The notes under the pieces: generated by a model | What the model was told of the DNA's origin: nothing | Seen by the model: the letters and a program-made list of their open reading frames with translations, nothing else | Database searches by the model: none | In this document: piece after piece, positions 1-64,000 of the stretch | Layout of the letters: each line of letters begins with the position of its first letter | Numbering within the stretch: position 1 is the stretch's first letter | Translations under genes and position numbers: made by a program | From: Phialocephala subalpina | Lineage: Eukaryota > Ascomycota > Leotiomycetes > Helotiales > Mollisiaceae | Direction: 5' to 3' | Assembly (NCBI GenBank): GCA_900073065.1 | Contig: FJOG01000019.1 | Location: 544,887-608,886 of the forward strand | Length of the DNA: 64,000 nucleotides

Positions 1-672
1 TCAATCGGCACACCTCCATGTCCAAAAATGCCCTTCTTCTCCATCGCAATCCTGTACAACCTTCCAGCATCTTTCGTTCCCGGCGCATCAAGTAATCGGA
101 GCTCTTCGCAAGCCGAATGCATAGATTGGTACATCCTATTCGAATTTGATCAGCCAATGCCCAATGCCTTCTTTGGCGCTTCCTGCTCTAATCCCAAGCC
201 AGTCCGGTATTCCCCAAATCCTTCCCATTCACCAATTCAAATATAGAACCCAAGAAAAGTCGATGAAAACATACCTATACAACTCCCTCTCCTCAGCTTC
301 CAACTTCTTCCTCCTCGCCAACATCCACGCCCGATGAATCGTCCAATGTCTCAACGCCCTCATACGACTGAACCTCAACGGCCTAGGCGTCAACGGATGC
401 TGCATATGGTATCTTATCAAAGTGATTCTCGGATCTTTCACTGGTCCTTTTCTCCCTGATTTTGGGTTCTTCTTTGCGCGGCCGCCACCTCGGAGGGCGA
501 GAGAGGGCGTGGTGCTGAATGATCGCATCATTGTGGTCGTCCATGAGCGAGTGAAGGAGGGTATGGGGAGGGCTCGAGGGATGGTTGAGTTGGAGGTGAG
601 AGAGAGTGAGCGGAAGGAGGCGAGGAGGGGGGAGATCATGGTTCGTATCGAGGCGTGGGTTTGGGAGGCCAT
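1..672 (-). CDS. MRPL28: Mitochondrial large-subunit ribosomal protein mL40 (MRPL28 family), 3' end outside window
   Basis: Two exons are seen: 672-275 and 135-1, the second running off the window. The intron 274-136 begins GTATGT and ends AATAG, and splits an Arg codon (AG|G). The start is the ATG at 672 in a good context (ACAACAATGGCC); the frame stays open further upstream but only to a GTG. Residues 1 to about 60 are rich in Ser, Thr and Arg, as in a mitochondrial presequence. A basic stretch (GGGRAKKNPKSGRKGP) follows, then the core DPRITLIRYHMQHPLTPRPL and HWTIHRAWML. Exon 2 continues with YQSMHSACEELRLLD, which I recognise from the fungal mL40/MRPL28 family. The protein is a structural part of the mitochondrial 54S subunit and acts in the matrix. 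It diverges from the hydrolase gene starting at 1052. Family assignment is from remembered motifs, not a search. Confidence 0.8.
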
Positions 673-1051
673 TGTTGTGGTAGTGGTGAGCTGGACTGGG
701 AGGGAGCTGTTGATCGCCGTGATGCTGGAGATTTTCTGAGAGTTCGAAAGGGTCACGTGCCGTAGTAGGGCGAGCTGCGCCTACCACATGTGCAGACCCC
801 TGCTGCCTTTTTCGTCTCGCTGTGCTCTTTCCTTGATGTCGAACAAATAGTTCAAGTGACTGCCCTTTGGAACTTTAATAGTAGGAGAGGATCGCCAGCA
901 TTCTTCAACAGATTGTCATCGACCTCAATTCTCTCACAACATTCCACACTTTCCTCTCTAGTGTCGCCGGATAAGTGCATTCCCGCCGTCTCACTTCTTG
1001 AAAACTCAACTCTGTAGCTATTCAGAAACACCAACTGACACCAAAGACGAA

Positions 1052-2331
1052 ATGGCGGCTCCAAGAAAAGGATTTGTACACAATTATGTAAGCAAGGTTC
1101 CTATCTCCATTAGCTCCTCTGTTTGGCAGTAGCCCTAGCAAGCCTGCCCCCTCTTCTCAAAGCATTCAGCTCTCTTCCACCATTGAAGCTCAAGCACTTG
1201 GTATACAGCTATAACAAGGAGCTCCGAGTATTATTCACCTTGCCTTTAGCTTTGTGAACGATTCCTCTACCAGTCTGAAGCTCAATAACTCACCTTGTAT
1301 TAGACTTCTCGCCTCACAGCCTTCGAGCATACCCCACACTCGGTATATGGCACCTCACAAAACGTGATCCTCTTCATTGGGGGTCTCTTCGACGGTCTTC
1401 AGACAGTTCCATATGTGTCCAAGATTTCTGACGCTTTGTCACCGACCTGGACCCTTGCGCAAGTTCACCTCTCTTCCTCCTACACTGGCTGGGGGACTGC
1501 CTCCTTGCAACAAGATGTCAAGGAACTCTCGAAGTGCGTCTCTTACTTCCGCGGTATCAAGTCTGGAAAGATTGTGCTGATGGGTCATGTAAGTACCTGG
1601 TCTGCGTTTAATTGTCAGGTTCCTTTTCCAGACCCGTGGGCCTTGGACACCTGCTCACACCCCTGGCGTTGAGTTTGTCTTGCCTTTCTGCTCTCTTGAT
1701 TCGTGACTCTCGTAGGTTGCTGACGCTTATCTTCTAGTCAACTGGTTGCCAAGATGTCATGGAGTATCTCACTGGGCCAGGCAAAGAGACTCGACCTCCA
1801 ATCGACGCCGGCATCATCCAAGCCCCAGTCAGTGACCGAGAAGCTATCCTCATGTCTACATCCCCAGCAGACTACAAAACCAGCTGTGAGGCCGCCCAGA
1901 AGATGGTCGACGCAGGTGAATCGAACGAAATACTGCCATCAAAGTTAACGAGCATGCCGTGCCCAATCTCCGCTTACCGATGGCTTTCACTTCTCAGTCC
2001 GAACCACGATGGAGATGATGATTACTTCAGCTCAGATCTGACTGATGAACAGCTCACCAAGTCCTTTGGATCTCTGCCAGCTGGTGTCCCATTGTGTATT
2101 CTGTATTCAGGAAGTGATGAACATGTTCCGCAAAGCATCGACAAGGCAGCTTTGGTCAGACGGTGGATCGAGATTGCGAGGAAGGGCAAGGGTGTGGTGG
2201 ATGAAGGATACTCGGGTGTTGTGAAGGGCGCGACTCACAACTTGGCAAAGGACCAAGAGGAGGTTGTGTTGAGCTTGGTTGGGAGTGTGATGGGTTTCTT
2301 GGCTTCCTTGTCCCCGCAACCTAACTTGTAA
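1052..2331 (+). CDS. DUF1749 alpha/beta hydrolase (SidJ-like esterase family)
   Basis: Three exons: 1052-1087, 1304-1588 and 1738-2331, giving 304 residues; both introns (1088-1303 and 1589-1737) are phase 0. The first intron was fixed by joining GFVHNY to TSRLTAFEHTP, the usual start of this family. The fold is alpha/beta hydrolase: a strand and oxyanion region ILFIGGLFDGL, the nucleophile elbow GHSTGCQD (Ser about 108, right at the exon 2/3 junction), a likely acid in SGSDEHVP and the His in GATHNL. All three catalytic residues are present. Fungal members include the siderophore esterase SidJ, which hydrolyses fusarinine-type esters in the cytosol. Nothing nearby points to siderophore metabolism, so the substrate here is open. 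There is no signal peptide. Confidence 0.85.
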
Positions 2332-5300
2332 TGCTTAGCGTCGTCTTCGAAGGTCCAAGTCAATTGAGGTCGGGGCTTGCAGCTAGCTAATAACGGCGTA
2401 TTCGTCGAATTGGATCTTTTTAGATCGAGTTCTTGCCTTGCTCTGCTCATTCTACTGGCTGCGCGTCTGGAAACCTCTGGACCTCCAGACCTCTGAACCT
2501 CTAAAGCTTGGGGTTTTCTGCAAGCCTTTGCGTTGCCTTCTTCGGGTGTGGTCCCTATGGCGTCGAATTATTGCCTCGTTCTGCTAGCTATGCTCGTGTT
2601 CTCTGCCCTATGAACCTGCCTGCTATTCGAAATGTGGCTTCTCTGGTTCCTCCCACAAGTACCTAACACCGAAATATATGATATAGAGTTGTGTCAACGT
2701 TACTTTCATGGAGCGGCAGTCTTGGCTGGCTTTATACTGGCGCAAACTCGCAAATTTTGGAGTCTGCGAAGCAATGAATCAGCAAATCCCAAAGAGCATA
2801 CTGTCCCTGGGCTGTAAATGATTACATTATTTGAAGTGAATCCTTTCGGTTCGGTAATACCTGCCTTCGCCTGCTCTCTTTCCTGCCAAATTACTCACGT
2901 TCCACTCTATGCCCGCAATTCTCCTGTTATTCCTTCCGCAAATGTCCAATACCAGAAGCTGTGTTGTAGTGTCGAATCCTCGTAGTCTGTAGTTCTCGGC
3001 CATCTTGGTCAGAGTATCCTCGCAACCAGATCCATAGAGCTTGAAGTCCGTAAAGCACAGATTCAGTAAGACTTGGAGAGCACGAACAATGGTGTCCTCC
3101 AGATGATCCCCCTGGGTTGAACATCTCCCAATATTTTGCTTGGTTTACCTGTATCGAGTGCGCCAAAAGGCTGAACGGCCAAGCGACCTACCCTCCTTGT
3201 TCCTTCACAGATACCCAACTGAGGTTGATCGGTTGTATGGAGCTACCACCATTCTTCGTGTGCTTGGTATTCCTTCGCTGTCCTTCCTTGCAACTTGACT
3301 TGTGAATCTTGGATGGCGGAGAGCTTGAGATCGCATGGTTCGAGGCAAGAGAGTCGAAGGAGCAGTCGGCCTGGAGCCTGTAGAGCTTGTCCCCAGTGAA
3401 TCTCAAAGTCTCTAAAGCTCAGAGCTCACAAACCATTCCTTTCTTCCAGTGAACTCTTTGGTGTCCAGGGTATGTCTTTTCCTGGTCTTTTTCCCAGCGA
3501 CGTATTGCGTATTCGTCTGTGAAAAATCCCCCTTTCGTCCCGCTCCTCGCCCCCTAAACTATGCGACACGGCAAGATCCGATCGCTTTTCTCTACCTTTG
3601 ACGCTATAATATGCGAGATGGGAAGATCCGATATAAAGGAGGTTTAGAGTTTTCGTGTGTATTTGGTCTGTTGGCTGACTGTTTTCGTAGCTTGGCTTGC
3701 AGGAGGAGGTTGTGAAGCTCGTAGAGCTTGTAGGGCTTTGAAGAGGGGTTTCAGATGGGTATTCGTTATCGGCATGTAGGCTAGTAAATCTTGCTGCCTC
3801 GGACAGCCAGCGAGGCTGTGTTGGCAAGTGACAAAACGTACCACAGAAAGCCATAGTGGATGCTAGAATTATCCAAGTGAGTCAGCCATTGTCTATAGAA
3901 CTCTGTGTCGATAGAAGCAATAGACTGCGCATATTGCGGATCAGACATTACTCTCTATCCTTCTTCAACAGTCTCCTTTGACCTTGGCCTTTGACCTCGG
4001 GTCCTTGCCTATTTGCCTTTGTGCTAATACTGCCTACTGTTAGAGACTCAATAACAAAGATATAGTGAACTCCTCTTGCCCACTAGAAGATTGGAACTCC
4101 GTGAATACTGGCCTAAGGTCGTATCAGCATCATCAGAAAACTCAGCACGAAAGACTTGTTTGACAATGGCGTAACGAAAACAGTCAAATCGGAGAAGATC
4201 ACAAGGTACTTCTCTGTAAAGTTCAATTTCCTTGTCTTCACTTGTTCTATCCGCAGATGTGTAATACTGATAAACCTGATAAAAAGTCGTGTTTTTCGCC
4301 TCTAATGCAGCTCTTGGCTCACTTTCGTCGCAACGTGACTTACAACGCTTGGACTTGGTGTTGCCTGAGGAGGATCGATGATGGGAACTTGTGGTCGATG
4401 TCGGTTTGTATGGTGATCTTCCTGGTGGTCCGATACTGTTGTGTATAGAGCAAGCGGAGGTGGAGGTCGAGTCGTTGAGGACGACAATTTCGATGGCCGT
4501 GTTGGAGGGGGGGTTTCTAGGTAAAGCTTCGAATAAGTAAGGGACGTAGGCTGCAGATCGCTGGGTCTGCCTAGTGCTTTCAATCCCCCAGACTTGAGGG
4601 GGATTTGCCACAGGCTAAGCTGGGCTATGATGCTGCTGCTGTCTGTGCTGCTGCCGGCAAAGCGTCATCAGCGATCTTGGCAAATCATCGTCCTCGGTGA
4701 GATAGATTGGTCCGAGAATGTCTAGCGCAGGCTGGGTCAGTGGGAGATCGGAAGCGGTGGGTCTACCTACCATTGCTTCTTCTATATTACTTCCTTTCTG
4801 AGGGGAGATCTTGTAAGATGCTTGATAGGGAAGGAGCTTCTCTCTTTCTTGACATCTTTGGCTTGTTGTATTGTTTCAAGTGCTGTAAAATCCCAATTGA
4901 GAAGAAGCTGCCTTCGTTCCTGCACAAACTGACTTAATATGCTACATCGCGTGCGTAAAAGAGAAGGAACTCCCCTCGTTCCTTCCCAATTAAACGCAGA
5001 GAAATTCGATTGACCCACCGGAATGGGTATATATACTCCTCCTCCCTCCAAATCAACCACCCCTCCTACAAAACAAAAGGCTCTTGTATCATACCTTGGC
5101 ATAGGGTCGAGGGGGCATCCAGACATCCTTATAGAAGCTCCCTCGACCCTACATGCTACAGTTGACCCATCAACCAAAGCAAAAGCAAACAGCGTCGAGG
5201 GAGTTTCCAACCATCTTCCTGGAAGCTCCCTCCACTACATGCCAATGTTGATTGATCAACCAGATGCGGGTCCTTCGAGGAGGTTAAGTTGCAAGGTATT

Positions 5301-5623
5301 TTCCCCGCAGCAGAATTCGAGGCCTCCCTTTGCTAATAGGAACTTTAGGACGCTAAGGCTAGGGTTCTTCCGTTTCAGTCGTCGCTGGCTCTATATACCT
5401 TCCTGCCTTGGTCAGTTTGAATCCGATAAGCGAGTACGTTCCGGTTTTCGGGGTCTATATCTTCAAACTCGTGTGTGGATTCTTACGATCTCCACAACCA
5501 CGAAAGAGAACGATCTCGACCATACCTTAAGACGAACTCGAGAACAGCCCTAGCTGGTAAGTTTTCAATTCTTGATCACAATCTCTAGATCTTACTGACG
5601 GATATAAGCCGCCTCTCTCCACA
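2332..5623. other. Gene-poor stretch of about 3.3 kb
   Basis: No gene can be supported here. Open frames at 2632-2817 (+), 3426-3854 (-), 4048-4611 (-) and 5023-5553 (+) have no recognisable domain, no convincing splice partners and mostly low-complexity translations. The last 80 bases before 5624 carry a plausible 5' UTR intron (GTAAGT at about 5557, AG near 5587) for the next gene. An imperfect duplicated block lies at 5107-5261. Confidence 0.5.
5107..5261. repeat. Imperfect direct duplication, two units of about 68 bp
   Basis: Unit 1 (5107-5175) and unit 2 (5194-5261) share the order GTCGAGGG, CAT-CTT, GAAGCTCCCTC, CTACATGC, GTTGA and ATCAACCA, with scattered substitutions. The CGAGGG and CCCTCGA elements in unit 1 also form a short inverted pair. 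The block lies about 360 bp upstream of the 5624 gene. It may be an old tandem duplication in a promoter region; function is unknown. Confidence 0.6.
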
Positions 5624-6184
5624 ATGGACGTACAAATCATGGTTGACCTTCTTCAATCGCACGAGCAAGCCTTTGGCGCAATCCTCAAGCACATTCCTCA
5701 ATCCCCAACAATCCGCAACGACCTCAACACCGCCATCAACGAGCACCGTGAGCGACTCATGGCTGCCCTTCGAGAAAAGTTCCCTGACTCTGTTGAGCGC
5801 CGCGGCAACCGTCCTCGATCTACCACCGTCTCTGGTCAAGTTCGCCCTGGCATGTTCATTACCCCAACCAAGCGAGCTGCCTCCGGTTCCTTCGATCAAG
5901 ACACCACCCCGACCCAAACCTCTGCCCAAACTGTCGGCCACGGCCCACCTGGCTCAGGAACCTTCACCAGCATCCGATCCCTCAGCGGTGGAAAGCGTAT
6001 CCAATTCGACACGGGCTCCTCATCCTCATCCGAGGCCGAGGAAGGTAACGGTGTTGATGACCTCTATTCTCCTCTCATGGAGAAGAAGAATCTCCCACGA
6101 GTTCGCGGACAATCAAGATTTGGTGGTTATCGCAAGTCAGGCGGTGGACCCATGAAGGATTCGGAGGATAAGGAGACTCTTTGA
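5624..6184 (+). CDS. Hypothetical fungal protein, 186 residues, largely disordered
   Basis: Single exon with a good start context (CCACAATGG). Residues 1-55 look folded and alpha-helical (MDVQIMVDLLQSHEQAF onward). The rest is rich in Gly, Ser, Arg and acidic residues: RPRSTTVSGQVRPGMFITPTK, a Ser run followed by EAEEGNG, and a basic Gly-rich tail (RGQSRFGGYRKSGGGP). There is no signal peptide and no membrane segment. I do not recognise a named domain. Third-position codon choice and the clean start suggest a real gene. The tail pattern could suit a nuclear or RNA-associated protein, but that is inference only. Confidence 0.65.
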   Translation: MDVQIMVDLLQSHEQAFGAILKHIPQSPTIRNDLNTAINEHRERLMAALREKFPDSVERRGNRPRSTTVSGQVRPGMFITPTKRAASGSFDQDTTPTQTSAQTVGHGPPGSGTFTSIRSLSGGKRIQFDTGSSSSSEAEEGNGVDDLYSPLMEKKNLPRVRGQSRFGGYRKSGGGPMKDSEDKETL

Positions 6185-8761
6185 ATGTATCCTAGATCGT
6201 TCTGAGATTGTTCCAGGATTCCTGGGAAATTCTCGAGATGAGATTCTTTCAACCCGTGCTTTCGTGATTGGAGAGAATAACTGGTAGTAGTAAGGGATAT
6301 GGGAATGTAGACAATGAAAGGTCTTCTCCTTTTATCCTGATGATGGTCTCACTTTCGCATCTGCAAACGTGACAGCACTTGACAACAATTCCATCAATTA
6401 ATGGCAAGCTTCTCAATTGGCAGTATTTTATTCTATTGATAGCGGTACCCATTCACACTACACAAATGGCGACGACACAAAATTAAATTGTTCGAGTTGC
6501 GACGATAGTTGATATTTTGATAGTCGCGTCAAATTCGCTCAAATAAGCGAGTTGGACACCCACGATAAATTATCAACATAAGGAAAGAGCTTAAGCTCGG
6601 ACGGCGATGTTCAAAGTTGACTACAAGACTTTCAGCATGGCATTCTCCGACAGCGATATCAATCAAGCAGTCGGTTTCTTACAAACCATTATCCGTCTAT
6701 CATCCACCACAATGGTCGTGTTATTTCACCTTTCGCTGCCCCTGAGCGAAGCGAGCAAAAAACGTGACCGCCGTGGACGCAGTAGCAGCTAAGTCGCAAA
6801 GTTGCTGTCTGCAGAGCGGTAGTCCATACAAGACTTTTCGGAAGAGAGTGTCATATTTATGCTGACATGAACAGCACTAGCTCGGCACAAAGCAATGTCA
6901 CCTGCCACTGCTTTTCCAGCAACGAATGGATCTTGCGGACGCAAAAAAGGTCCACCGTTGATGTTTGTCGCTCACACGAACTTCATTACTGTTTCTCCTA
7001 TACAGACTACACCCGGCATTTTATCAAAATATTCGCCAGCACTCCAGGAGTATACAGGTTGTCCGCTGGCATGTGGACAACTGAGGGAGAGAAGCTGGAG
7101 CTGGCTCACCTCGCGTTTAATGCGCTTTGGAGACAGGGTTGGAAAAGAGAGAGGCAAGGTCTCACACGCAAGTCAATTTATCCTGCCCAATCGCTCTGAA
7201 TCAGGCAGATGGAACGGATTCTACATCCTCTTCAGCCACAATTTGAATAAGTCCAAGGGCAGAAGCTAACGAGTCCCAGATGACAGATGTCTACTTGACC
7301 ACTCTTCCCCCGATTCTATACGTGGTATACCTGCGCAATCGCGGAAAACTCTCGATCCACGAATATACAGTACATATTACAAGGAGGAAGACAAAGTCCA
7401 AGGGGCCGGAGCGAGAGCCAGATTCCAAGGCTGCCATCATACCCATCGTCTAGCTATCGTCAGAGTATGCTACGCAAGGCACTGCGATTTAAGTTTTTTG
7501 ACTGGTTGGCGACTGACATCACCAGCCGGTTTCCGGTCATACCAGGAGAGCTATATATCTCTTTTGCAGAGGATGTGCTGTTTATCAACTAGAAATAGTT
7601 AGATATTTCTAGAAGCACACAAACGCACATATATACAAGTTGTGGATTTTCAGGCATAATAATCTCGGGTACCTTTTGGTTGAGAGTCGCCACTTCTCGA
7701 AAACATGCAGATTTCTGGAGTTCCGCCAACAAATTTGGGCGCGGCAGCTTCCAGTTTACTTTCCTCTTCGAAAGTGCCTCTCGGTCCTCGCGTGATCACC
7801 GGTCCTCTAGAATTCACAAGTAGAAGCCTTCTGTATCGATTGATGTGAAGCAGCGCGATAAAAAATAATGTAGCTAATGCATTACGCTATGAATATAATT
7901 CTTTTGAAAAATGCATATTATAATGCATTTTTATATACAAATAACATAATCATACTGCATTATAATCTGCATTTTTGCATTATGATTAGTAGAATTTTCT
8001 TGTGATTACATTATGCTTGGAAGCGGATAATGTAATCATTTAACACGCTGACATTGTGAAGCATGCAAAAGACAGGAGGACTCCGGACATTCAAGAGAAG
8101 ACTCGGTGAGTGTGCGAAGGCTTGTTGATTCATGTGCTTACCGTATGGGCTCTAGAATTCCTGCGGCCAACCATTCTTCAACTTCCTAATGATTCCTGGT
8201 CGTCCAATGGTACAAAAGTCAGTATTCAACCTACAATTTTGGCAGGGATGCTGATGCCCGCTTTCAGTCACTATTCTCGCAGTACGCAATGCAATCATCA
8301 AATTCCTCCGCCGTGATCGCGTCCGTCGGATAAATTTGGAGATACAGAATCAGGTACTCGTTACTTACCTGTGATACGATGCGTTTGTCGAAGTCATATA
8401 TACCTGCACTGAATAGATTAGGTTCTTCACCTGGTGCAGCAATGAAGCCTGTCCCCTTGGTAAAGGATTCTGTGAAGAGGTCTTGGAAGTAATGGATATC
8501 GGGATAAAGCTGTATAGGACGAGGGGTGGGAATGTGTGGAGGCTAGCCAGCGTCTCTTCGTGCTACCATCCCGATTGTTGGAGTTGGTGGAGCTAATATC
8601 TCTTCCTATTTAAAATATTGACTTCTGTAGTCGCATTCTATTAAGAAACCGCGCCATTCTGCCGTCATTAAGTTGAACTTCAATTAGTCGACGTTATCCG
8701 TGATATAGTTGTACAAATAATGCTCAAGTATTCTGAAATGCGCAGTATCAAGTGCTAGTAG
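6185..8761. other. Intergenic region with an AT-rich palindromic segment
   Basis: No convincing gene. The frames at 6607-6792, 6867-7269 and 8110-8316 (+) have no domain or splice context. The segment 7858-8045 is strongly AT-rich with repeated ATGCATTAT-type words, and ends in a long hairpin at 8003-8038. It could be a small non-autonomous element. Confidence 0.45.
8003..8038. repeat. Long perfect inverted repeat (hairpin)
   Basis: TGATTACATTAT (8003-8014) is exactly complementary to ATAATGTAATCA (8027-8038). Just inside, GCTT (8015-8018) pairs with AAGC (8021-8024), leaving a GG loop and a GG bulge. The arm therefore has 16 pairs in 36 nt. It could be an end of a MITE-like element, a terminator-like structure or a protein-binding palindrome. 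Confidence 0.7.
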
Positions 8762-10490
8762 TCAGCGGTTCGCGATTACTAGCTGCGAAATTTGGTGAAA
8801 TCTTAGACGATTACAACCGGGATTGAATTGGTGTTCTTGAAATAGAGTCGAGGAACCTGGTCCAGGAGTATTTAGGGCAAGCCCGCTCTTCAACTTCTTC
8901 TGTTCTTCTGCCTCACGTTTTCGTTCATTGATGCTAAGCTTCGCTGAATCAGCAAACCTAGTTGCCATTGGAGATTTACTATATGCTTTTGGATTATGTA
9001 GATTTGGGTCATACGGCTGTGGTCTCAACATGTGCGTAGAAGAGGCAATGCTGTAGAAGTCAGTGAGTGACCATCTTTCCAAATGATCAAGTGGAGGAAG
9101 CCTTACCTTCTGGCCTGAGTTTGCCAGAACATTGGAATGTGCATCTGGCGAAAGTATTCGATGGATATAGGCGTATAATTGTCGGTAAATCACTTTCGCG
9201 ACCGGGGTAATAATTGTAGAACTGGCTGCTCGGAAAGACATTCAGACCTGGCTGCATCGATGTCCCAATCACGCCTGGCAATGGACTTAGTGATGAATTT
9301 TTTTGCAGATGGTTGACTTACCGTAATAAGCCACGAAATGGGAGTCCTTTTGCCACGGTGTGGTAGTTCACCGCACGTGTTCGGCCACCCAAAGACCTCC
9401 GCCTGTGTCAGATTAGATCATACGCTCTCTATTTCACGGACTTACTGCATTTTCCATTGAATACCCCTTGTCCTAATTAGTAACTCTTAGAAATCTAGGG
9501 ACAGATTGTCTATTACAGCTCACCCAAAGCCTCGTTGTGGAATTAAGGCTTAATAGTATTTGATTTTCCACCAGTATCAACCTAGAGCGCATGCTAGAAA
9601 CTTATTAGCCTACTTTATCAGCAGAGGTCGTGTTAGACTTACGGCGAGGTCATGTAAAAGTGTAGAAGCAAACTCGAATTAGCAAAGAATTCTCTCGGAA
9701 TTGCGGACACCTGAATCTAACAAAGGCTCCAAGATGTGAAAGTCCAAGTTGCAGGTTGTGCGTCACCACTAAAGAGTATTTTAGTTAAACCACAGGATTG
9801 CAAGGATAATTGCGAGTAGAGAATGGTCGGATAGGCTTACCGTTATTTTTGGGGAGGTATATCCACAAACCGCCATCGTGGATTCGTGGGCAAGCCAGTC
9901 TCAGGATCGGCTTGACCGCAAGACAATGCAAAATCTAGCTCTGGAGTCCTAACTATTAATTGCCCCTTAATACTCATGTTCTACCAATCATAGCCCACTG
10001 CCTGTGGCAGCCGTGGATAGAATCTCCAACAGCTAGCTCCCTGTTTTTTCGCTGGAATTTCGTGTTGTGGCACTCGGGAAAATTAGCATGAAAGAAGAGC
10101 AACCCACCAAGACCATGTAGATGCATGATTGAGAACCAGAGTCACTATTCGGAGCGAGGGCTGCATCACTTTCCAAATTTCGTCGTCAAATATAGGGTGA
10201 ATTTGTACGCCTGGAAGTGTTATATCATCGAAAACATAGTGTTTGAATGCCAGACATTCCACGTTCTCTAATTGGATTGCTGTAAAGCCTCCAAATCGAG
10301 CCCTTGGATAATTCTCAATTACTCCCTTCCGCTGTAATTCCGCAGTAGTCGCCGTTCTATCAATTGGAGTCCAACCGCTCTTGTGAGGGGAAAATAGAGC
10401 TATCGGGTCGTGGTTGAACCTGCCTGGCACAGTTACGGGGTGAGAATAGAGCTTTGCACGCCCTGTTATTAAGATAGGAGTTCTGGCCAT
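8762..10490 (-). pseudogene. Decayed multi-exon fungal gene, possible zincin-like protein
   Basis: Exon-like blocks on the minus strand have clear splice borders: 10490-10097 (ATG at 10490, donor GTGGGT), 9980-9841 (donor GTAAGC) and further blocks with GTAAGT/AG borders near 9642, 9446 and 9320, ending in a long open frame 9241-8762. The first block reads MARTPILITGRAKLYSHP onward and the second MSIKGQLIVRTPELDFALSC. In the best frame there are several stops, for example TAA just before the donor at 9840, and TAG and TAA in the block after the donor near 9642. One frame reads LLHDLAHAL across an intron and later FHNEALGELG. That resembles HExxH-type zincins with Glu changed to Asp, but this is a weak guess. 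I do not recognise the family with confidence. Most stops can be explained by C to T changes at Gln codons. Confidence 0.4.
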
Positions 10491-10922
10491 CTTGATTGCT
10501 TAAAAGTGATTGCGCTCAAGCAAGTGTATAAAAAGCCAAAAAAAAAAATCGAAGATAAAGAGGAGCAAAATCAACAAAAAGCATTGTAACGGAATCTTCA
10601 TGGGAACAACGGCTTGCTTTCCCGGACACGGGACATTTGTCTTTGTCCGAAAGGAAATAGCTTTCTAGGACTACTTGGTTCTTTGTCTCTTGACAGACCT
10701 CATTTTTATCAACAATGGCCTCACCCTTAGCGGTAACTTGGAACTGAGACTTTGTCCTGAAATAGAGCAGCCTCTCAAAGATGTTAAGGCCTTCCGACTC
10801 GACTGTCGTGTTCTTGATTTTAAGTCCTAATGAAGGGAGCCATTTAGTTTTCAGATTTTTAAGTGGCCCGGTTTCCTCGCATTATTCGCAGCTACCTCCT
10901 CACTTTGCAATCCGCCGCTTCC
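10491..10922. other. Intergenic stretch between the decayed gene and the cupin gene
   Basis: No gene is visible. It includes a run of A at about 10539-10548 and is otherwise featureless to my reading. Confidence 0.4.
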
Positions 10923-11513
10923 TCAATCACTCCCCCTAACCCCCTCCGGCATATCCCCCAGCTCCTCCTTCACCCCCTCCCCCTCCGCCCCTACAAGCAC
11001 AAAAACCATCCTCCCCCACTCCCTCTCACTAACATTCCTCCACGCATGCATAGTCCCTCTCTGCACACAACTATCTCCCCTCCTCAACACCTTCTTTTCC
11101 CCAGAGTCCAATACCAATTCAATCTCGCCTTCAATCACGGTCCCGTAATCTAGCGTTTTGGTGATGTGCATGGGGCTTATGCTCCCAGGCGCCATATCTA
11201 CGTATCGCATGACTGTACCGGTTGAGATTCCCAGTCCGGGCGGGGAAGAGAGATCGTGGGCGTAAGACGTAATATCTGGTGCTGGCTGAGATGATTCAGC
11301 CCTTGAGAGCTTTACCGGAAATGTGCGTGTAGTATATGCCAAGAAGAACTTTGCGATGTTGCCGATTGATTGCCATACGCTCGGAGATGCAACTACGCTC
11401 GAAAGAACTGCTTGGCCGGAGGAATTTGTGGTCGTGATGTAACGGCTGACGTTTGGAAGACCGTTCTCGAGGACGGAGGGTGGTGAGCTTGACGAGGATG
11501 CCATTCTGTTCAT
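10923..11513 (-). CDS. Small cupin-2 domain protein
   Basis: A 196-residue single-exon protein. The start at 11513 (MNRMASS) could also be the second ATG three codons in. The C-terminal half is a single cupin barrel: MRYVDMAPGSISPMHITKTLDYG, then VIEGEIELVLDSGEKKVL, then RRGDSCVQRGTMHAWRN. The His in SPMHITKTLDYG, the acidic residue in the GEIELVL strand and the His in GTMHAWRN sit where cupin metal ligands normally lie, although the first motif has one His where many cupins have two. Such fungal proteins are usually annotated only as cupin-domain proteins; no substrate is known to me. It diverges from the fumarylacetoacetase gene, with about 650 bp between starts, so a shared promoter is possible. 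Confidence 0.8.
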   Translation of the reverse strand: MNRMASSSSSPPSVLENGLPNVSRYITTTNSSGQAVLSSVVASPSVWQSIGNIAKFFLAYTTRTFPVKLSRAESSQPAPDITSYAHDLSSPPGLGISTGTVMRYVDMAPGSISPMHITKTLDYGTVIEGEIELVLDSGEKKVLRRGDSCVQRGTMHAWRNVSEREWGRMVFVLVGAEGEGVKEELGDMPEGVRGSD

Positions 11514-12161
11514 GGGGTTCTGGGAATAGCTTTGAGAGAGGGAGTTAAGGTGTGTTGAAGAGTGCCTCCTTTTTGTCGACTTCTGTCTTACGTGAAGTGA
11601 AAAACGGCTCGATCTGGAACTAAGATCTAGCTTGCGGCGAAGATGGGATGAGATGCGTGACTAAACTGATGACGGTCTCAAAGACTTTTGAGTCTCTCAT
11701 TCATTTCGTTTTCTGATTATACCCAAGATGTACCGATTGACCTTTCTTAGAGATTGGCTAAAAGTGGGGTGCTGCTGCGAGAGGGATGTACCCCGGCCCG
11801 CTCCCCTTTTTAGCCGAGCTTGGCACCTGTGGCGGAATGTGGGGGCGGGGTACACAGTGTCCCTCCGAGGGTGGAAACCCTTCAACAAACTTCCGCTTCT
11901 CTACATGATAGCAATTTCGGAATTCGGTATCATTCTGTCCATTTTATATTTGTTTTGTTCGGACTCCGAGAAAGCGAGTTTACTTACAAGTGATGTTCCG
12001 TGCGGGGGGTGATGTTCGAAGCGAGGACCCCTGAAAGTTTCAGGGGTTAAGGAAGCGGGGTAGTTGGAGAAGCATGTCTTCGAGTTGCAGAACTATCTCA
12101 AGATAGAGCTTCCCAAACCATTTTACCCCTTGAACAGAAGTATCATCAGATACCTGCAAAC
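11514..12161. promoter_or_regulatory. Divergent intergenic region between the cupin and fumarylacetoacetase genes
   Basis: A 650-bp region between two divergent starts. It has GC-rich patches (CCCCGGCCCGCTCCCC near 11790, GTGGGGGCGGGG near 11838) that could be bound by zinc-finger regulators such as CreA-like or stress factors. This is inference from base composition alone. Confidence 0.3.
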
Positions 12162-14300
12162 ATGACAGACTACGCACACCACTTTTCAGAATCCAACATC
12201 CCCTTCGGAATCGCCAGCTCCTCCTCCCACCCTCAGAAGTCAGTTGCAACACGCTTCGAAAACACAATAATCTTCCTCGACGAGCTAGCCAAACACTCCC
12301 ATCTCTCCACACTCCACTCCTCAACAATTCAAACATTCTCAGAAGTAATCCCCCACTCTCCTTTCTCTCATCCCAGAATACCAACTATACTCTCAGCCAT
12401 ACCTCAACCCATTCATCGCCCTCCCAAAGTCCGAACATACGGAGACAAGAAGACGGATCCAAGCCCTACTTTCCTCCCAATCCATCCTTGCATCTTCTAG
12501 CTGTCCCTTAGAACAGGTAACCTTGCACTTTCCGATTCAAGTCGGCGATTTCACGGATTTCTCCTGCTCCCGCGACCACGTCCTCAACGCGTCCGAAGCC
12601 GTATTCGGAACTCGCACCTTACCTCCAGGATTCGAACATTTCCCCGTCGGATACCATGGGAGATGCTCAACTATCGTTGTTTCGGGGACGGATGTGATTA
12701 GGCCCAAAGGGCAATACAAAAACGCAGATGGGAATGTTGTGTTTGGGGAGACGGGGAGATTAGATTATGAACTCGAGATCGGCGCTGTTACACGTCAAGC
12801 TAGGGCGCTGGAACCAGGGGAGAGTGTAGGGATCGAGGAGGCGGATGAGTGGATTTTTGGGGTTTGTTTGGTTAATGATTGGAGTGGTATGCCTTCCCCC
12901 TTCCCTTCCTCTCGTGTCAGAAAACGAGAGAAGAATAGAAGAGGGAAGAAGAGAGGGCTAATGAAAGAATAGCAAGGGATATCCAATCCCTAGAAATGAC
13001 ACCCCTGGGCCCCATGAATGGGAAATCATTCTTCACCTCCATCTCACCCTGGATCATCACACTCGATGCCTTGTCGACGTTCAAAGTCCCTGCGCCGCCT
13101 CGGAACCCTGACGTCGAGCTTCCAGGATATCTGCAGGATCCCGATCAGAAGCCAAGTTACGACTTATCTCTCAAAGCAGAATTGACACCAACAGGCGTAG
13201 AAAACGCGAGTGTGATTTGTGAATCTAAATTCGGAGATCTGTACTGGACCCTCCGAGATCTCGTCGCGCAACAAACAATCAACGGCTGTACCCTCAGAAC
13301 AGGTGACCTCTTAGCTACGGGCACGGTGTCAGGTTCTACGCCCGAGAGCCATGGATGTCTCATGGAAATTGCCGCAAAAGGAGGCGTCAACGTACTAGAC
13401 GCTAAGGGCAAGAAGGAGAAGAAAATTTGGTGGAAGATGGAGATACNNNNNNNNNNNNNNNNNNNNNNNNNNNNNNNNNNNNNNNNNNNNNNNNNNNNNN
13501 NNNNNNNNNNNNNNNNNNNNNNNNNNNNNNNNNNNNNNNNNNNNNNNNNNNNNNNNNNNNNNNNNNNNNNNNNNNNNNNNNNNNNNNNNNNNNNNNNNNN
13601 NNNNNNNNNNNNNNNNNNNNNNNNNNNNNNNNNNNNNNNNNNNNNNNNNNNNNNNNNNNNNNNNNNNNNNNNNNNNNNNNNNNNNNNNNNNNNNNNNNNN
13701 NNNNNNNNNNNNNNNNNNNNNNNNNNNNNNNNNNNNNNNNNNNNNNNNNNNNNNNNNNNNNNNNNNNNNNNNNNNNNNNNNNNNNNNNNNNNNNNNNNNN
13801 NNNNNNNNNNNNNNNNNNNNNNNNNNNNNNNNNNNNNNNNNNNNNNNNNNNNNNNNNNNNNNNNNNNNNNNNNNNNNNNNNNNNNNNNNNNNNNNNNNNN
13901 NNNNNNNNNNNNNNNNNNNNNNNNNNNNNNNNNNNNNNNNNNNNNNNNNNNNNNNNNNNNNNNNNNNNNNNNNNNNNNNNNNNNNNNNNNNNNNNNNNNN
14001 NNNNNNNNNNNNNNNNNNNNNNNNNNNNNNNNNNNNNNNNNNNNNNNNNNNNNNNNNNNNNNNNNNNNNNNNNNNNNNNNNNNNNNNNNNNNNNCAACGT
14101 ACTAGACGCTAAGGGCAAGAAGGAGAAGAAATTGGTTGGAAGATGGAGATACATTGAGTATTAGCGCGATCGCTGGACTGGGAGTTGGGTTTGGGGAATG
14201 TGTTGGGAAGGTGGTGCCAAGGTTGAAGTTCAACTCAAGACTCGAGCATGGTTTGACGGAACTGGACTCGGACTTGAATGAAGTTTCGTTGACTCCGTAA
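12162..14300 (+). CDS. fahA: Fumarylacetoacetase (fumarylacetoacetate hydrolase)
   Basis: Hydrolyses fumarylacetoacetate to fumarate and acetoacetate, the last step of tyrosine and phenylalanine catabolism, in the cytosol. Exons: 12162-12344, 12397-12886 and 12973 to a stop at 14298-14300; the last is broken by Ns at 13447-14094. The introns are 52 and 86 nt. Family motifs in order: DFTDFSC (metal and catalytic region) with the following RDHVLNASEAVFG, then FPVGYHGRCSTIVVSG, RLDYELEIGAV (acidic metal ligands), NDWSARDIQSLE (rebuilt across intron 2), GPMNGKSF and GDLLATGTVSG. The C-terminal SISAIAGLGVGFGE is in frame after the gap. The N-terminal SH3-like domain is present (residues about 1-105). 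The gap is probably an artefact because about 58 bases are repeated on both sides with small indels. The gene is likely intact in the organism. No other tyrosine-pathway gene is nearby. Confidence 0.93.
13447..14094. other. Assembly gap (648 N) inside the fumarylacetoacetase gene
   Basis: The left flank 13388-13446 and right flank 14095-14152 are the same sequence, differing only by indels in the AAAATTTGGTTGG area. The contigs therefore probably overlap, and the true gap length is zero or negative. Confidence 0.85.
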
Positions 14301-15150
14301 ACTTAGGTCAACTCGAACATTCGTGAGGGTACTTTGTAGAGTTGGAGTTAGACTTGCCGAGCTGAGACTCGAATCTGATCCAAGCAGGATTTGGACTCTT
14401 TGAACCCTGGGTAGTACCTGCAAGAAAGAAGACTTGAAATGGAAAGAGAACTCAATCTAAGAGCACTTCATTTATATCTGCATTGCTCGCATCTAAAGCC
14501 AAACCAAAAATGACATTTATCGAGGATCCGGATCCCTTCTCGACAGCAAGGACGAAGGGCGAAGGATAACCGCAACCGGGACGACTCCTCACCGTCAAGT
14601 CCTCCCGAACAGCGGCCAGGCGAAAGACTGCGATATGCAGCAAAACTTCGTGACTTTGCAAAGGTCCCGACTTATTAAAAGTAACCGCGAATCAAAATTT
14701 TGTTGCACATCGCACACTTTTCTCTTGGCCACACAATACGGTAGATTCGAGATGACCTCCCGGCCTGCGTTGAAAGACTACGAACTACCCGGTTTACGTG
14801 GACGTACTGTACTATACGAGTCGTTTCCATGTATGATGCCTATCTCTCCATTTGCATGAATCGAATGAGTGGATATGCTCTTGAAGTGAAAAGGTGCGTC
14901 GGGGTGTAGTTGGGATGTTTTAGTGGTGAGTGCGAGGGCTTCATCGCACTCGCCCCTAAACTTGTGGACTCTTACTCTGTGAAAGACAGCGCCTCCTGCA
15001 AATGTATTGGCTGGTTCCTTGTAATAGAAGCTATCAAGTGCACTGAGAGATGTTCGTTCTCACTTAACCTTGACAACTCTAAAATCATATGAGCATAAAC
15101 CATGACGAAGGGAGGGAAGATCGAGCCAAATCCAAACATTCTATTTCCAT
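14301..15150. other. Intergenic region downstream of fumarylacetoacetase
   Basis: Contains the 3' flanks of two convergent genes. The open frames at 14452-14661 (-) and 14635-14859 (+) have no recognisable features. Confidence 0.4.
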
Positions 15151-17042
15151 CTAAGCTTCAGGAATAACAGGCAGCGTAACATAATTCTCCAACCCCTCTC
15201 CAAAATGCACATGATTCGTTCCAGCAAGTAACTCTTTCGTCCTATCTTTCTCGCTCTTGTGCTGAAAAATCCCACTTCCCTGCGTATCCCCAGAACTAAC
15301 TTCAAAAACAATCCTCCCACCCTTCTCAGCAATCACATTCGTAGGCCAGATCTCAACATCAATACCATACACCTGTCCTGGCTTCACTTCCTGGACATCA
15401 GTTGAGAGGTAGTTTCGATGCGGGAGATATGGTCGATTCTTCGGGTTCGATTCGTCGATCTTGCGGTTGCTAACTCGGAGCCAGCCTTTGGCGAGGGGAA
15501 TGGGATCGCCGGCTGTACCGGTGTAGTGGACTTCTTCGCCAGAGGGAGCGAGGTAGCGGAGGGTGAGGAAGAGGTCGATGTCTTTAGCTGATGTGGAGGA
15601 GGGATCTTCGGGGGCTAGGGAGACGTTGAGGTGGGCGGTGACGTGGCCTGTGATTTCGGTTTCTTGCTCGAATGGTGGCGTAGTGAATTGGATGAGCGAG
15701 GGGTTGTCGATGTTTCCGAGTGCTTTGTAGGATTTGGTTGTGGGTGATGAGGTCTTGTCGGGAGTCGTAGAGAGAGTGCCATCGGAGTGCAGATGATATT
15801 TTGTGTATTGCGTGCGGGGGATGGGCCATGCTGTCTCCTCTCGGCGCTTGTAAGTCGCTTCGAATTCGGGGTTGTTGAAGCCGACATTCCCTTTTCGGAG
15901 AACCATGGAAACCGGTGGGACCTTTCCAGGAGTTGCCCAACCGACAGTGTCCTTGTCCTTCAGGAATGCGTCTAAGAATGACTTCTGAACCTCAACCTCG
16001 TCATGATAGTAGAATGGCAGATCATGGCGACCAACGATGAATCGGATGTACTTGAACTTTGATCCTGCCCAAGTATATCCTTCAACATTCCCGCGGAGAT
16101 GCAGCAGAATACCACCCCAGTTCGCAACACTGAGAAGTGGCACCTCGATATCTTCCAACTTGAACTCCTTTGAGGAGTAGTACTCATCATCCCGGAACTT
16201 GTTCGCAGCATTGTCATCATTCTGATCTCTTCGGTTGGCAGCTAGAACTTCGGGAGAGAGGTCTCCTTCGATTGTGTCTTCACCCCAGTTCGCTGCAGCT
16301 CGCCCTGGCTTCCCATATTGATTCGTAATGACCTGTCTGTCCCACCAGAATCGAATGAATGAGTCAGAGAGAATGCCTCCGTGACGGCAGCGATCGCGGT
16401 AGTAATCGGACATGCCTTCCCAAGGAATAATGGCTGCGAGGCCCTTTGGTCGACGAGCAGCAACACGCCATTGACTTCCTAGCTAGGTGTCAGACTGATT
16501 CTGAGACATTCAAGTAGGAGACTCACCAGCATAGTAGCTGATACCCAGCAGACCGACCTTTCCAGATGACCAAGGCTGGTCAGCTGCCCATTCCACGACA
16601 TCAAAGAAGCACTCGCTGGTCCCTTTTGACATGGTATCAAGTATGCCTGGCGACTGTCCCAGACCTCTCTCGTCTGCTCTCACCACCACATATCCATGTT
16701 TCGTCCAGAAAACTGGGTCGGGAGTCTCCCAAGCACTGTATTTCGACTTATGCTCCGGGTTGACTTCGCTGAATGAGTTCGCATGGAATCTGCCGGCTGT
16801 TAGAACTGGTTACTTGCTTCAAATGGTGGAACTCACTTCTCGTATGGAATGTCCTTTCCATATGGTCCATATGTTACCAGCACAGGAAACTTTGTTCCTT
16901 CAGCAGCAATTGGACGGTACACATTGCATCTGATAGGAAAGGTTCCTGCTCTTGGGATGGAAACGTTCTTCTCGAATACGAGCCCATGCTCGTCATCTTT
17001 CGTGATCTCCAAGAGGTCCTTGATTGCGTTTGTGGTCGTCAT
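15151..17042 (-). CDS. CocE/NonD family hydrolase (X-Pro dipeptidyl-peptidase-like)
   Basis: Exons 17042-16837, 16789-16527 and 16478-15151 give 598 residues. Both introns have GTGAGT donors and AG acceptors, and the frame is continuous. The N-terminal alpha/beta hydrolase core has FPVLVTYGPYGKD, the strand YVVVRADERGLGQSPG and the nucleophile elbow GLLGISYYAGSQW with Ser about 153. GRHDLPFYYHDE supplies the usual acidic and His region. The C-terminal third is the jelly-roll domain of the family (TGHVTAHLNVSL, then DLFLTLRYLAPSGE). Members cleave cocaine-like esters, acylated peptides or other esters; the substrate cannot be read from sequence. There is no signal peptide, so it is probably cytosolic. 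It converges on the fumarylacetoacetase gene. Confidence 0.9.
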
Positions 17043-17436
17043 ATTGGTGTTTAGACAATGCTCTTCTTTCCTGATTGTTAGATACTGTGTAGCATAGAAT
17101 CTTTTTGATCATAGAAGCTTATGCACTAGCTAGCTCTCGTCATCTTCGGGGTACGCAACGCCATGGAGGGGTTCAGGTACCCGGCACTCTCGGGCCCTCA
17201 CACCACGGATAAGGTGGAGGCGGGGCAAATAAAGCTCTCACAGGGCGGATTCGGCGGCTTGTGGTCCTGATCTTACACGTGCTGATTCTGAGCTTCGATG
17301 GGAATTCACGTGCTTCACGATGAATTGAATCGCGATGTGGTAGATTTCGATGATTGTTGTAAAGGAGAAGAAGTGTTGATGTTCGTGAGATGCTAGAAAT
17401 ACAGTGCATTTAGGCTAAGCACACCGCCCGGCAGAA
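17043..17436. other. Upstream region of the CocE-type hydrolase gene
   Basis: About 390 bp with no supported gene. It presumably holds the hydrolase promoter. Confidence 0.35.
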
Positions 17437-17943
17437 TCACGACAGCCCAATTTTCCCCGTCACGACTACCATCTCTTCTATCACCACTCTCCTCCTATCG
17501 CATACCTGAACAACCCTGGAAAGTACGGCCCAGCTGTAGCACCCCAAACCTTCGCAGTTGTCTATTGATATATCAATATTCGTTCTCGAACTTGAAGAAA
17601 CACGACTCACAGCATTCGTGACAACTCCAGTGAACATCAGTATCAAGAATATCCTCTCAGGCAGGACACTTCCATTCGGTCTTCCCTCCGCATCTCGATT
17701 TCTGTCAATCGGCCTGTAGTCAGGCACTCGACGACGATCCGTTGGCCAATTTGGAGGGTTTGAAACTGCTCGAGGTGTCGCTGTCGTCGATGCTGATTCT
17801 GCGCTGGCGTCGTAGCCTGTGAGATGGATTTTGTAGTCTTCCAGGACGTCGTTCAGCTGCGTGGCCGTGACGGTGGGAGCCATTCTGAATCCTGAAGAAT
17901 TGCGGTTTGATGGAGGTTCGAGAGGCTTGAAAGATTGATACAC
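17437..17943 (-). CDS. Hypothetical small protein (uncertain gene)
   Basis: An open frame of 168 codons. A likely true start is the internal ATG at about 17883 (MAPTVTATQLNDVLEDYKIH). There is a possible short hydrophobic segment (RIFLILMFTGVVTNAV) after a Pro/Arg/Asp-rich linker. The C-terminal part may be mispredicted and an intron cannot be excluded. It is divergent from the ALDH-like gene at 18217. No domain is recognised, and it could be a chance frame. Confidence 0.35.
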   Translation of the reverse strand: MYQSFKPLEPPSNRNSSGFRMAPTVTATQLNDVLEDYKIHLTGYDASAESASTTATPRAVSNPPNWPTDRRRVPDYRPIDRNRDAEGRPNGSVLPERIFLILMFTGVVTNAVSRVSSSSRTNIDISIDNCEGLGCYSWAVLSRVVQVCDRRRVVIEEMVVVTGKIGLS

Positions 17944-18216
17944 TGGTCGTCAAGTGATTGCTGATGTCCAAATCCGGATGCATGATGGCCCACTCGGAGG
18001 TGGCAATGTTACCCGCGAGATGCGGATGAGTTGCATCGCCCACATTCCGACCTTGTCAGACCATTCAGAAACGACCCCAAACAAGGCTGACATGTGGACG
18101 GGGAGGTCGGACAGCAGATAGCTCCGAGCTCTCGACGTCAAGAAACTCTTACGATCATTGTATTGTTGTGTATTTTATATTTTTGCTTCAAGTTCTGTTG
18201 GCTCCGTATCGCGACA

Positions 18217-19735
18217 ATGGCGTCCGATCTCCAGACGACGATAGCTACCCTTCGAGGCGGGGTCACTGAGTGCAGATTCGAGAATGTACGATACCGACAA
18301 GACCAATTTCATGCTCTTCATGCGTCATTGCGAGAGAATTCGAATGCGATATGTGAAGCTATCGCGAAAGACTCTGCCTGCACAACAGCGGAAGCAGAGA
18401 CCGAATTCTACCTCACTATGGACGCTGTACAGAAGTCCTACGACTCTTTGAAGTTCAAAAAATTGTTGGAGCAGGAGTACTCGGTGACTAAAGAGAAGGA
18501 CAATACGGGACGTCGAGCAGGCGTGGGGTTGATTGCAATTAAACCTCAGCGACACAGCAGATTCTATTCCGTGGTGTCTCCAGTGGCCGCAGCTCTGGCA
18601 GCTGGCAATTCCATATTGTTGGAGGTTTGGAAGCTCCCACCTGTTCCACTGTAGCACCTGCTAACACTTTTATAGCTTGATAAATCTCTGCCGTCACTAG
18701 ATACGCTTCTCGAGAACATTATCTCCCCTGGTATGGACAAAGATACGTTTTCAATCACCTCTTCGAAAGTCGAAAGTAGATACTTCTCGCAGATTGATCT
18801 ACTTGTCGACCAAACAACCACCTTCAAAGAACCTGCTTCCTTCCATTCTGCGACAGAAATACGGACACTGGCAGTTGTCGATAGAACAGGCGTGGTGGAG
18901 TTGGCTGCGAAGACCATCACGACCTCCCGACTCGCACCAAATTCCACTTCTCCATATTCTCCAGATTTGGTCATCGTGAACGAATACATCAAAGATATTT
19001 TCAGCTCAGCCTGTTTACAACACGCAAGTAGCCTCGGCCAACCCGCCAGGATTAGGAACGCCACAGCAGAAGAGAAGAAACTGCAAACAACACTACAACA
19101 AGCTGAATCCAAAGGCCAGGTGAAGATCCATCGCACCTCCGGCACAGAACTCTCAGTCGTCGACCTCCTCGATCCGTAAGCCCCCATCCTCCTTCTTCAT
19201 CCCAAGCTAACAACCCAGCTCCTCTCCCCTAGCAACAACCAAAGTCGTCGGGCCATATATCTTCATTCTTTCCTCTACAGGCCTCGTCGACACCGTAACA
19301 ACCCAACGCTCATCCCCAACCTTCCTAGCAACATATCTCTTCGCTTCCCCCGCCTCCGCAAAATTCCTCTCCGAACAGATTTCCTCGCACGCCAGCTATA
19401 TAAACCAGATCCCCGCACAAGTTCTCATCGGGCCTCCAGCCCCAACTTTCTCCCCCCACGCTCTTCATCCTAGATACACACCTGAAATGTTTTCAACACC
19501 ACGTCCTCAATTCATCACCGCCCCTCCATCCCTACCATCAAGCATCGAGATGAAGAAAGCAGCAACGAAGGAATTGAAACCGACGGGACAGAGACCGGGA
19601 CATGCGATTGGATTCTTTGAGCAGGGAATTCTGATTGGATTGGGATCCGCGGCGGTGGTCGTACTGCCTGCGCTGGGATATGGAGCTTGGTGGGTGGGAC
19701 GGAAAGGCTGGGTTGTTTTGAGGGGGTTGCGGTAA
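18217..19735 (+). CDS. Aldehyde-dehydrogenase-like protein without the catalytic cysteine, C-terminal membrane segment
   Basis: Exons 18217-18624, 18676-19175 and 19219-19735 give 474 residues. The introns are 51 and 43 nt with good splice and branch signals (GCTAAC in both). The fold of ALDH family 3 is clear: ENSNAICEAIAKDSACTTAEAE, then GVGLIAIKP and VVSPVAAALAAGNSILLE (the usual VSPWNYP...GNAV region). Where a catalytic enzyme has a GQ-C-APDY motif, this protein reads NSTSPYSPDLVIVNEY, so the nucleophilic Cys is missing. The usual ELGGK glutamate is not recognisable either. Residues about 445-470 (GILIGLGSAAVVVLPALGYG) form a membrane helix. It may be a membrane-anchored pseudo-enzyme. 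Related cysteine-less proteins may be common in fungi; I could not check. Confidence 0.78.
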
Positions 19736-20125
19736 TGGATCGTGAGAATTGGGGAAGAAATTTCAACTTCGGAGCTTTTTGTGCGAAAATAAAGAATACA
19801 GCTTGAAATGTTGATGCCCGAAACTTCAAATCTTCGCTCCTTCATCTTGTGGATTGTGATCTGATGTGCAGTTTTTCAGGGGACACGAGCCCGAATCTTT
19901 ACGAGGTTAGCAACCGTTACTCTGAAGCTTGAGCATGACTCCCTAAATCTCAGCGCCCAGGCCTGAAGATCTCTCTCGCGTAGCGTGCAAGTCCTTCCCT
20001 CTTTTTCACATTCCAAGGTTCTAAGCAAGATGGTCAACACCATTTTGTACAGAGGTCCCTTCATGGTATTTTGAGATCTCGGAAAGGGTTTCTATTCATT
20101 CATACAAATCTAACAGTACCTGACA
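19736..20125. other. Intergenic region between convergent genes
   Basis: About 390 bp of 3' flanks. No gene or clear repeat seen. Confidence 0.4.
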
Positions 20126-22911
20126 TTATTCAGGTACCGCACTAGGTGCTCTGCTAACTCTGCTTCCAGGCAGACTTCCCAAATCTCGTAGCAGATTCCC
20201 CAAGTTCTCGACCAGAGGGGGCAAAGGTCCCTCTCCATCCCGATCCGTCACAGGAAAGTTATTTCGATAGATATCCCTCGCAGACGCTAGAATCTGGTTT
20301 GAGTCTGTCAGTGGGATGAACTTCCCCTCTCCTTCTCCTACGATGAGACCAGGTGCACCCTGACCAGTTGAACGGAAGATTTTCGTGTCTTGAGTTTCTG
20401 CTTCGTTTAGGACTACCTGGTCTCCGCCACTGCGATTCGATCGCGAGCTGGGGCGAGAGGAGCTGGAAACCATGAGGCCATAAATCCAGAGCGTAAGAGA
20501 AGCGTAGTATACAGCAATAGCGTTGAATCCTCGACATTGCGCTTGTCCTAGTCGTTCAGCGGAGCGTAAACTTTGTCCTGCGTGCCAGATCGCGACCCTG
20601 GCTTCAGATGTCCTTGCCCACTCCGCAAACTCACCACTCGCCAACTTCGCTTCATCTTCACCGAATTTCCCGGCAAAGCGTTGTAAGTCTTCTGGCGAGA
20701 CGTGGAGGACCATCTGCAGCAACTCTGCGATGAGAATCGATTCTGGTGAGTTCCGTGTTAGAGACGGGATGGTGGAAGCGAGAGAGTTCAAGTCTCGGTA
20801 GAGCTCCGTGTGCTGTGTATGCAAACACAACAGATGGGTGCTTTTTTGGGGCGGGTAGAACTTCTTTGACTCGAGAAGAGAGTAGATTTGTGGCCAGTAT
20901 CCGTGTAACAAAACGAGGGAGGTCAGGTGAGTATCGATTTGTGTGGAGTAGTGAGTGAGAGTATCGGGACTATGAAGAGCGTCGAGAAAAGTCGGTGTAG
21001 CTTTGGTGGGAAGGGAAAGATAGAGAGTGCGCCAGTCTTGAGCGGAGGATGCGTGCCAGAGTGCCCGTGAACAAGGGAGAGGGAACTTGATTTCGGTGAG
21101 GGAGATGAGGGGTGCTTTTTGGAGACCGATTGAGGCGTGAGTGTCATGGATGAAGAGGTGGAGGACGAGTCTTTTGAAGGATTCTCGTTCTGCCCATTTT
21201 TTCCATTTTGACTCGAGGATGGCGTCGGTGTCGTTTGAAGTAGGTATCAGTAGAGACGCGTTGCCGGCTGGAGCGAATACACCGGCTCGACGGAGCATCT
21301 ATCGTACGTCAGTAGTGATTGGGGAATGAAATGCAATATGAGGGTAGGAATTTATGGATAATGATGACAATGGCAATACATACAACAATAATGGGTTGTG
21401 CAAAACTCTCAGCAATTTCCATCTTTCTCTTGAAGCCACTCCAGAGACCTACATCGAGACCTATCGTGAAAGCTTGCAATGCCTGCAGATCTCTCGTATG
21501 ACGGTTGTCTTGCTCCCACTGGTCTCGAGTCAGCTTTTTGGACAGATTGCAATAGAGATAGACCTACATAGGCTGCAACTGTGTGCCGCACCACCTCTTG
21601 CATTGACAAACCCATTTTCCATATTGAAGGATATGAAATGAGTGTCGACCCTGCAGAGACAATAGCTATGAGTAAATGAGGTAGTGTCTTTGAAGGATCA
21701 AAGCTTCCGGTATGGATGAGACTGTCGACTCTGAAGCTCTCTTGGACAAAGAAGACTTGTATGATGCTATTCAGCAATGATAGAGAAGGGAAATGTGGTA
21801 TCTGATCATGAGATTGTCGGAGAGTAAGGAGTAAAGAGAGCATTTGATCCCTTTGTTTTTGATGAATGGTGGGTACGACTGTTCCTGCAGCAGCAGGAGG
21901 CGACTCAGGAGTCAACACCGATGGTATTGCATCCTCGTCCAGGTCAAGATTATGCTGATCATTTAGGGCTTGGTCCTTCTGCGTTGGTTTCCAAAGCCAA
22001 GGAGATCTCTCAAATGCAGCGTAACGTTTCGACGCATCTTTCGGTGTTGAACTTGAGATGCTTGGCGCCACCTGTGACTTCATCCTCCCAACATTGACGC
22101 TGTCAAGACTAGGATATGCTAGCTCGACACTGTCTAGGTCGATATCCCACATGTCAAAGTCAAGATCTTGGCTAAAGTAAGAGTCCCTAGGGGTAAAACC
22201 AAAGCCATGGCCAAGCTGCGGATCTAGGAATGACAGATCATCGTAGCCCATGAACTCAGTGTTAGCCATCTGAGCTTGTTCGTAGTAGTTTGGATTGTTT
22301 ATCTCATGATTCGGATTGGTCAATGCAGGATCTAGTACCATCACGCTGGTTCCGGAAGAGGCTCCATGCATATCAGAAGCCTGGTTCGAGGTCTCGCCGT
22401 TCAAGATGTTAGCCAGGAATGGCGACCCAATATTGCCAAGAGAAGCATGATTGGAATGCTGATTTGGGGGATGGTACGTTGTCGTCGTCGAAGATATCGG
22501 AGACTCTCGACGTGTAGTATGTATCCCATCACTTGGTGTCTCACACGGCACTCCTCTCTTCGTACATCTAGCACACGGCTTCTCGTCCTGACACTTGGCC
22601 TTCGACGCCACACAATTTAGGCAAGCAGCCGCAACCCTCTCCCCTCTCTCAATTCTCGTAGCAGGCTTGTCACTTCCCGCCCTATCATGACTAGCCTGGT
22701 GTCTATTCAGTAAGTCCGCTCGATTAAAACTCTTCGCACATCTCGTGCATTTGTGTGGCCGTGCATTCTCGTGACTTTTTAGGTGACGGTTTAGATGGTC
22801 AGCACGCTCGTAGATGCGGCCGCAGAGTCGGCAACGGTGGGTTGGTCCGGTTCGAGGGACTTCCGGTGCAGATAGGGGTTCCGAGAAGGAGTTGGGGTGG
22901 GAGGAGGCCAT
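20126..22911 (-). CDS. C2H2 plus Zn2Cys6 transcription factor with fungal_trans region, apparent frameshift
   Basis: One gene of about 899 residues covering two long frames. Exon 1 runs 22911-21384 and exon 2 21298-20126, with an 85-nt intron (GTATGT...TAG). Start MASSHPNSFSE at 22911. Two C2H2 fingers come first (CRLCGRIYERADHLNRHLKSH and CTRCAKSFNRADLLNRHQ-SH), followed by a Zn2Cys6 cluster (CLNCVASKAKCQDEKPCARC with a later Cys). The C-terminal half is the fungal-specific regulatory region (ALQAFTIGLDVGLWSGF and on). Reading from SLLQSVQK into LTRDQWEQDN needs a +1 correction at the run of five T at 21535-21539 (five A on the coding strand). One A too many is the simplest reason and is probably a sequencing error. 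It is a nuclear DNA-binding regulator; targets unknown. Confidence 0.85.
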
Positions 22912-23293
22912 GGTGTGAGTGATGGAGTGATTCTCGCAGGAAGGGGAGGCGGGGGTCGGGAAAGATAAAAGAGGTGGAGGTGGGGGACTAGCGTGCCAAG
23001 CCACTCGGATGAGGGGTAGCGAGAGAGGAAGGGCAGACGTCAGCTTCTCGGGTCGGTGCATTCAATGCTTCCCGAGACATCAAGTTGTGGATTTGAGGCT
23101 GTTGAGTACGGCATTTTCATATGTGCTTCATCGATTCTGTTCTCGGAAAACACTCTGAAGGCAATATTGACGTGAAGCCAGAGCTACCTCCGTTGAACAG
23201 CATCAGACTGTTTGCTTTACCCTAGTAGTTCCTTCTTTTGCTTCATTCTGTACCGAATTTCTGCAACATCTGGAGTCGGAACCCGTCGTCAAT
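22912..23293. promoter_or_regulatory. Divergent promoter region of the zinc-finger regulator and the LigB-type dioxygenase
   Basis: About 380 bp between two divergent start codons. The frame of the regulator stays open upstream to 23061, so its start could lie further out. No specific sites could be named. Confidence 0.4.
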
Positions 23294-24347
23294 ATGGCTT
23301 CAACACCAGTACACTTTTTCTCCCATGGCTCCACCATGATGCTGGGAGAAGAGTCAAATTCAGCAACATACTGGAAGAAATGCGGGGATGCAGCTTTAGC
23401 AAACGGTGTAAAGCACGTTGTGATGATGGTGAGTAGACTCATTGAGCTCATGAAGCTCCATTTGTTGTCCCGATACCTCTCAATAAGATACTGATGCGGG
23501 ATTAGGGAGCACACTGGGCAACCCTCAACGACGAAATCGAAGTAGCCGCCAACCCCTCCCCTTCCAAATCCCCCGTAGCATACGTCCACCCCTCCAAGTT
23601 CGAAAACTACAAACTAAACCCCGACCTCCCCATGGTCGATACCTGTGTCTCTCTCCTCAAGAAAGCCGGTCTAAAGGCCAAAAAGAACGCCTCTTTTAAT
23701 TGGATACACGACACATATTTGATACTCATCAGAATGTTCCCAGATGGATGTCCACCGACGACGATTATTTCGATGAACGCGAGGTATGATCCTCATTATC
23801 ACGTCAGAGTCGGAGCCGCGCTTTCGAGTTTGAGGGATGCAACTGGGGAGGGAAAGACGTTATTGATTGGAACTGGTGGGGCGGTACATAATCTGTACCG
23901 GAATGAGTGGGCTCAGATGTTGCTTTACAGAGATAACTTTGCGATGGAGAAAGCGCCTGAGGGGACATTGATGGATTTTAGGCAGGAGTTTGAGGATGCA
24001 ATGTTGAAGAACTCGGTAAGTCGACTTCTCTTCTCCCCATATCCTTCTCCAAGTCCCTTTATTTGTTTCATCCTAAAACCTCTTGAGAACGTCAGAAAGA
24101 AACATACTGACTCAAACAGGGACCAGCATTAAGAAGAGCAATAACAATGCTCATGAAGATGCCAAACTACCGCGACGCTCATGCTACAGATGATCATTTC
24201 ATGGCTGCGTGCTTTGTGGCTGGCGCGGCGGGACGGGAGGAGGATAGGGGGAAGAAGGCGGAGATGGGGGCGGAGGATTGGGAGTTGAGGAATATGTGTA
24301 ATAGTCAGTTTACTTTGGGGAGTTGGGGAAATCCTGTTGCTGTTTAG
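23294..24347 (+). CDS. Class III extradiol ring-cleavage dioxygenase, LigB/DODA type
   Basis: Exons 23294-23428, 23506-24015 and 24120-24347 give 290 residues, all introns phase 0. Family features: an N-terminal His in HFFSHGSTMML (His11 and neighbours), GAHWATLNDEIEV (His48, rebuilt across intron 1), TLLIGTGGAVHNLYRN (third His) and a late HATDDHFMA. These match the metal-site residues of the LigB superfamily that includes 4,5-DOPA dioxygenase. Such enzymes open catechol rings next to the hydroxyls using Fe(II) or Zn(II). In fungi the natural substrate is mostly unknown. No signal peptide. It diverges from the zinc-finger regulator, which could control it, although nothing shows this directly. 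Confidence 0.88.
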
Positions 24348-24587
24348 GATGTTGAAGTTGAAGGGCTGGAATGGGAAGGATTGAAAGAGGGGTTCACATG
24401 TACACAAGCACGATAAGTTTCAAAGACCAATTTCTGAAAGACATCAAGTGTCGAGACACGAGACTGCTGAATTCATTATATTCTCTCTATCCTTTCTTTA
24501 TCCACCCATCGCACCTTCATGTCCGTCTCACCATCATACCGAATATCCCTGAAGTTCGAGAGAACATTCAATATCCGCCCCCACACC

Positions 24588-25297
24588 TCAAAGTCCTAAC
24601 GACCCAATAACACCACTCAAATCCAACGGGCTACCAGTCAAAATCAAGCCCAAGACTTGACTAGGGATAGTAGCGAAAGCTCTAACGGCGTTGATCTGGC
24701 AGTTGCCATGGAGGTCGACGCCGAAGTCGAGGTAGACGTTTGCGGAGAAGGTGACGGGGATGGGGATGATGTCTCGGACGCCGAGGGTCTGGGGTTTTTT
24801 ATCAGTATCTGAAAGTGAATAAAAGGAAAGTAACGGAAAGGGGAAAGAAGAGGGGAAGGGAAGGTAGGTACATACGACATTGGTCTGGATATCAGTCGTA
24901 CCATTACGTGGGAAATCGACGTAACAACCCGTAACTTCAGAAAACAGTTGTCGAGTAGCTTGGGCAAAGAGCTCAGTGGTTGATCGATCAATGGCGACGG
25001 GGACAGGAGGGAGTCCATTGGGGGCGCTACAATCATTCACCGTCAGCCTCAACTTCACAACATTCCAAGATAAAATTTTGGGTACAAGGAGAGGAATATT
25101 CACATAGAAGTTTGGCAGAGGGGGGCGAAAGGAATAGCCTCAAAGGCAGCGTAGCTTGCACCGAGAGGAGAGAGATTGTAGGCAGCTGGGATCTGGGCGG
25201 CGATGGCGAGACGTTGAGAAGTGGTGCAAGTCGAGGTCACGAGGCTGGAGAAGATCGAGAGGAGCAGAACGCTCAAGAGGACGATTGGAGAGATCAT
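24588..25297 (-). CDS. Small secreted protein with four cysteines (hypothetical)
   Basis: Exons 25297-25104, 25026-24876 and 24788-24588 give 181 residues with consistent phases (AT|C, then phase 0). The start MISPIVLLSVLLLSIFSSLV is a classic signal peptide with likely cleavage near LVTST. The mature part has Cys in STCTTSQR, PLCQTS, TGCYVDF and GNCQIN, so two disulphides are possible. There is one NGT glycosylation site. GVRDIIPIPVTFSANVYLDF suggests a beta-rich domain. I do not recognise a named family. Size, secretion and cysteines fit a candidate effector or a cell-wall-associated protein, by inference only. Confidence 0.7.
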
Positions 25298-27616
25298 CTT
25301 TGTGATTGATGGTCTGGATTTGTGCTTTGCAGCTATGGTTTGAGAGAGCTTGAAGGCACAAGGGGGACGGAGGTGAGAAGAGTTGTTTGAAGTTGTGAGT
25401 CGTACGTACGGACGGTCTTATTTATATCCATATGTGGACGTTCAGTGATTGCGAGCTCGCGCTAGCTTGACTAGCGTGATCAGAAGAAATTTTTACATGG
25501 ACGCCAGCTGTATAAGGCGTCAAGTGCTTGAAAGAAAACAAACGGTTCTATTGGTCAGTTGGACAGAGTGATTCATGATTTCTCAGGTGCAAGAATCCAC
25601 TACAAAGCGGTGAACCTTAGCTTCAGGAACAAGGCGTCAAGTGCTTACGAGGCGACAAGTCTTGTACTACCTATCCGTAGGTGTTGAATGTGCCATCCAA
25701 CCTTGAACCAACATTCCAGCCTGCTAAGAACGTTTCTTGTTCTGTTTTACGTAGCACAGTATGAAGCGAGGGGACTTTCTAGCCGGAAATCCAGCTTGAC
25801 GATCTAGCTGTCAGCACTACATTGATTGACAAGACTTGCAGTATCAAGTTCGGCTCGGTCCTTGAAAGAATCAGAACAGAGAAAGATGACTTTCTTGTGT
25901 AACTCTAGTTCTTTTTCGTCTACCAAAAGTACCCTGCATTATCACAATGCAGCAATGGCTTTCAGAACGTAACCGCAAAACTTTGGAGGAGATCAAGTGA
26001 TTCCGTACAAGGCTTTAGTGGCTATGTTTCCTCATGCAACGTGCGATCTGTTCTTTTTCTTGGGGATATTTCCCTATTTTGGAAGTCCAGCAACCGCTGC
26101 AGAAACCTCAGAAACGACACCTTTGTTTTCTTAGACATCCTTACAATCACTCACTCGAAAGGTCGCAAGGTCAAGCGAGAGATACCTTTAAAGTTCAAAG
26201 AAAACCAGCACTTTCTCCTCTCGCGGTGCATGACATGAATTTCAAAACTTTGGGTGAGACTTTACCATTTGTAGAGCTTGTCCTACCAACGTAAGCCTGT
26301 GTAACGAGGAAGCGACCTTTGTCACACACGACGTGCAGCAAAACAAGTCCTGTAGCGTAGGAAGGAAGCCTATAGGCTCAACACGAGTAACAGTCATTGC
26401 AAGGACGATGTTTGGGAAGAACTAGGGACATAGGCCTGCTCAGAGACATGCGCTAGATCTCAAATCGTCCCGCGAGGGAAGGAGCATTGGATCCTTGCGT
26501 GGTACAATAAAATAAATAGCAACAAGTTAACATCGAATACGAGAAAGAACAAATAACATTGCCATCTCGCGACGTGCGGCGACTGTCAATTTGTCTGAGT
26601 GGACAGTCGCATTAATCACATCTTCCCAACGCAATCGTAACAAAATTCGAAATTGTTTGAAGCAAACCAGGACAATAGTTGTTTCTGGTCAATACTTTCA
26701 TTCTACAACGTAAAGCAAACACAAAGTACATGTCTCTGGGCTCCAAAACAATGCCTGCGAGGCGATTTAATGGCAAGCCGAAGACTTTCAAGATCCCAAG
26801 TAAAGAGTTCCCAAGTAAAGAGTCACGTGCCCTTCAGATGGACCTCAGTTCGGGAGAGCGTAGACCTTCTCAGGACTATTAGCATTTGCTTAAAAATTGA
26901 TATATTCATGTACATGGTTACATGAACGCTCGAGGGGGATGAGACGTTAACCCGAGATCCTGACTGCCAGAGCTAGACCGCAGACTCGGAGAGTAATGCC
27001 TTGGCGACCATGCAATACTTCATAACCAGCTCTTAATGGCAAGAGTGAACATGAAACAACAAGACAAAGGGTATGCAGCCTTCGGACCATTCTTCAGTGA
27101 GCACTGAAGGAGATTATAGGAGATGTTTGAGGAGAAGAGAGAAAAGGAAACCCGGGGGATTTGTCGGCCCGCCTCCGGGTCTTGGCGCTATCTCAGCAAC
27201 GTCCGAATCTCTTGCAGAATCCCCTCCTTAACTCAGCACCACACCTCACATCAACATCAACATCAGCATCAACCCCACACTATTATTCGAGTGCATTACC
27301 TAGGTAGGCTTCGGTACGATTATCCTTGGCTCCCCAGCTTCCACACAGAGCACCTCGACTTGCCAAGATGAAACGACGCCTCATTCCGGATTCCCGGAAA
27401 CTGGGTGCGTTCCTGCATCAATACCCCGAGCTGGAGTACATGCCATGCCCGACTAGCCATGTCCACTCTATCGGTTCATCTCATCTTGAATAAATCTTGG
27501 AGCGAAGAGAGTAGTTGCTGTGTCCACGTCAAATCACGGCCCAATTCCGAAGCTTGACCCTGCATGAGATGATGAGCATAACTCAGCTATGATCTTGTCG
27601 CAAGATATCATAGTGA
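25298..27616. other. Gene-free region of about 2.3 kb
   Basis: No supported gene. The 17-base word AAGGCGTCAAGTGCTT occurs near 25516 and again near 25629. A perfect 15-bp tandem duplication lies at 26794-26823. A CATCAA-type run is at about 27248-27268. The open frames here are short and lack features. Confidence 0.4.
26794..26823. repeat. Perfect 15-bp tandem duplication
   Basis: TCCCAAGTAAAGAGT occurs twice head to tail (26794-26808 and 26809-26823), followed by CACGTG. Probably a recent slippage event. Confidence 0.85.
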
Positions 27617-29146
27617 GTGGCCTTTTATGCTCATTATGACGGAGATCCAGGATATCTGGCTTCGTCGTATCGTTCAAAATGTGACGATTTGGATCTGTTT
27701 TGGCCTCGCCGGCTCTGGTGGTCTCACTGTCGGCTGCTGCCCCGCTCTCGGTCCACGAGGCTCAGCCTCACGCCAAGCCATATTGTCACAATTCTCTAGT
27801 CGTCCAGCATTGAAGTATAGGCCACATGCGGTATGAGCCTCGAACTTCCTTCCTCTGGCCGAACAATAACAAATTCCAAGGTCTGGCACTGGATCAACGG
27901 CAATGTGATCCGAGATGGGATCGACAGAGATATCGAAGCTCTCTACAATTCCGGATATGGAGGTGTCTTGCAATACGACGTCAATGCAGGCATCCCAAAA
28001 GGTCCTGTGGAGCTCAACAGCGATAAATGACTAGATCTTCTCGTCTATGCTATCGAAGGGTTGGAGGCAAAAGGAATGGACTTCGCCATGCATAATTCAC
28101 CTGGATACTCAGGTGTCGGATCCGAGAATCTTCCTGTCAACATGTCCATGAAGGAGTTGATGTAGACAGAAACGAGAGCCTCATCCTATGCCTCCAACGG
28201 CACGATTCTTCATGCTCTGTTTCAGAAGATGGGGGTCTATGAATGCCTTTACGTTCTCGCCTATCCCGAAGCATATGGAGAAGAAGTGCCTTGGCGAGAC
28301 GCGGTTTCCAACGTTACTCTCAATGGAGCTATTCAAAACACAAATATCACCGGCACGATCAACCTGCAACGGCCACTACGTCTGAGCACCTCCTCAGACT
28401 ACTTGACATTTGAGATGAATGGTCCATGGACAGCTCAGTCGATATCCCTCTACCGCATCCCAGAAACCCCACTGAACACATTCGATGGTGCCAGAGACTA
28501 TCCGCCGACGTGGACTCTGAAAGCATCAAATGATTCCATCACTTGGAATACTGTCGTCACTTCTCGGGCCCTGCTCTACGCGCGATAGATGCTTTAGCAG
28601 TTGGTGTCTTTATTGCTGTTACCGCAAAGTATTATCGATTGCAGCCGAGTTCTGCTTCGTGGGTTACGGGAGTTGAGCTGACTGATTGGGCTCCGAAGTC
28701 TCATGCTGCTCCTGGCTCAGTCGTTTCGAATGCTGCTGTCGTGTCTGCGGTCCCAAGCACTTCTGTCATAAACCCAAACTCAGTTATCGATGTCTCACAA
28801 TATCAGGACTCGAAGGGGACTCTGCATTGGACACCACTAAAAGGTATTTATACCTTTGTGAGAATCGGGTATACAGTCACTAGACAGGAGATTCTTGCTA
28901 CACCCGATGGCCATACTGATTAGAATCCCGACGTGTAGTCTTGACACAATTGCTCACTCTCGTACAGGTCTGAGTGTTGATCTTTCAGCGCCGAAGCAGT
29001 TGACTCACACTTTTCCACGCACATGAGCAGGATCATTGAAGCTACCAAGAGATTCATACCCGATACGTTCTTTGGAGTGGAAATCGATAGCTACGAGCTG
29101 GGTAAACAATGTTTCTGTGATGTAGTGATTCTGGCTGATAAGATCC

Positions 29147-29524
29147 NNNNNNNNNNNNNNNNNNNNNNNNNNNNNNNNNNNNNNNNNNNNNNNNNNNNNN
29201 NNNNNNNNNNNNNNNNNNNNNNNNNNNNNNNNNNNNNNNNNNNNNNNNNNNNNNNNNNNNNNNNNNNNNNNNNNNNNNNNNNNNNNNNNNNNNNNNNNNN
29301 NNNNNNNNNNNNNNNNNNNNNNNNNNNNNNNNNNNNNNNNNNNNNNNNNNNNNNNNNNNNNNNNNNNNNNNNNNNNNNNNNNNNNNNNNNNNNNNNNNNN
29401 NNNNNNNNNNNNNNNNNNNNNNNNNNNNNNNNNNNNNNNNNNNNNNNNNNNNNNNNNNNNNNNNNNNNNNNNNNNNNNNNNNNNNNNNNNNNNNNNNNNN
29501 NNNNNNNNNNNNNNNNNNNNNNNN
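29147..29524. other. Assembly gap (378 N) at a transposon border
   Basis: GTAGTGATTCTGGCTGATA is present on both sides of the gap (from 29122 and from 29525). The right copy runs into about 20 C bases (29552-29571). The assembler probably broke at the C run, and the gap is likely artificial. Confidence 0.85.
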
Positions 29525-29926
29525 GTAGTGATTCTGGCTGATAAGACTCAACCCCCCCCCCCCCCCCCCCCACTATCGGCCACCTCGCTTATTTCATGCC
29601 ACTCTACTTTGAACTATCATAACTTTTTTATTCTTTTATCTCTATACAAGATAATGTAGACTCACTATCTGTAGATACATTAGAGTTTTCTGCCTTAATT
29701 TGGCGATCTCTAGCTTCAATTTGAGCTTTCCTAATAGCTTTAATCCCTATAAACTTAGAATTTAAACTAGTTTTTACTTTGCGCCGTTTCTTAGGCACTA
29801 ATTGTTCTATTTTAGCTTTTAATTGTTTAATTTGAAGCTCTTATTGGGCAATAACAAAATCCTTCTTATTTATGCCCTTTATAACCTTCCTAAATAGTAC
29901 TCTACAAGTTACAGAGTTAATATCTC

Positions 29927-30274
29927 TGTAACGGTTGGCTCGACCAGCTAATTGTAAGGTTGGTTGTATATGATAAGGACTAGGTGATTCCAATGAAGAG
30001 TAACGTTTAAGCCTTATTACTAAGTATAGTGTTAAAATACTGTATTTGAGTTGAGTACGAAGCTCCTATCTAAGGGAATCTATTTACTTATATAGAACCT
30101 TTTTGCTTACTGGAATCCAGAAGGGTGGAGTCCCTATCTATTTTAAGACTCTATCGTTTGGGACTCTACTACGTGACCGTTAAATCCCGTGCTTCTTATG
30201 ACTCTAAAGTCTACTATAAGCGAGCTTACTTGCTTACTGAGCCTATAGTCCACTAAGTCATGTGAGTCGTAACA
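29927..30274 (-). repeat. Left LTR (3' LTR of the Gypsy element)
   Basis: 348 bp, beginning TGTAACGG and ending CGTAACA. It aligns with the other LTR along its full length. The outer (left) half keeps G and C bases, while the inner (right) half has many C to T and G to A changes. Confidence 0.92.
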
Positions 30275-30368
30275 TTATCCCCTTTTTAATTAGCGTAATC
30301 CCGACGCTTAAATTATAGCGAGGAATATCGTTCTATTAATTATATCTTTCCTTCTTATTATTTTCATT

Positions 30369-30770
30369 ATGTCGCTTATCGCATATAAGAAAAGAAAAGA
30401 GAGATTGGCGCTTACTTTGCGCATCGAGAAGTTAGAGCGCCCGTCCGCCACGTATTCTTACTATAGGAGCCACGCTTATTGGTACTTCTTTAACAAATTC
30501 GAATTACTGCGCTACTTTGAGTGCGTTCGTTTTAAACGATTTTGCGATTTCGCGGGGTACTTAGAAATAATAGCCCGCAAACTCGTGTGTCGTTTTTTCT
30601 GTGGTCCTCGGCTTAAGAGGGCTCTTGCGGCCGTTTTTAAACCTCCTTCGGATCCCGTGTTAGATCCTTTTATTTTTTGGTTACTAGCCTTCGAGTTAGA
30701 CGTTTCCAAGCTCGAGATAGCCGACTTCTTTCTTTGGGTAAACTCGGGTTTTAACGGTAAAACGTCTTAA
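30369..30770 (+). CDS. Intact 133-codon open frame antisense to the Gypsy element, unknown protein
   Basis: It lies between the chromodomain remnant and the 3' LTR, on the strand opposite to gag-pol. It starts ATG (MSLIAYKKRKERLALTLRIE) and ends at a clean stop. It is basic and rich in Phe, Tyr, Arg and Lys (for example AYWYFFNKFELLRYFECV and LKRALAAVFKPPSDPVLDPF). It has no known domain. It keeps GC-rich codons while the surrounding element is full of stops. I recall that some Botrytis Gypsy elements carry an extra frame near the 3' LTR (called brtn), but I cannot test homology. Chance cannot be ruled out. Confidence 0.45.
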   Translation: MSLIAYKKRKERLALTLRIEKLERPSATYSYYRSHAYWYFFNKFELLRYFECVRFKRFCDFAGYLEIIARKLVCRFFCGPRLKRALAAVFKPPSDPVLDPFIFWLLAFELDVSKLEIADFFLWVNSGFNGKTS

Positions 30771-32829
30771 GCTTCTCATAGTAGTTAAAGTTTCGTTTAA
30801 GTTCTTATGTATTTTCCGAATGTAAGTATCTTTGCCATTTGATCAAATACTTAATCCGGTTCTTAACGAATTGGCAATCTAAGACTTTTTCCACATCGTA
30901 TTTAGCGTTTAAATTAATTAGTTCGATCTTAACCTCTAAAGCTCGTAATGCTCCCAATAGTACTAATTCGAGGAAAGATATATGAAATACCGGATATATA
31001 TTCATATTATTAAGTAGAGCAAATTCGTAATTAATTAGACTCTTGACTTTTTTGATTTTATATAATTTAATTTTCTTGTGATTTAATTTATTATTTAATC
31101 GTTTTATTTTAATGTTTCGGCGAATTAAGTAAATTTTATCCCTTTTTTTAAGCGTAAATTCTATATTACGATATTTGTTATAGTATAATACTATTTTAGC
31201 AATTACAAACTATATGTTTTCTATAAGTTTTTCACGTAAAAACTTCAGTTTATCGATTTAAATCCTAGTATTTTATGCTTTTAATTCCATCGAGTGCAAT
31301 ACTTAATATGCTTTTAATTTATATTTATAGTTAGCGTAAAAAAGCAAGACTTTCGTACTTTCGATTACTATGCTATTATACGCGAATTGTACTAGTAATA
31401 AGAGTTTTGCCTAATTGTTTTGCTAATAATTAACGTAGTAACGGAGGTATATTTCTATTATTTAGTTTAGTCGTTTTATTTATTTATTTGTCTAAGGGTA
31501 AAAAGCTATCGAAAGCTTTTATTTGATTCCTAGTAATGCGATTAAAGTAATCCAGAATTTCGAAGTAAAAAGTTTATCTCGATTTGAGATAATCTCGTTT
31601 AATACCCTATAATTAGCTACTATAATTCGCAAGAATATATAGGCCAAATCTTTTATTATATATATCTCAAAGTATAGAATTATATACGCGTACTTTGTAA
31701 GTTTATCCGTGATTACAAAAATAGCGTTGTATTTTATACTTAATATTAATTCTCTCGAAAGTAGTAATTTTACTACGAAGTCCTAAGCAATAGACTTCTA
31801 AGTACTTGGAGGTGTATTTAGTGATCGCATATTGCTATAAAGAGTATGCTTTGCGGCTTTATTCCGAATGTACGTATCGCATTTACTAATGACTTCGATA
31901 GCTTTCCTTTTGAGTCTTAGAATGTAAAAGTCCTTAGAGATCCGCTTTATAGTCTTCGTAATTCCCTAGTATTTATGAGCTGGGAATTCATGCTACGTTT
32001 TGATGAACTTTAATTGGAGGTTCTTAAGAATATAAAGCTTCCCTTGGAACCGTAAGATCTTAAACTCATTCGTAAAAAGCTTTATTAATTATTGTAAAGT
32101 TATTTTTACGATAAAATTTTTATCGTAATTTTTTTTGAAGCTATCGATAAACGTTATATCGATTAACCTCGAAATAATAGCGATTATTACCCTATTAAAT
32201 ATTAAGCCGCTTTTAATTTCTTTGAATATTACGTGCGAAAGTAATTTAACGTTGTCTTAATATTTTGATTTCCGGTTGAAAGCGTCCGCTTTACTATTTT
32301 CTGATCTTTTAATATATAAAATTTTGAAGTTGTATATAGTTAACGTTTTAATTTAATATATTTGTTTTCGGTTAAATTCTTTCGTTATAGTGAAAAATAT
32401 TAAGTTCTTATAATTAGTATATATTTATACTTAATATTTCGATTTTTCTAAATAAATTCTTTATATTCGAAACGCTTTTATAATCGTAAGTAACTTTTTA
32501 TCGTAAATCTCGTAGTTTAATTCTATTAGTGATATTTTGCGAGAGTAATATGCGATTGGCTGCTATTTGTTTTACTCGCTAAACTAATTAAGCATTACGC
32601 TAATTACAAAATTTAATACGTTCGTTTTGATAATAATATATTTATTCGGGTTGAATGTAAAAAGGAACGGTGTTTCCGTGAAGCGTTATTTGAGTTAGTT
32701 AAAGGCGCGTTAGGCTTTATCCGTCTACTTAAATGTTTAATTTTTCTTCGTTAATTCCGTTAAAGGGACTATTACCGCAAAGTACTTTTGCACGAAGCGA
32801 CGATAAAAGTTCGCAAATTCTAAAAAAGA

Positions 32830-33252
32830 CTATACGTTTTTAATTGTTTTAAGTGCCTGCCAATTAAATACTATTAATACTTTCGCAAAATCTATCGATA
32901 AACCTCCGATTAAGATTATATAGTTTAAGAAATCCGTTTTTTCCATATAGAATTCGTATTTCTTAAGTTTACAAATTAAGTTCGCATCCTTTAAAGCAAT
33001 TAATACTACTTTAATATTATCGATATATTTAGCGAGCGTTTTAAAGTATATTAAAATGTCGTTTAAATAACAAATAATTGTAATATCTAAGAACGGGCGT
33101 AAAACCGTGTTTATTATGCGTATATATATAGTTAGCGCGTTAATTAACTCGAACGGTATAATTAGATACTCGTAATGCCCGTGCCTAGTTTTGAACGCTA
33201 TCTTCCATTCTTCTTTTTCCTTTATTCGAATCAAATTGTAAACTCTACGCAA
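32830..33252 (-). pseudogene. Reverse transcriptase fragment of the Gypsy element
   Basis: The frame reads RVYNLIRIKEKEEWKIAFKT, then HGHYEYLIIPFELINA, then CYLNDILIYF, which matches the Gypsy palm domain. The catalytic YLDD site has become YLND, consistent with a G to A change. The reading frame is open for 140 codons, but both flanks carry stops. Confidence 0.85.
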
Positions 33253-35956
33253 ATCTAACTTATTGAAAATCTTGGCTCTTTAAAGTTTATCGCGTAATTC
33301 ATCGGCTAATAGTAACGAGTATCGGTCTTTAATAATAATCTCGTTGATCTTCCGGTAGTCGATATATAATCGTTTCGACTTATTTTTCTTTAGTACAAAT
33401 AATATCAAATTACTCGCTGGCGAAACCGATAGTCATATGAATCCTTTTATTAAGTTCTCGTCGATATATTCTTTAAGCGTTTTTAAATCGTTTGCCGATA
33501 TTTAATAAATAAGTAAGTACAATAGTTCCTTTCCGTTTTATAGGGGTATTTCGTAGTTTTACTGCTTATATTTGGGAAGTGCCTCGATCCCTTTCTCGTC
33601 TTTAAAGAAGTTCAAAAACTCGTAGTATTTTATTAGTATTTATTTTAATAATAGATTCTAAATATAGTATTTTAGCCCTTTTAAAAAAGTAGCGCAAATT
33701 TCTCTTTAGTTATTCGTTTTTATTTCGATAAACGAAATCTTATAAGTTTGGCATTTATCGAATGTAAGTATTTCTTTAATTTAATCGATAATTGGATTAT
33801 ATTATTTGATTTATAGTATTCCGAGTATAAGTAGGTAATCAATATTAATTACGTCGAAGCTTATCTTCTCGGTGTATCTTCGTCGCATAATTATAATTTG
33901 TAGTACTATTTCCACGTCGATTTATTCGAAACTTAAAGGGCTTCCATCGACCGTGATAATAGGGTATAATCGCGTTTTGACCATCGTAATCCATCCGTTA
34001 TCTAATACTAATTGTTTTAATACGTAACTACTTATTACTCCCGAATCGATTATTACTTTGATTTTATGCACACTTATTTATACCACACAAAATAATTATC
34101 TAGCGCCTTTACTAATAATATACACTTCCCAGTACTATTACTTATTGAGTACATCTTCCCATCGGCAGCTTAATCCGTTAGCGTAAATAAACCGAAACAC
34201 ACGCTTTACACCGAGTAATAGCTATATTATTCGTTCGAAGGTTTCTTCGTGATACGTAGAGTTATCTTCCGTGTCTTATTATATCCTTCGGCTCGCACTT
34301 TCCGCGAATACTTCGTAGTGTCGTCCTATTACGAGTTCGTGATTAAATATAAAGAGAGCGTCGTCCGGCATGGGTAGTTATTGCATATAATAGCTAGTGC
34401 CGTTGCGCTATCTCTATTTAATTCTCCGATGATCTTAGTACACGATTTCGTACGTTTGGCCGTATTTTGGTCCCCCCGTATTTAATTGAGGCTTAACGTA
34501 CCGAGCTCTTCCGTCCAAGTTTTGCTATTCCCGAGTGCAAGCCACGAGGCTATCCTCTCTCTAATAAACGTGCCATTTTTGTTCAACTCGCGGATAATAT
34601 TCGAGCCAGAAGTTTAGTGCCATGGGAGACTTTAGTAGTCCTTAATCGTCGTACTTTAGTAGTTCTTCGTCCTTTGACTCGGATCTTTCTACGAATAATT
34701 AATGTCGATTAGCCAAAGTCTTAATTCTATCGAACTACTTTATCAAATCATTTACGTCGTCGTTTATTCTATCGATTCTCCGCTATTAGCTGTCCTTAGA
34801 GAGTCTTTCTCCGGCCGCTCGTCTAGCGAGATTCTCTGCCTACTCCTCTTAGAACCTCTAAAAGTCTTCTTCGAGAATCGGTCGGAACGTTCCGAAGTCG
34901 TCTTTTAACTCTGGCCAAGTAGTTTACGAATTGCTTTACTACTCGTTTAAATTCTCACCGTTATACAATATTCTCCTCGTGATTACATAAACTTAATAAA
35001 GTTCGTTGTAACCTCTGCGTCCGATCGCATTAATTTGTTTCTTTGAGCGTTCTTTCCATAGTTATTTCCTTCTATGTAAACTAGCTATATGACTCGAAAG
35101 GCCGCATTCGAAGCACAGCTTTTTTTTCGCGTCGTTAATTCATTTCGTCTTTAAAGAGTTATTTCTTCTTTCCCTTGAAGATAACGTCGATTTCTATTAG
35201 TAAATTATAATAATTATAAGCGCTTACACCCTTTTTACTCTTCCTATTACTCCCTTTAAACTTACTAGAATAATGCCCTCTCTTTTTAAGCGCTCGTTCG
35301 TATAGTTTATTATCGAAATAGATAACGTCGTCTATTATAGCTTATATCGAGTCGTACTTATCGCGGCGCATCAACTCGTCTTTCACCGCGTCTTTTAGCC
35401 CTTTGTAGAATTGAACTATAAAGGCGTTCTCTCTTTAGCCCGTAATCCTACCTATATACTACTGAAATTTTGCCGCGTAAATTGATATCGCTTCGGTTTA
35501 GCGCAAATTGGACAATTTGCGTTCTACGACTTTCTCTTTATCTACGTTCCCAAAAACTTTAGTAATCTTTTCTTTAAAACCGTTAAAAGTACTAAAAATC
35601 TCCTTGGTTAAAAGGTCCCATTTCTTCGTCTATTTTTCGCAATCGAGGTAATTTTACTAGCTCGTTTCGATCCAATCGAATGCCGCTTTAATCAAGTACT
35701 TTATGTATTAGAGAACTTGTTCGTCCTTTATTCGGAATATATTCTCGTTAAATTTAATATAAAATGCACATTGCATTAAGTATACTCGTAGTTTGCTTTT
35801 AGTGCCATCGAAAGTATTAAGCTCGCGACTCTTGATTTTCTTTGATACTTTTATAGCGGGTTTTAGCGGGGTGAGCTTCGAAGTATTCTTAAATAACGTC
35901 GAAACGGTAAATATAATGGAATACTTAGCTAGTATCACAAGAAATAATGCTCAAAG

Positions 35957-36304
35957 TATAACGATTAATTCGACTAATTAACTATAAAGTTGGTTATATG
36001 TAATAAGGACTAAGTAATTCTAATAAAGAGTAACGTTTAAACCTTATTACTAAGTATAATATTAAAATACTATATTTGAGTTAAGCACGAAGCTCCTATT
36101 TAAAGGAATCTATTTACTTATATAGAACTTTTTTGCTTATTGGAGTCCAGAAGAGTAGAGTCCCCATCTATTCCAGGACTCCATCGTTTGGGACTCCATC
36201 ACGTGACCGCTAAGTCCCGTGCTTCCCATGACCCTAGGGTCTACTGTAAGCGAGCTTACCTGCTTACTGAGCCTATGGTCCACTAGGTCATGTGAGTCGT
36301 AACA
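35957..36304 (-). repeat. Right LTR (5' LTR of the Gypsy element)
   Basis: 348 bp, begins TATAACGA (a mutated form of TGTAACGG) and ends CGTAACA. Here the left, inner half is heavily changed to A/T and the right, outer half is well preserved. Confidence 0.92.
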
Positions 36305-39300
36305 ATCTCTAAGTCTCGTGATTTGACGAGTTTATTTTCTTATCTCCTTACTCTTTTGAGGAATTTCCCAAGCAATAAATGATCTATCTAAGTTCTAATT
36401 AAGTATAAGCTCTTTTCTCAAAGTTTACTTAGTTTTTTCAATTTAATTATTATTATTTTCAAGCAATAATCGATTTATTAAAAGTTTAACTATATAAACC
36501 GGCTATAATCTTAAAGCTTATTACTTTGATTTGATATTAATTGCTATCAAATTACTCTTTCAAACTTTCTAATAGCAATTCAAGAAATTCCGCTTTCCGA
36601 GAAGTATAGAATTAATCAAAAGAGACAAGAAACTAAACTGTTTTCGGTAGGCTCGCTTTAAAGGACCAAATACCGATAAATCGAGTAGTTAAAGTATATA
36701 TGAAGTGTATATAAATAGAAATAAAAAGTAGATATTATTCGAATAGTATTCCCATATAAACTCCGTTGTCTTATGGCTTCCATGGCCGTCCAGAATAAGA
36801 AGTCGAGCCTCTAATAGGTCACGTGGAGCCGTCTAAGGAATAAACACTTTATATAGCTATTCTAAGGCAATAGCATTAAATATCCAGCCGTTTTCGGTTA
36901 TAGTAAACTTCTAATCTTTGAACTCCTTTAATTTGGTAGAAAACTATTGCTATTATACTAATTTGCCTTTAAATATCACAAGTGGGAGTAATATAACCCT
37001 TATTACGGAGATATACTCGATAAAAAATATTTAAGCCTTAGAATTAAATTATTTTTTTTAAACGAAGCGTTTATAGATACTCTTAACTACTAATCCATTC
37101 TGTCCTTAGCCTTTTATAATCCCAACTTCGTCTATATTCCAACGGTTCTCGGCTTTAATGGCCTTAATAATTAGAACTTCTAATTTTTGGAATTATACTT
37201 TGATAATATCGGATATAGCACTATTAATGCGTGCAAAGTCGATTTTGAATTGCTTTTTAGTCTTAAAAATAGGATTTCGTCGAATAAAACTAGCTATTTA
37301 TCGTTTTCCAAGTAGTATTACATCTTTCCTAATAGTTAAAATGCGCCCCGCAAAAGTCCTAATTTGTGCATATAGGATTTTGGCCTAAAGCTTCTTAGAC
37401 TAGAACCCAATCTGTGAGTCGCTGTTCTTATACTAGGGAAAGCCTTTGATTAAGTTTTTGGGCTTCTTTTCGAGAAATGCGGCCATTGATTCTGTCTTGA
37501 AGTGTAAACCTTAAACCCCTCTAATCCAAGTGAGCCTTGCGTATAGACTTCCCTTTTACTACGTCCTTAAGTGCTCTTTGGACGTTTTCTTCGGTATATA
37601 AGGGCTTTATCGTCGGTTCTCAGCGTCTGCAAAATTTGGAGTTAATCTATTAGAAGGTTATTAAGAAATAAATGTTTAAAGTGCGTGGGTGGGTGGGAGC
37701 GGTGAGCTAAGCGGGGTGGCCGACATGGGGGGGTGGCCGATTGGGGGGGGGTTGATCTTATATTCCAGGGATGCAGAATTAGGGAGGAAATCTCGCGGAA
37801 GACTTCCAAACTTTTCGGGGATATTCAATTATTCCTTGGTTGCTCTCAGCTACTGGAAGAGTCCTCCAGTCACCAGAGGCCACTGAGAAGTTTCTTTTCG
37901 ATTTACAGTTGACACACGCTCATCTCACGGCCACCAAGTCTTACGCATACTATACAGAGAAACTGGACGAACATGGTCTCCCCAACTTCTCATCGAGCCA
38001 TATGGTGATGGTCCATTCGACAGCATGGAACTTGCAAAACAGGCAACTTATGCTTTCGGAGAACTCTGGTCACATAATACCTACGGCTCAGATGGATATA
38101 CCGAGGTGGGACCTCCAGCTCAGACATCAGAACAACAGGCATCAGAGGTCTAACATTGCAGACAGCTCTGCACATACCGAACATCCGTACCAACTCAAAG
38201 CTCAGGCTGACCGAGAGATAAGTCTTGGCACGAATAGGTTCCACATGCATGATTACTGTCTTCAGCCAGTTGAAACCGCGTATCCAGGCATGACGTTTGG
38301 GCCTTTCGGTGCCATCTCGATCGGCATGCGGCTTGGACAGATCAAAGTGTTACTTGGATGACACAAATCAGCAGGGCTTCGCTCGTGCTTCAAAGCGGAA
38401 CGAGACTGACAGATGTTGCAGCTTTCTGGGGAGAAGAGATGAACAATGGTGGACCAATCAGCTACAACTCACCTTATTCCATCCCAGTATCATACAAGCA
38501 AGACGTCTTTTCAAGAGCAGATCTGCTGCAACTCGTCGCAAAGGATGGAAAAGCTGTTTGACCCTCCGGAAACGGCGTGTCTTTACCTGTGTTCCCAGTT
38601 ATGCTTGCAGCTTCGATCCAGGTCTTGGCCCAACTACTGGCTTTGACGAATGCGGGCGTGCCAATGTTACTTCAACCCACCACACCCTCGAGAGGTCTCG
38701 GATCCAATGACACTGATACCGAGGTTGCTGCTCTTGCCACTGAGCTCTGGGGCTTGGCGGGCAATGGGAAAGTCTTTGTCGGGAACACATCAGCTTCTGT
38801 ACTAACGTCGATTGGACTAGAACCCGACTTCACTTTCACTTCGCCATCCAACGATGCCGCTCTCTATTTCGAACGCAATTTGGTCAGTGGGGAAGACGTC
38901 TACTTTGTTACCAAACAGCCTCGAAGACCAGTCGATGCTGTGGGCCACTTCTGGTACCCCACAAATATGGGATCCAATGACTGAAGAAGTTACCCCTGTT
39001 ATTTGGTCGACCGCCTTAGGCAGAACAGAAGTCAGCTTTTCGTTTGACACTCATCAATCTGTCTTCATCTGGCTCTCCAAATCAGCGCCAAAGACCCAAC
39101 AACTGTCCGAGATCAAGAAAGATAGAGCTGCCTTGTACACAACTAGACCATACACTGCCTTCACAACAACGCCATAGGCAAATGTTTCCGGAACCTAGAC
39201 CATAACCCTCTAGGCCAAGCCTGAGGTTGTAGAGTATAGTTCAACGGGTATGTCTTCTACCCTCCTGTCTCATCCACGTATGGCAAAGGTCACTCTGCAG

Positions 39301-40381
39301 CCGGGCTCTACTTCGCTCTCAATAGTCTCGAGCTTGTTGAAGCATCCACTTCAACACCGACAATTATCGCGACAGTCCCCGGTTACTACACTGGAGACTG
39401 GACACACATCGCCATCGTCCCCACTGCCAATCTTCCCACAATCTACGTGAATGGCACGCTCGTCTACACCGGCACTGCATCGTCCAATATTGTGCATCCA
39501 AATGTCGATTCTAAAGACAGCACCACCATCATGCTTCATCGATTCAGCGGCGATATTGCTGGCGTCGCTGTAAACACCACTCGCTCCCGCCTTCCGACAT
39601 CTCCGTTCTGGCTCCCGCCAGTGTTCCTCCACCTTACCTGCCAAAAGCGGCATCACTGACCTCTTCATCTGAGCTTCTGATTCGCGAAAACGAAACTTAC
39701 ACTCTCACCAGCTCGACAAACGCCAGCACCACACTCGAAATCTCTTCCTGCGAGACAAGCATCATCTCATCGCTTTAGAGCGTGAACTTTCCCGCTCAAT
39801 TCATGCCCAAGAACACACCTACCTTGTCCATCAGCCTCCCGGAACTCTAATCCCCACATAAGCATCCTGATTTTGACGTCGCACACTTCTCTGGAACAGC
39901 AACTTACACAACCACCTTCTCCACCTCCCACTCGTCTCTCCCTGGTACCAACAAGAGGTTACTTCTTACTCTCGGAAGCGTCGAAAACATGGCAGAAGTC
40001 TCACTCAACAGCCACGACCTCGGCATTTCCTGGCTTCCACCCTACGAAATCGACATCACGTCCGCTGTCCGCGCCGGAACCAACGAGCTCTCCACTGCTG
40101 TCACAAATCTATGGGTGAATCGTCTAGTCGGTGATCAGAACCTACCAGTTGAGGATGTATTCAATAGTACGACGCAGAACTTTGCTATCGAGGCTTGGCT
40201 GGAGTGGTGGGAGAGCGCGATGGAGAGTGGTGGTGCGGGAGAGAAAGCCGGGGAGAGAGTCACATTTGCGGCATGGAAGCATTATAACGCGACCGCGCCG
40301 TTGTTGGCGAGTGGGTTGTTGGGACCTGTGACTTTGATATGGGCGGTAATGGAGGAGTTGGAGAGCTTGAAATGGTCTTGA

Positions 40382-40690
40382 GCATGATTGTGTACTTGAG
40401 GTTGGGTGGAGATCAAGCTGTACAGCAAGGATTGTACTGCAAATCGAATCAGTCCATTATTCAGCGTACGCCATTAATGTCCGTACCTCTGCGTCCTGCT
40501 CATGCTCATTTTCCATAACTTGTTAGAACCAAGCCAAGTCTTGTGCACATCAAGGTCTCTCACTACAACTGTTCGTCTTCGATTCTGCTTCGAGGGTCTG
40601 TCTGTCATTCTCTTATTCCATGTATCACTGTGTTCTCTTTTAACTTTACATTCTTCCATCTTGTTCTAGTGTTTCGTTCAGCACCTTCAT
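40382..40690. other. Short intergenic region between pseudogene and aldo-keto reductase
   Basis: About 310 bp of 3' flanks. Nothing recognisable. Confidence 0.4.
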
Positions 40691-42244
40691 CTACATCGTC
40701 ACCTCCTTCGGAACATACAACTCCTCCAAATACCCCACATCTTCATCACTCAACTCAAAACCCACAGCCTCAACAGCCTCATCGATCCTCTTCCTATTGT
40801 TCAACCCAGCAATCGGCCAAACCCCCTTCCTCATACACCACGCCAACCCCACAACCGCCATACTCACCCCATTCCTCTTCGCAACCTCCTCCACCCTCCC
40901 CACAATCCACTCATCAACCTCTCCCCCCTTGCCTCTTATAACTTCCTTCAGCATATTATCCGTCATCTCCCTCTTCGTCCCTCTCTCTTTCCAAGCATGC
41001 GCCAAAACCCCTCTCGCTAACGGACTCCAAGGAATGATTCCCACCCTACTATCCCTACAATAAGGAACCATCTCCCTCTCTTCCTCTCTATACAAAAGGT
41101 TATAGTAGGGTTGCATAGAAATAAATTTATGCCATCCATTTCGTTCAGCTATGTTTTGCAATTTCTGAAACTCCCAGCAAGCCATAGAAGAAGCACCTAT
41201 GTATCGTACTTGTCCGGATTCGACTATGTCGTTTAGGGCGCGCATTATTTCTTCTGGGGGAGTGAGCCGGTCGAGGCGGTGGATTTGTAGGACGTCGATG
41301 TATGTTCCTAGTCTTTCACAAGAAGCGGCGACAGCGTCTAGGATATGTTTCCTTGAAAGTCCGACGCGATTTACGAGCCCCCGGGCGTCGGGTGTCATGT
41401 TCGCCGAGATGGGTGTTTGACCAACAGGATCTATTGCGTAGAAGATCTTGGTCATGATCACGATCGACGGTCGAGGTATATTAAACTTCTTCAATGCCTT
41501 TCCAATGATTTCTTCGGAGCGGCCGTTGGAGTATGCGTCTGCCTGGGTGAGAGTTGTTAGTTTGGGGAAGGGGAAAGGGAAGGGAAGGGAAGGGAAGGGA
41601 AGGGAAGGNNNNNNNNNNNNNNNNNNNNNNNNNNNNNNNNNNNNNNNNNNNNNNNNNNNNNNNNNNNNNNNNNNNNNNNNNNNNNNNNNNNNNNNNNNNN
41701 NNNNNNNNNNNNNNNNNNNNNNNNNNNNNNNNNNNNNNNNNNNNNNNNNNNNNNNNNNNNNNNNNNNNNNNNNNNNNNNNNNNNNNNNNNNNNNNNNNNN
41801 NNNNNNNNNNNNNNNNNNNNNNNNNNNNNNNNNNNNNNNNNNNNNNNNNNNNNNNNNNNNNNNNNNNNNNNNNNNNNNNNNNNNNNNNNNNNNNNNNNNN
41901 NNNNNNNNNNNNNNNNNNNNNNNNNNNNNNNNNNNNNNNNNNNNNNNNNNNNNNNNNNNNNNNNNNNNNNNNNNNNNNNNNNNNNNNNNNNNNNNNNNNN
42001 NNNNNNNNNNGAGGGCGGCTGACTGTGTCCCAGGTGTTGATTCCCATTTTGAATGCGTGTTCTAGGATGGGGAGGGCGGCTTCTTCTTCGAGGACCCAGG
42101 GTTGCCATTTTGAGGAGCCGAAGGTGGCTGTTCCGAGGATTATTTTGGAGATGTAGAGTCCCGAGTTCCCGAGTCTGTTTTGATGTCAGGTCGTACGGAG
42201 GAAACAGAGATGGAAGGAGGATTTATTTACCTAGTGTACTCCAT
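40691..42244 (-). CDS. Aldo-keto reductase (AKR superfamily)
   Basis: Exons 42244-42231, 42174-42024 and 41542-40691 give 338 residues, all phases consistent. The tiny first exon encodes METYR-like residues (MEYT plus part of R), joined to LGNSGLYISKIILGTATFG. The intron 42023-41543 holds the GGGAA tract and an N gap. The AKR catalytic tetrad is complete: Asp and Tyr in TWDTADAYSNG (rebuilt across the intron), Lys in SIVIMTKIFY and His in VLQIHRLDRL. Later motifs are VRYIGASSMACWEF, FISMQPYYNLLYREEER and PWSPLARGVLA. These enzymes reduce aldehydes or ketones with NADPH in the cytosol. The SNGRSEEIIG and LYREEEREM motifs fit the AKR7/AKR9-like fungal group. Substrate unknown. Confidence 0.9.
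41574..41608. repeat. GGGAA microsatellite running into an assembly gap
   Basis: About seven GGGAA units directly precede the N run at 41609. The repeat is in an intron of the aldo-keto reductase gene. The true length is unknown. Confidence 0.9.
41609..42010. other. Assembly gap (402 N) inside an intron
   Basis: Unknown bases between the GGGAA tract and GAGGGCGGCTGACTG. No duplicated flank was seen here, unlike the other two gaps. Exons on both sides join in frame, so no coding sequence needs to be missing. Confidence 0.9.
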
Positions 42245-44742
42245 GTTGAGATTTCTGAAGGCTCCGCTGCGTACACGTATGGTCTTTAATTTCGACGACT
42301 ATAAAACCAAGTGCATTTTCTGAAAGCTGCAAGGAGATAATGAACAGGAAGATACTTTGTTGAAAGTGTCTCAATTACTCAGCAACCAAAGCGTGGGACT
42401 GTACATTCCCGCGAAGCAGGTTCATCCATTTCATGTGAGCGGAGGCCGGGAAAGCTCTCGGAAAGTTAACCCGAGAATCTTCACTCAACCCCAACACTAC
42501 CGGTATCAAGAGAATGCTGCTCAATTCAAATTAGGCAAGAAGAACTCCAGCTGGCATCGAGCGCTGTTCAACATATAGAACTGTTCAATCTCCAGAGTCA
42601 TGTCTGCTCGCACCACCATCACATCTCCAGGAAAAGCATTCATACGCCTCCCAATTTTCTACCATACCATCCCTAACCCTAACTATCTAGCAGCCTATTT
42701 TCTAACGAATGTAACTGCTGCGAAAGGAGTAGAGTGACTGGTGGTAGGATGCGACTCCTCTGGAGCTATGTTGACCGACAGACGCATAGTCTCGAAACAA
42801 TTGTGTGCGACTAGAGTAGGGAGCGCTCGTCGCTGTCGAAGTTTGGGGGGCGAGAACAGCTTTGGCCCTCTGAGTTTCGTTTGGGCAAAGTTCCTCGATC
42901 ATGGTTTTGCAGACCGTGATGCACGGTTCTAACTCGCGGTACAGCTTCATGAATGCATCCCAATGCTCTTTACCGAGGCGTAACTCGGGTTTCTAATTGT
43001 AGCCTAGAAGAATGGTACTACCGTGCTTCTCGTTATTGTGCGGTAATCGATCATGAGATGGGCATGGTAGAAGTGGGTAGGTTTCGAGGAACGCTTTGAT
43101 GTAGGGTGCTAGTCGTGTCTCTTCCATGCGATTAGCGTACTCTAGAATGCCTCGAAATAATTCGCTCAGCATATGTTCGCTGTACAGAAAGACTCCAGGA
43201 ACCTTGGGCTGACGGGTTATCATAGTCCTCAATCAATCGATGGCATAGCGCATGCGAGCTTGTGGTGGCATTTCGAACGGTCGGTGCCTCTCTCTGACGG
43301 TTTGGACAGGGATGAGGATACACAGGCCCAAAATATACTACATTGACTTCAAAGAGATCACCCAATCAAAGGAGCTTAGAGTCGCGTTTCTTTTGCACTT
43401 CAAATTCGCCCACATCTTGTGTCGTTGTCCATGATATCCTTTGCTGGTGGCATTTTCTGGAAATTCATTATCGGTCTTCTAAGACGAGACATTCTCTAGC
43501 AAGCTCGTGAGGGACCATTTCAAAGAAGGGCATATTGGCTGATGACCCAAAGAATGGGAACCTTGTTACTATCGCAGCAGAGCACCGGCGTGGGGAGGTC
43601 GTTGTAGAAGATGTCGGTGGCGAGGCAGGTGTCTGGGAAGATGTTTGCCCGGGATGGGGTCTTGATTCTCAGTTAGCGAAGCTCATGTGCAAGAACCAAA
43701 TTTCCACACGTTGTATAAAATAGGACTCCCAAGATGCCCATCCAGGGCATCCCACAAAGACTTGTTCTTCCTCGCAAGAAAAGTGGTGATGAACACCAAC
43801 CTAATAATCCCGCCTTATTGTGAATTCGCAGTGCGCTCGATTTTACTTGGCACATTCGCGGCTGTAACACCAGGTAATGGTCCCCATGAATGAGATATGT
43901 GAATAATCTCCTTTTAGTCTTACAGGAGAGAAAATAGATAACTATTCCAGATGCACGTGTCATCCTCAGTCACGGAGATATTTTGTGGCTGTGTCGAGTT
44001 GAGATCCGGCATCGCGGCTGCGAATACTGGGAAGCCGAGCTTGGAGGGTTCCGTCATGAAATCTTGCCATTACTAAGGTGAGTAGAATGCGCCGGGCATG
44101 ATCACAGGATCGTGACAAGGGATGATGTACCTCTGTGCACGAAGAAATGTTTGGGTAACATATTTGCAAATTTGGGGGAAATAAGGACAGAATAATCATC
44201 AAACGCGAGAATCAGTAAATACACAGACAACATGAAAAGATGATGATGCTGATTATAAGAACTTGATCAATTGTTTTACCGACGGGTACGCTGCAAAGCA
44301 TCAGCGGTTGCCCTGTGCTGAATTGAGCCTTTCAATCGTCCCAAATATATGGCTCCAGATCTGATGGGGCCAGATTTGATCTGAATGCTTGAAAGCGAAC
44401 GTGAATTCGGGAAGGAAACAAGAAACGGGGTAACGGTATTGAAACAGTTCAAAGAGTAGTTGCCTACACGCAGGGTTGGCGGAATCGAAACAACTTGAGC
44501 ACGATGTTGCGGGTGCAGCTCATGCAGCTCATGTGCTGATCCACTGGAAAGCAATGTCCAAAATTAGGTTGGGACTTTTCCGAGACAGAATGTTGACACC
44601 GAGATATGCGGCAATCCTCTTATATCAACATGCATCAAGACTCGGGAAGGCATCATCGCAAATTTTGATCTCGGCCAGCGAATGTCTCCCAAGGATTGTG
44701 AAAGTTGGATGCTCGGGTACTGCTGGGAGATTAGAGCGACAA
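42245..44742 (-). pseudogene. Region with remnants of an unrecognised minus-strand gene
   Basis: Between about 43600 and 42700 several minus-strand frames read like pieces of one protein: FEVNVVYFGPVYPHPCPN, ALCHRLIEDYDNPSAQGSW, ELFRGILEYANRMEETRLAPY, IKAFLETYPLLPCPSHD and MKLYRELEPCITVCKTM. They sit in different frames without good splice signals, so this is probably a decayed copy. No family was recognised. The rest of the region (42245-42700 and 43970-44742) shows nothing supportable. Confidence 0.35.
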
Positions 44743-46439
44743 TCATGCCTCGAATTGCGGAGTCTTCCTCGCTTTCGTCAGAGCCTCGACTCCGTATGCC
44801 AATTCTAGTAATTTCTGTTCCGAGTACGGGATTCCCAGTAACTCCAAACCAACCGGTAGGCCATCTTCTGTGAACCCGACAGGAATGGATATCGCAGGTT
44901 GTCTCAGTTGACTTCCTATGACGGTGTTGGCGGGAAAATGATTTTCTTTGAACCTCGGGCTAAGGACATCTTTGATCGTTGGTGCAGGAATCTGGACACT
45001 GGGGAAGGCGATAGCATCGAGCTTGTGCTCTGCCATGATGCCAATGACGATGCGCTGGAACTCATCCCGCTCATCCAGTCGCTTTGCGTATTGTGGGTCC
45101 TCGTACGGATGCTTGATACCAGAACCAAGATGATCGAACAGAGGAAGGGCTTGGTGGAATTGCTTGGATGAATGGATGCTTTCGACAGTCACACCCTTGA
45201 TGATCGGGTGTGCTGCGAGGAAGTTGTCGATATCGTATCGAGATCTGGAGTAGTATGTTGAGGTGAAACTGAGGTAATAGTCCAGATTGGGGATTTCCAC
45301 GTCAACTAATGTGGTTCCGGTCGTGAATTTGGACAACGCACTCTTCACAACACTATTAACCCCTGCACATTCGTCGCCTTGACCGAACACAGAATTGAGA
45401 ACACCGATACGAGCTTTTGATAAGGCACCTTCCGAGAGATTTGCAGCATAGCTCCCGCCCCTTGGAGGCCCGGCAAGAACCGCAGTCGCTGTGTATGTAT
45501 CCTTGGGGTCATGACCTGCCAAAACGTCCAGCATCAAAGCAGCATCCCGAACAGTTCTGGTCATGGGACCTGGCGTATCCTGTGTTTTCACTAACGGAGA
45601 CAGGCCACTTCTCGAGACGAGACCGACAGTAGGACGAAGGCCGACCAAATTGCAGAAGGATGCTGGAACTCTGATCGAGCCACCAGTATCTTCTCCGACA
45701 CCAATCAATCCGTAGTTTGCGGCAATGGCTGCACCAGTTCCAGCACTTGAGCCACCAGTCTCACGAGTGATGTCGTAGGGGTTGAGTGTCTCTCCGCTGA
45801 CTGAAGACGCAGAGTTAAACGATGCAGCAAAGTCTAGAGTGGGATGTAAGCTATCACGGTCACATGACTAGAAGGGGAACAAACCTGGCATGGTACTCTT
45901 TGCCATGATAACTGCTCCAGCTTCTCTCAATTTTCTGACAAGAGTTGAGTCTTGCACTGGAATATGCTTGCAGCATATATTGCCATATGTTGTCTCGACT
46001 CCTTTGGTGTCGCATTGATCCTTCACGATGACCGGAACTCCGTGCAGCGATCCAACGAAGGTCCCATGCTCCTTGTAATATGCATCCAAGGAGTCTGCTT
46101 CATCGAGAGCGAGTGGAGAGATAACTGTAATGGCGTTCAGCTTCGGCCCAACTTTATCAAGAGACTTGATGTGTTCGATGTAGGTTTCGACCAGCTGTCT
46201 GCACGTGTACTCTTTTCGTCTGTGAATCCGAGAATTAGCAATTCATATAGCCATGCATTCAAGAAAAAGTCCCAACGATTTTAGGACATTCACGACTCAA
46301 GGATAAGACCAGATGGGAACATTGCGGTCGGCAGAAGCGTGACTTACCGGTAGGCAGCGTGGACTTGGTCTATCGTCAGCTCATCGATTGAGACCATTTC
46401 GGGTGATGCTCTATAGATGGATACCGAGCAGTCAGGCAT
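44743..46439 (-). CDS. Amidase signature family protein
   Basis: Exons 46439-46348, 46219-45885 and 45833-44743 give 505 residues. The start is MPDCSVSIYRASPEMV; a second in-frame ATG 14 codons in is possible. The Ser-cisSer-Lys triad is complete: Lys in VPVIVKDQCDTKG, the cis-Ser in ETGGSSAGTGAA and the nucleophile Ser in GEDTGGSIRVP. Typical later motifs are VGLRPTVGLVSRSG, PGPMTRTVRDAALMLD, and RQPAISIPVGFTEDGLPVGLELLG near the end. The family hydrolyses amides, from small nitrogen sources to fatty-acid amides. No signal peptide is seen. No neighbour suggests the substrate. This gene is intact. Confidence 0.92.
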
Positions 46440-47065
46440 AGACTCGACTATCGACGATATACGAGGCAGAGACACTGAGGACTCTGAATGTCTTCGATGC
46501 CAAAGGTGGAGGAAGGAGGTCGGCCGAAGTAAAAGCCGACGGCTGCTAGAGATACTAGCGACACGCTAGACTACTTTGGATTTTATGCGGCGTTCCGAGG
46601 AGTTCTCCTGAATACAATAAACATCCCCCAGAAGAGCATCAAAACATGTCGAGTCCAAGCATTACATCTTATAGTTTCATACCTCGCGTTGTAAACGACT
46701 TGGGCCTGACATGGTGTCTTAGTTAGAGACCGCAGAAGCACTGAAAGTTCCCGTCGCCACCTCGCGTCCAGTAGCACCACGCCGCAAACCAGGCCCAAAA
46801 AGATCACCACCACAACAACATCCACGTAATTACATATCCTTTGAAATTCGGGTCTAAGCGCATTCAGGATTTCAGTCAAGTCCGTAAACCGCAATCTCTG
46901 CCCTTGAGCCTGCGTTGTGCATTTTAGAGTACCAAAGCCATTCCCTTCAATGAGTCAGCAGCGGCTCCATTATTCCCCATACTTTCGCGAATTCGTTTGG
47001 CGATGGATCAGACATGGCTCTATAGATTTAAATAAGAAGGTTTTCCGATCACACTAGCTTAAATC
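46440..47065. other. Intergenic region upstream of the tRNA gene
   Basis: Holds the amidase 5' flank. A minus-strand frame at 46583-46894 encodes a putative two-helix membrane peptide but has no other support. Confidence 0.35.
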
Positions 47066-47085
47066 GCTCCAATGGCGCAATGGTA

Positions 47086-47136
47086 GTAAGTTCGGAAAGA
47101 CTTCAACAAGCTCGGATTTGTAGCTTACCAGAGCAG
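47086..47136 (+). other. Spliceosomal-type intron candidate in the tRNA D-loop (51 nt)
   Basis: Begins GTAAGT, ends GAGCAG, with a possible branch site CTTAC at 47124-47128, 8 nt before the AG. Removing it joins AATGGTA to GCGC, restoring a 7-nt D-loop and a 4-bp D-stem. Length and signals match the small protein-gene introns in this window. Confidence 0.75.
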
Positions 47137-47186
47137 GCGCGCAAGACTTCTATAATCATGAGAAGATTAATCTTGAGGTTGTGGGT

Positions 47187-47238
47187 GTAAGCATGCCTGA
47201 AATCAACTATTCTTGAGCAAAACTAACGGTGGCAATAG
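47187..47238 (+). other. Spliceosomal-type intron candidate in the tRNA T-loop (52 nt)
   Basis: Begins GTAAGC, has a perfect branch-site word CTAAC at 47223-47227 and ends AATAG. Removing it restores the T-loop TTCGAGT and a perfect 5-bp T-stem. In DNA it separates GTGGGT from TCGAGTCC, so it splits the Pol III B box. Confidence 0.8.
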
Positions 47239-47257
47239 TCGAGTCCCACTTGGAGTG

Positions 47258-48591
47258 TTAGTATTAATCTTTTACCATGTCCTTATTGTTTGCAGTTTTT
47301 TTTCTCTCTCGAGCAGAAGAGGAGCTATTCCAATTCCGCTATTTTGCCGAACTCAACTTTTGGTGACCCAGTCAGACACGAGGATTTCACTCACAATGCG
47401 AACCTCTCGTTCCTAAAGTATTCTCTGTATGACGAGCTTTTTGAAGGAAAGCTACTTCACAGTCGTTCTAGTTCCTCCGTTATTGTTTCAGTATGGTAAA
47501 TTTTGCGTTTCATATATTTCGATATCACGTGAATCTCCTTCTCAATCTCTGAGTTTGTCGAGTTGAAATTTCGTTCAAACTGCTGCAATAGGTATATGAT
47601 ATCTTATACAAGCATTTCGAATGAGTCTGGCTCGCACTCTTAATAAGAGTCTGAGAGGCAAGCCGCGCCAGATCGTCTATTCTCAGATGATCTCTCAGCG
47701 CTTTCAATATCCCAGTCTTGAGGGTACATTATCACAAGCTGGGTTAGGCTATGAGGTTGTATCGTGCGAAGCGCCACGATTGTGGCCAATTGTCATCCTT
47801 ATTGAAAGAAGATAGACTAAGAAAGTCCAGGTGAGGCTGGGAGATTGAAAACGCTGGATACTCTCACAACTTCCTGGGCCGCCCTCGAATTAAAGCGTAT
47901 TCGTCACGAAGCTATATCTCGGGAACAGGAATCGGCTTCTCAAGGCAGCTCACCATTTGAGTTTGCATTGAGCGTCGGTCATAAATCTATCGCCGCACCT
48001 TTCCGCCGCATCTAGGGATATCCTCGAACAACCTCCAGAATGTACAGGGTGATTAAAGCTATTCCCTTAATCACACCAATCATGACGCATTTTTGAAACT
48101 TCGCTCATGTCATATCGGACGCTAAAATGGCATGGAAATGGTATTCTCTCGTTCGAAAATGCCAATTTGGTAGACTTTCACGATATTGGGAAGGAGGTCC
48201 GTCCACCGTCCACTTTCGCATCCAGACTTCGACCAGACTCAACGCGCTTCTACCTTCCATCAACGTGCAGGCCCTTGTGAGCGACACTCCCGCCTGCAGC
48301 TATCGCGTTGTCTCTCTCCAGGGACAGCTGAGATATGCAGCCAGTCACAGCCCTCTCCTACAGATATCTCCGCAAATGTCTTTCGGCGAGATCTGGATAG
48401 GCCCCGGGATGTGGGGTAACCCCATGGGGGCTGTGTTCCAGAGTGGACGGAGGAACATCAAAAGGTTCATCGAACCCCAAAGTCATTCGACATTCGCATT
48501 TCTGGTCTGATTGAGGTGTATTCTCACACGATTTTACGATTCTCATAGATTGACGAGATTCACACAAGATAACCGACAGAAAAAGAGCAGC
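47258..48591. other. Intergenic region downstream of the tRNA gene
   Basis: Starts with the TTTT terminator at 47271. Frames at 47621-47815 (+) and 48127-48510 (+) lack domains and splice context. The last part is the promoter of the transporter gene. Confidence 0.35.
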
Positions 48592-50232
48592 ATGGCGTTC
48601 GGTACTGCGACGGCTGGAGATCCGAAGGTACGATCTCTCACCTTTGAGGGGAGAAAGAAGCTGATAGGAATCTATCGATAGTGGTGGCCAGCATGGATCA
48701 GATACACTGTTCTGGCGAACCTTTGCTGGTTCGTCTTCATGGGCAATTGCTATTCTGTAGGACGTGACCTTTCCAGACTCTCGCTCAATTGCTGACAACA
48801 CCCAGTCCGGAATCACGACTGGCTTCGAGGATATGGCGATAGAATTCCGCGTCGGATTTGGTTCTCTGACAGATATCGTTTCCTGGTCCGTTTTTGCATT
48901 GGGGGTGTCAAATTTCTTCTGGATGCCCCTCGCCATGTGTATCGGCAAACGACCTGTCATCCTCATTTCCATGGTGATTTTCCTTGCGGGTCTAATTTGG
49001 AGTGTCTACGCACCAACACTCGACAGCCTCCTTGGTGCACGTATTCTGGCCAGCTTTGGAGCCGGTAGTGTTGAGTCTCTAGGTCCCAGCATGATCGCAG
49101 ATTTGTTTCTTGAGCGATACTTCGCGACAGCAATGGCACTTTTCGCCCTCTTCCTTTCTGGAGGCTCGCAGATTGGTCCCGTCATCGCAGGGTACCTAAT
49201 TGCAGATCAAGGATGGAGGTGGTTCTTTAAGCTTTGCGCCATCCTTAATGCGGCCAATCTCTTCTTCTGCCTCTTCTTCTTGCCAGAGACTTCATACCGA
49301 AGACCTTACGTTTATAGTGGAGAGACAGCAGCTGAAGCCGACAAGGAAGCAATCGAAATGCACGAATACAAGCATGGTAAGAATATGGGAGACGGCCTTG
49401 CCACTGTTCCGACTGGCACTGCCCCCGGTGTCCCATACGCCGGCAGCTACTGGAAAGACCTCGTCGCGTTCCGAAACCGTGGTCAAGAGGAGACCGGACT
49501 GCGATCCTTCCCAAAACAACTCACACTCCCATGGAGATTCCTCGTCGTTCCAGGGGCCGTCTACGCAGTTATGTCGTACGGCATCATGCTCGGAGGGTCA
49601 GCCACCGCACTTTATCTCCATCTAGCTTTTTGCTAACACTTCACAGAATCGTCATCATCTCCTCCCAAATCCCCCAACTCTTCGCACCACCACCTTACCT
49701 CTTCGACAGCAAAGCAATCGGCCTCTTCACACTCGCTTCCTTCATTGGCGTCATAGTCGCGTACCCTCTCGCCGGCCCCATGACCGATCTCCTCTCTCGT
49801 ACCCTCACACGCCGAAACTCGAACATCCACAAACCCGAACATAGAATCCCTGCTCTTATCCTCCCCTTCCTACTCTGTCCTTGGGGCTTAATCCTCTACG
49901 CCTACACGGTCTCTGAAGCAAAGCCTTATTATGCTGCTGCTGTTGGGTTCGCGGTGCAAGCTGCGGGGTTGTGCTTTGTTCCTAGTGTGGTTCTGAGTTA
50001 TGTTGTTGATGCGTACCCGACTGAGGGAGGAGAGGCATTGGTGCTGATCAATGCGGGAAAAAATTTGGTTGCTTTTGGTGTTACGAAGGGGAATGCGCAG
50101 TGGTTGGCGAGTCAAGGGTTGAAGAAGATGTATGGTGAGATGGCTGCCATCCAATGGGCCGTTTTGCTGTTGGGATTGCCGCTGTACTTCTTGGGGCCGT
50201 GGTTGAGGGCGAAGACGCAGAGATTTGTTTGA
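48592..50232 (+). CDS. MFS transporter, drug:H+ antiporter-like
   Basis: Exons 48592-48627, 48682-48756, 48806-49596 and 49647-50232 give 495 residues with continuous phases. About 12 hydrophobic segments are present, beginning with YTVLANLCWFVFMGN. The cytoplasmic loop 2-3 region reads MCIGKRPVILISMV, a variant of the family motif, and LFLSGGSQIGPVIAGYLI resembles the antiporter motif C area. A long hydrophilic loop (residues about 220-270) separates the two halves. The second half starts IVIISSQIPQLFAPPPYLF and ends with GLPLYFLGPWLRAKTQ. Related fungal transporters export drugs or move polyamines and small organic cations across the plasma membrane. The substrate is unknown. A short first exon of 12 codons was chosen because only this ATG gives the usual N-terminus before transmembrane segment 1. 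Confidence 0.9.
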
Positions 50233-51580
50233 GTGGTGTGAAGGTAGGTTCGACGTAGATGCTGGCGTCGAATCGCTCTGTTCAAGGGTATAATATCGTC
50301 TGAGATTGACTTTTGTAGGGGTCAAATGCAACACCTTGTTTGGTTCTGGAGTCTTTCGAGCACGGTGACTGTTGGAGAGTCTATAATGTTGCGGACTTGG
50401 TGAGCCTCACCAAGAAAGGTTCAGAGTCCCAGCAGCAAAATACGTGCCGCACTTGGTCAACTCGAGATCCCCTCCTCGAGGGGATCGTTCACTATTTCGC
50501 GGAAATGCTCCTGGCTCGTCATCCCACTTGCAATGTTGCATTCACACACCATAACCCCGCATCCATCCCACGTCTCTCCTTTCCTCCAATCATAGCATAC
50601 GATGGCTGATCCAAATCCTTCACCAAATGCAACCCAAGCGTTTGTTGCACTTTGCAAACGGAGGGTAGTGATGACCGAAACCCGACTTGCAAAGCCATCT
50701 CGTCTGTTGTGTTTGCCATCGAAGACTGGCTTGTATCATTTCTATCAGGTAGCCGAGCTGTGGCAAGTGACATATCTTTGAGGAGGGAAATCTTCTCTGA
50801 TATACAGACCCAGAATACCTCATCGTGTTTCAGAATTTTACTCTAGGGACGCGCCTTTCCAGCACGTGTCATCAGAACTCAATTCATTCCCTCTGCCTTT
50901 CCCATCCTGGGGAACACTCACCACTTCGTGAAATAGTCCCTGTCAGATCCCCCCTCCCTGGCTCACTCGCACCCCAATACCACCCCATAAACATCACCTA
51001 ACCAACCAGACCTCCCAATTCCTCGCGAGATCTCAACCCCAGAAACGAATACCAAGACATTGTTGCACATCGCAAAACGGAGTGTCTCTGTACCCGAAGT
51101 CCGAGTCCACATTCAACTCCACCAATGATCATCCAAGCTAAGCGAGCTGCCCCCCTAAAGCTCGGGTGCGGAAACTTGTTAAGGCCGAGTAAGCGAGTGT
51201 CTCCCCGCCTCCACTGTCCGGACACAGAGGGAGACGGAGAGGGGGCGGGACCTGCCAACACGGACCACCAGGACGCAGAGCGGAAATTTCACCTGCAGGT
51301 CCCGTAATTGATATTGGATGCGGAGGCGTGGGTAGCAGGGTAGTGAAATTGGATGGAAGGTGATGTGGATGCTCATGCAAAGGATACAGCGTTCTCTAAT
51401 TGAAGGCCATGAACGGATGGGTTCGGTAGAGTGATTGCTGAGTCCAGGTCTTGGGTTAGGCTGTCATACTAAGAACTTCTTACAAAGGGTGTAATCGTCT
51501 CCAATTGAGAATGCTTCTGTTAAACAATTTGACTTTTTGCATCAAACACTCTCTCATCTCATGAACCTATTGCCCCCATC
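50233..51580. other. Intergenic region of about 1.35 kb
   Basis: No supported gene. The frames here are short and lack recognisable domains. CTCGAGATCCCC...GAGGGGATCG around 50461-50487 is a short inverted repeat (GATCCCCTCCTCGAGGGGATC). The region 51200-51270 is GC-rich (GGGGGCGGGACC). Together with the next gene's promoter these account for what is visible. Confidence 0.4.
50468..50488. repeat. Near-perfect short palindrome
   Basis: GATCCCCTC and GAGGGGATC flank a short CTC spacer. It lies downstream of the transporter gene and may act as a 3'-end hairpin, but no T-run follows. Confidence 0.6.
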
Positions 51581-52978
51581 ATGAACGGCACCACCACTCA
51601 TACAAATGGCTCCAGTCACTCAGACATTAACAGCGACTCCACTCCTCACCCTTTCAAAATCATCATAGCCGGGGCTGGCATAGGAGGACTATTCGCGTCA
51701 ATCTGTCTCGCCACAGCTGGTCACTCAGTCACCATCTACGAATCCTCCCGCTTCGCTCTTGAGACTGGTGCAGCAATCCACCTCGCACCGAATGTCAACG
51801 GACTCCTTCGCAAATATGGCATCTTTCCAGAAGCATTCGGCGCAGTAACGTGCGAATGGCTCTCCCAATTGAAACCTGATGGGTCGACGGTCTTCTTACA
51901 TGACTTGAGACCGCTAGGAAAGGTGTATCCGTACCCGTGGCAATTGGTGCATAGAATTGATTTGCACAATGCTTTGAAGGAGAAAGCGAGGAGTTTGGGG
52001 GTGGAGATTAAGCTGCAGAGTCGAGTGAAGGGAGCGGATTGTGAGAAGACCAGTTTAGTTTTGGAGAGTGGCGAAGTGGTTGAAGGAGATTTGGTCATTG
52101 GTGCTGATGGTGTACATGTAAGTCTCGGATCAAGAACTGCCCTCGTGCCGGAAATTGAGACTGACTTTGAAGTCGGTGCTGCGAAACTCGGTCTTGGGAT
52201 ACGACACACTACCCAAGCCATCCGGCACAAGCGCCTTTAGATTCTTAATCCCAACTTCAGAGATCAAATCAGACCCTAGAACAGCTCATTTTGTAGAGCG
52301 TGCTGGAGAATTGGCGATGGTATACGGCGATGAGAGGCGGCTGGTCATGTACCCGTGCAGGGATAACACGGAGTTGAACTTCGCCGCCATGATACCAGAC
52401 CATGAAAGTGGTGCGACTGAAGGGGATTGGAATCAAGCGGGGTCGAAAGAGACGTTGTTGAAGCTTTTTGATGCGTTCTCAGATGATACTAAGGCGTTGC
52501 TCGAGAAAGCCCCGCCAGAAACAGTGAAGTTGTGGAAATTATTAGACCATGATGCTTTGCCGAATGTAAGCCTCATCAAATGTCGCAACGACTTTCCAAG
52601 TATTGACTTCAGAATTAGTGGACAAGAGGAAATGTCGTACTTATGGGCGACGCAGCACACCCATTTCTGCCTCACCAGGGGCAAGGTGGAGCTCAAGCGC
52701 TGGAGGATGGCGCTGCTCTTGGTGCTCTTCTACCCCTCGGAACTCTTCATTCCGACATTCTGTATCGACTGGAACTCTATACATCTTCTCGATGCGAAAG
52801 AGCAACAGTCATTCAAAACTACTCACGAGACTCAGGCCTCCCGATCAAAGGGGAGACACATGTGAAGAGGGAAATTATGAACCCGATGCAGTTTACAGAG
52901 TACAATTTTCGTCACGATGCGTTTGATCACGCAGCTAGTTTACTGAAGACCAAATCTGAGGACGGAGTGGCTCAATAG
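51581..52978 (+). CDS. FAD-dependent monooxygenase (salicylate hydroxylase-like)
   Basis: Exons 51581-52117, 52173-52565 and 52619-52978 give 429 residues, all introns phase 0. After an N-terminal Ser/Thr/His-rich tail (about 25 residues) comes the FAD-binding Rossmann motif KIIIAGAGIGGLFASICL with E in TIYESS. Next is the DG motif VIGADGVHS (joined across intron 1). The third FAD motif VVLMGDAAHPFLPHQGQG is rebuilt across intron 2 and continues GGAQALEDGAALGALL. This is group A flavoprotein hydroxylase structure, using NAD(P)H and oxygen to hydroxylate aromatic or polyketide substrates. No polyketide synthase or other cluster gene is seen nearby. Likely cytosolic or peripheral. Confidence 0.93.
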
Positions 52979-53442
52979 ATCAAGGTTATATGTTGTACTC
53001 CGTCGAGATCTTGAAGCTTGGGTGAAGTGGAGAAGCGAAAGTGCATTCCCCCGGGAAATGTGTATCCCATCTTGTGATAAGCCACCTCCCATTTGGAGTT
53101 GAATTCCATTCGGCCTAGTTCGGGTCGCGCTATCCAAACAATCAAAGCACTGGCATTGTATCTGAAAGACAATTTGAACATGTCTTTGTACGTGACTTTG
53201 GAACAAAGTACCATAACCATGAGGTGGTCAATTCACGGGACTGTGCTTTATTCGGAAGCCATCGTTGCTTCTTTTGCTTTGTCCTCTATGCCAACTTGAC
53301 ATCTACAATACCATGCGAGGACAAGAGGAGCGAATATATTTAAACAAAACAGCTTTCTACAATCCAATTGTTTTCCTGTTCTTCATATCACTCCACCACA
53401 CCCAATCAAAACCAATCAAACATACAAAGAAATATCCCAACA
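52979..53442. other. Short intergenic region with the promoter of the RING-type gene
   Basis: No gene is supported. An AT-rich TATATTTAAA stretch (53334-53343) about 100 bp upstream of the ATG may be a core promoter element. Confidence 0.4.
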
Positions 53443-54294
53443 ATGTGCCTCGTTCAAATCGAAAAGTTCTATCCGCGATGTGGTCACAGCAAAGCGTGTC
53501 GGCAAGAAGAAGTGCAGCCGGACTGCACTCGCAAGAAGCTGGCCTTCAAAATGGTTACTGATGACGGCCCCTGCAACAGATGCGCAGTCAGAGCCGCAGA
53601 GGATGCTTCATCCTCCACGCCGGAGAGTGTGGAAAGTACACAAGAATCGGCAGAGCCAAAGTTACTCGAGAACAAAGACGCAAAACGCATGTGGAAAATT
53701 CGTTACAGTAAGTTTGAGAAATGGCTAAAGGCTTGCCAAACCACTATCTCACGAACTCTAAGACACAAAACCTTCAGAATTGGCCAATCTCGGGTCGTTT
53801 CCCCAGCACTCAGAATCGTTCCTAGAAATCATATCAGGTACGACTGTACCCTGAAGGACCGCGGCGATAAGTGTGGTAGCTGTGTGGGTTCGCTGGTCGA
53901 CCCAGACACTTCCGCAGATGCATGCGGTGGGAGTGGACCTCGTCAACTGCCTTGCGGACACTTCTTCGGCCACTCTTGTCTCAAAGATTGGTTTCTTACC
54001 GGGCAGACTGTTAACGGGATTCTGAAAGCGTGATGCCCAAATTGCAGAACGGCGTTCGTGGTAACTGCTGCTGAAGATCAAGAATTACTGGGAATGAGAC
54101 CTGTTGTCGAAGTCGATACCGGGATCATGGCAGAGATTCGAGCGCTTGGTCGCACGATTCGCAAAGGATTGGTGGTTCCGGGAATGGCTGGTATCGGTAG
54201 TCCTCGACACCATTGTACTTGGGATTTCGACGCTAGTATCTTTGTTCTCGAGCTTATCTTGGCTGAGGCGGTACTGGTTGAAAACATCCATTAA
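53443..54294 (+). pseudogene. RING-type zinc-finger protein with an internal TGA
   Basis: The frame from ATG 53443 (MCLVQIEKFYPRCGHSKACR) runs to TGA 54031-54033 (196 residues), then the same frame continues to 54294. The RING-like Cys/His set is YDCTLKDRGDKCGSC, then LPCGHFFGHSCLKDWF, then CPNCRTAF. The TGA falls directly before CPNCR, so the last two zinc ligands are only reached if the stop is ignored. One C to T change at an Arg CGA codon would explain it. The N-terminus also has CxxH/C clusters (RCGHSKACRQEE, GPCNRCAV). RING proteins are mostly E3 ubiquitin ligases. It may be a recent pseudogene, a strain polymorphism or a read-through site. Confidence 0.65.
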
Positions 54295-55980
54295 AAACGT
54301 ACGAAATAAATACAGCTATAAAAACTTCCATCTGACTTGCGTCGCGAAATGTGGGCGACATGGACTTGTAGCGCTATAAATTTGTACGAAGCTGCAAAGA
54401 GATGGATGAAAGCTATGACGAATAGTTAACGATGTCGGGGCGAGCGTCAGCCAGAGCTTGACGGGCAGCTGTGAAGCGCTGAAGCTTTGTTTCTTGGGAA
54501 TGAAAACTGGAGGTCAAATTGAAGATTTGATTGATAGTCATAGACATCTTGGAAGATGTTTGAGGCCGGTTGAGAAAGGTTCTTAAGCGACTATGTGTAC
54601 TTGGGAGTATACAGTAGTTACTTTCTTTAAGGTTTACTTTCTGTGTGCGTACGTGTGTGTGTGTGTGTGTGTGTGTGTGTTGTGTGTGGAATTGAAAGTG
54701 AGGGTTTATGCCCCACGTACTTATATGTGACATTGGCGATCTGTTCTGAACTTGTTCACCAGCTCAAAATTGAATGCACAGAGAATGTGGGGGGACACGG
54801 TGAGCATTATTTGGATCATGAACACGAAAGACAGTGTCGCAGCGTAGATGTAGTGCGGTGAGTGCAATAGCTGTGATCACGCGATTGCCAAGTCACTGAA
54901 CCAGCTCGCGAGTCAATGAATGCAAATACAACGATAGAACAATTAAGAAAATCACGAATCCACCAAAAATGATCCGGCCGAACGCCATTATTTTTATCCT
55001 CCAGGACAGAAATAGGGCATTGTCTGTTGGTCAGTCAGGTCCATCTACAAAGAAGAACGAGCCTTCATTCTCATCAAGCCTTGTCGCGTAAATCCATTGT
55101 CATCGCCTTTCAGACACCTCGAGTCTTTGTTTCAGCCACCTGGCGGTCACTTTAGACTACAGTATGCTGCTTGTCACCAGATGGCAGTAGCTCGATTGAC
55201 CCCACACGTCGAGTCAGGGTTAGCGAGAAATTTCCACAACACAACTTGCAAAGCAATGGAGCTTACCACGATCCCGGTGGACAATGCAGTCTGCGTGCAT
55301 GTTCGCAGATTCTACGGTCCATACTTGCGGCCTGCACAGGACAGTATAGATACAGTGGTAGGGGGCCGAGCTCCATGTTCCTTCTACCCCGCAATCTTGG
55401 GACAGAGGCGTCTTTCTTTCAGATCCTCCCGCATAGAGATTCCTGCTCGAAGTCGATTGTCCGGGAATGGACAGCAAAGGATGTCGATATCAGAGAGTCT
55501 CCAAAGCCCACGGTCAGGGCATCGCACCATTCGTGGTGTAGGCACAGGGGATGTTTCAGACCGAGGCCCCATGGTCTTCCCCAGCCCAAGGAGTTCTGTG
55601 GTTTGAACAATTGGACACCAATCAAGAACGGCCAATAGGCTGTAATGCTGGGGGCTTTTGCTTGGATATCTGGTAGACGCGGTTCTGCGAAGAGATGAGG
55701 GGGTCCCGTTCATTCTTCGCTGTCCAGTTGGTCTGCTATAACGATTTCCTGTTCTGTGTTGATACACCTCGAAACTCAGCTCAAAATTTGGGTGCATTAG
55801 ATGTTTAACACACCCTCAGGGATAAAGACAAAGACACGGTATCCATATATTGGAAAATGGGTGAGGTTTGGCGCCATCGGGTACTGAAGCCATTTTTTAC
55901 TCTTCTTCGAGATGGGTCGTGGACGGGGGTGAAGCTCGTGAATCGCCGTTCCTAAATAGTGAATATGGGGTCACAACTCA
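54295..55980. other. Intergenic region with a GT microsatellite
   Basis: Contains the (GT)n tract at 54652-54680. A minus-strand peptide starting at about 54550 (MSMTINQIFNLTSSFHSQE) ends at 54413 and might be a small gene of about 44 codons, but support is weak. The frames at 55097-55797 have no features. Confidence 0.35.
54652..54680. repeat. GT dinucleotide microsatellite
   Basis: About 14 GT units in a row, followed by a further TGTGTGTG stretch to 54688. Confidence 0.95.
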
Positions 55981-56850
55981 ATGCCATCTTGGACCAGTAA
56001 TGAACCTCTGTACTTGAAGTCTTGGGAAATGGACATGGGCATCCACAAAGAATCCTGGGGCATATATATTCCAGAAGCATGGCTCTTTTGCGACGTCCTC
56101 CTCACAGACCATATCTCCGCTTTGCTACCTTTAGGTCAGGTCGGGGGGAGCTTGTTCGGCGCCACGTATTTCTTCTTGGTCACGTTCCAGTGCAAGCCGA
56201 TCAACTATTTCGTGAGTGTCAACCCCCTGACGGTACATCTACGAATTGACCGGTGAAGTGGCACCCACTCAACGAGAGAACCTGTCTTCCAGGTAAGGTG
56301 GAGATAGCCACTTCGTACGCACATTCCGCTCTTGTTGGTGCGACAAACTTTATTTTCGCGATCTTGCCGGCTCGTGGTGTGGCATCTGCTGATGAGCATT
56401 GCTAAGAAGGTTTCGGTAGCTGGGCTACTCGAATTTGGTGCTATGTAAGTAAGGGTATTTGTTTGTCGGGTTGGACGGATGCTGACGAGTGTAGTGGTAT
56501 CACCAGCTTCGTTCGGATGCTGGACATCAAGGCTTTGGAATCGGCTTCTTCTGTCCGTAGCCGCCATCTACCACATATCGTTTGCAACTTCTAACAACAG
56601 CAGCTGTGACGTCTCAACTAGAAACCTGGACCTGCATTGAGCTTGGCGTTGGTCTCATCGTGCGCCGTTTGGCGACTGTGCGACCTTTTTTTTAGGAGAA
56701 TCCTCAGCGGCAGCGACTCCTCCTCTTCTGCCTCAAATCGAAAGAGATCAATCGCCTGGCCTCCACCCTGCCCAGAAACTCCATCGTAAATTATCGAGGA
56801 CTCTACTGAGAATAGCATAAAGACGTGCTTCATGACGAGTCTTGTGCGTG
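55981..56850 (+). pseudogene. Remnant of a rhodopsin-domain (PTH11-like) membrane protein
   Basis: Successive plus-strand frames give pieces typical of fungal seven-helix PTH11-like proteins: GATYFFLVTFQCKPINYF, then a shifted PVKWHPLNE, then IAKKVSVAG, and at the C-terminal end LDLH followed by shifted VGLIV and DCATFFLG pieces. The pieces lie in the expected order but in different frames with stops between, and introns alone do not repair it. These receptors sit in the plasma membrane and sense surfaces or small molecules. Here the copy is decayed. The assignment is from motif memory. Confidence 0.45.
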
Positions 56851-58114
56851 GCACCACGAAGAAGAACGGAGACCGGTGGACTCAATTGAGCGACAACGAA
56901 GGCGAGAGAGCTTTGACGACGAGGCAGAGTAGAGGAGGTATCCAGAAGACAGGGAATTCGAGGCAGTGTCCGTTCAGGCGGGAAAGAGTGCTCAAGAAAC
57001 TCCGGCCTTGATCGGGTCAGGGGGTTAATTTGTTCGAGGCTTCGGGGATCGTGTTGGCAGCCAACCTTGCCATGATATGAATTCTATTTTCGTCATCGCC
57101 TCGATCTCGAGACTCCGGTTCAATATCCTAGCTTTGTAGCAGTATTCGCAGCTTTCAGCGTGGATTTCGATCTAGACAAGAACATCCACGAAAGGCGATT
57201 GATACGACGCGAGGTCCTACCGTTGGAAGTGATAAACTTCATCAAATCTAGCAGTCCAGTAAGCACAATAAAATGAAGCTGGAGCTCTAAATGGAAGAAA
57301 GATAGGTCTGAGAGAGAACTGTCTCAATGTAATGACTTGATAAAGGCACACATCGGCAATGGCCTCTTCGCCTACTGACATGCTATGCACTGACCGATAG
57401 TTCTGCAAATGGCCACTCCTTATTTGGACGCCGATATAGTCATGAGGAATCCTAGGAGCATTATCTAGCCTTTTACTGCCTTTATATATAGTTCTATCCC
57501 ATGAATCATGGAAATTGCCAGTCGTCGAGTCTGCGCTCATCATTCCGCGCCAGAGCAACGAAGGGCATAGCTTTAAATGCGCACGCGACTTAATTCGAAA
57601 TAATCGACAAATGCCCCAGGTGTATCGGTATATTTGGAGGTAGGATATTCAGGGTGAATTGCTTGAGGACAGGAAGCAAGACGAAAGGGTAGGAAATCCA
57701 CCTTTGAGGAGGTTGGGGCTCAGTCACCTGATCTAGATCACGTGGGACTGCCGCTAGAAATGATTTTCAATCTCGGATGACTAGAACTCCTGCTCAAGGA
57801 CAAACACATCTCAAAGGTCCTCATACCATCGAGAGCCTTCCTGAGACAAATTCGCAACGTTGAACGCAACGTTTCGGACTTCAGTGCGATACGACTGATT
57901 CCCGATAGCACTCGTTATCGATCTACAGGTACCTCGCCCTCCACACAAACCCAACGGCAGTCAATTGAGCTCGGTGAAGCTCAAGAGACGGCTCTGGAGA
58001 CAACTCTGACATTCTCCATAGGCCTGTGGACGATTCGAGATCCTCCAAAGCGACACGATTCCCCGGCGCATACTTACTCGAAGCTCCCCCGCGACGGTGT
58101 AAGCTCCCATCAAC
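56851..58114. other. Intergenic region of about 1.3 kb
   Basis: No supported gene. The minus frames at 57217-57558 and 57923-58318 look like chance frames; the second overlaps the PHD gene's start. Promoter of the PHD-finger gene at the right end. Confidence 0.4.
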
Positions 58115-59631
58115 ATGGCTTCGGACGGCCCCCCCAAGACTCCAGCTCTGCCTGGCAGCAATGAAGCTCCTATCAGCGACCGCTCCCCCCCCAAATACGT
58201 CCCTCAGTTCTCTGCTGCCACCGAAATGATCCTCAAGCGCATCCAATCCGGCGCTACGAGTTCCTTCGCGTCGACTGGCATTACTGGTACACCTGCTGGC
58301 TATGAGGCCATGAAGCAATCTGTTATGCAGAGCATGAAGACTACGATGAACATGGAGATTCCGAGCACACCAATTGGATCTGCCAATAGGGCTAGAGCTG
58401 CTAGAGCTTCTGCGAGCGCGTCTCGTGGTTCCGCGACACCGACAGCTGCTTCCGGAAGTGGTGCCAAGGCAAAGGGAAGTGCGAAGGGAAAGGGCGCTGC
58501 AGGAAGAAAGAGAAAGCGAGCAAAGAGCGAGGAGGAGGAAGACACAGAGGAGTCGGATAGCAACATGTCCAAGCTTGGAGGAGATTCTGATTCAGACGGT
58601 TCTGGAGATGTCCCAGTTCTGCCAAAGATGACTCAATCCGGTCGACAAATCGTCAAGCCCCAGCAATTCGCCCCAGCCGACTACGAGCCAGAGAGAAAGA
58701 GACGTGCCCCATCCAGAAAGACACAAGAAGCAGCACTCTGCAAGCGATGCGGCCGCGGTCACAGTCCCGAGAACAACATGATCGTCTTCTGCGATGGCTG
58801 CGACGGAGGCTGGCACCAACAATGTCACGACCCGAAGGTCTCCGACGAAGCTGTCCAAGACGAGAAGGCCCAATGGTTCTGCGCCGACTGCAGCCGCAAG
58901 AAGGGTATCAAGGTCACTCCCGAACCTCCCAAGACCGTGAGCTGGGCTGGTCGAAGCTCCGAAGAGGTATACCAACCCACCAACGAGTTGTAGACGTGAC
59001 TGATACGATCCAGAAAAGAGCATACCTGAACTCCCTTCCTCACCAACACTTAGTCTCCCTCCTCTTGCAGGCGACGACTTTATATCCTAACTTACCGATC
59101 TTCCCGAACACACCTCCGATGGCCGTACCAACAAACGTCCCTTTCCAAGCACAAGCATATGTTCCTCCTCGTCCTGCTACTACTATCCGCACAAATGTAT
59201 ATCCACAACAACCCTTTCCACCTTCTGCAACATCGACCGCCGGTTTATTTTCACGAGCAGAAGCCAATCCCAACGCACCTATAAACTTCATCCGCAAGAT
59301 TCCTCCTGGTTCATCACAATCGCCTGCTCCTACGACCCCAGCATCCATGACCCAATTTCAGCCTCAGTCTCAACCATTCACACATGCATCTTCCGCCCCT
59401 CCACAACTTCCAGCACAAGAAGAAGATAGCAGGGAAAGCACACCTGCGTCTCCACCTTATCCAAAAGCCGGGCAGGGATTGATGACGAAACTTGGTCCAG
59501 ACGAGGAGGATTTGGAGTGGTTGGTTGATAATAATGATTTTGATGCGTTTAGTCATGTGGTTTATGATGCTACGGGCGAAAGAGTGGAAGAAAATGGGGT
59601 GGCTGTTAATGGGACAGGTGTTGTTGCTTGA
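58115..59631 (+). CDS. PHD-finger protein
   Basis: Exons 58115-58966 and 59014-59631 give 489 residues, the 47-nt intron being phase 0. The usual ORF reading stops inside this intron; joining SSEE to KRAYLNSLPHQHLV restores the longer protein. Residues 100-175 are a low-complexity Ala/Gly/Lys/Glu region with a likely nuclear signal (GRKRKRAK). The PHD zinc finger lies at about 209-262: CKRCGRGHSPENNM, VFCDGCDGGWHQQCHD, then WFCADC (C4HC3). The second exon starts with a conserved helix (AYLNSLPHQHLVSLLLQAT) and ends in a Pro/Gln-rich tail with an acidic patch (GPDEEDLEWLVDNNDFD). PHD fingers read histone H3 tails, so a chromatin role in the nucleus is likely. Confidence 0.9.
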
Positions 59632-60616
59632 TTTGGTTTCTTTGCAGACCTAGTCGATTGCATGAAGGATATGGTGTATTGTACGAATCTTGCATGTCCT
59701 TTCTTTCCTTTCTCTTTGATTACTACTGGCGCTGGTGGTTGGCGTTGCATGGCTGTGTATTCAGTTTTCTGGCTAGCTGAAGCCTACAGCAAAGGCCATA
59801 ATGCACAAACAAAAAATGACACTGTACCGAATCTCCCTCTACTATTGTTTGTGAGACTGTCGCCTACAATTCTTGTCCTGAATCCTTTATCATCAATCGC
59901 GTTCTGAAACAATGTCTCCCTCTTTCAAATATCAATGTCCCTCCTTCCTCAGTACAGCCAAAGAATCTCCAATCCAACAACAGCACAAACCATCCCATCA
60001 CACTACAAGTCCAATATCGCCACCCTCTACCCCTTTGTCCGGCTGATCATCGGAGCACTCCAGGATACCTCTCGCCTCCCCCAGCCCCAAGATATGCAAA
60101 AAGTAAAGTCCTCCCATCGCCGATTGGCTCGGGAGAGGAGTTGGTAGGATCGTAAACAAAGACTACCATTTTGCTTATTTAAATCTATACGTGTGATAGC
60201 TATCTCTTGTTCGAGAGCCAGAGTTCAAGCGGAAGGGTGGGTTGGTGGTTTGTGATGTCCTCAGTTTTGGGGAACATTGGGGAAGAGTGTCTGGACTAGG
60301 TGCAAAGGCAATGTCAGATGTCCTAGGCAGTTCTAGAACTTAGGATTGAGACTAGGGCTTAAGATGGAAATGGGGATTTAGCTGCCCATCCTTTTGATCT
60401 ACCTCTGATGAGTTTAGTCCAAGTTTATATGCAAGCATCACGGAACCGAGGCATCAACTAAGTTCAGAAGAAAAGCTGGAAGGTCAGATTCTACGTACTA
60501 ATATACAACCAGAAAGCAATTAAACAGCCTTTCAACTCCTCACACTCCCACCCCAAATTCCCCAATCTCCCTCATTCATTCTCATCCTATCCCACACCCT
60601 CCCCTCCACCAACCAC
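59632..60616. other. Intergenic region between convergent genes
   Basis: About 1 kb of 3' flanks. Nothing recognisable; the frames at 59662-59907 and 59935-60147 (+) lack features. Confidence 0.45.
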
Positions 60617-61949
60617 TCACGCAACACCTTTCGCACCAGGGAATTGGCTGAACTGGGCGGTGTCGTAAGTCTGAAGGTTTGGGCAAGTAACCCCACTTAA
60701 AATCCCACCTACAGCCTTGTTCAGACTCCCCACCAAGCTGTTAAGCAAGCTCAACTCAAGACCCTCCAAAAGATCAGGAGCAGCTTGGAGAACCGCCTGG
60801 AAAACGAAACATTCCAGATTATTCCCCTGCAACAACGTAGCACCATCAAATACCCCCCCGGTCAAATTCTTGATATCCACACCCGTAAACGTATTAACTT
60901 TCCCGGTATTCCCTTCAATATCCAAGAACTGAGGGTACTCCAACGCCGCGGCGAGAACGTCCACCAAGAAGAAAGGGACGGTATATTCGTCGCCGATTGC
61001 GCGCTTGTACCAATTATCGGGGATCTTCTCATGACCTTCCGTCCAGACGAAGTTTCCGCTCTCGCCCGTGATACTGAAGAAACTCTTCAGAACCTCCTGG
61101 TTCAAGACTCCCTCAGGGTGTTCAGCAGACTTATTCCCCATGAATCGATAAATAAATGTATACGCCGCCGGCTGCACCAGCACACCCGAAAATGGCCCAT
61201 TAAAAAAATACGGATTTTTTTCAACACTCTGTTGGAATCTCATAGCACGGAAAGGAGTCAAGACACTCAAGTCGTAATTGGCGGTCGCAGCATCAGGTTG
61301 AAGATCGAACATCTGTTGGAATTGGCTGATGATGACTTTATAGTCATTTCCGTATTGGTAGAGATCCGGGCGGGATGGAGAGACGTCGGACTCGTATTTG
61401 TTGTGAGAGCCAGAGATGCCTTGAGGGGTACCGAGGATGCCTGGGTTGCCGACGGAAGGGGCTGGACCGCCGATAGACCATTTTGTTGCGTCGCCGTCGA
61501 AGATGGCGCCGTATAGGGCGAGGAAACCACCAAGGTCGTTGCCCATGCCGAAGACTATACTTCTGTCAGAAGAGATATTTGGAGATGTGAGGCAGTAACG
61601 TACCATCATATGTGCCGTCGATAAATTGCTGGATGGTAGCAACACCGTTATGTGGAATATATCCGTGGTTGGCCATTGCGTTCAAACCAGGGCAAGGACC
61701 ACGCTGGTCGGTCGACAGGTCAGGGGCGACGAAAGCTTATTCTCCTTGGTTGGATACATATTGCTTTGAAGCGTCGAAGCCGACAGCGCGACGGTTGGCA
61801 TGAAACTTGGCGACAGCAGCTTCGATATCTGCTGCCGCGTGTGCATCTCGCTCCATCTTGGCAGCATATTCGATAGCTGCTGCTGGGAAGGCAATAACTT
61901 CCGAAGCGCACAAGGCAACTGCGCCTATAACGGCTGTTGAGTATCTCAT
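60617..61949 (-). pseudogene. Secreted heme-thiolate haloperoxidase with an in-frame stop
   Basis: Exons 61949-61604 and 61554-60617 would give 427 residues. The start MRYSTAVIGAVALCASEV is a signal peptide. The chloroperoxidase family motif PCPGLNAMANHG carries the Cys that binds heme. GSHNKYESDVS supplies the acid/base region. The C-terminal half is a normal HTP domain (EYTVPFFLVDVLAAALEY). Codon 71 (61739-61737) is TAA, between YVSNQGE and AFVAPDL, upstream of the heme Cys, so the enzyme cannot be made from this frame. A C to T change at a Gln codon would explain it. These enzymes oxidise or halogenate small molecules with hydrogen peroxide, outside the cell. It may be a recent loss or a sequence error. 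Confidence 0.8.
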
Positions 61950-62976
61950 CTTGAAGAAGTGTGTTCGGATTACTAGAGACAAGAAACGTGAAGAACTTCA
62001 CCTGAAATGTGGATAGACCCCTCTGGTTGATATACTTTCTCAGACGGGACCCCTGGCCACCCAAAATGATGTGTCGGACCGCCTCCTCATCATACCATGA
62101 TCGTGAATTTGATCGATTGAAGTTCCACCAAAGCACTAGCTGCCACGGTGTATACGCTTATACACCGCTTAGAGAAATCTACCGGGGCTTGAATTCGGAG
62201 AAGGGAAGTCATCCAGCTGGTCAGCATAACTTAAAGTCTTTTCAATTGGCCAAAAGCGTCATTGGAAATTGTCAGGGCCGACGTAGAGATGCTTGGCCAA
62301 CGCCAAGGGTCAGTGATCGACGGGGTGGCTTACACTAAAGCCACATCCGTCGATATAAGCTTGAAATTGAGGAGAATTTTAGCTGAAGCCGCGGTACTTT
62401 TTAGCCAGATGTGGGTCTGCCGAAACCACTCTCAACATTCGATAGCGGAATTAGCAGTCCCACGCTGAGGCTCGAACTCGAAATGCAACGGGGTTTCGAA
62501 TCAGGAGGCGGTAATTGGCTCCCGTAGGTCCATACTAAAGGACGCCGAGCTGTACCTCCGTAAGGGGGCAAACGACGAAGGATGATCGACGGCATGAAGT
62601 GGACAAAACTGGAAATCCGGGGTAAAAATTTCCTCCCACATCTCGGTCGCCTCGGTTTGGAGTGTGTCAAGAAAATATTGACCTCGCGGGGCCGAAACTT
62701 CGACATTCTGCGGAGATATCTAGGAGACTCTGGTTGAGCACTTTTCGACATCTCTTCCAAGAAGCATCTAAACATGAGTCAAGAGACGAAATCCCATCAC
62801 CTTAATGAAGTGAAGGCTGGATCGGAATGAGACCGTCATCGCTTGGAAAATTGTTGGCATATGAAAGTCCGAGTAGTTCCTGGCCTAATCGTGCTATTCA
62901 AGCCACCAGCGACATCGTCAATCGCCATACGACGATCAACGTTGGCGAACGAAGCTTCGGGACTTCAGAGCCGACT
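61950..62976. other. Intergenic region of about 1 kb
   Basis: No supported gene. The minus frame 62401-62775 has no recognisable features. The haloperoxidase promoter lies at the left end. Confidence 0.4.
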
Positions 62977-63586
62977 TCACATCTGAGTCCTCGTCGTCAT
63001 CGCCCCCTCTTTACTTCCTCTCCAGAACTTCGTCCCAACAGCAACCACTTCCTCAGTGACACCAGGTATGGCATTTCTGACGTAGAAATGGTCGGCCTCA
63101 GGGTTCGCCAGCGCGAGACCAAAAGCACCCTTTGGTTTGTCTTCGTTATCTCTCTCCCCAACCAAGAACTCCTCGTCGATAGTTCCCACTGCAAGTTCTA
63201 TATCTGTGTTGACTCCGTGATTCGTCCATGCAATCGGCGAGCCACACTTGCTGCAGAACGAACGGTAACATCCAGGTGAGGAGTTGTACTCCGCATATGA
63301 GGCTTGGGAAGTCCATGTGATTTCATTCGCAGTAACAGTATGGAAGTTATACACTAGACTGCCGCAATTCTTTCGGCACTGCGTGCATTGGCAGGTGTGA
63401 GGCTAGAAGATCCCTTCATCAGCGCTGTTCCTGCTTCTGCAACTAAGACAATAGTATGCAACTCACCCCGCGTTTCCAGTCATGATCTGGAGAGAAATCG
63501 ATTTGATATCTGACCCCTCCGCACAGACAGCCGCCGGTGATGTTATTTGGTGTAGGGATAGACATTGATGCTGCCAATCCTGACAT
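62977..63586 (-). CDS. GFA/CENP-V family zinc-binding protein
   Basis: Exons 63586-63467 and 63402-62977 give 181 residues, with a 64-nt phase-0 intron (GTGAGT...TCTAG). The start MSGLAASMSIPTPNN has a second in-frame ATG seven codons in. The zinc-site motifs of the family are all present: GGCLCGGVRYQ, then TCQCTQCRKNCGS (joined across the intron), then YRSFCSKCGSPIAW. The next segment GVNTDIELAVGTID is also typical. The family was named for glutathione-dependent formaldehyde-activating enzyme but most fungal members have no proven reaction. Likely cytosolic. Intact. Confidence 0.9.
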
Positions 63587-64000
63587 CGTGGTGGCTTGTT
63601 CGTACTTTTGAATTCGTGATGTGGGCAGGTCGAGACGAAGCAGAGGGCTCTAGATGATCTGTCGAGTCGTGTCGAAGGTTGTTTGGCAATAGCTCGATCG
63701 TGAGTCGTGATAGAAGGTATAGCAGTTGTCTGCAGGAGTTATGTCCAGCTAATACTTACACAAAAGCAGCATTTGGACTGCTGTTGCAGAAGCCCACGCC
63801 CTGCGCTTGCACTCAGTTCCAGGTTTCGGGAATCAGGCAGACGACCGTGGAAGCATTGGCGGACAGCAGTTCCGCGTCGCATGTGAATTGCGTTGATCCC
63901 ATCTCCATCCTGGTGGCATGACGACGGCGAGGTGTGTTGAGCAATGAGAGAGGAGAAGAGAGGTTGATGTTGCGGAAATCTCGGGTGGAGGATTGGCGAT
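63587..64000. other. Right end of the window, no supported gene
   Basis: On the minus strand short ATG frames near 63915 and 63900 run only 18-34 codons. GTAAGT near 63761 could be a 5' UTR donor of the GFA-family gene. Nothing firmer can be said. Confidence 0.35.

What the first reader, a model, noticed from the sequence alone, without database searches (positions are those of the whole stretch)
47066..47257. tRNA-Arg(TCT) gene interrupted by two spliceosomal-type introns plus a normal tRNA intron
Seen: a perfect 72-nt tRNA cloverleaf appears only after removing three inserts. One is a canonical 17-nt intron after position 37. The other two have exact spliceosomal signals (GTAAGT...CTTAC...CAG, 51 nt, D-loop; GTAAGC...CTAAC...TAG, 52 nt, T-loop). 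Known: nuclear tRNA introns normally sit only in the anticodon loop and are cut by the tRNA endonuclease. Inference: this tRNA would need both the spliceosome and the tRNA endonuclease, or it is a precise double insertion of intron-like elements into a tRNA copy. I know of no described case but could not search. Full conservation of all stems argues against an old pseudogene.
Basis: partly seen in the sequence, partly recalled or inferred. Interest (0 to 1): 0.95.

Follow-up and report, generated by a model that had tools for sequence, protein, structure and literature searches.

The report
Spliceosomal introns inside fungal tRNA genes
A fungal transfer-RNA gene is cut by two introns of the kind normally found in messenger RNAs, and many other tRNA genes of the same fungus are cut the same way, so making its tRNAs probably needs the mRNA-splicing machine, which no source we could search describes.

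Summary
At window 47066-47257 a 72-nt tRNA-Arg(TCT) appears only when three inserts are removed: 51 nt (GTAAGT..CTTAC..CAG, D-loop), 17 nt (canonical, after position 37) and 52 nt (GTAAGC..CTAAC..TAG, T-loop). It is not alone. The genome (probably Phialocephala subalpina) holds at least 24 such genes with 38 inserts of 45-61 nt; CTAAY branch site in 35 of 38, YAG end in 35 of 38. At 151 listed sites of an upstream motif, 15 of 41 recognisable tRNA genes are interrupted; 0 of 1940 shuffles imitate this. The four Lys(CTT) genes found share two intron sites; their tRNA exons are identical while intron interiors have largely diverged, keeping the splice signals. That is the record of selection for splicing, not of pseudogenes. 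Word-based searches found no uninterrupted copy of Lys(CTT), Gly(TCC), Arg(TCT), Cys(GCA) or Glu(TTC). Best reading: functional tRNA genes whose transcripts need the spliceosome, plus the tRNA endonuclease where a canonical intron is present. Splicing itself is untested; RNA data would decide.

The parts
47021..47036 (+). Upstream motif TATAGATTTAAATAAG, shared by intact and interrupted tRNA genes and several U6-like genes; likely TATA-like Pol III promoter element
   Evidence: Exact match; motif or variants visible upstream of the tRNA genes; 547 sites with up to 2 mismatches against 153 for the reversed motif; at 14 or more of 16 bases upstream of 4 of 7 U6 matches
47066..47085 (+). tRNA-Arg(TCT) exon 1 (position 1 to D-loop)
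47086..47136 (+). Spliceosomal-type intron 1, 51 nt, in the D-loop (GTAAGT, CTTAC, CAG)
   Evidence: a CTTAC branch site also occurs in a 51-nt mRNA intron of the neighbouring amidase gene
47137..47152 (+). tRNA exon 2 (D-stem 3' strand to position 37, anticodon TCT)
47153..47169 (+). Canonical 17-nt tRNA intron after position 37 (holds AGAAG, complementary to the anticodon stretch CTTCT)
47170..47186 (+). tRNA exon 3 (position 38 to T-loop)
47187..47238 (+). Spliceosomal-type intron 2, 52 nt, in the T-loop; splits the B box (GTAAGC, CTAAC, TAG)
47239..47257 (+). tRNA exon 4 (T-loop to discriminator G)
47270..47303 (+). Downstream T runs (TTTT 47270-47273; T8 47296-47303), likely Pol III terminator
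   Evidence: a run of 5 or more T starts within 47 nt of the end of each of the 20 genes listed

Best explanation
This is a functional nuclear tRNA-Arg(TCT) gene of a helotialean fungus (probably Phialocephala subalpina) carrying two ordinary short spliceosomal introns besides its canonical tRNA intron, and it is one of many such tRNA genes in this genome. Shown: the architecture, its recurrence in at least 24 genes, mRNA-type splice signals, and the divergence pattern among paralogues. Inferred: an upstream TATA-like element recruits Pol III even where introns split the A or B box; the spliceosome joins the tRNA exons in the primary transcript; only then can the tRNA fold, so that the tRNA endonuclease can remove the canonical intron.
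For: Exact 72-nt tRNA after splicing. 24 genes and 38 introns, 45-61 nt; CTAAY branch 35 of 38, its A 9-14 nt from the end in 38 of 38 with the three exceptions counted, although the filter only asked for YTNAY at 5-30 nt; end YAG 35 of 38, AAG 3 of 38. G at donor position 5 in 38 of 38, but most forms the filter allowed demand it, so this is not independent. 0 of 1940 shuffles. Spliced interrupted genes score like intact ones: mean 111.9, n=20, against 111.0, n=16. The four Lys(CTT) genes found share two intron sites around a 9-nt exon; tRNA exons identical outside the canonical intron, intron interiors 0.62 and 0.67 identical against 0.59 and 0.57 for shuffles. The two Gly(TCC) genes found share two sites. 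The two Arg(TCT) genes differ only at two acceptor pairs, both compensatory. No T run of 4 or more in 38 introns (shuffle mean 4.3; 0.4% of shuffles reach zero), as Pol III transcripts need. Bulge-helix-bulge absent by a simple strict rule in 30 of 30 introns tested. A neighbouring protein gene has two mRNA introns with the same kinds of signal, one 51 nt. A U6 match (L189) has, by eye, a GTGAGT..CTAAT..TAG segment of 55 nt after its 5' hairpin, the known fungal U6 situation.
Against: No RNA data were available here, so neither transcription nor splicing is shown. Intact paralogues exist for Phe, Met, Ala(AGC), Gly(GCC), Ser(GCT), Val(AAC), Pro(AGG) and Arg(TCG), so those interrupted copies could be dispensable. 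The search for uninterrupted copies is word-based (its first look passed only 1 to 6 places per query) and would miss divergent ones. Identity of Lys intron 2 and Gly intron 2 exceeds the 95th percentile of shuffles, so part of the intron sequence is still shared by descent. Non-tRNA sites behind the same motif are not enriched for the signature (3 of 109 against 2 of 109 in each of two controls). Relatives could not be searched.
Confidence: 0.87

Rival explanations
1. Pseudogenes: intron-like elements inserted into spare tRNA copies, now inert.
For: Intact paralogues exist for several isoacceptors; [quoted passage not shown] One Phe locus, L132, lacks a 5' exon nearby and may be dead.
Against: Spliced copies score as well as intact ones; exons identical in four Lys and two Gly genes while introns diverge; compensatory acceptor changes in Arg; no uninterrupted near-identical copy of Lys(CTT), Gly(TCC), Arg(TCT), Cys(GCA) or Glu(TTC) found.
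Confidence: 0.06
2. The inserts are non-canonical tRNA introns cut by the tRNA splicing endonuclease, as in a red alga, nucleomorphs and archaea.
For: Several inserts at non-canonical tRNA positions beside a canonical one are known there (PMC4090602, passages). Relaxed half-motifs were not tested here; one intron (L131) has the central and outer helix by chance or otherwise.
Against: Central plus inner helix of a bulge-helix-bulge in 0 of 30 introns; central helix in 2 of 30, chance about 0.6. GT-AG ends with a placed CTAAY branch site are not expected.
Confidence: 0.03
3. The tRNAs are spliced by the spliceosome but the transcript that is spliced is made by Pol II, not Pol III.
For: Spliceosomal splicing is usually coupled to Pol II (recalled); introns split the internal A or B box in many of these genes.
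Against: The upstream element is shared with intact tRNA genes and 4 of 7 U6 matches; T runs follow the 20 genes checked; no T run of 4 or more inside 38 introns.
Confidence: 0.15
4. Assembly or sequencing artefact.
For: None found.
Against: 24 genes on different contigs, with different intron sequences and exact boundaries.
Confidence: 0.01

Closest known systems
Spliceosomal (mRNA-type) introns in fungal U6 snRNA genes
   Same: GT-AG introns in a small structured Pol III RNA, in fungi, gained several times (title of reference 13 in PMC5832005, passage; the rest recalled). One U6 match of this genome seems to carry one (L189, by eye)
   Different: One RNA species; here many tRNA families, up to two such introns per gene, microexons of 9-11 nt, and a second splicing system acting on the same transcript
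Spliceosomal introns in fungal U3 snoRNA genes (PMC5832005, passages)
   Same: Canonical pre-mRNA splice sites in a structured non-coding RNA; paralogues can differ in having the intron
   Different: U3, 133 of 138 introns in the 5' half; the 2017 paper says U3 and U6 were the only small structured RNAs known to be often interrupted by an intron
Short introns in nuclear rRNA genes of lichen fungi and other ascomycetes (PMC8527467, PMC3160393: listing and start of abstract only; Rogers 1993, title in the reference list of PMC11782384)
   Same: Short introns, some of mRNA type by title, placed in structural RNA genes of fungi
   Different: rRNA from Pol I, not tRNA; some are degenerate group I introns
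Non-canonical tRNA introns of Cyanidioschyzon merolae, nucleomorphs and archaea (PMC4090602, passages)
   Same: Several introns per tRNA gene, in D, anticodon and T arms, beside a canonical one
   Different: Those are 3-24 nt (Guillardia nucleomorph) or bulge-helix-bulge introns for the endonuclease; here 45-61 nt with GT-AG ends and a branch site
Canonical eukaryotic tRNA intron
   Same: The 17-nt insert after position 37
   Different: The other two inserts

Membership tests
Spliceosomal (U2-type) intron | GT (rarely GC) donor and AG acceptor | tested here: met
   37 of 38 GT, 1 of 38 GC, 38 of 38 AG; but the detection filter required these, so the test is that such segments, once removed, leave a tRNA, which shuffles never did
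Spliceosomal (U2-type) intron | Branch site of the fungal type at fixed distance | tested here: met
   CTAAY in 35 of 38, others CTTAC (1) or TTAAC (2); A at 9-14 nt from the end; the filter was much looser
Spliceosomal (U2-type) intron | Same signals as mRNA introns of the genome | tested here: met
   Two introns of the neighbouring amidase gene: GTAAGT..CTAAT..CAG and GTTTGT..CTTAC..TAG; a sample of two
Spliceosomal (U2-type) intron | Removed as a lariat by the spliceosome | not testable with these tools
   No RNA data
tRNA-endonuclease intron (bulge-helix-bulge) | Bulge-helix-bulge at the two splice sites | tested here: not met
   0 of 30 with central and inner helix by a simple strict rule; relaxed forms not tested
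Group I or II self-splicing intron | Catalytic core (far longer than 61 nt) | tested here: not met
   Lengths 45-61 nt; no Rfam family at gathering threshold in the window
Introner-like element | Introns at different sites share sequence | tested here: not met
   blastn among 30 introns: no match over 15 nt, many at the branch-site region; the two introns of L096 share 13 nt
Functional tRNA gene | Complete cloverleaf after removal of inserts | tested here: met
   ARAGORN scores 104.5-122.4 in 20 genes; 106.2-108.5 in the four added later
Functional tRNA gene | Expression and maturation | not testable with these tools
   No RNA data

The most novel reading that the evidence does not exclude
In this fungus translation depends on the spliceosome through its tRNAs: for Lys(CTT), Gly(TCC), Arg(TCT), Cys(GCA) and Glu(TTC) each gene found carries spliceosomal introns, so decoding of AGA, GGA, the two Cys codons and GAA needs spliced tRNA. 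Spliceosomal introns have invaded tRNA genes repeatedly because an upstream TATA-like Pol III promoter made the internal A and B boxes expendable. It would be a route of tRNA maturation not recognised before, and it hides many of these genes from standard tRNA finders.
Probability: 0.72. Interest if true: 0.97.

Novelty: new variant of a known kind. Interest (0 to 1): 0.94.

Why it matters
Nuclear tRNA introns are taught as the business of the tRNA endonuclease alone. Here spliceosomal introns sit in acceptor, D, anticodon and T arms of many tRNA genes, often two per gene. If spliced, this shows spliceosomal processing of a whole class of probable Pol III transcripts, links translation to the spliceosome, gives a natural set of repeated intron gains in non-coding genes of known structure (a direct handle on how introns are gained), and means that tRNA annotation in such fungi is incomplete: Rfam at the gathering threshold found none of the ten interrupted loci given to it (three acceptor-stem cases did score as partial tRNAs).

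Tried and rejected
Comparison with a strict-consensus set of putative mRNA introns from the fetched loci failed as a control: 58 hits against 54 in reversed sequence, so that set is mostly noise and its T-run comparison (P 0.014) is not used. General intron invasion of the genes behind the motif: not supported, though the three hits look good by eye (L048, L163, L175). L066 (insert in a tRNA-like gene of uncertain kind) and L132 (Phe 3' part without a 5' exon in the bases fetched) were left out of the 24. Seven U6 matches are listed as full-length by the model (48 of 3913 candidates scored); I first took this to mean that no insert is there, but the sequence before one match (L189) shows a likely intron within it. 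A one-mismatch hit to the Arg(TCT) 3' half (C67) was fetched and shows no tRNA by eye (L195). Common descent of intron sequences from an introner: no. DNA searches miss interrupted genes with short exons (the window gene, L148), so counts of interrupted genes are lower bounds. Paper searches (open-licence library, no preprints): none of the titles and abstract starts listed reports spliceosomal introns in nuclear tRNA genes (one search listed 30 of 70 papers, 12 of 22), so absence from print is not shown.

Full report
What is there. The window gene was checked base by base. Joining 47066-47085, 47137-47152, 47170-47186 and 47239-47257 gives GCTCCAATGGCGCAATGGTAGCGCGCAAGACTTCTAATCTTGAGGTTGTGGGTTCGAGTCCCACTTGGAGTG, which ARAGORN calls tRNA-Arg(tct), 72 nt, score 121.6, stems fully paired with a G-U at the first pair. 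The uncut window gene is invisible to ARAGORN and Rfam. The inserts are 51, 17 and 52 nt. The middle one sits after position 37 and contains AGAAG, complementary to the anticodon stretch, as in a canonical tRNA intron. The outer two begin GTAAGT and GTAAGC, end CAG and TAG, and have CTTAC and CTAAC near the end.

Which organism. The window lies in a 68.1 Mb, 119-contig genome. An amidase ORF at window 44743-45708 is 100% identical over 321 residues to PAC_11750 of Phialocephala subalpina; the next named species, Mollisia scopiformis, is 83%. For two other window proteins the lists shown name no P. subalpina record: 99% to an unnamed metagenome protein and 82% to Acephala macrosclerotiorum, 94% to Acephala macrosclerotiorum (best 120 of 4200); length limits and 90% clustering of that database can explain this. 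The published P. subalpina genome has 69.7 Mb, 45.9% GC and only 91 annotated tRNA genes for 20,173 gene models (PMC5148876, passages); the window has 45.8% GC. P. subalpina belongs to Helotiales, Leotiomycetes.

It is not a lone case. An Rfam tRNA search of the genome listed 38 hits (63 of 2196 candidates scored). Three of them lacked acceptor ends and proved to be tRNA genes cut in the acceptor stem by GT-AG inserts: Arg(TCT) L024, Thr(CGT) L032, Met(CAT) L033; a Phe gene cut after nt 25 lay beside another hit (L022). Intact and interrupted genes share an upstream motif TATAGATTTAAATAAG or a variant, present exactly in the window at 47021-47036. Searching for that motif samples genes without regard to tRNA structure: 547 sites with up to 2 mismatches against 153 for the reversed motif (only the first 100 exact sites were listed), and 51 sites of the variant ending in A, C or T against 0. 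Of these 151 listed sites, 140 distinct ones were fetched and scanned by script and 11 were already known tRNA genes. Totals: 26 intact tRNA genes (16, of which L042, L044, L113 and L123 look unusual, plus 10 known), 15 interrupted (14 plus L022), 1 dubious (L066), 109 without a recognisable tRNA. So 15 of 41 tRNA genes, 37%, are interrupted.

Method and chance. For each site all GT/GC-AG segments of 38-150 nt with a loose branch site were removed singly, in twos or up to threes and ARAGORN was run. Controls, made with the one- and two-intron version: 1940 dinucleotide shuffles gave no tRNA that appears only after splicing, and 97 reversed sequences gave none. Isotype names follow the anticodon as I read it after removing both kinds of intron; ARAGORN misnames several genes when a canonical intron is present, and L094 remains uncertain.

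The catalogue. 24 genes, 38 introns; 14 genes have two and 10 have one. Besides the window: Arg(TCT) L024; Thr(CGT) L032; Met L033; Phe L022, L131, L109; Pro(AGG) L079; Lys(CTT) L082, L184, L185, L186; Gly(CCC) L088; Ala L094; Arg(TCG) L096; Gly(GCC) L098; Ser(GCT) L114; Val L122, L124; Glu(TTC) L136; Cys(GCA) L137; Ala(AGC) L148; Gly(TCC) L180, L187. Sites lie in the acceptor stem (after nt 5 or 6), D arm, anticodon stem, variable region and T arm. Microexons of 9-11 nt lie between two introns in Lys, Gly(TCC), L094 and L096. Lengths are 45-61 nt, mean 51.7. Donors: GTAAGT 11, GTAAGC 7, thirteen other forms fewer, one of them a GC donor (L098). Ends: CAG 21, TAG 14, AAG 3. CTAAY in 35 of 38, the branch A at 9-14 nt from the end. 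G at donor position 5 is found in 38 of 38, but most donor forms allowed by the filter demand it; the branch site is the freer test, since the filter only asked for YTNAY within 5-30 nt. The neighbouring amidase gene has introns GTAAGT..CTAAT..CAG (128 nt) and GTTTGT..CTTAC..TAG (51 nt), the same kinds of signal.

Evidence of function. The four Lys(CTT) genes found have both introns at the same two sites. Outside the canonical intron their tRNA exons are identical, and so is the start of the 3' trailer (AATTCCCGAGTTCATGAT), while intron interiors are 0.62 and 0.67 identical against 0.59 and 0.57 for shuffled sequence; donor, branch and acceptor are kept. The two Gly(TCC) genes found show the same (0.63 and 0.69 against 0.58 and 0.56). 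The second introns of both sets exceed the 95th percentile of their shuffles, so some shared descent is still readable there. Two Phe genes share a site with unalignable introns (0.52 against 0.55 shuffled). The two Arg(TCT) genes differ at only four of 72 positions, forming two compensatory pairs of the acceptor stem, and in L024 the intron splits the 5' strand between these two pairs. Dead copies would not keep such a record.

Are there uninterrupted copies? DNA searches with spliced sequences do find intact genes (Phe L130; Ala(AGC) L188) but miss genes with short exons (the window gene, L148). With that bias no uninterrupted Arg(TCT), Lys(CTT), Gly(TCC), Cys(GCA) or Glu(TTC) copy appeared, and the 3' half of Arg(TCT) occurs without mismatch only in L024 and the window gene; the one place with a single mismatch shows no tRNA by eye (L195). 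A divergent intact gene could still be missed; the odd Cys-like L044 is an example. Intact paralogues do exist for Phe, Met, Ala(AGC), Gly(GCC), Ser(GCT), Val(AAC), Pro(AGG), Arg(TCG).

How it most likely works. The motif, at 14 or more of 16 bases, precedes 4 of 7 U6 matches (L121 exact, L189, L190, L192; weaker or none in three), and a T run follows each of the 20 tRNA genes checked. The 38 introns have no run of four T, against 4.3 expected from shuffles, with 0.4% of shuffles at zero. This fits Pol III transcription from an upstream element, with T runs selected against; it is inference. One U6 match, L189, shows by eye a 5' hairpin (CCCCTTCGGGG), then a 55-nt GTGAGT..CTAAT..TAG segment, then TTGGTCAATT, that is, an intron of the kind known in fungal U6. 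For the window gene the predicted minimum-energy fold of the unspliced transcript is not a cloverleaf, so spliceosomal removal probably precedes endonuclease removal of the canonical intron.

Against other mechanisms. Bulge-helix-bulge: 0 of 30 by a simple strict rule. Self-splicing: too short. Introners: no shared sequence beyond short words. Pseudogenes: see above.

Compared with print. The 2017 paper on U3 says that U3 and U6 are so far the only small structured RNAs known to be often interrupted by an intron (PMC5832005, passages). A 2014 review of tRNA introns names, in the passages seen, non-canonical eukaryotic introns in nucleomorphs and a red alga, calls D-arm and T-arm insertions supposed pseudogenes, and holds no word beginning spliceosom (PMC4090602). 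My searches listed no report of the present arrangement; preprints and most subscription papers were not searchable.

Verdict. I hold it very likely that these are real spliceosomal introns in functional tRNA genes; the missing proof is RNA.

Noticed in passing
L049, L059, L060, L069, L111, L116, L118, L129; L053, L104, L134; L047, L100, L133; L068, L070; L071, L110, L119 (downstream of the motif): Families of repeated non-tRNA sequences, probably unknown Pol III RNAs, follow the same upstream motif; of the 20 loci given to Rfam only a U6 (L121) and a 5S (L151, opposite strand) were named.
   Followed up: partly
L189 (C51:503760-503900): A U6 gene with a likely 55-nt spliceosomal intron (GTGAGT..CTAAT..TAG) after its 5' hairpin, seen by eye.
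   Followed up: partly
L048, L163, L175: Three non-tRNA sites behind the motif also hold a textbook GTAAGT..CTAAC..CAG segment; L048 and L163 look related. Not enriched over controls as a group.
   Followed up: partly
L082, L184-L186; L022, L109, L130, L131: Conserved 3' trailers after the tRNA (AATTCCCGAGTTCATGAT in four Lys genes; CTGCGA then a hairpin-like stretch in Phe genes), although introns diverged.
   Followed up: no
L042, L044, L058, L065, L066, L113, L123: Unusual tRNA-like genes with odd anticodon arms or large inserts.
   Followed up: no
L098, first intron: One GC-AG spliceosomal-type intron inside the anticodon stem of a tRNA-Gly(GCC).
   Followed up: partly
L132 and L183: Phe 3' part preceded by ..CATTTAG with no 5' exon seen in the fetched bases: a decayed copy or a much longer intron.
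   Followed up: partly
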